A DNA stretch of 28,231 nt. Origin: a virus. The notes under the pieces were generated by a model. It was given only the letters and a program-made list of their open reading frames with translations. It made no database searches and was not told the origin of the DNA. A program made the translations under genes and the position numbers. How positions within the stretch are numbered: position 1 is the stretch's first letter; every line of letters begins with the position of its first letter. The stretch is from positions 1-28,231 of the IMG/VR virus record IMGVR_UViG_3300048505_000341; one strand, written 5' to 3'. Of this stretch, positions 1 to 28,231 are shown in pieces.

Positions 1-1860
1 GGTATTGACGGACCAACTGGTTTACAAGGACCAACAGGTACTCAGGGACCAGTCGGTACGCAGGGTCTTGTTGGACCTACTGGTACACAAGGTCCGGTTG
101 GTACTCAGGGTCCACAAGGTACTCAAGGTATTGACGGACCAACTGGTATTCAAGGACCTACAGGTACACAAGGACCTCAAGGTACTCAGGGTCTTGTTGG
201 ACCTACTGGTACACAAGGTCCGGTTGGTACTCAGGGTCCACAAGGTACTCAAGGTATTCCTGGCCCGTCCGGAACTCAGGGACCAGTCGGTACGCAAGGT
301 CCTCCAGGCACACAGGGTATTGCCGGTCCAACTGGCATTCAAGGTGTAACCGGAATAAGTGGTACACAGGGTCCACAAGGTACTCAAGGAATTCAGGGAC
401 CTACAGGTACACAGGGACCAGTCGGAACACAGGGTCCACAAGGAACACAAGGCATTGCCGGTCCTACTGGTTTAGCGGGTACACAAGGTCCACGTGGTTC
501 TCACGGTATCCAAGGTATTACGGGACCAGATGGAAGTCGTGGTCCTACAGGTTTTCAAGGTGTAACCGGACAAAGTGGTACACAAGGACCTCAAGGTACT
601 CAAGGAATTCAGGGACCTACAGGTACACAAGGTCCCGTTGGTACTCAAGGACCAGTCGGTTCTCAAGGTCTTCAAGGAACAATAGGACCAAGAGGTTCTA
701 TCGGACCTAGGGGTCTAACAGGTAATCGCGGTTCTCAGGGACCACGTGGTTCTAGAGGTTCAGTTGGCCCAAAAGGTACAGTTGGACCACGTGGTACTAT
801 CGGTCTAACTGGTTTACAAGGACCAACAGGCATACAAGGTACTCAGGGTGTTACTGGACTAGCCGGAACTTCGGGACCAAGAGGGTCTCAGGGTACTCAA
901 GGTCCTAGAGGAACAAGAGGTACAGTAGGTCCATCTGGCCCAAGGGGTCAACAAGGTTCTAGAGGTACAATTGGTCCACGCGGTACACAGGGTCCACAAG
1001 GTACAGTTGGACCTAGAGGTTCACAAGGAACAAGAGGTACAGTAGGTCCAAGAGGTTCACAAGGAACAAGAGGAACACGCGGACCATCCGGACCACAGGG
1101 TACTCAAGGTCCTAGAGGAACAAGAGGTACAGTGGGACCAAGAGGTACAGTGGGACCACAGGGTTCTCAAGGTCCACGAGGAACAGTTGGTTTACAGGGT
1201 ACTCAAGGTCCTAGAGGTACAGTGGGTCCAAGAGGTTCACAAGGAATACAGGGAACAGTGGGCCCTCGCGGTTCACAAGGAACAAGAGGCACACGCGGTC
1301 CATCCGGTCCACAAGGTTCTCAAGGTCCTAGAGGAACACGCGGTACGATAGGTCCTAGAGGTACAATCGGTCCACAAGGTACACAAGGACCTAGAGGTAC
1401 ACAAGGTACAGTGGGTCCAAGAGGAACAAGAGGTACAGTGGGTCCACAAGGTACGCAAGGTCCTAGAGGAACAAGAGGTACAATCGGTCCTAGAGGTACG
1501 ATTGGTCCCCAAGGTACACAAGGTCCTAGAGGAACACGTGGTACAATCGGTCCTAGAGGTACAATCGGTCCGCAAGGTACTCAGGGTCCACGAGGTTCAC
1601 AAGGTACAATCGGTCCTAGAGGTACAGTGGGACCACGTGGTTCGCAAGGTACAAGGGGTCCTCGTGGAACACAAGGCACACGCGGTCCATCCGGACCACA
1701 GGGTTCTCAGGGTCCTAGAGGTACACGCGGTACAGTGGGACCAAGAGGTACAGCTGGACCACAGGGTTCTCAAGGACCTAGAGGTACACAAGGTACAGTG
1801 GGACCACGTGGTACGCAGGGATTGACCGGAACTATTGGACCATCGGGACCAATGGGTGCT
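1..1860 (+). repeat. Gly-X-Y triplet (9-bp) coding repeat with 126-bp higher-order unit
   Basis: Every third codon is Gly (mostly GGT, GGA). Above the 9-bp period, a 126-bp unit (14 triplets) repeats at the left end: bases 61-132 are identical to 187-258, and the flanking 7-60 and 133-186 are diverged copies. Later triplets reuse blocks such as [10 protein letters not shown] and [10 protein letters not shown] many times. Confidence 0.9.
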
Positions 1861-2202
1861 GCGGGTAACGCTATTGTATTTGATACCGACGCCGATGTCA
1901 ACTCGGATACTGGATCAAACTCTAAGTCAGACCTTATCAGACAGTTCCGTGGTAATAACGAAGTATTGAATAATGACGTATATTGGCACGTTCAAACTGG
2001 TCGAGTGTATCAGTATCAAGGTACTAGTATCAACAGTACAGCAGACGTGACATTTACCGAACTTACACGATCGGATGGTGGATTCCTAAATTTCAGTGCT
2101 ATCCAGAGTGCATTCGCTAGTGGTTCTGAAATGAGATTTGAAAGTGATAGAATCTCAATCCTTGCAGGCAGTACCGTGAGGGTTCGTTTAGGTAGACTAT
2201 AA
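1..2202 (+). CDS. Collagen-like phage fibre protein, 3' part (5' end outside window)
   Basis: Frame 1 is open from the first base to TAA at 2200-2202, giving 733 visible residues with the start upstream of the window. Residues 1 to about 618 are uninterrupted Gly-X-Y triplets, the collagen signature, which folds as a trimeric triple helix. Pro is frequent at X, while Y is mostly Gln, Thr, Arg, Ser or Val. The first ~220 residues are rich in Gln and Thr with little charge; the later part is Arg-rich. The last ~110 residues are non-collagenous, starting near [13 protein letters not shown] and ending VRVRLGRL. That ending resembles the RVKLGNL ending of the 1098-residue fibre in this window, so it may be a trimerisation or tip domain. 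Collagen-like fibres are known in tailed phages; a virion fibre role is inferred from this and from the structural neighbours. Confidence 0.85.
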
Positions 2203-2205
2203 ATA
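2198..2205 (+). promoter_or_regulatory. T4-type late promoter box TATAAATA
   Basis: An exact TATAAATA overlaps the stop codon of the collagen-like gene. In T4-like phages this box is the late promoter recognised by gp55 sigma with the gp45 clamp. Transcription would start a few bases downstream, only about 20 bases before the terminator at 2231, so most transcripts might stop early. The match could be partly fortuitous because it spans codons. Confidence 0.5.
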
Positions 2206-2230
2206 TCCATGTGAGTAAACTAATACTATA

Positions 2231-2253
2231 GGGGGCTCCGGCCCCCTTTTTTT
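2231..2253 (+). terminator. Intrinsic terminator after the collagen-like gene
   Basis: A perfect 6-bp GC stem, GGGGGC and GCCCCC, closes a UCCG loop (UNCG tetraloop class with a C-G closing pair). Seven T residues follow directly. It lies 28 bases after the collagen-like stop codon. Confidence 0.92.
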
Positions 2254-2265
2254 ATGGAATATATA

Positions 2266-2904
2266 ATGCACAAAATATATAAGAATTTTCTTACCCATGA
2301 TCATGCATGGGACCTTGCCTGCTCAATCGACTCGACACCTTCAAACTGGTTTGAACTCGCAGTCAATACTTCTGACACTAAAGAACCTTTGTCGATATCA
2401 CGAAATGTCGGCGGGTATCGTAAGAGATTCGATTACGAGAACTCGATCCGAAAAGATATCGTTGGTGGGCGATTTGCCTATCAATTCCACAAAACTACAC
2501 CACATGTGATAGGTTGTGAGTGTTGGGAATGTACGTTCAAGAAAGACGTTTTGATGTCAGATAACTTTCGCGATTTTCTAGTGAAAGAGACATCTCTAAC
2601 CAACCCTGTCCTAGATGAATCTTTCACTTCCGCATATTATCCAAAAGACTTTTTGGGTCAACACCAAGATGATCGGAGAGGTATCGCCTTTATATTCCAT
2701 CTCTCTTGGGATTGGAAACCAGAATACGGTGGACTGTTTCACGTAGAAAGTGAGAAAGGATTCAATACCTATGTGCCTGGATGGGGAGACTTGGTGCTTA
2801 TGGAACTGGGTGAGATAGGACACAATCACTTTGTTTCGGAAGTGTCTGAATACGCACCAAGACCTAGACTGGCAATATCAGGTTGGTTCAGTGATGAAGA
2901 ATAA
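2266..2904 (+). CDS. Prolyl-4-hydroxylase-like 2-oxoglutarate/Fe(II) oxygenase
   Basis: This 212-residue protein has the double-stranded beta-helix oxygenase signature. It shows HxD at His133-Gln-Asp135 (context GQHQDDRRG), a distal His188 (HFVSEV) and Arg201 (RPRLAISGWF), which would bind Fe(II) and the 2OG carboxylate. The family hydroxylates side chains such as Pro or Lys using O2 and 2OG. The start at 2266 is preferred because GGAA lies six bases upstream and MHKIYKNF looks like a family start. An in-frame ATG at 2254 abuts the terminator T-tract and lacks a ribosome site. It overlaps the next gene by 11 bases. Its place right behind a collagen-like fibre gene suggests that fibre as a substrate, but the substrate is inferred. 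Other phage or host proteins are possible targets. Confidence 0.85.
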   Translation: MHKIYKNFLTHDHAWDLACSIDSTPSNWFELAVNTSDTKEPLSISRNVGGYRKRFDYENSIRKDIVGGRFAYQFHKTTPHVIGCECWECTFKKDVLMSDNFRDFLVKETSLTNPVLDESFTSAYYPKDFLGQHQDDRRGIAFIFHLSWDWKPEYGGLFHVESEKGFNTYVPGWGDLVLMELGEIGHNHFVSEVSEYAPRPRLAISGWFSDEE

Positions 2905-4180
2905 TGAAAGATTGCCATTGATGTATCACGACGGAGATAGGTGGAGAAACTATTCCGTATATAATAAAGAGAATCACAACGTAGGCATATTCGCAGGGTG
3001 TGGACCTTCTCTGAATGAAGTCGACCTTAGTGTCTTGAAGGGTGCTGGGAAAACAGTCCTTTCCATCAATACAACGTACCCAACCCTGAAACCAGATATC
3101 TGGATGGGTATGGACGACCCCACATGTTATGACGAACGAGTATATGCAGAATCATTTCCCAAACTACTCCGTGGCGGATTTCAGAACCATGAGTTAGAAG
3201 GTAGAACACTCAAAGAATATCCCAACACATACTTCGCGAGTATAGAAGAAGTGGAGTTAGTGGACCGTCATAGAATATTTGAATGTTCTTTACCAAAATC
3301 AGAAACGTTTGTCTGGCACAAGAACAGTTTCGCAATGGCCATGAACGTCATGTTGTACATGGGATTCAAAGACATATACCTTCTTGGGGTCGATTTGTCA
3401 ACAGATAAACTAAATTATTTTGACGGTCGAGAGTTGACTCAGAAAGAGATTGACTGGAACATGAATCTGTATGACTCTCTTTATGGTTACATCGAATGGT
3501 TCTCTACAGAATGTGCAAAGATTGGTGTGACTATACATTCTTTGAGTAAGGATTCACGCATCAATGATATCGTTGATTATGTTTCACTCGAAGAACTCAA
3601 TGAGTCCCTCGCGCCTCGTATACCCAAGACCACCGAACTAGTACATTCGTCTAAACATGGTTTCGACCTAATCAGTGATGAGTACAAGAAACTACTGCAA
3701 CACGAACACGAAAATAGTGAGTGGGGAGTCAACGCTGGATGGGCAGCCGATAAACTACATGAATGGTTGATGTCTCATGGTGCAACCGAAGTGTTGGATT
3801 ATGGATGCGGACAGAGTAGTTTCCGAAAGAACATTCCGGTGAAGGGTCACTACAATGTGTTTGAGTACGACCCCGGCATTTCCGGCAAAGATACCTCACC
3901 CGAACCGAGAGACTACTTGATATGTATTGACGTACTAGAACACGTCGAACCAGACCTTCTCTATAATGTACTGGAAGACCTTGAACGAGTAATCAAGAAA
4001 AAGGGGTATCTGACGATTGCAATGTACCCCGCTAGGAGGATATTGAAGGACGGTCGAAACGCACACCTTATTGTCAAAGATTCTTTCTGGTGGATTACTA
4101 AACTGAGAGAACACTTCAATATATTGAGTAGTAAACAAAATGGTTTGGAACTAAATGTGGAAGTCGGACCGAAATTCTAA
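2894..4180 (+). CDS. DUF115-like (Rossmann) domain fused to a SAM-dependent methyltransferase
   Basis: ATG at 2894 (MKNNERLPL) gives 428 residues. The reading frame is open further upstream, but that part lies over the oxygenase gene. The N-terminal ~230 residues resemble the DUF115/MptE-like group: GCGPSL at residues 35-40, then KPDIWMGMDDP, and later DIYLLGVDLS. Members occur next to glycan-modification genes, but biochemistry is known for few. The C-terminal ~150 residues are a class I methyltransferase with motif I VLDYGCG (residues 300-306) and the acidic segment ICIDVLEHVEPD around Asp346. Translation is probably coupled to the oxygenase through the 11-base overlap. A role in modifying a sugar or protein on the virion is inferred from the fusion and context. 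The methyl acceptor is unknown. Confidence 0.75.
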   Translation: MKNNERLPLMYHDGDRWRNYSVYNKENHNVGIFAGCGPSLNEVDLSVLKGAGKTVLSINTTYPTLKPDIWMGMDDPTCYDERVYAESFPKLLRGGFQNHELEGRTLKEYPNTYFASIEEVELVDRHRIFECSLPKSETFVWHKNSFAMAMNVMLYMGFKDIYLLGVDLSTDKLNYFDGRELTQKEIDWNMNLYDSLYGYIEWFSTECAKIGVTIHSLSKDSRINDIVDYVSLEELNESLAPRIPKTTELVHSSKHGFDLISDEYKKLLQHEHENSEWGVNAGWAADKLHEWLMSHGATEVLDYGCGQSSFRKNIPVKGHYNVFEYDPGISGKDTSPEPRDYLICIDVLEHVEPDLLYNVLEDLERVIKKKGYLTIAMYPARRILKDGRNAHLIVKDSFWWITKLREHFNILSSKQNGLELNVEVGPKF

Positions 4181-4199
4181 AAAACCCCTGTAGAATTGG

Positions 4200-4207
4200 T
4201 ATAAATA
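4200..4207 (+). promoter_or_regulatory. T4-type late promoter box TATAAATA (gp8 block)
   Basis: An exact TATAAATA lies in the 66-base gap, 40 bases before the gp8 start. It probably drives the run of structural genes from gp8 to the terminator at 17905. A small CCTA/TAGG hairpin (4227-4238) overlaps the AGGA ribosome site of gp8. Confidence 0.8.
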
Positions 4208-4246
4208 ACTTCATAAGATTTCAACACCTACGTATAGGACCCGAAA

Positions 4247-5665
4247 ATGCCAGCTATAGTAAGACACCCAATGGGCAGAGATATGGCGAAGACTCTACTA
4301 GAGGACGTTAAAGTATCTGCCGCAGAATCTTCTACCAACGAATATTATATCGGTATTGGTAAGTCCGATGTATTCAATACGTCTGATTCTGTTATCGATC
4401 CAGTGGATTCACCAAGGGATGAACGAGAGTTTCGACTAAACCTACAATCTATCAAAAAGGTTGAAGATGCAATTTTCGTCGCCAAGCGAGTGAACTGGTC
4501 ATCTGGTACAATCTATTGTGGATGGGACGATGCAACTGACCCAGAACACACACCATCATGGTACGTCCTCAACGACGCAAAAGAAGTGTATGTTTGTCTA
4601 GAACCAGGCAGATCACTGGACGGTACATCTAAACCATCGATGGTAGACCCTAACTGGGGACTATATGCCCCAATGAGTCCTCAGACAGACCCAAACAATC
4701 CTGAGTATGATCCTAACCATCGAATGTTCAATGTAAGAGAGTGGTGGAAAGAGTTCAAGACTTCGGACGATTATGTCTGGAAGTTTCTATACTCTATAAC
4801 TCCAGAGAATATCTACCAGTTCCTATCATCAAACCATATCCCAGTACAAGAACCAGAAGATAGTCTACCACTAGGTGACAACATTGAAGACCTACAATGG
4901 ATGGTAAAGGATACGGCAGTAGGTGGTCAGATTATTGACGTGCATGTCGTTGACGGTGGTTCCGGATATACCTCTGAACCTACAGTTGAGGTTGTGGGTA
5001 ATGGTGCGAACGCTACAGTCCAAGTGCATCTTGTCGATGGTGTGATAAAAAGAGCAACCGTAACTTCATATGGTGCTGGTTATCAGTACGCGTCTCTTCA
5101 CATTCAGGGCGGTGGTGGTCTTGGTGCCGTACTTCGTCCGGTCATCACTGGACCTAACGGTATTGGTTATGACGCTATAGATGATTTGAAAACAAGTTCG
5201 GTCCTAATGAACATCAAACCAGACGGTGATGTCAATGGCACATTTACCGTTCAGAACACTTTCCGTCAAATGGGTATTATAAAGAACCCTAAAGAAGTTG
5301 ACGGAACAACACCTTACGCCGGAGTTTCGGTGATGACATTACCTTCACTTACTTTGACGGGAACTTCTCCTTTCGCAGTAGGTGAAAAGATAAGAGGACT
5401 CACTTCCGAAGCGGTTGCTTACGTAGACAAATCGGATGGTAATGTTGTACACTATCACCAGAATGAATCTACAGGTTTCAAAATATTCCAGAATGAGACC
5501 GTCGAACAAGTTGGTATCAGTGGCGTAGAATCAGAAGTGCAATTGAACTCGAAGAAGAATGGCATCGATCGATTCACTGGTGAAGTACTATATATTGAGA
5601 ATCGTTACAGAATTCGTCGTGACGAAGAACAACAAGAAGATATAAAGATTGTAATAACCGTTTAG
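4247..5665 (+). CDS. 8: Baseplate wedge subunit gp8
   Basis: This 472-residue protein matches T4 gp8 in several places. The C-terminus (FTGEVLYIENRYRI, ending IKIVITV) parallels T4's HSGEMIYMENRPPI and INILFTF. FRQMGIIKNP parallels T4 FRQISIITNP. DYVWKFLYSITP parallels T4 GYVWEYLFEIPP. In T4, gp8 dimers form part of the baseplate wedge with gp6, gp7, gp10, gp11 and gp53. The protein is about 140 residues longer than T4 gp8 (334). Much of the excess is a Gly-rich stretch at about residues 225-300 with GGSGYTSEPTV and GGGGLGAVL. Such GSGY hairpins are typical of gp8 homologues in marine phages. The ribosome site AGGA lies 7 bases upstream of ATG. The stop is 8 bases before the next gene. Confidence 0.88.
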   Translation: MPAIVRHPMGRDMAKTLLEDVKVSAAESSTNEYYIGIGKSDVFNTSDSVIDPVDSPRDEREFRLNLQSIKKVEDAIFVAKRVNWSSGTIYCGWDDATDPEHTPSWYVLNDAKEVYVCLEPGRSLDGTSKPSMVDPNWGLYAPMSPQTDPNNPEYDPNHRMFNVREWWKEFKTSDDYVWKFLYSITPENIYQFLSSNHIPVQEPEDSLPLGDNIEDLQWMVKDTAVGGQIIDVHVVDGGSGYTSEPTVEVVGNGANATVQVHLVDGVIKRATVTSYGAGYQYASLHIQGGGGLGAVLRPVITGPNGIGYDAIDDLKTSSVLMNIKPDGDVNGTFTVQNTFRQMGIIKNPKEVDGTTPYAGVSVMTLPSLTLTGTSPFAVGEKIRGLTSEAVAYVDKSDGNVVHYHQNESTGFKIFQNETVEQVGISGVESEVQLNSKKNGIDRFTGEVLYIENRYRIRRDEEQQEDIKIVITV

Positions 5666-5673
5666 GATAAATC

Positions 5674-8600
5674 ATGGCAGATTTTACAGATAAAACATTC
5701 AGAGAAAGTTACCGCGATTATTACAACCCAGACGACGGTTATCATCGTGTACTATTCAACTCTGGTCGCGCACTACAAGCGCGTGAACTAATCGAATCAC
5801 AGACAATTATCCAAGAGGAGATTGCACGATTCGGACGTAACATTTTCAAAGAGGGCGCACTAGTCAATCCAGGCGGTGCGACCGTAGACAACAAACTAGA
5901 ATATGTTCGACTAACCGCATCAAGTGTGGTAGATGCGAATTGGGTGGGTAAAACTCTATCGACCGAGGCAATGCCGGGTCAGGGTATAGAACTGAAGGTT
6001 CTAGAGATTGTCGACGTAACACCAGACGACCCAACAACACTGTATGTACAATACACAGATACGTCTCAAGTGTCCGACAATACCAAAGCACCTCGTGTTG
6101 GTGCCGGAGAGATTCTATATCGAGTTGACAATACACAATTGACTATTGAAGTCGATCAGGATGCGGTTGACCCAGAAACCAGTGAAATTATCAAAGCGTC
6201 TGGTCGTGGTACTAAGGCATATTTCGCTTCGGGTGATTTCTTCGTACAGGGTCACTTCGTCTACATGGAAGGCGGTAGTTCTTTCATTGACAAATACAGC
6301 GCACTACCTACCAAAGACATTGGTTTCAAGATTGAACAAAACATTATCACGTCCGAACAAGACATCGAACTGTTTGATAACCAAGGAGAAGTTCCTAACA
6401 TCACTGCGCCAGGCGCGGACCGTTATCAAATCAAACTAATTCCTACAACGCGTGACCAAGTATTAGAAGAAGAGAACTTTGTGTTCGTTGCACGTGTTGT
6501 TGAAGGTATCATCACACGTGAAGTCAGTACATTCGATGCATATAACCGAATCAATGACCTTCTTGCACAACGCACAAAAGAAGAGTCGGGTAACTACGTA
6601 GTAGATGAGTTCAAGGCAATTTTCGAAGATAAAGACGAAAATAACCTAAACCTAGATGTCACCGAAGGTATTGCATACGTTGATGGTTATCGACTAGAGA
6701 TTGGTACAACAGACATCAACGTATCAAAGGCAAGAGATTCCGTAGAGAAGTCGAACGAACCTGTCCCTGCTGTATATGGTAATTATATCTACATCGACGG
6801 ATCAACCACAGAAGGGTTCGGTCGTTTAGATACGTTCGGTCAAATGGAATTGATTGATGCGAATGACCAAGATATTGGTACTTGTCATGTTCGTGGTGTT
6901 CAACGTGACCCGAAGGGTATTCGTCTATACATCTTCAAGATTGACATGGACGTTGGTGAGAGTTTCTCTAATGTCGTTAAACTAAGAGATAACGTTCCTT
7001 CAGGGGACCCAGACTTCGTCCCTGTTGTGACACCCGCCGTTCTTTATGAAGCGTCGAATAACAACCTGTTATTCCCTCTACCTAATAGCACACCAACCAA
7101 GCAGTTATCACCAAACCAGTTCACTGCTAACTACACTGCTCAAAGATACTTCAGGGGTCAACCAAACACGTCTGGTGATATTGCTCTTACCGATGGTGTA
7201 GAAAGTTCACAATGGATTATTGCTACTGCCAGCGGTGCAATCCTTTCTAACGTGCCTGTAAACAACACATATACAGGACTGGACCCTGCTACTACATATG
7301 TCATCGCATACTACGTGGAGTTCACCAACGCAACTGCACGAACCAAAGATGCAACAGATGTAACAGAAATTCGAACAATCACTGCGAGTGACCAAACTGG
7401 CAGACCTATCTTCACAACAAAGGTAGATGGTATCGAATTGCAATCTGTCAAGTGGAGATTGGAAGGTACCACAGAGTGGACAGATATCACTCACCAGTTT
7501 ACATTTGACGGTGGTCAACGTGATAACTTCTATGACCGAATCGTCATCAAACTCAAGCCGGGATACACTATTCCATATAATGGTTCTGACGACACTGAAG
7601 TCGAAGTAAAGTATTCCCATTATACCCACGGACAAGATGGACAGTTCTTCTCTGTTAGTTCATACTACACAGAAACCTATGAGTCTATTCCAGACCATAC
7701 TACTGCGACAGGTCAGGTTATTTCTTTGCGTGACGTATTGGATTTCCGTCCATCTCGTTCAGAGGACGACTTGCAAGAGTTCAACGTAACCGGAGAACTT
7801 CCACAAAACGCATCTGCCGTTACAGTGAACCAAATCCACTATTACCTACCACGTATCGATGTGTTGGTTGCCAACGCAACAGATAGTCGTGGTGATATCG
7901 GGTTCGGTGAACTACAGGTGATTCAAGGTGAGTCCAATGTAATCCCACGTCAACCAGAGATTCCTACAGGTTCAATGGCGTTATACACATTCCGTCTGAA
8001 TCCATACACATTTGGTACTGCTGACCTTACTAGCACGTTCATTCCAAACAAACGATTCACAATGAAAGATATCGGTAAGTTGGAACAACGTGTAACAGAC
8101 CTATTCGAACTAACTACTTTGAGTCTGTTGGAGTCTAACACTAACTCATTGACTGTATTAGATGAGAATGGTAATGCGCGTACTAAGGCGGGTTTCATTG
8201 CAGACAACTTTAGTTCATTCATATTCTCTGATATCAACAACCCAGAGTATCGTGCGTCTATTGACCCACAGGGATTATTGAAACCATCTTTCCGTGAGAA
8301 CTCAGTCCGTCTTTCTTATAGTACGGACAATGTTGCTGAGGTCACCAAAAACGGCGATGTTGTAACACTACCATATTCGCATGAACCACTGGTTGAACAG
8401 TTACTTGCAACAGGTAAGTTGAACGTCAACCCATTTGCGGTTATCACTCAAACCGGGCATATGGAACTATCCCCATCTTCGGATGAGTGGGTCGAGACTC
8501 GAACTCTACCGCCTATCATGCAGACTACCGTACGTCGATTGGAAAACTTCGATGCGGACCTATGGCAACGTCCAGCATTGCGTGACGGTAGAAATTCCAA

Positions 8601-11600
8601 TAACTTCACAAACACGGGTCTGTTTACTACTATACCTAGAAATATATCCTTTAGAGAAACGACTCGTAGTATCCAAGACTTCATCGGTGAACAAGTCGCG
8701 AACGTAGAAATCATTCCGTTCATGCGTTCACGTATAATAAACTTCACTGTCAAAGGTCTGCGTCCTAATACCAAGATGTTCGCATTCTTCGGTGACAGGG
8801 ATGTGAGTTCATGGGTACGTCAAGAAACAACATCATCTCGATTCTCAGATAACCCTACAGAAGTGGGAAGTCAATATGCAAATGAAGAAGAGTACCCATC
8901 TGCACTAGGTGGTAAAGGCGATCTAGTCACAGACAGTAAGGGTGAATTGATTGGTACTTTCTTCTTACCTAACACACCATCAATCAACTTTAGAACTGGT
9001 ACTCATGAGTTCAAGTTGCTTGACGTGAGTGGTGAAGGTAACGATAGTGAATCGACTGCAAGTACTAGTGCAAACTACACATCAACAGGTACCATCGAGT
9101 CTATACAAAGAACCATTCGCACCACACGTGTTATTGGTTTCCGTGCTGGTCGTCAAGACCCTCTGGCACAGACATTCTTTGTTGACCAGATAGAAAACCC
9201 TAATGGACTGTTTATAACAAGAGCAAAAATCTTCATGGAGAGCAAGGACAGTACAGTCCCTCTTCAAGTACAGATTCGTTCGGTAGAAAATGGTACCCCA
9301 ACTACACGTATTGTGCCAGGATCAGTCAAGTTTGTAGACCCTGCCCTTATCACAGTGACACCACTTGATAGTATTTCACAAGATGATACAGGAATGTCTA
9401 CTCTTGTAGAGAATGGTGGCACAATTGTCGAATTTGATGAACCAATTTACTTGACAAGTGGAGAAGAGTATGCTATAATACTACTCGCTGAGTCGGTAGA
9501 GTATAATGCTTATATTGCTGAGACCTACGAGTTCTTGGTTGGTAGTACTGACAGTAAAGTCACGAAGCAACCTACGCTAGGTTCTCTATTCCTATCACAG
9601 AATGGATTCACATGGACACCAGACCAGACTAAGGACCTAATGTTTACATTAGACCGTGCTGAGTTTGACAATTCGGGTACTCTAGTTCTTGACAATGCAT
9701 CCTTACCTAAAGTAACTCTAGAGTCTAATCCTATTCAAACTACTATAGGTACTAGTGTAGTCAGAGTCTACCATGAAGGTCATGGATTCACTGAAGGTGA
9801 TGTAGTATCTATGTCCAGCGTTGAGAATGCAATTGGTGGAATACCTTCAACAGATTTTGATGGTACATTCACAGTTCTCAATCCAACATGGGAAGGGTAT
9901 GGTATCTCTGTTGCAACAACTGCAACGTCTACCGCTCTTGGTGGTGGCGATGATGTGACCGCATCACAACAAGTCTACTATGATGAGTTTGTACCACAGG
10001 TTCAGACTTTGACACCTAATGGGACTAGCATCACTGCCGAATTACGTAACCCAAGCACCATATCTTATGGTAGTGGTCGATCATTCAACCCTACAAGTTA
10101 TCAAATTCCGGCTCCAACAAAAGGTAATACCGTATTCTTGAATGACTACAACACAAACACAAGTCCAAGTGTTGTAGCATCCACTGATAATGCTAACGGT
10201 CTAGAAACGATGAAGTTTGAACTATCTCTTGAAACTCAAGACAAAAAAGTTTCTCCGTTGATCGACCTTCAACGTGTGTCTGTTCTTGCACTAGAAAATG
10301 TCATCGATAACAACGATGCTGCGCAACACATAACTACTCCGGTTGTAATTGACGAAGCGTCTGCTGGACTGAAAATCATCTTTGCTGCTAACCGACCTTC
10401 TGGTGCAGACTTCGATGTCTATGTTAGGTCCGCTATTGATGAGGACACATTATCTGAAGTAGACAGTGAAGGTGATTTGCTAATTCCTTGGGTACAAGCT
10501 ACTATAGACAAGGAACTTCCTTCGGACGACAACACATCAACGTATCGCGATTATGAATACACTGTTGATGTCGACCAGTTTACTGCATTCCAAGTCAAGA
10601 TTATTATGCAATCTAATAGTTCTTCTAAGATTCCGGTAATACGAGACTTACGTGCAATTGCTCTGATAACAGGAGGTTCGGGTTCCACAGGTTCTACTAC
10701 CACATCAAATCCAAGTAACAATACTGGTAGTACAAACACCGGCGGTGAAACTAATACTGGTGGCGAAACTAATACTGGTGGCGAAACTAATACCGGCGGT
10801 GAAACTAATACAGGTGGCGAGACCAATGAGGTCAGAGACATATCTTCTCTTTTCGCTGAGACCGTTCCAACAATATCAGCAAGTAGCCGCGATGTGGGTA
10901 GAGAGTGGTCAGGTACATCTGGTTGGGAACCTAGAGGAGTCAGATTCAATCTTGAGTTCCACCTTGATGGATCGTTGAAAGTCTATAGTCAAGTAAACGC
11001 TACGGATATTGGAACACGAACTCTAGTGCATACTAGTCAGTGGTTGGATAGACCTATTCAACAATTTACTGACGGTCCAGATAATAACTTCTTTGACTAT
11101 CTAGAAAGATTTAGAATTACAAGCACCCTGAAAAAAATCAACGATTATGAAATACCTAATGATAATGATCCGAATGATCCGATCATGTCTCACACAAGTG
11201 ACGGTGTGTCGGTACTTAGAAACAAAACAATCTACGATTTTGTCGGTGACAATTATGCAACCAATGTATCAGTCGCTGGAAGAGGCGAAATGGGTAGCAC
11301 AGGGTTCATTCTAGTTGAATCCGATATGTCGGGTGTTAGTGAATCCATACCATATACTGGTACTGTAGAGATGGACATTAGATTGTCTCCACCTACTAGT
11401 GAGGCATTTGGTGGTGATTTGTATGAACCTGCTGGCAGTGTCACTCAAACACTCACGTTCAATTATGAATTGCCTGTTGGAGATCGTATGACGGTCGATA
11501 CAGACGAAGGTATCGTTGTAGCTGTCGCTCATGATGGCGTATATTGGGAAAGTGGTCGAGACTTCCACGCAATTTATCCATATAGTCCAGAAATGACCTC

Positions 11601-11994
11601 AGAAGCAGAAGGTCAAGCAACAGTTCAACCAATATTCATTGAAACGGATGCAGCTGTAAATGGTACTCAACATGATGTTAGATTCATAACTTACGGAATC
11701 GAAAGACCAGAAGGTCATAACACACACTACTATCCAATAACATACACATTTGGTCCGGAATGGTCTACTACGGGTACTATTACTATGAACTATGGTACAG
11801 AGTTTGTGAACACGATTACTTCTGAAGCTTCAGGTAACTATAGTGTCAACCTATCCACTACTCACAGTGGTGAGACTTTTGATTGGTTGGATATACCGAT
11901 CGGTATTCGATACACAGATGAATATAGAGATGCGGGTGGATCAGTAAACCCTGCTTGGCAATCAGAAGATGATGCTCTAGTATTTCATCACTAA
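5674..11994 (+). CDS. Giant DUF4815-type virion structural protein (baseplate/fibre connector)
   Basis: This 2106-residue protein starts MADFTDKTFRESYRDYYNP. Its beginning, with ALQARELIESQTIIQEEIARFG, fits the DUF4815 family of marine T4-like phages, usually encoded right after gp8. Around residues 510-580 is a fibronectin-III-like stretch (LDPATTYVIAYYVEF). Later motifs typical of these virion proteins are VKGLRPNTKMFAFF and DPLAQTFFVDQIENPNG. At residues 1688-1717 a low-complexity linker of five NTGGET units leads to a ~390-residue C-terminal part that I do not recognise. The protein probably sits at the baseplate periphery and links fibres. The position suits a functional counterpart of T4 gp10 or gp7, but the sequence alone does not decide this. 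The ribosome site AGGA overlaps the gp8 stop codon. Confidence 0.8.
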   Translation: MADFTDKTFRESYRDYYNPDDGYHRVLFNSGRALQARELIESQTIIQEEIARFGRNIFKEGALVNPGGATVDNKLEYVRLTASSVVDANWVGKTLSTEAMPGQGIELKVLEIVDVTPDDPTTLYVQYTDTSQVSDNTKAPRVGAGEILYRVDNTQLTIEVDQDAVDPETSEIIKASGRGTKAYFASGDFFVQGHFVYMEGGSSFIDKYSALPTKDIGFKIEQNIITSEQDIELFDNQGEVPNITAPGADRYQIKLIPTTRDQVLEEENFVFVARVVEGIITREVSTFDAYNRINDLLAQRTKEESGNYVVDEFKAIFEDKDENNLNLDVTEGIAYVDGYRLEIGTTDINVSKARDSVEKSNEPVPAVYGNYIYIDGSTTEGFGRLDTFGQMELIDANDQDIGTCHVRGVQRDPKGIRLYIFKIDMDVGESFSNVVKLRDNVPSGDPDFVPVVTPAVLYEASNNNLLFPLPNSTPTKQLSPNQFTANYTAQRYFRGQPNTSGDIALTDGVESSQWIIATASGAILSNVPVNNTYTGLDPATTYVIAYYVEFTNATARTKDATDVTEIRTITASDQTGRPIFTTKVDGIELQSVKWRLEGTTEWTDITHQFTFDGGQRDNFYDRIVIKLKPGYTIPYNGSDDTEVEVKYSHYTHGQDGQFFSVSSYYTETYESIPDHTTATGQVISLRDVLDFRPSRSEDDLQEFNVTGELPQNASAVTVNQIHYYLPRIDVLVANATDSRGDIGFGELQVIQGESNVIPRQPEIPTGSMALYTFRLNPYTFGTADLTSTFIPNKRFTMKDIGKLEQRVTDLFELTTLSLLESNTNSLTVLDENGNARTKAGFIADNFSSFIFSDINNPEYRASIDPQGLLKPSFRENSVRLSYSTDNVAEVTKNGDVVTLPYSHEPLVEQLLATGKLNVNPFAVITQTGHMELSPSSDEWVETRTLPPIMQTTVRRLENFDADLWQRPALRDGRNSNNFTNTGLFTTIPRNISFRETTRSIQDFIGEQVANVEIIPFMRSRIINFTVKGLRPNTKMFAFFGDRDVSSWVRQETTSSRFSDNPTEVGSQYANEEEYPSALGGKGDLVTDSKGELIGTFFLPNTPSINFRTGTHEFKLLDVSGEGNDSESTASTSANYTSTGTIESIQRTIRTTRVIGFRAGRQDPLAQTFFVDQIENPNGLFITRAKIFMESKDSTVPLQVQIRSVENGTPTTRIVPGSVKFVDPALITVTPLDSISQDDTGMSTLVENGGTIVEFDEPIYLTSGEEYAIILLAESVEYNAYIAETYEFLVGSTDSKVTKQPTLGSLFLSQNGFTWTPDQTKDLMFTLDRAEFDNSGTLVLDNASLPKVTLESNPIQTTIGTSVVRVYHEGHGFTEGDVVSMSSVENAIGGIPSTDFDGTFTVLNPTWEGYGISVATTATSTALGGGDDVTASQQVYYDEFVPQVQTLTPNGTSITAELRNPSTISYGSGRSFNPTSYQIPAPTKGNTVFLNDYNTNTSPSVVASTDNANGLETMKFELSLETQDKKVSPLIDLQRVSVLALENVIDNNDAAQHITTPVVIDEASAGLKIIFAANRPSGADFDVYVRSAIDEDTLSEVDSEGDLLIPWVQATIDKELPSDDNTSTYRDYEYTVDVDQFTAFQVKIIMQSNSSSKIPVIRDLRAIALITGGSGSTGSTTTSNPSNNTGSTNTGGETNTGGETNTGGETNTGGETNTGGETNEVRDISSLFAETVPTISASSRDVGREWSGTSGWEPRGVRFNLEFHLDGSLKVYSQVNATDIGTRTLVHTSQWLDRPIQQFTDGPDNNFFDYLERFRITSTLKKINDYEIPNDNDPNDPIMSHTSDGVSVLRNKTIYDFVGDNYATNVSVAGRGEMGSTGFILVESDMSGVSESIPYTGTVEMDIRLSPPTSEAFGGDLYEPAGSVTQTLTFNYELPVGDRMTVDTDEGIVVAVAHDGVYWESGRDFHAIYPYSPEMTSEAEGQATVQPIFIETDAAVNGTQHDVRFITYGIERPEGHNTHYYPITYTFGPEWSTTGTITMNYGTEFVNTITSEASGNYSVNLSTTHSGETFDWLDIPIGIRYTDEYRDAGGSVNPAWQSEDDALVFHH
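10735..10824 (+). repeat. 18-bp tandem repeat encoding (NTGGET)x5
   Basis: Five consecutive in-frame 18-bp units follow the pattern AAYACNGGYGGYGARACY and encode NTGGET. They differ only at synonymous third positions. They form a flexible linker inside the DUF4815 protein. Confidence 0.95.
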
Positions 11995-12003
11995 AGGTTT
12001 TAC

Positions 12004-12240
12004 ATGAAGTCGCATATAAAAGTAGAAGGACATAATAATCTAGTGCGAGATAAACGCTCTGGAGTAATACTAAATACTAACAAAGCCGAAATCGAAAACG
12101 CAAGAAAAATCGTGCAAGTGCAAAGAGATCGACAAGATCATATAGACTCATTGACTAATGAGGTCACAAGTCTAAAGAAAGATATGTCGCAAATAAAAGA
12201 ATTGCTTTTTCGTTTAGTAGAGGATAAAAATGAGCACTAA
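12004..12240 (+). CDS. Small coiled-coil protein of the baseplate/fibre cluster
   Basis: This 78-residue protein begins MKSHIKVEGHNNLVRDK and contains the phrase RSGVILNTNKAEIE. From about residue 30 it is a charged helix with heptad-like hydrophobics (IDSLTNEVTSLKKDMSQIKELL), typical of a coiled coil. Similar small proteins sit among structural genes of marine T4-like phages, with no assigned function that I know. AAAGG lies upstream of the ATG. It overlaps the following fibre gene by 11 bases, which implies coupled translation. It may be a minor virion component or a fibre-assembly helper; this is inferred from position only. Confidence 0.7.
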   Translation: MKSHIKVEGHNNLVRDKRSGVILNTNKAEIENARKIVQVQRDRQDHIDSLTNEVTSLKKDMSQIKELLFRLVEDKNEH

Positions 12241-15200
12241 CATACAAGAAGTCAACCTGCGAGACCACATCAACGCAGCGTTCTTGAAAATAAATCAGAA
12301 CTTCGCTGCTCTGGACATAGACAAGTTGACAGAGGAAGAAGTCAATGCTCTGATTTCAGCGGCACTTTCTGAGTTTGATGCTGGGGTCGATGCTGCACAG
12401 GTCCGTGCTATTATTGAAGGCGCTGAATTGGACATGGGTGGTAATAGGGTCCTCTTTGGTAATATGTACCCTAATGTTGCAGACCTACCAGACCCTTCTA
12501 CTTATCACGGTATGTTTGCACACGTTCATAATACTGGTAAGGCATACTTTGCACACAACGGAACTTGGGTTCAACTCGCTAATATCGATGATGTTGGTGG
12601 TGGTGGTGGACCAGGCGGAGATGGTGCAACAGGTACCTCATCTTTCCAAGCAACCATCTATACTAGGTCAAATGAACAACCACTAACACCTAGCGGTGGT
12701 CAGTATACGTTCTCCGCTAATGGAAATCAGGGTTCACTCGAAACACCTATTGATGACAATGACCCAGTTGAGGTTACTTGGAGTCAATCTATTCCAGCTC
12801 CAGATGGTGGAAAAAACGTCTGGGCATGTACATATAGGTTTGTAGACTTTCAATCAGAAACCGACACTATCGTTGCCGGTAATTGGTCTACACCATATCT
12901 AATTGGTGGACCACCAGTAGACGCAGACTCGGTCGCTTCATATGCACAACTGTCTGCGTACAAAAGGTCAACAACTGAACTTACTGCTCAAGATACACCA
13001 ACAGGCGGTCAATTCAGGTTCAGTACAAGATTCTATGTAGCGCCTACAGGGTGGGAAGAGTCTGAATATAGTGGCGAGGGCGAACTCTATGTAAGTTCAG
13101 GTATTGCAACAGATGCAGACGGCGACCTAGATACCAGCATCGTTTGGTCGGACCCAGTACGATCTTCAACAGGAACAAATGGTCGATCGACCGTAGAGAA
13201 GGCAGTATACCGAAGAGTCACGGCAGAACAATACGCAGCAATTGATAGCACTTGGGAAGAGGGAGACGCATTCCCATCAATACCTAGACCTACTGGTGGT
13301 GCTTACATTTGGTCTTCCGATGGTAACTATTTCGACGACGACGGATCACAAGATTATCCAGAGTTATCCTCTCCTTGGGTTTCTTCACAGAATTCTATCG
13401 TAGGACAGCCGGGAGATGTTTGGTCTTCTGTATACTCATTTAGTATAGAAGGTGATACAGGTATCGATGTTGTTAACGGTCAGTGGAGCGACCCAGTTCC
13501 TCAGATTTTAGAGACAGTATCTACATATCGTAAATCTCTATTCACTAGAACTGTCGAAGGTGTTGAACCAGATGAGATCGGTTCTAACACGGTAAGATAT
13601 AGTTTCGATGAAAGTAGATTCCTTCCACCAAGTGGTGACCCTACCGACGATGATGGTACAATTGTTGACGGTACTTCAAGTCCTCAGAACTGGTATGAAA
13701 TTGCACCACCAGAATTAGATACTTTGGGTAATCGAAGAAACCTTTGGGAGTCTACTACTCTAGCGACTATACGAGGAAGTTCTGGTCTGGATAACAGTCT
13801 AGTATTCTCTCCGCCTAAGATGGTGACTAAACACGCTATCGATGGTGGCGAAGGTCAACTTGTCACTCAACTGACAATGTATATCAGAGACGATTCTGTA
13901 GATGGTCCTGCTACACCGTTACCATCGGACGGTATCGAATTCAACTTCACACAAAAATCATTTACACTACCAAATGGATATGCATGGTCTAAGACGGTAC
14001 CTGAAAATCCAACAGGTCAGAACATTCAACTATGGACAACTGTAGGTGTTGCGTCGGTCGTTAGTGACCCAGAAGCAACAACTGACCTAATTGATGATTC
14101 GATTGAGTGGGATGCCCCAGAGAGAACCTCATCTGGTGCTAACGGTGCCGCTGGTAAGTCCACATTCCTATTGCGAGTTGTAACGCGTACAGTAAATAAG
14201 GATGACGCTGGACCACCCGCTCCAGTGGGTGGTTCTGTAGACTTCACGGGAGAAGGCACCGTCACAATGCCTACAGACTCAGATGGAAATTATCTGTGGT
14301 TTGATAGTGTCGGTGAAATGAATGACCACAACAGTGGTGTGGGTTATAATCCTAGTGGTAAGATATGGGAAACTCAGGCAGTTTTCTCAGTCATAGGTGA
14401 GACCGGAACCGACACTATTGTAGATTGGGCCACTCCTTATGAAGACCATAATAACGGTGAAGATGGTCTTACCACATACAGCGGTTTCTTGTATAAGAGA
14501 GGTGTCAGAACTTCTACTTTCACTAAACCACCTGCAAATACGATCGACTACAATTTCGGCACTGACAAATTTGTATTCCCTAGTGGAGACAACTATGATG
14601 GTTGGTACGAAGAACCACCAGAAGCACCTACTGATCATAGTAAACCCGCTTTGTGGAGAGTCAAAACATTAGCGTCATCACAGAGTCTTTCGGGCACCGA
14701 TACCACTTTGACTTGGGGTGACCCAACACTATACTCAGTTGACCCAGACCCAGCAACAGTAAATCCATCGGACGTACCACAAGTCGATAGTGGATATGTT
14801 TACTTCTACAGAGAGTATAATGCAGACCTTTCTGAATCGGATAATGAGAGCTTATCAAGTACAGTTCCGAATTCACCTACAGCATCCTCATATAGTTTCT
14901 CTGGTAGTGGTAGTTTCTCTGGTGGTGGATTTGCTCAAGGTCCAAATGGAGAACCACCATTATGGTCTTTGAGTCCACCAGATAACTCTAACCTAACGGG
15001 AACATTATACGCTTCAAGATATAGAGTGTTTGAAGATACCGCTAATGGTGGTACTGCAACAGGGAATAATATTGTCTTTAGTACACCATTTGTGAACTAT
15101 AGTTTTGTTGGACTGGTAACCTTCCAGAACTTCAACCAAGAGTTGGGTGATAACTTCACTTCGGTAGTTACATCAATTGACGGGGGTCTCATCCAAACAG

Positions 15201-15526
15201 GTAAGGTCCTTGCGGGATTTATTGAAGCGGATGAATTAGAAGTCCAAGCTGCAAAGATACAGGGTCTACTCACTGCAACTCAAATTGATGCTACTAGTCT
15301 AACCGTTGAGGCTGCGAACATAACAGGCCAACTCACAGCGGGTCAAATAGATACTAGTGGTATAACTATAAGCGCAGCAACTAGTATCGACACAACCGAT
15401 GTGGATGGATATCAAGCATCTGGTGAGAGAGTGGAAATAACCAACGAAGTTATAAAAGTATACAGTTCCACTAGTACAAGTTCTACAACCGGACTAAGAG
15501 TTAAATTAGGTAATTTACAGGCATAA
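12230..15526 (+). CDS. Modular tail fibre protein with J-like C-terminus
   Basis: This protein has 1098 residues. The N-terminus (NLRDHINAAFLKINQNFAAL) and the segment GMFAHVHNTGKAYFAHNGTW at about residues 90-120 are common fibre attachment elements. A Gly-rich stretch (GGGGGPGGDG) follows, then about eight divergent modules of ~100 residues between residues 139 and 960. Each has a YxR strand (YTR, YKR, YRR, FTR, YIR, VTR, YKR, YRE), a PTGG or similar turn, an LW or VW strand and usually a closing W/F-x-x-P. The C-terminus has the IDGGLIQTGKVLAGFIEA and ITGQLTAGQIDTSGI strands and ends TGLRVKLGNLQA, as in phage tail-tip/host-specificity (J-type) fibres. It probably is a trimeric fibre with the receptor-facing tip encoded here or by the next two genes. 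The GAGGATAAAA ribosome site lies within the preceding gene. Confidence 0.8.
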   Translation: MSTNIQEVNLRDHINAAFLKINQNFAALDIDKLTEEEVNALISAALSEFDAGVDAAQVRAIIEGAELDMGGNRVLFGNMYPNVADLPDPSTYHGMFAHVHNTGKAYFAHNGTWVQLANIDDVGGGGGPGGDGATGTSSFQATIYTRSNEQPLTPSGGQYTFSANGNQGSLETPIDDNDPVEVTWSQSIPAPDGGKNVWACTYRFVDFQSETDTIVAGNWSTPYLIGGPPVDADSVASYAQLSAYKRSTTELTAQDTPTGGQFRFSTRFYVAPTGWEESEYSGEGELYVSSGIATDADGDLDTSIVWSDPVRSSTGTNGRSTVEKAVYRRVTAEQYAAIDSTWEEGDAFPSIPRPTGGAYIWSSDGNYFDDDGSQDYPELSSPWVSSQNSIVGQPGDVWSSVYSFSIEGDTGIDVVNGQWSDPVPQILETVSTYRKSLFTRTVEGVEPDEIGSNTVRYSFDESRFLPPSGDPTDDDGTIVDGTSSPQNWYEIAPPELDTLGNRRNLWESTTLATIRGSSGLDNSLVFSPPKMVTKHAIDGGEGQLVTQLTMYIRDDSVDGPATPLPSDGIEFNFTQKSFTLPNGYAWSKTVPENPTGQNIQLWTTVGVASVVSDPEATTDLIDDSIEWDAPERTSSGANGAAGKSTFLLRVVTRTVNKDDAGPPAPVGGSVDFTGEGTVTMPTDSDGNYLWFDSVGEMNDHNSGVGYNPSGKIWETQAVFSVIGETGTDTIVDWATPYEDHNNGEDGLTTYSGFLYKRGVRTSTFTKPPANTIDYNFGTDKFVFPSGDNYDGWYEEPPEAPTDHSKPALWRVKTLASSQSLSGTDTTLTWGDPTLYSVDPDPATVNPSDVPQVDSGYVYFYREYNADLSESDNESLSSTVPNSPTASSYSFSGSGSFSGGGFAQGPNGEPPLWSLSPPDNSNLTGTLYASRYRVFEDTANGGTATGNNIVFSTPFVNYSFVGLVTFQNFNQELGDNFTSVVTSIDGGLIQTGKVLAGFIEADELEVQAAKIQGLLTATQIDATSLTVEAANITGQLTAGQIDTSGITISAATSIDTTDVDGYQASGERVEITNEVIKVYSSTSTSSTTGLRVKLGNLQA

Positions 15527-15529
15527 TCC

Positions 15530-16177
15530 ATGGCTAACTATTCATATTCAGTTGATATCCGTTACAATACGGGAAGCACTTCGACAATAACTCGAAACGT
15601 TTCTACTGTAGATACTATTACTCTAACAATAAGTGCCAACTATGGAGTTGAACAAAAACAACTCTCCAACTGTTACGTCAAGTCATTTACTAGTAGTAGT
15701 AGTAGTTCCTCTACCTTGACTTACGTGATAGCATTTATAAAACCGGGCCCTTATAGAATAGGACTCCTCAATAATTATTATGGAAGCAAGAAATTAGTAT
15801 TTGTCGAAGGTACCGCCACTGGTTCTACACAAGAGGTGGTAACTGACTTGACTAAATATGGTTTACAAGTCTGGGACGCAAACGGTGACCTTAGAGTAGA
15901 TATATCTAAACGTACACCAAGATTCTATAGTTTCGTGACAGGAACCGGAAATAATAATAACACTATCCAAGAATTCGTGAGTGGTTGGGAAAATCAAAAT
16001 AACTCTAATCTTCAACAGTTCTTTGCGGTAAATCTATATCCCACCTCAAACTACAGTGTCGATGGTGATTATAATTATGGGTTCGTATTGTCACGAGCAG
16101 ATGTTAGAACAACCAATAGTAGTTATCAGATTTTTGCTGGTTCAGAAGAATATAGTGTTTTGGTAATAAAGAGTTAA
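15530..16177 (+). CDS. Putative fibre tip/adhesin protein with YGLQV motif
   Basis: This 215-residue protein is Ser/Thr/Asn/Tyr-rich and lacks a signal peptide or membrane segment. At about residue 108 it carries YGLQVWDANGDLRVDISKR, a strand-turn-strand motif common in phage fibre and receptor-binding proteins and repeated in the next gene. A run of seven Ser near residue 55 is encoded partly by five AGT codons. The start ATG is 3 bases after the fibre stop, with AGG upstream. The context (after a J-like fibre, before another YGL protein and a chaperone) suggests a fibre-tip or accessory adhesin; no family is certain. Confidence 0.65.
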   Translation: MANYSYSVDIRYNTGSTSTITRNVSTVDTITLTISANYGVEQKQLSNCYVKSFTSSSSSSSTLTYVIAFIKPGPYRIGLLNNYYGSKKLVFVEGTATGSTQEVVTDLTKYGLQVWDANGDLRVDISKRTPRFYSFVTGTGNNNNTIQEFVSGWENQNNSNLQQFFAVNLYPTSNYSVDGDYNYGFVLSRADVRTTNSSYQIFAGSEEYSVLVIKS

Positions 16178-16181
16178 TATT

Positions 16182-17387
16182 ATGTCATACGGTTTACAAG
16201 TAAAAAACGGTTCGGGACTAGACCTTATTGACACATCATCTCAACAGGTGCAAGTCGTAAAAGAAGGTACAGTAACGCCAGGCAGTCTAAACAATCAGTC
16301 GTCTTATCAAAGATCACAAGCGCCATCTGTTATATGTCCCGGCAGAAAAGAAGACACACTTTTGTTTTGTAGACCCAAACTTAGGTCTGGATATAGTCTT
16401 GGTGGTATAAATCCGAACTTCGCAGTTATGTGGGGTCAAGGTCGATATACTTTAAGACCATCCACAACAGTTAGTTCGGGAAATAGTACATTCAACTGTA
16501 CTGTAACATTCACCAATATAGGTCTATATGATGTTGGTAGTTATGTCAATCCGAGAGACCCTGCTGCACCAACACCAAATCCAGTAATAGACCTCGTTGG
16601 TCAAACAGTGAGTGGTTGGAATAGTTCTTTTTCCGGTTACACTCCACCAACTATAAAAAGCGTCTCCCTTGTTTCCGGTACTACATATAGTATTACTTTT
16701 AGTACAACAACATCGTCGACCATGTATGCTTCTGCTTCAACGAACGTGAATATGGATGTTGCTAGTTTCGTTGAACAAGGTTCAAACTGGTATTGGAATT
16801 ATAGATTTCAATTAGACTATAGGTTCGGAAGAATGACCGATGGTGTTGACGAATCAACAAATTATGGGTTGGAAGTATATGCTAGTGATGGAGAAACTAT
16901 TAGATTTTCTTCCAATCGGAAAAATTTCCAGATAGAAAACATTACTAGTGGAAATGCAGATTTTGCTCCCGCAACAACTTCAACCGGAGAACTTGCATAC
17001 GGAAGTCCTGTTATTTACACCGAACTGCAAGATGTTCTGAACTGGGAAGACTATTGGGTTCTTGTAACAGGTTCGGGTTACGCTGCTGCAATCTGCGATG
17101 GGTATGGAGGATCGTACAATACAGGACAAATAATAACTTGGGGCGTAGGATTTTCTTGGTGTTTGCCGGGCAACAACTCTTGTGAGAATAAGGCTATATC
17201 AAACAATCCGTCAGGCGGACCAAGTTCCACTTCACTAGTACATAGTAGTCAATTCGCTGTGGCGATATGTCCTATGTACATGACACTTAATACACCAGCC
17301 CCCGCTATTGGATATGGTGGTGGTAGAGTACAAGACGATTGGGTTGCAAACGCAACTCGTTGCTTAATTACAGGAAAATTCATATGA
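16182..17387 (+). CDS. Putative fibre tip/adhesin protein, YGLxV type
   Basis: This 401-residue protein has YGLQVKNGSGLDLIDTSS directly at the N-terminus. A second copy of the motif, YGLEVYASDGETIRFSSNR, lies near residue 228. The C-terminal half is rich in Gly, Ser, Tyr and Trp (AAICDGYGGSYNTGQ, FSWCLPGNNSC) and holds several Cys residues, an unusual density for this region of the genome. It resembles receptor-binding proteins in composition. The spacing of 4 bases from the previous gene and the ATGA overlap with the following chaperone suggest that the three are made together. Function is inferred from context. Confidence 0.65.
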   Translation: MSYGLQVKNGSGLDLIDTSSQQVQVVKEGTVTPGSLNNQSSYQRSQAPSVICPGRKEDTLLFCRPKLRSGYSLGGINPNFAVMWGQGRYTLRPSTTVSSGNSTFNCTVTFTNIGLYDVGSYVNPRDPAAPTPNPVIDLVGQTVSGWNSSFSGYTPPTIKSVSLVSGTTYSITFSTTTSSTMYASASTNVNMDVASFVEQGSNWYWNYRFQLDYRFGRMTDGVDESTNYGLEVYASDGETIRFSSNRKNFQIENITSGNADFAPATTSTGELAYGSPVIYTELQDVLNWEDYWVLVTGSGYAAAICDGYGGSYNTGQIITWGVGFSWCLPGNNSCENKAISNNPSGGPSSTSLVHSSQFAVAICPMYMTLNTPAPAIGYGGGRVQDDWVANATRCLITGKFI

Positions 17388-17845
17388 AACATTGCGCTTT
17401 AGTTGAGGCGAGTACTGGAGAAATCAAAAGTTTCTTGATGCCCGCAGAACCAGAAAAATACCCAGAAGGAGGTTCCTACGGTGACCTAGAAGTTCATTGG
17501 GAAGAAAATGGACTATTAGATTCTTACGGAACTGCCGCTTCTAATTTTTTCTATTGGAATGGTGGAGAATTTCAAGAAAAACCAGAAAGACCTTCTTTCT
17601 ATTATACTTTCAACTGGGATACCAAAGATTGGGATTTTGACTCAGAAGGATTCGAGAAGGACGTTCGAGCACACAGAAACGCAAAATTGGGTATGTGTGA
17701 TTGGACTCAGATGCCAGATGCGAACTTATCAGAAGATATGACGAACGCTTGGAGAGGATATCGACAAGAACTTAGAGACATCACTGATAACATGTCTGGT
17801 AAAGATGATTTGACTCAGATAGGATGGCCTGAACCTCCACAATAG
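17384..17845 (+). CDS. Tail fibre assembly chaperone-like protein
   Basis: The start at 17384 (MKHCALVEASTGEIKSF) is set by AGGAAAA eight bases upstream and by the ATGA overlap with the previous stop; it gives 153 residues. At roughly residues 93-137 lies a helix with RAHRNAKLGMCDWTQMPDA, then YRQELRDI. This matches the phage tail-assembly chaperone family in which an (R)xxLLxxxDWTQxxD helix is followed by YRxxLRDI. Family members assist folding or assembly of tail fibres and are usually encoded just after their client. The likely client is therefore one or both YGL proteins or the 1098-residue fibre. The terminator at 17905 ends this unit. Confidence 0.75.
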   Translation: MKHCALVEASTGEIKSFLMPAEPEKYPEGGSYGDLEVHWEENGLLDSYGTAASNFFYWNGGEFQEKPERPSFYYTFNWDTKDWDFDSEGFEKDVRAHRNAKLGMCDWTQMPDANLSEDMTNAWRGYRQELRDITDNMSGKDDLTQIGWPEPPQ

Positions 17846-17904
17846 TTCACCCATAATATTTTCTGAAATCAAAGAATTATAAGTATAGTAAGAAATAATT
17901 CAAG

Positions 17905-17940
17905 AAATGTGTGTGGACTTCGTTTACGCACATTTTTTTT
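17905..17940 (+). terminator. Intrinsic terminator ending the gp8-chaperone unit
   Basis: A 13-bp stem (17905-17917 with 17923-17935, three G-U pairs) encloses the loop CTTCG. It runs into eight T residues at 17933-17940. It lies 60 bases after the chaperone stop and three bases before the next late promoter. Confidence 0.88.
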
Positions 17941-17942
17941 AT

Positions 17943-17950
17943 TATAAATA
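17943..17950 (+). promoter_or_regulatory. T4-type late promoter box TATAAATA (tetrapeptide-repeat gene)
   Basis: An exact TATAAATA lies directly after the terminator and 54 bases before the GTG start of the 1639-residue gene. Its leader contains the perfect 12-bp palindrome CTTTAGCTAAAG at 17981-17992. Confidence 0.82.
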
Positions 17951-17980
17951 AAGTACGTCATTAACCAAAATAAACTTTAA

Positions 17981-17992
17981 CTTTAGCTAAAG
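17981..17992 (+). promoter_or_regulatory. 12-bp palindrome in the leader of the tetrapeptide-repeat gene
   Basis: CTTTAGCTAAAG is a perfect palindrome in the leader between the late promoter and the GTG start, immediately before the AGAGAG stretch that may serve as ribosome site. It could be a protein-binding site or chance in AT-rich DNA. Confidence 0.3.
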
Positions 17993-18004
17993 AGAGACGA
18001 TATC

Positions 18005-21000
18005 GTGTCAGCATCTAGTATACCACTAAAACTAAAAAATACCGATGGTGACCTACAGGAATTCACTCCAGCAGAAGAGATGTATCTTGCTGTAAAAGTG
18101 GGTGAAGCATTAGCGGAGGCCTCCGCTGGTGATGTCGGTGACATCAGTCTAACCAATGGTGCAAACATAGGTTCTTTTGTAGATACGTACTACAATGAAC
18201 CAGCGGGTACACACCCGATGTCTGCTATCACTGGCACAAGTGTAACTACAACCTTGAAACAGGTTGCTGGTTCCGCGAGTGAATCTGGTTCTGATTTTGC
18301 CCGTCCTGTCGGTTATTACGCAGATAACGCAAATCCTGGCTTCTACGAAATGGTAGATGGGGATTTGGATAATCTGACAAATCGTGCACTAAAAAACATG
18401 GAGACTTTAGGTCTTCAAGGTGCATTCGAACTTTCAACTACCTCGCCAGGTAGTGATTGGATTAAACACATCGAGAATGTGTTTGCCGATACACATGGTG
18501 ATGGTACAACAACTCAATATCATATCTGGAAACGAACTACACTTGCAACTCCACCATCTGGTGTAGTTACTACACGTCCAGTCGCAACAGATTATGATGG
18601 AACTTCATTCAGCGGTCTGAGAGAAATGACAGACGCACAGATCAAGTACACACTTGGTCAACGTGCTAAGTCACTCCGAGCAACAGCAGGTGCGATTGGT
18701 TCATACCAGTTGCGTTCATCTGCACAAGGTGCTCCAACTCTAGCAGGTACATGGGTACCACGAGGTTCTGCCTCTAACACCCGTCGTACTATCGTTGATG
18801 TCGCATATTCTCGTACTCGTAACTCCGCGTACACTCGTACAAGGATTTCTGCATACAGTCGCAACCGTATTTCTACTTACACTCGCAATAGCACGGACAC
18901 TTTCGCTCGTACTTTTGTTGGTAACTATACAGGTGCATATTCTCGCGACTTCGTAGGTAACTACTCCCGTGACTTTGTAGGAAATTACGCAAGGACTCGC
19001 GTATCATCATATACACGTAACAGACTAACTGCATTTACTGGTTATTTTGCCGGTACTTACAACCGTTCACGTGTTTCTACATATGTCAGAAACCGCATCA
19101 CACCATTCACTGGTACATTCTCACGTAACCGTGTTTCAACATACACTCGTGGTCGTGTATCAACTTATGCGGGAACTTACTCACGTACACGCAGTTCTGC
19201 TTACTCAGCAGACTACACCCGTACTCGCGTATCATCATACACTGGAACTTATGCGGGAACTTATTCCCGTAACCGTGTATCTGCATATGCCGGTACTTAT
19301 TCACGTAACCGTGTTTCTGCTTATGCTCGTACTAGTACTCGAACTCGTACATCTGCTTACTCAGCAGACTACACCCGTACTCGTATAACTAACTATACTC
19401 GTGATCGAGTCACTAACTTTGCTGGTGTTTATTCTCGTGCACGTGTTTCATCATACACACGTAATCGAGTCACTAACTTTGCTGGTAACTTCGTAGGAAA
19501 CTACTCACGTGGATTCGTAGGAAACTACTCACGTGGATTCGCAGGCAACTACTCCCGTGGTTATGCCGGTGATTTCGTAGGTAACTACGCTCGTGTTTCT
19601 ACTCGTACATCTACTCGTACACGTTATTCAGCATATGCCCGTACGTCAACTCGTACTCGTTATTCTGCATATACTCGTGATCGTGTTACTAACTTTGCCG
19701 GTAACTTTGTAGGAAACTACTCACGTGTATTTGTTGGTGACTTCGTAGGTAACTATTCACGTAACTTCGCTGGTAACTATGCTGGTGACTACACTGGTAA
19801 CTATGCAACTACCTTTACAGGCGATTTCGTAGGTAACTATGCTCGTGGATATGCTGGTAACTATGCTGGTGATTACGTAGGTAACTATTCACGTGACCGT
19901 GTAACTAACTTTGCTGGTGATTTTGTTGGTAACTATGCAACAACGTTCACAGGTGATTTTGTTGGTAACTATGCTCGTGGATATGCTGGTAACTATGCTG
20001 GCGATTATGTGGGAGATTACGCAAGAACAAGTACTCGTACTCGCTATCAAACATACGACTACACTCGTAATTCAACCCGCACATCAACACGTACACTAAA
20101 TTATACTCGTACATTATACTATGTCGGTGACTTTACTGGAAACTATGCGCGTAACTATTCTGCTGCATATTCTCGTACTCCATCATACACTCGTACACTA
20201 TACTATGCGGGTGACTTCGTAGGTAACTACTCACGTAACCGTGCATTCTCATATGTCGGTAACTATGCTCGTACTAGTACAACAGGTGTAACATACACTG
20301 GTAACTACGGACGTACACGTACTGGTCACTATACTGGTAACTATGGTCGAACTCGTACTGGTCACTATACTGGTAACTATGGTCGAACTCGTGCCGCAAC
20401 ATATACTGGTAACTACGGTCGTACTTCAACACGTACACGTAACGCAACATATACTGGTAACTACGGTCGTACTTCAACACGTACGCGTTACTCTGCATAC
20501 TCTGCGAACTACACACGTAACCGTGCATTCTCATATGTTGGTGATTATGTAACTGGATACCCATACGTAGGAAACTTTACTGGTAACTTTGAAAGAAACC
20601 GCGTTGCAACAACAAGCTACACTCGTAATATTTCTTCTACTCGTACATCTACACGTACATCTACACGTACATCTGTAGTAGGAAGTGGTAACGGTGAAGC
20701 TGGTGGTACTCGTTACGTCTATAGTGGAAGTAACCCAACTTACCATAACTGGCGAGTGAATGCAAGTCCGTACGGTAACAGTGGTACTCTTATAGTCTAC
20801 AACTTCGGTACAATAAGATTCCAACAAACATATAGTCACTATACTACCGCAGTGGGCGTAATGAGCGTTACTTACTCTCACCCATATGGTTCATCCACAT
20901 ACTACAGAGACACTAACTGGGCATACACATCTAGTTATCAGTGGAACGCTTCATATGGTACATCAGCTCCAGGCAGTTCTTCATATACTGGTAACTTTGC

Positions 21001-22924
21001 TGGTAACTTCGCAGGTAACTATAGTGGTACTGCCTCTTATAGTAGGAGTGTCACATATACTGGTAACTTCGAACGTACTTCAACGCGTACGTCTTCTCGT
21101 ACAGTAAACTACCAACGTACTCGTACTGGTAACTATACTGGCGACTATACTGGTAACTACAACCGTGGATTCGCTGGCAACTTTGCTGGTGATTACTCTC
21201 GTAACCGTGCCGCATCTTATGCTGGCAACTTTGTTGGTGATTACTCACGTAACCGTGCCGCATCTTATGCTGGTAACTACTCACGTAACCGTGCATTCTC
21301 ATATGCTGGAGATTACGCTCGTAACCGTGCGTTCTCATACGCTGGTGATTACTCTCGTAACCGTGCTGCAACGTTGTACTACACAGGTGACTACGCTCGT
21401 ACTCGTGCTGGTCATTATACTGGTAACTATGCTCGTACTTCTACGCGTACTTCTACCAATACTGGTTACTACACTCGTACATTGTACTACACTGGTAACT
21501 ACGCTCGTGCGTTCACTCGTAACCGTGTTCAGACATTTACCAATACTGGTAACTACACACGTACTGGATACTATGCTGGTGACTACACTGGTAACTATAC
21601 TCGTACTCTAGGATACGCTGGCGACTATGTCGGTAACTATGCTCGTACAAGTACTCGTACATCTACACGTACTCGTTACTCTGCATATGCCCGTACACGC
21701 ATCACTAACTACGTTGGTGACTTTACGCGTAACCGTGTAACTAACTTTGCTGGTAACTTCGTAGGTAACTACGCAAGAACTTCTACTCGAACTTCTACTC
21801 GCGTCCGTTACTCTGCTTATGCACGTACTCGTATCACTAACTACGTTGGTGACTTTACACGAGTTTCAACACGCACATCTACACGTAACCGTGGTTCTGC
21901 TTACGCACGTACACGCATAACTAACTACACTGGTGATTTCACTAGAGATCGCGTAACTAACTTTGCCGGTAACTTCGTAGGAAACTACGCTCGTGGATAT
22001 GCCGGAGACTTTGTTGGTAACTATGCTCGTGGATACGCAGGCGATTTCGCTGGTAACTACACTGGTGAGTATACTCGTACATCTACACGTACTCGTTACT
22101 CTGCATACGTACGTAACCGAATTTCGGTATACACTCGTAACCGTGGATCAGCATATACTCGTGACCGTGTTACTGGATTCGCTGGTGACTTCGTAGGTAA
22201 CTATGCAAGAACGTTCTCTGGTCAATACTCACGTAACTACGCTGGTAACTTCATCGGTGATTTCGTTGGGGACTTCGGTGGAAACTACGTAGGTAATTAT
22301 ACTCGCGACTTCGGTGGAAACTACGTAGGTAACTATTCTCGTGGATTCATTGGTGAATATACTGGTGCTTATTCTCGTGGATTTGTTGGCGAGTACACTG
22401 GTGCATACTCTGGAACTTACAACCGTAGCTTCGGTGGTAACTATACTGGTAACTATGCAAGAGGTTTTGTTGGTGAATACACAGGAACCTATGCAACAAC
22501 GTTTACTGGTAACTACTCTCGTGGGTTCTCTGGTCAGTATACACGTGAATTTGCTGGTGACTTTGTAGGTAACTACGCAAGAACGTTTGCTGGAGATTAT
22601 ATTGGTGAGTACGCTCGTGACTTCGTCGGTGACTTTGTAGGTAACTACTCACGTGACTTCGTAGGTAACTACTCACGTGTCCGTGTATCTGCTTACTCAA
22701 GAATCCGTAGTTCTGCATACTCAGGTGCATACTCACGTGATCGTGTATCTACATACGTAGGTGACTTCACTGGTAACTATACTCGTGGATTCGAAGGTAA
22801 CTACTCACGCAACTTCGGTGGCAACTACTCACGATCCTTCCTAGGTAACTATGTTGGTGCAACGATTAGTGATACTCTAGTACATACTCCAGAAGTCTAC
22901 ACACTATACTGTAGGGTTGCATAA
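18005..22924 (+). CDS. Giant tetrapeptide-repeat fibre-like virion protein
   Basis: This 1639-residue protein begins at GTG. No ATG gives the conserved-looking N-terminus SASSIPLKLKNTDGDLQEFT, which resembles starts of virion proteins in marine T4-like phages. Residues 1-267 are ordinary sequence. Residues 268-890 and 994-1619 are built almost entirely of tetrads of the form [Y/F/R/S]-x-[R/G]-[N/D/T/S], for example YSRN, FVGN, YAGD, STRT, RVTN. Residues 891-993 form a non-repetitive island. The last ~20 residues (ATISDTLVHTPEVYTLYCRVA) are not repetitive. I saw no Lys in the repeat; all strong positive charge is Arg. No signal peptide or membrane segment is seen. It probably is a late virion fibre, given its own late promoter and terminator, but its location and role are not established. 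Confidence 0.8.
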   Translation: MSASSIPLKLKNTDGDLQEFTPAEEMYLAVKVGEALAEASAGDVGDISLTNGANIGSFVDTYYNEPAGTHPMSAITGTSVTTTLKQVAGSASESGSDFARPVGYYADNANPGFYEMVDGDLDNLTNRALKNMETLGLQGAFELSTTSPGSDWIKHIENVFADTHGDGTTTQYHIWKRTTLATPPSGVVTTRPVATDYDGTSFSGLREMTDAQIKYTLGQRAKSLRATAGAIGSYQLRSSAQGAPTLAGTWVPRGSASNTRRTIVDVAYSRTRNSAYTRTRISAYSRNRISTYTRNSTDTFARTFVGNYTGAYSRDFVGNYSRDFVGNYARTRVSSYTRNRLTAFTGYFAGTYNRSRVSTYVRNRITPFTGTFSRNRVSTYTRGRVSTYAGTYSRTRSSAYSADYTRTRVSSYTGTYAGTYSRNRVSAYAGTYSRNRVSAYARTSTRTRTSAYSADYTRTRITNYTRDRVTNFAGVYSRARVSSYTRNRVTNFAGNFVGNYSRGFVGNYSRGFAGNYSRGYAGDFVGNYARVSTRTSTRTRYSAYARTSTRTRYSAYTRDRVTNFAGNFVGNYSRVFVGDFVGNYSRNFAGNYAGDYTGNYATTFTGDFVGNYARGYAGNYAGDYVGNYSRDRVTNFAGDFVGNYATTFTGDFVGNYARGYAGNYAGDYVGDYARTSTRTRYQTYDYTRNSTRTSTRTLNYTRTLYYVGDFTGNYARNYSAAYSRTPSYTRTLYYAGDFVGNYSRNRAFSYVGNYARTSTTGVTYTGNYGRTRTGHYTGNYGRTRTGHYTGNYGRTRAATYTGNYGRTSTRTRNATYTGNYGRTSTRTRYSAYSANYTRNRAFSYVGDYVTGYPYVGNFTGNFERNRVATTSYTRNISSTRTSTRTSTRTSVVGSGNGEAGGTRYVYSGSNPTYHNWRVNASPYGNSGTLIVYNFGTIRFQQTYSHYTTAVGVMSVTYSHPYGSSTYYRDTNWAYTSSYQWNASYGTSAPGSSSYTGNFAGNFAGNYSGTASYSRSVTYTGNFERTSTRTSSRTVNYQRTRTGNYTGDYTGNYNRGFAGNFAGDYSRNRAASYAGNFVGDYSRNRAASYAGNYSRNRAFSYAGDYARNRAFSYAGDYSRNRAATLYYTGDYARTRAGHYTGNYARTSTRTSTNTGYYTRTLYYTGNYARAFTRNRVQTFTNTGNYTRTGYYAGDYTGNYTRTLGYAGDYVGNYARTSTRTSTRTRYSAYARTRITNYVGDFTRNRVTNFAGNFVGNYARTSTRTSTRVRYSAYARTRITNYVGDFTRVSTRTSTRNRGSAYARTRITNYTGDFTRDRVTNFAGNFVGNYARGYAGDFVGNYARGYAGDFAGNYTGEYTRTSTRTRYSAYVRNRISVYTRNRGSAYTRDRVTGFAGDFVGNYARTFSGQYSRNYAGNFIGDFVGDFGGNYVGNYTRDFGGNYVGNYSRGFIGEYTGAYSRGFVGEYTGAYSGTYNRSFGGNYTGNYARGFVGEYTGTYATTFTGNYSRGFSGQYTREFAGDFVGNYARTFAGDYIGEYARDFVGDFVGNYSRDFVGNYSRVRVSAYSRIRSSAYSGAYSRDRVSTYVGDFTGNYTRGFEGNYSRNFGGNYSRSFLGNYVGATISDTLVHTPEVYTLYCRVA
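18806..22861 (+). repeat. About 300 tandem 12-bp units encoding [YFRS]-x-[RG]-[NDTS]
   Basis: A 12-bp coding period covers 18806-20674 and 20984-22861. Copies differ mainly at synonymous positions. Higher-order copies are visible: a 132-bp unit starting at 19802 and again at 19934, and 36-bp units (YTGNYGRT plus four residues) in a row at about 20296-20470. Confidence 0.93.
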
Positions 22925-22936
22925 TCTCCCTAAGTA

Positions 22937-22945
22937 TGGTATAAT
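22937..22945 (+). promoter_or_regulatory. Candidate extended -10 promoter TGGTATAAT
   Basis: TGGTATAAT matches the host-type extended -10 (TGnTATAAT). The -35 region, TTGCAT at 22917-22922 with a 17-base spacer, is weak. Initiation would fall near 22951, at the foot of the terminator hairpin. Confidence 0.3.
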
Positions 22946-22953
22946 ATGAGAAC

Positions 22954-22984
22954 AAGGCGGGTCATTCATTTGACCCGCTTTATC
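22954..22984 (+). terminator. Hairpin terminator after the tetrapeptide-repeat gene
   Basis: GCGGGTCA (22957-22964) pairs perfectly with TGACCCGC (22971-22978) around TTCATT. The stem can extend by AAG/TTT including one G-U pair. The T-rich tail (TTTATCT) is short, so this is weaker than the other two terminators. Confidence 0.72.
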
Positions 22985-23000
22985 TCAACACTATATACAT

Positions 23001-23006
23001 TATAAT
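23001..23006 (+). promoter_or_regulatory. Candidate -10 box TATAAT before the enzyme cluster
   Basis: A consensus TATAAT lies 27 bases before the start of the 153-residue gene, downstream of the terminator. I see no good -35 hexamer and no TATAAATA box. It would give a leader of about 20 bases with the GGAG ribosome site. Confidence 0.35.
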
Positions 23007-23033
23007 TTGAATTGAACTCTTGGAGATATATTA

Positions 23034-23495
23034 ATGAGTCGTAAGCAATGGATGGATAATGCATTCTGGGAAACTTCGGAAAAAACAGAACTGAACTGTA
23101 TCCTAGAACTTGAAGATGATGTGGGTCGTGTTACACGACAACAAATGTTCTTACACCGTCGTGATAAGGATGGTAGAGAGAACGAACTGTTTAATGAAGT
23201 AGTTGACGCCTTAGGTGAAGACGCGATTGATAAGGAAACTGAAGACCGTGTTATTCGCAAGAAGGCAGAAGCAGAAGAAGAGAAGATGCGTGACGAGGAA
23301 CATAACAAGGCACGTAAACTAGAAAAACTCTTCAATTATAAGATGGAAGCGTTCGAAGTCGAAGAGATTAAGAACTCTAAAAACCGGAAGTTGAAGGCAA
23401 AATTGCGTCGTGCAAAATCTAGAATTGAAGTAGATTTATACTCAATCATGATTTTACAAGACCAACTAGAGGCCGAGACAGATGGAAAAGAGTAA
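23034..23495 (+). CDS. Hypothetical highly charged, helical phage protein
   Basis: This 153-residue protein starts after a good GGAG site. Near the N-terminus it has FWETSEKTELNCILELEDD. From about residue 75 it is almost entirely Lys, Glu, Arg and Asp in a predicted long helix (KKAEAEEEKMRDEEHNKARK), probably a coiled coil. I do not recognise a function. It is the first gene of a three-gene overlapping cluster with a glycosyltransferase and an oxygenase-like protein, overlapping the former by 14 bases. It might be a scaffold or adaptor for these, but nothing in the sequence proves that. Confidence 0.7.
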   Translation: MSRKQWMDNAFWETSEKTELNCILELEDDVGRVTRQQMFLHRRDKDGRENELFNEVVDALGEDAIDKETEDRVIRKKAEAEEEKMRDEEHNKARKLEKLFNYKMEAFEVEEIKNSKNRKLKAKLRRAKSRIEVDLYSIMILQDQLEAETDGKE

Positions 23496-24219
23496 AGGAT
23501 TCATAATTGTTGCGTCCAAGAAACGCAACTTTTATTTGTACGCAATCAATCTTGCAGAGTCTCTCAGGGACTATTATGAACCTGAAGAGGAATGTAAGAT
23601 TTGTTTGGTAACAGAAGAAAGATTTCTTGATGATCGTGGTAGAGATGTTGCAGATGATATTATGTTTTGTGACGACCACTATCGCGCTAAGTTATGGGGG
23701 ATGGCAAAATCTCCGTATGACTTGACAATGTACATTGATGCTGACATGGAATGTGAGCACGAAGACATCGTCAAGGTTTGGGATGAGATGAAAGACCATG
23801 ATCTGGTCTTCTCAGCATTGACAGATGATCGTGATTATATTTACGCAGAACGCGACTTTGATACACCAGAAGGTAGTGCAAAGTTCACATTATGCGGTGG
23901 TGTATGTTTATATGATATGTCTAAACCAATCGTTCGTGAGTTTATGGATGATTGGTGGGACTTGACGTTCAGACAGATGAACGACTCTTGGTGGCCAGAA
24001 GGGTATGCGGACAGTCTCAAGTCTTGGGACCAATTTTCGCTCTGGTGGTTAGTCGAGAAAGAAGAAAAATATAAGGACCTCAAAGTTGGTATCTTTGATG
24101 ATGACTTGAGGTGGAATTATTACAATGCCCTGAATTGGGCAATCACACAACCTGAAACGGGTCCAGTGATCTTGCGTCACTTCTCGGCAGGGTTAAACAA
24201 GGATACTCCAATCGTATGA
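23482..24219 (+). CDS. GT8-like glycosyltransferase (GT-A fold)
   Basis: This 245-residue protein has the DxD metal and nucleotide-sugar motif at Asp86-Ala-Asp88 in LTMYIDADMECEHED. Further GT-A features are CGGVCLYDMSKPIV near residue 140 and a C-terminal HFSAGLNK starting at His233, which resembles the HxxGxxK motif of GT8 enzymes. It would move a sugar from a nucleotide-sugar to an acceptor in the cytoplasm; donor and acceptor are unknown. It overlaps the upstream gene by 14 bases and the downstream oxygenase-like gene by ATGA. Possible acceptors include Thr/Ser-rich fibre proteins of this cluster, phage DNA or host glycans. The first is favoured here only by neighbourhood. Confidence 0.75.
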   Translation: MEKSKGFIIVASKKRNFYLYAINLAESLRDYYEPEEECKICLVTEERFLDDRGRDVADDIMFCDDHYRAKLWGMAKSPYDLTMYIDADMECEHEDIVKVWDEMKDHDLVFSALTDDRDYIYAERDFDTPEGSAKFTLCGGVCLYDMSKPIVREFMDDWWDLTFRQMNDSWWPEGYADSLKSWDQFSLWWLVEKEEKYKDLKVGIFDDDLRWNYYNALNWAITQPETGPVILRHFSAGLNKDTPIV

Positions 24220-24923
24220 CACAGGTAAACGACTCATATCTAAGGCACGTACAGGTAAACAACCCTGAGTTGCTAGAGATTCTAAACGAATACGCCAAGT
24301 TGCATACCATGAAAGGTTTCGAAGAAAACTGTCACCTATCCTCTGCACAACACATTCGCCAGCGTCCATACTTTGTTGGACCAGTTCACATGGATGAGAT
24401 TGTTGCACAGGGTCAGGATCACGAAGGTTTTCCAGACGAACTTGTTGGTTACAACTTTAAACTTTCTGACAAAGCGCATATGATGTTTGAATCGGACGCT
24501 GATCCAATCTTCAAACGTGATATGACCCATCACTTGCGTGACCTAAACGATAAGATGATGAACTTTTTGTCTGTCAAGCACAATGCACTTGCAGCAGTAT
24601 ACCCGCCAGGAGGATTCATCTCATGGCACAACAATGCAAATGCGCCAGGTTATAACCTAATCTTCTCTTATTCAGAAGATGGTTCTGGTTACTTTGAGTA
24701 CATTCACCCAGAGACTAAAGAAGTCATTCGTTGTCAAGACAAGCCAGGCGAATGGACTTGTAAGGCAGCATACTTTGGTCACTATGGTCAGTCTAACAAA
24801 GTAATGTATCATGCTGCGTCTACAGACGATTGGCGCGTCACGGTATCATATGTTTTTGATTACTCAGAAGCATCTGAAGGTTTCCGTGCAATGGTTCTTG
24901 CAGATATCGAATCTGAAGACTAA
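24216..24923 (+). CDS. 2OG-Fe(II) oxygenase-like protein with HxN in place of HxD
   Basis: This 235-residue protein has an oxygenase-like beta-helix core in its second half: YPPGGFISWHNNANAPGYN, then the distal MYHAASTDDWRVTVSYVF. The presumed ligands are His138 and His199, with Arg207 for 2OG. At the HxD position the sequence reads His138-Asn-Asn140, so the usual Asp is Asn. It may use another carboxylate (Asp201 or Asp203 follow the distal His), bind metal differently, or be of a branch with HxN. Translation is coupled to the glycosyltransferase by the ATGA overlap. The pair suggests sequential modification of one target, which is an inference. The last gene of its cluster, it is followed by an inverted repeat with a late promoter. 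Confidence 0.7.
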   Translation: MTQVNDSYLRHVQVNNPELLEILNEYAKLHTMKGFEENCHLSSAQHIRQRPYFVGPVHMDEIVAQGQDHEGFPDELVGYNFKLSDKAHMMFESDADPIFKRDMTHHLRDLNDKMMNFLSVKHNALAAVYPPGGFISWHNNANAPGYNLIFSYSEDGSGYFEYIHPETKEVIRCQDKPGEWTCKAAYFGHYGQSNKVMYHAASTDDWRVTVSYVFDYSEASEGFRAMVLADIESED

Positions 24924-24941
24924 AATAAAATTTTCTTCAAA

Positions 24942-24989
24942 CCTTGAACTGTTATAAATAGAGGAAGACGTTTTATAAACAGTTCAGGG
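24942..24989 (+). repeat. Long inverted repeat enclosing a late promoter
   Basis: CCTTGAACTGTTATAAA (24942-24958) pairs with TTTATAAACAGTTCAGGG (24972-24989) with one bulged A and one G-U pair, around a 13-base loop. There is no T-tract, so it is not a standard terminator. The late promoter TATAAATA straddles the left arm and loop. Confidence 0.8.
24953..24960 (+). promoter_or_regulatory. T4-type late promoter box TATAAATA (Ig-fold protein gene)
   Basis: An exact TATAAATA lies 40 bases before the ATG at 25001. It lies inside the inverted repeat 24942-24989. Confidence 0.82.
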
Positions 24990-25000
24990 TTCTGAGGATT

Positions 25001-25351
25001 ATGGCAACTTACGAAGATTTTACAATTGACCAAGGCGCAGACCTAGCTCTACAAATAGAGTTGGTGAACCCAGATGGTTCGAAGAAAGACCTAACGGGTT
25101 ACTCCGTTGCCGCCAAAATGAAAAAGACTTATAGAAGTGCAGAGTCTATCGATTTTACCGCTGTGGTACCTTCACCCGCACTAGAAGGTATTGTCACAAT
25201 ATCCCTAACTAATCTACAAACCGATACTCTATCCACTCGTGGTAGATATGTCTATGATGTTGAAATAAGTTTCAATGACGAAGAAGGTAACACTATCATA
25301 GAAAGAATACTAGAAGGTAAGATCAAAGTCAATCCTTCGGTAACAAGGTAA
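25001..25351 (+). CDS. BppU-N-like Ig-fold virion protein
   Basis: This 116-residue protein, MATYEDFTIDQGADLALQIEL, continues with DLTGYSVAAKMKKTY and RYVYDVEISF and ends GKIKVNPSVTR. This all-beta pattern is seen in small virion proteins of marine T4-like phages and resembles the N-terminal domain of baseplate upper protein BppU. Such domains dock fibres onto the baseplate or each other. The GAGG ribosome site is unusually close to the ATG (three bases). AGGG further upstream lies in the inverted-repeat arm, so translation may be modest or helped by structure. It is followed after 4 bases by the next fibre-associated gene. Confidence 0.72.
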   Translation: MATYEDFTIDQGADLALQIELVNPDGSKKDLTGYSVAAKMKKTYRSAESIDFTAVVPSPALEGIVTISLTNLQTDTLSTRGRYVYDVEISFNDEEGNTIIERILEGKIKVNPSVTR

Positions 25352-25355
25352 TACC

Positions 25356-26234
25356 ATGCCTATACGAAGAGTCAGTGGTGTAACAGGTATAACCTCAATC
25401 AACGGTTTTGGTTCTGGAACCAAGGTCAAACGTGTTACTGTCGGTCGTCCTATCAGTAATGTCGTTCAGAACATTGGTGCAAACATCAAGACATTTGACG
25501 GTCTCGGTGATATTCCTAGTATTGAAGAACTAAAACTAGGCGAGATTGGTATAAATACTCAGGACGGTAAACTCTACATCAAAAGAGAATATGATGGTGG
25601 AGTTCAAACAATTGTAGAGATTGGCGCTGTAGGAGATGAGAGTCTCTCTGCGACAACTACATTCAACGCATATATATTCACCTCAGATGGAACACTCGAA
25701 GTCATAACGGGTGCAGACGACGCTGGCAACGTATTACAATACGATCCAGACCCTAACAGTCCATCAAGAATTCAAGTATATCTCAACGGTGTCTTACTCC
25801 ATCAAGGAATAGACTACGTTGCGAATGACGGGAGTACTATCTCCCTAACCCACGTGGTAGACGATGAACAGGTAGTTCAAGTTGCCGCATACAACTCCAC
25901 AGGCGTTTCTTTTGGAAACGACCTTATCATAGATGACCACTTTGCCTTTATCGTAGGAACCAACGAAGAAACTCGTTTCTACCATAACGGTACCGATACT
26001 ATCATAAAGCATTTAGGTTTCAATGATAGTCAATTCAAAATGCAGTATCAAAATGATGATCGACTTGTCATGGACGACGCGGGAGTTCAACTCTCTGGTC
26101 CTTATACACTAAATGGTAACAACGTCGCTACTCAAGTTGAGATAGATACACTAAATTCTAGAATAAATGAATTGGATAGTGACCTAAAAGACGTTACTGA
26201 GTTACTACAAGAACTATTACAGTTCAGACAATAG
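25356..26234 (+). CDS. Fibre-associated virion protein with C-terminal coiled coil
   Basis: This protein has 292 residues. The segment ELKLGEIGINTQDGKLYIKRE near residue 60 is a common phage fibre element, shared with N-termini of tropism-determinant and fibre proteins. Residues ~128-175 contain IQVYLNGVLLHQGIDY and a following beta hairpin; a diverged copy of this module is in the next gene. RFYHNGTDTIIKHL and RLVMDDAGVQL are further beta repeats. The C-terminal ~35 residues (IDTLNSRINELDSDLKDVTELL) form a leucine-zipper-like coiled coil, consistent with a trimer. AAGG precedes the ATG by seven bases. An adaptor or short fibre is likely. Confidence 0.7.
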   Translation: MPIRRVSGVTGITSINGFGSGTKVKRVTVGRPISNVVQNIGANIKTFDGLGDIPSIEELKLGEIGINTQDGKLYIKREYDGGVQTIVEIGAVGDESLSATTTFNAYIFTSDGTLEVITGADDAGNVLQYDPDPNSPSRIQVYLNGVLLHQGIDYVANDGSTISLTHVVDDEQVVQVAAYNSTGVSFGNDLIIDDHFAFIVGTNEETRFYHNGTDTIIKHLGFNDSQFKMQYQNDDRLVMDDAGVQLSGPYTLNGNNVATQVEIDTLNSRINELDSDLKDVTELLQELLQFRQ

Positions 26235-26267
26235 TAAAAAAAACAATTCAGTCAAACTCATTTCATG

Positions 26268-26275
26268 TATAAATA
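26268..26275 (+). promoter_or_regulatory. T4-type late promoter box TATAAATA
   Basis: An exact TATAAATA lies 38 bases before the ATG at 26314. Directly after it, AATGG...CCATT (26276-26295) can form a small hairpin at the start of the transcript. Confidence 0.8.
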
Positions 26276-26313
26276 AATGGGTATATTAACCATTCTATAG
26301 TATCTCATCAATT

Positions 26314-26673
26314 ATGATCAATAATAAGTCCTTCAACAGAGTACTTGCAGAGAGTTTATTCAACTTGGCTAAACAAAAGCAAGATGAAGTCTCCGCTACG
26401 CCTGGACAAGAAACTGCATTATTCGATCTTATTGAAGGTACCTCTTCATCAACCAATGACCGCACAGTGATTCCTGAAGCACAATCGATCACTGCTCCGG
26501 GCGACACTGCGCTATTTCAATTGAACGGTACGCCAACTCGTGATGATTTGATTGATGTGTGGGTGAACGACGTTCTTCAGCATCCTGAAGAAATCTATGA
26601 AACCATCAACGATACTATACAATTTTTTGAAATCCCTCCTTTCGGAACGGACATATACATCAAATTTCGTTAG
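26314..26673 (+). CDS. Small fibre-associated protein with VNDVLQH beta module
   Basis: This 119-residue protein begins with a short helix (FNRVLAESLFNLAKQK). After a Ser/Thr-rich middle it ends in LIDVWVNDVLQHPEEIYET and a final strand pair up to IYIKFR. That second half resembles the IQVYLNGVLLHQGIDY module of the preceding gene and other phage fibre domains. No ribosome site is visible before the ATG, and no better start is available, so the start is uncertain. Its own late promoter and its place between fibre genes suggest a virion protein; the specific role is unknown. Confidence 0.6.
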   Translation: MINNKSFNRVLAESLFNLAKQKQDEVSATPGQETALFDLIEGTSSSTNDRTVIPEAQSITAPGDTALFQLNGTPTRDDLIDVWVNDVLQHPEEIYETINDTIQFFEIPPFGTDIYIKFR

Positions 26674-26674
26674 T

Positions 26675-26698
26675 ATATTATTAAACGTTTAATTATAT
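26675..26698 (+). promoter_or_regulatory. 24-bp near-perfect palindrome before the last fibre gene
   Basis: The core ATTAAACGTTTAAT (26680-26693) is a perfect palindrome. After one mismatch pair it extends by four more matched pairs on each side. It begins two bases after the stop of the 119-residue gene. It could be a binding site for a dimeric regulator or a weak RNA hairpin; no T-tract follows. Confidence 0.4.
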
Positions 26699-26734
26699 CC
26701 CAAAACCAATAAACTCAACCTAGGAGATAACCTA

Positions 26735-28231
26735 ATGGCATTTAGGCAGATTAAATCCCCTGCACTAGCGGACAAGGCGGTAATTAGTACCAAACTTGAC
26801 GAAAGTGCGGTACAGGGACAATCAACCCTTACAGGTATGGTCAATCCAGCAACGTGTTTCACCCTTCTATACGATGTCGGTACTGACTCGTTAAAGAAGA
26901 TTGGTGCAGACGCATTCTTCGCATCGTTCAGTACGGACGACTTGCAAGAAGGTGATAACCAATATTTCACACCTGAAAGAGCTAAGACTGCTGTTGCATC
27001 TGATATCGCAAGTGCGGTAGCAGTAGAGACTAATCGAGCAACAGTCGCAGAACAACTACTACAGTCTAACATTGACGCTGAAGCATCAACTCGTTCAGCT
27101 GCTGATGTTGTACTACAATCTAACATCGACGCAGAAGTAACACGTGCAACCGCTCGTGAGAACGCAATCGAAGCTGCATATCAATCAGCAGACGCTGCAC
27201 TATCTACTCGCATTGACAACATCATGAACAACGTTGACAGTGACGCACTAGATTCATTTGCAGAAATCATTGACGCGTTCGAAGATGCGGATGACGTACT
27301 ATCTGCTTCTATCATTTCTAACTCTTCTGCAATCACTGCTGAAGTTACTCGCGCAACTAACAAAGAAACAGAAATCAATGACCGTGTAAGTGTAGAAATT
27401 GCACGTGCACAATCTGCTGAATCAGCACTTGCTGTTCAGATTGGTCAAGAGACAACTCGTGCTACTGGTGCTGAATCTGCACTTTCTGCTCGAATCTCTA
27501 CTGAAGAAGGTCTATCGACTTCTCTACAGAATCAGATTACTGCTGAAGTCACTCGCGCAACTAATGAAGAAGTACGAATCGAAGGTCGTTTAGACTCTGA
27601 AATTACTCGTGCTACTGGTGCAGAAGCTGCAAACGCGCAGAACATCACAGATGAAATTCTTGCACGTGCTGTTGCAGATACACAGGTTCGCGCTGATCTA
27701 GGTGCTGACATTGTTACTGCTGAAGCAGCTGCTAAGGCACACGCTGAAGCACAAGACGCACTAATGATTGGAGATGCAACTGTAGACGGTACTGTATCTA
27801 ATACTGTTACTGACCGCATCGCAACTGCAAAAGCAGAAGCAATCATTGAAGCAAGCAATTCTGTAGCAATCGAAAACCAAGAACGTAAAGATGAAGACTC
27901 AGACATCAACGCACGTATCGATCAAGAACTTATTGACCGTGCTGCGGGTGATACTACTCTACAGGGTAACATCGATACAGAAGAAGCATCTCGTATTGCT
28001 GGTGACGCAAACCTACAATCACAAGTTGACTTCATCACAAACAACACTGATCCAGCTGCTCTAGACTCACTAACAGAAATCGTTAGTGCATTCCAGTCAT
28101 CTGATTCAGATATGTCTGCACTTATTTCGTCTAACACTACTGCAATCTCAACTGAGAAGTTACGTGCAGAAACAGCGGAAGGTGTTCTACAGACTAACAT
28201 CAATACTGAAGCATCAACTCGTTCAACTGCT
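26735..28231 (+). CDS. Long coiled-coil tail fibre protein, 5' part (3' end outside window)
   Basis: ATG at 26735 follows a strong AGGAGAT site. The frame stays open for 499 codons to the window end. The N-terminus (MAFRQIKSPALADKAVIS) and STDDLQEGDNQYFTPERAK at about residues 68-86 are typical of T4-like marine phage fibres. The rest is a repetitive helical region of units like ETTRATGAESAL and LQSNIDAEASTRSAA, with acidic, Arg-Ala and Ala/Leu positions alternating, expected to make long trimeric coiled coils. A larger module with ALDSFAEIIDAF recurs 271 residues later as ALDSLTEIVSAF. It is probably a long tail fibre or whisker-like protein, with the receptor-binding end beyond the window. 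I see no TATAAATA in the 61 bases before it, so it may rely on read-through from the promoter at 26268. Confidence 0.82.
   Translation, partial: MAFRQIKSPALADKAVISTKLDESAVQGQSTLTGMVNPATCFTLLYDVGTDSLKKIGADAFFASFSTDDLQEGDNQYFTPERAKTAVASDIASAVAVETNRATVAEQLLQSNIDAEASTRSAADVVLQSNIDAEVTRATARENAIEAAYQSADAALSTRIDNIMNNVDSDALDSFAEIIDAFEDADDVLSASIISNSSAITAEVTRATNKETEINDRVSVEIARAQSAESALAVQIGQETTRATGAESALSARISTEEGLSTSLQNQITAEVTRATNEEVRIEGRLDSEITRATGAEAANAQNITDEILARAVADTQVRADLGADIVTAEAAAKAHAEAQDALMIGDATVDGTVSNTVTDRIATAKAEAIIEASNSVAIENQERKDEDSDINARIDQELIDRAAGDTTLQGNIDTEEASRIAGDANLQSQVDFITNNTDPAALDSLTEIVSAFQSSDSDMSALISSNTTAISTEKLRAETAEGVLQTNINTEASTRSTA

Follow-up and report, generated by a model that had tools for sequence, protein, structure and literature searches.

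The DNA analysed here (the window: 28,231 nucleotides, the whole of IMG/VR record IMGVR_UViG_3300048505_000341) is a virus fragment without another copy. An unusually repetitive open reading frame (ORF) lies downstream of three genes with matches to phage structural or assembly proteins:

4247–5665, plus strand: T4 gp8-like baseplate wedge protein (PF09215, E 9.6e-6)
5674–11994, plus strand: DUF4815 structural protein (PF16075, E 1.5e-56)
17387–17845, plus strand: Phage_tail_APC/tail-fibre assembly-like protein, just upstream of the repeat ORF (PF16778, E 6.4e-16; phrog_4912, E 2.6e-13)
18005–22924, plus strand: repeat ORF, GTG start, 1639 amino acids

The repeat ORF sits between baseplate genes and other fibre genes, beside the tail-fibre assembly protein. 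In annotated phages its only clear relative is YFHUAIHA_CDS0201 of phage C48C1 (Kyanoviridae, OQ984149), a “hypothetical protein” encoded in the same gene order, after the baseplate wedge genes of that phage. Since the gp8-like, DUF4815 and Phage_tail_APC genes lie upstream and the order in C48C1 agrees, a tail-fibre role is likely. Gene order and architecture together indicate that the repeat protein is probably a tail fibre, and the location among tail genes also makes a virion-surface fibre, as proposed in the first-pass annotation, the best reading. At the window's left edge, positions 1–2202 encode an open-ended collagen-like protein (PF01391, E 6.6e-98), probably another fibre, and within the structural gene block a 2OG-Fe(II) oxygenase-like ORF overlaps one that weakly matches MptE-like proteins and methyltransferases (2254–4180).

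Positions 18806–22861, previously described as one giant tetrapeptide array, correspond exactly to residues 268–1619 of the 1639-residue ORF. The four-residue period is real: a four-state repeat model scored 804 over residues 267–1619, versus 25 ± 7 for ten shuffles, and self-identity within the array was 0.17–0.28 at lags that are multiples of four and about 0.03–0.05 at odd lags. Tetrad position 1 is occupied by Tyr, Phe, Arg or Ser, position 2 by Thr, Ala, Val or Ser, position 3 by Gly, Arg, Ser or Thr, and position 4 by Asn, Thr, Asp or Ala. The 1,244 residues of the two arms described below comprise 173 Arg, 56 Asp plus Glu (net charge +117), 242 Tyr plus Phe and three His. They contain no Lys, so the proposed absence of lysine holds for the window; as a family rule it does not, with 0–0.75% Lys in most relatives and 2.2% in locus L068. 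Between orthologues, dN/dS in the arms was 0.07–0.24, not near 1, which indicates purifying selection and bears out the suggestion that the repeat pattern is under selection; the N-terminal domain is likewise under purifying selection.

A scan of viral contigs yielded 65 loci with relatives, with which the window ORF was aligned from residue 1 to residue 1639 (loci L004–L068), and a second scan, made with a divergent alignment, yielded 79 loci, mostly new, from 208 matching stretches. Cellular homologues were not found in the genome collection. In line with the first-pass annotation, which recognised no named family, the repeat matched none in the sequence searches of Pfam, NCBIfam and the PDB. 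Searches of Pfam (E ≤ 1), NCBIfam and PHROGs gave nothing convincing for the repeat protein, PHROG matches to the repeats appearing to reflect composition; among PDB sequences nothing matched the family profiles at E ≤ 1 or the window protein at E ≤ 10, and fold libraries gave no match at E ≤ 0.001. The N-terminal domain matched neither PDB nor viral folds. Pentapeptide and hexapeptide beta-solenoids were rejected, the period being 4 rather than 5 or 6 and no Pfam family matching at E ≤ 1. Weak tblastn matches in S-RIM2 and Roseobacter phage CRP-235 were set aside as other fibre proteins that have neither the N-domain nor the C-terminal tail; their VTGN/LTGN runs (SWTG_00067 and gp36, respectively; L069 and L070) represent a simpler four-residue repeat. 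Enterococcus phage Riverwalk gave a match at E 4e-7. From its relatives and the nearest phage groups, the phage is presumably marine; a cyanophage host was not adopted, as psbA was absent from 12 related records, many of them fragmentary.

The array is not continuous, as had been assumed, but has a non-repeat domain in its middle, at residues ~893–1000, so that the ORF divides into:

18005–18805, plus strand: putative N-terminal base/attachment domain, residues 1–267 (predicted confidently in relative L063; conserved in C48C1)
18806–20680, plus strand: arm 1, putatively outgoing, tetrapeptide repeats, residues 268–892 (four-state repeat model, mirror pairs)
20681–21004, plus strand: hypervariable mid-chain domain, the putative tip, residues ~893–1000 (AlphaFold2 core, divergence, same place in relatives)
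21005–22861, plus strand: arm 2, putatively returning, tetrapeptide repeats, residues 1001–1619 (length, mirror complementarity to arm 1)
22862–22921, plus strand: C-terminal 20-residue tail ending YTLYCRVA (conserved ending; predicted confidently in L063)

In the window, arms of about 625 and 619 residues thus flank a folded hypervariable domain. Where the non-repeat stretches of relatives were listed, the insert is central to the repeat region in short and long proteins alike, and a repeat hidden Markov model trained on the first set of relatives gave arms of 139/139, 267/267 and 581/580 residues around the domain in single proteins. Across 38 relatives the two lengths correlated with r = 0.97 and a median difference of 9 residues for arms of ~590 residues, whereas a randomly placed insert would give an expected difference of about 590; the relatives are not independent, so that such counts overstate certainty. 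Outliers among the 38 had irregular tip regions or two mid-chain domains (L025). A second set, purged of sequences whose last 250 residues also occurred in the first, included members without a tip domain; their arms measured 443/443, 419/419, 289/289, 277/277 and 265/265 residues and meet at an eight-residue turn GKxGxAYN, e.g. GKSGDAYN. When the arms were delimited by their “longest gap”, a crude rule, they agreed to within 10% in only 41% of the second set. Each of the long off-centre cases tested has a lateral domain in one of its arms. With this domain ignored, five of these members fold at 0.498–0.515 of their tetrads; four of the five were compared with rotated controls, and all four scored above them. 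The short member L085 failed the rotated midpoint control.

The arms are not only equal but complementary, a property that the first-pass annotation had not noticed. Read from both ends, tetrad i of arm 1 predicts tetrad N+1−i of arm 2. In the window this pairing is gapless over the halves nearest the base and becomes less regular, with gaps, near the tip:

18806–20053, plus strand: base half of arm 1, 104 tetrads, residues 268–683 (gapless pairing with 21614–22861)
21614–22861, plus strand: base half of arm 2, mirror partner of 18806–20053, residues 1204–1619 (pair list, pairing statistics)

A rule that Arg-first and Ser-first tetrads face Gly at position 3 was first noticed in the relatives and afterwards tested on the window and the second set. 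Among the 104 ungapped pairs of the window, Arg-first tetrads face Gly-3 in 38/38 cases (23/23 plus 15/15) and Ser-first tetrads in 13/13 (6/6 plus 7/7); this score of 51/51 was equalled in 0 of 20,000 shuffles, and mutual information between mirror pairs was 1.20 bits, against 0.40 ± 0.055 in shuffles. For tetrad classes in 27 proteins it amounted to 0.80 bits in mirror register versus ~0.08 at distant shifts, and in the 68 ORFs of the second set to 0.63 versus ~0.07. In 43 proteins, Arg-1 in arm 1 faces Gly-3 in arm 2 in 475 of 482 cases, and the reverse holds in 289 of 313; no Arg:Arg facing at position 1 occurred in 2,481 pairs of the relatives. Arg-first tetrads (RxSx/RVTN) prefer F/YxGN, Ser-first tetrads (STRT) prefer YxGN or FxGN, and YxRx pairs with YxRx or YxGN. 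Parallel pairing of the arms scored far below mirror pairing and was discarded; one relative, L068, failed the mirror test.

Orthologues change both sides of a pair, as in YAGN:RYSA, FVGD:RNSA and RVTN:FVGN, and the odds ratio for co-change was 3.8–3.9 at mirror shifts 0/+1 versus 1.0–2.6 at the other shifts tested. Column-wise covariation was moderate (median rank of the mirror partner 10 of 40), the 22 sequences being too shallow for use alone. Equal arm lengths and complementarity in mirror order imply that the chain most likely runs out and then back in antiparallel fashion, and we infer that the pairing of the arms is physical and antiparallel.

The pairing need not lie within one chain. 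Arm 1 of one subunit or fibre might pair with arm 2 of the next, giving an interlocked cable with the same code, for which the statistics would be alike. Two peaks of mutual information, at residue offsets 1 and 3 and symmetric about 2, suggest two different partner contacts per strand. This fits side chains that interdigitate between face-to-face strands, and it equally fits a closed barrel whose outgoing strands each contact two of the returning strands, in two registers. If it were built from three chains, the number in known fibres, a closed barrel would have six alternating strands, and two contacts per strand suit such a barrel with both intra- and inter-chain pairs. On the other hand, equal arms, the location of both ends at the base and the eight-residue turn favour a hairpin path for each chain. 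We regard inter-chain pairing as possible but the less probable arrangement, and as a variant of the fold-back fibre more than its competitor. The Tyr, Phe and Arg positions may point either outward or inward.

The C48C1 protein keeps the mirror code. Its N-domain is 67% identical to that of the window protein over the full domain, and it has the same tetrads, mid-chain insert and gene neighbours; it differs in being about twice as long (10,044-bp coding sequence) and in having several extra domains, in arm 2 only. Three of these lie opposite arm-1 tetrads 77, 56 and 35, exactly 21 apart, as though decorations recurred along the fibre at a constant interval. The open frame (L003) contains an exact duplication, with copies at residues 2026 and 2101, 75 residues apart, which shifts the mirror register by ~7–8 tetrads; with one copy set aside, register is restored, at 256 tetrads out and 257 back. 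The duplication may stem from misassembly of the public sequence.

Local duplication does alter repeat arrays, and the C48C1 copy is an example of an exact internal one; the symmetry of the arms might therefore be a mutational by-product of tandem or inverted duplication, or of assembly collapse of repeats. Yet the arms are complementary rather than copies of each other, the favoured pairs being unlike (RVTN:FVGN, STRT:YVGN), the low dN/dS indicates selection, and numerous contigs of different sample origin show the same pattern, all of which renders a mutational origin extremely improbable.

Other arrangements of the same elements were observed among the relatives. At L011 (5490–9599), L036 (6843–11231), L045 (395–4978) and L016 (6141–10571), an upstream gene shares the tetrads and carries a comparable mid-chain domain, but its N- and C-terminal domains are unrelated, and many genomes of the second set contain two tandem repeat ORFs. 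Upstream tetrad proteins with other terminal domains (L036, L029, L045, L011) also tend to mirror-pair. The window ORF at 16182–17387 showed no homology to the upstream repeat paralogue of L011. L059 and L060 have near-identical N-domains, L059 with an insertion of ~370 residues resembling beta-propeller repeats.

AlphaFold2 was applied to a relative of 671 amino acids (L063; 11 sequences, monomer). The N-domain (residues 1–265) was predicted mostly at pLDDT 80–94, the arms at <50, and the last 11 residues as a strand at 83–90; the confidence of this terminal strand in the model is in keeping with a C-terminus that comes back to the base. All 105 relatives selected by a looser form of the motif ended in YT[LM]YxRxx. 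In a monomer run that covered the mid-chain domain of the window protein the arms were likewise <50, while the core of the mid-chain domain (~903–972) reached 75–91 and consisted of strands and one short helix. The domain occupies the same location in relatives with unlike sequence, and its amino-acid divergence between orthologues is near saturation; it is presumably a receptor-binding domain that contacts the host.

With regular short repeats, a solenoid is the usual outcome, and beta structure suits a periodicity of alternate residues, so that a single-direction solenoid or fibre, each arm coiling or stacking by itself without folding back, had to be considered. Such a structure gives no reason to expect equal arms on the two sides of a movable mid-chain domain, mirror-register complementarity, arms linked by a mere eight-residue turn, or a confident C-terminal strand beside unmodelled arms, and a super-period indicative of a preferred coil length, sought in the autocorrelation of the array, did not stand out. 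We therefore consider it improbable; in particular, the solenoid proposed earlier, coiling once through the whole array, finds no support, given two arms of equal length whose tetrads match in mirror order.

The low pLDDT of the arms, their net charge and their 242 aromatic residues would also suit a disordered, sticky Tyr/Arg-rich cationic polymer coating the virion, composition rather than pairing being under selection. Predicted disorder, which the first-pass annotation would have taken, if seen in all oligomeric states, as refuting its reading, was formally found for the monomer, but the mirror code is evidence of structure independent of prediction. A sticky polymer, one of the original suggestions, leaves the pairing rules unexplained when taken alone: it offers no reason for residue-exact equality of the arms, for the absence of Arg:Arg facing pairs or for compensatory tetrad changes, and we judge it very unlikely.

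Equal arms, mirror complementarity, selected arms and a variable tip were observed across more than 100 relatives. Taking these together, we propose, with a probability of roughly 0.8 and on the basis of sequence, that the window ORF encodes a distal tail-fibre protein serving host recognition in a marine myovirus that resembles the Kyanoviridae, with out-and-back arms held in register by the code and a hypervariable tip. From the base domain at its N-terminus the chain would emerge as an extended and very long tetrapeptide arm (residues 268–892), form a small hypervariable receptor-binding domain at the tip (893–1000) and return along itself as the second arm (1001–1619), its last ~11 residues docking back on the base. 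The tetrad code would keep the arms in register, Arg or Ser at position 1 requiring Gly at position 3 of the partner, and three chains would form the shaft, presumably of six strands. Scaled from the T4 needle, which measures about 150 by 25 Å (PMC3004832), the fibre might be very roughly 180–200 nm long.

Shafts of phage tail fibres are hard to predict, and AlphaFold2 failed on the repeat arms here, whereas the sequence alone would yield the path of the fold and the residue-by-residue register of the shaft. The likely receptor-binding domain is located in mid-protein and would escape a search aimed at C-terminal tips; for a widespread group of phages that are uncultured, host-recognition domains could thus become readable from contigs. 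If the arms do pair tetrad by tetrad, one arm can lengthen or shorten only when the other changes to match, and sequence would suffice to predict what lies opposite any position, somewhat as in an RNA hairpin; this raises the question of how matched insertions originate in arms hundreds of codons apart. The code may also serve as a rule for designing very long protein fibres that are locked in register and carry a display domain on their tip. The literature covered, with subscription journals and preprints mostly outside, contained no account of such a repeat or of a fold-back shaft, and the fold-back tetrapeptide fibre design was not found in the databases searched. On balance, we favour the view that the proteins constitute a new class of fibre, with a self-complementary tetrapeptide “alphabet” and antiparallel arms of up to ~1,000 residues pairing tetrad by tetrad under residue rules, Arg or Ser being set opposite Gly and Arg never opposite Arg.

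Among known systems, CdiA likewise is a giant repeat filament that projects a mid-chain receptor-binding domain (PMC11630599), and the likeness extends to two-partner-secretion filaments of the filamentous haemagglutinin type. However, CdiA folds its FHA-1 repeats into a right-handed beta-helix and retains its C-terminal half in the periplasm until later delivery; the phage protein has no secretion or toxin part, and CdiA has no mirror-paired return arm.

The closer counterpart is T4 gp37 (collar D10 and needle D11; also the tip of lambda Stf), with which the window protein shares an out-and-back path, in our case deduced from sequence, and a receptor-binding part in mid-chain. If the gp37 tip comprises residues 934–959, a boundary that we assume, it is flanked by arms of 52 and 50 residues. 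The repeat arms here, in contrast, are tetrapeptide-built and reach ~1,030 residues versus ~50, the gp37 needle being about 12–20 times shorter, and the tip is a folded, exchangeable domain. The base of gp37 is built from residues 811–881 and 1010–1026, before and after the needle, which is elongated, consists of six antiparallel strands and contains seven iron atoms; the receptor-binding tip lies in mid-chain (PMC6957217, PMC7291167). The HxH iron motifs are absent from the window protein, with three His in 1,244 arm residues against seven iron sites, and a PDB sequence or fold match indicating homology to gp37 D10/D11 was not obtained; because of the missing motifs and the lack of detectable homology, we describe the protein as working like gp37 but do not class it as gp37. 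Both proteins end in VRxA or a close variant. In gp37, residue G921 leaves room for F970 of the neighbouring subunit (PMC6957217, PMC7291167), so that the principle of a glycine making room for a big side chain is perhaps common to the two fibres.
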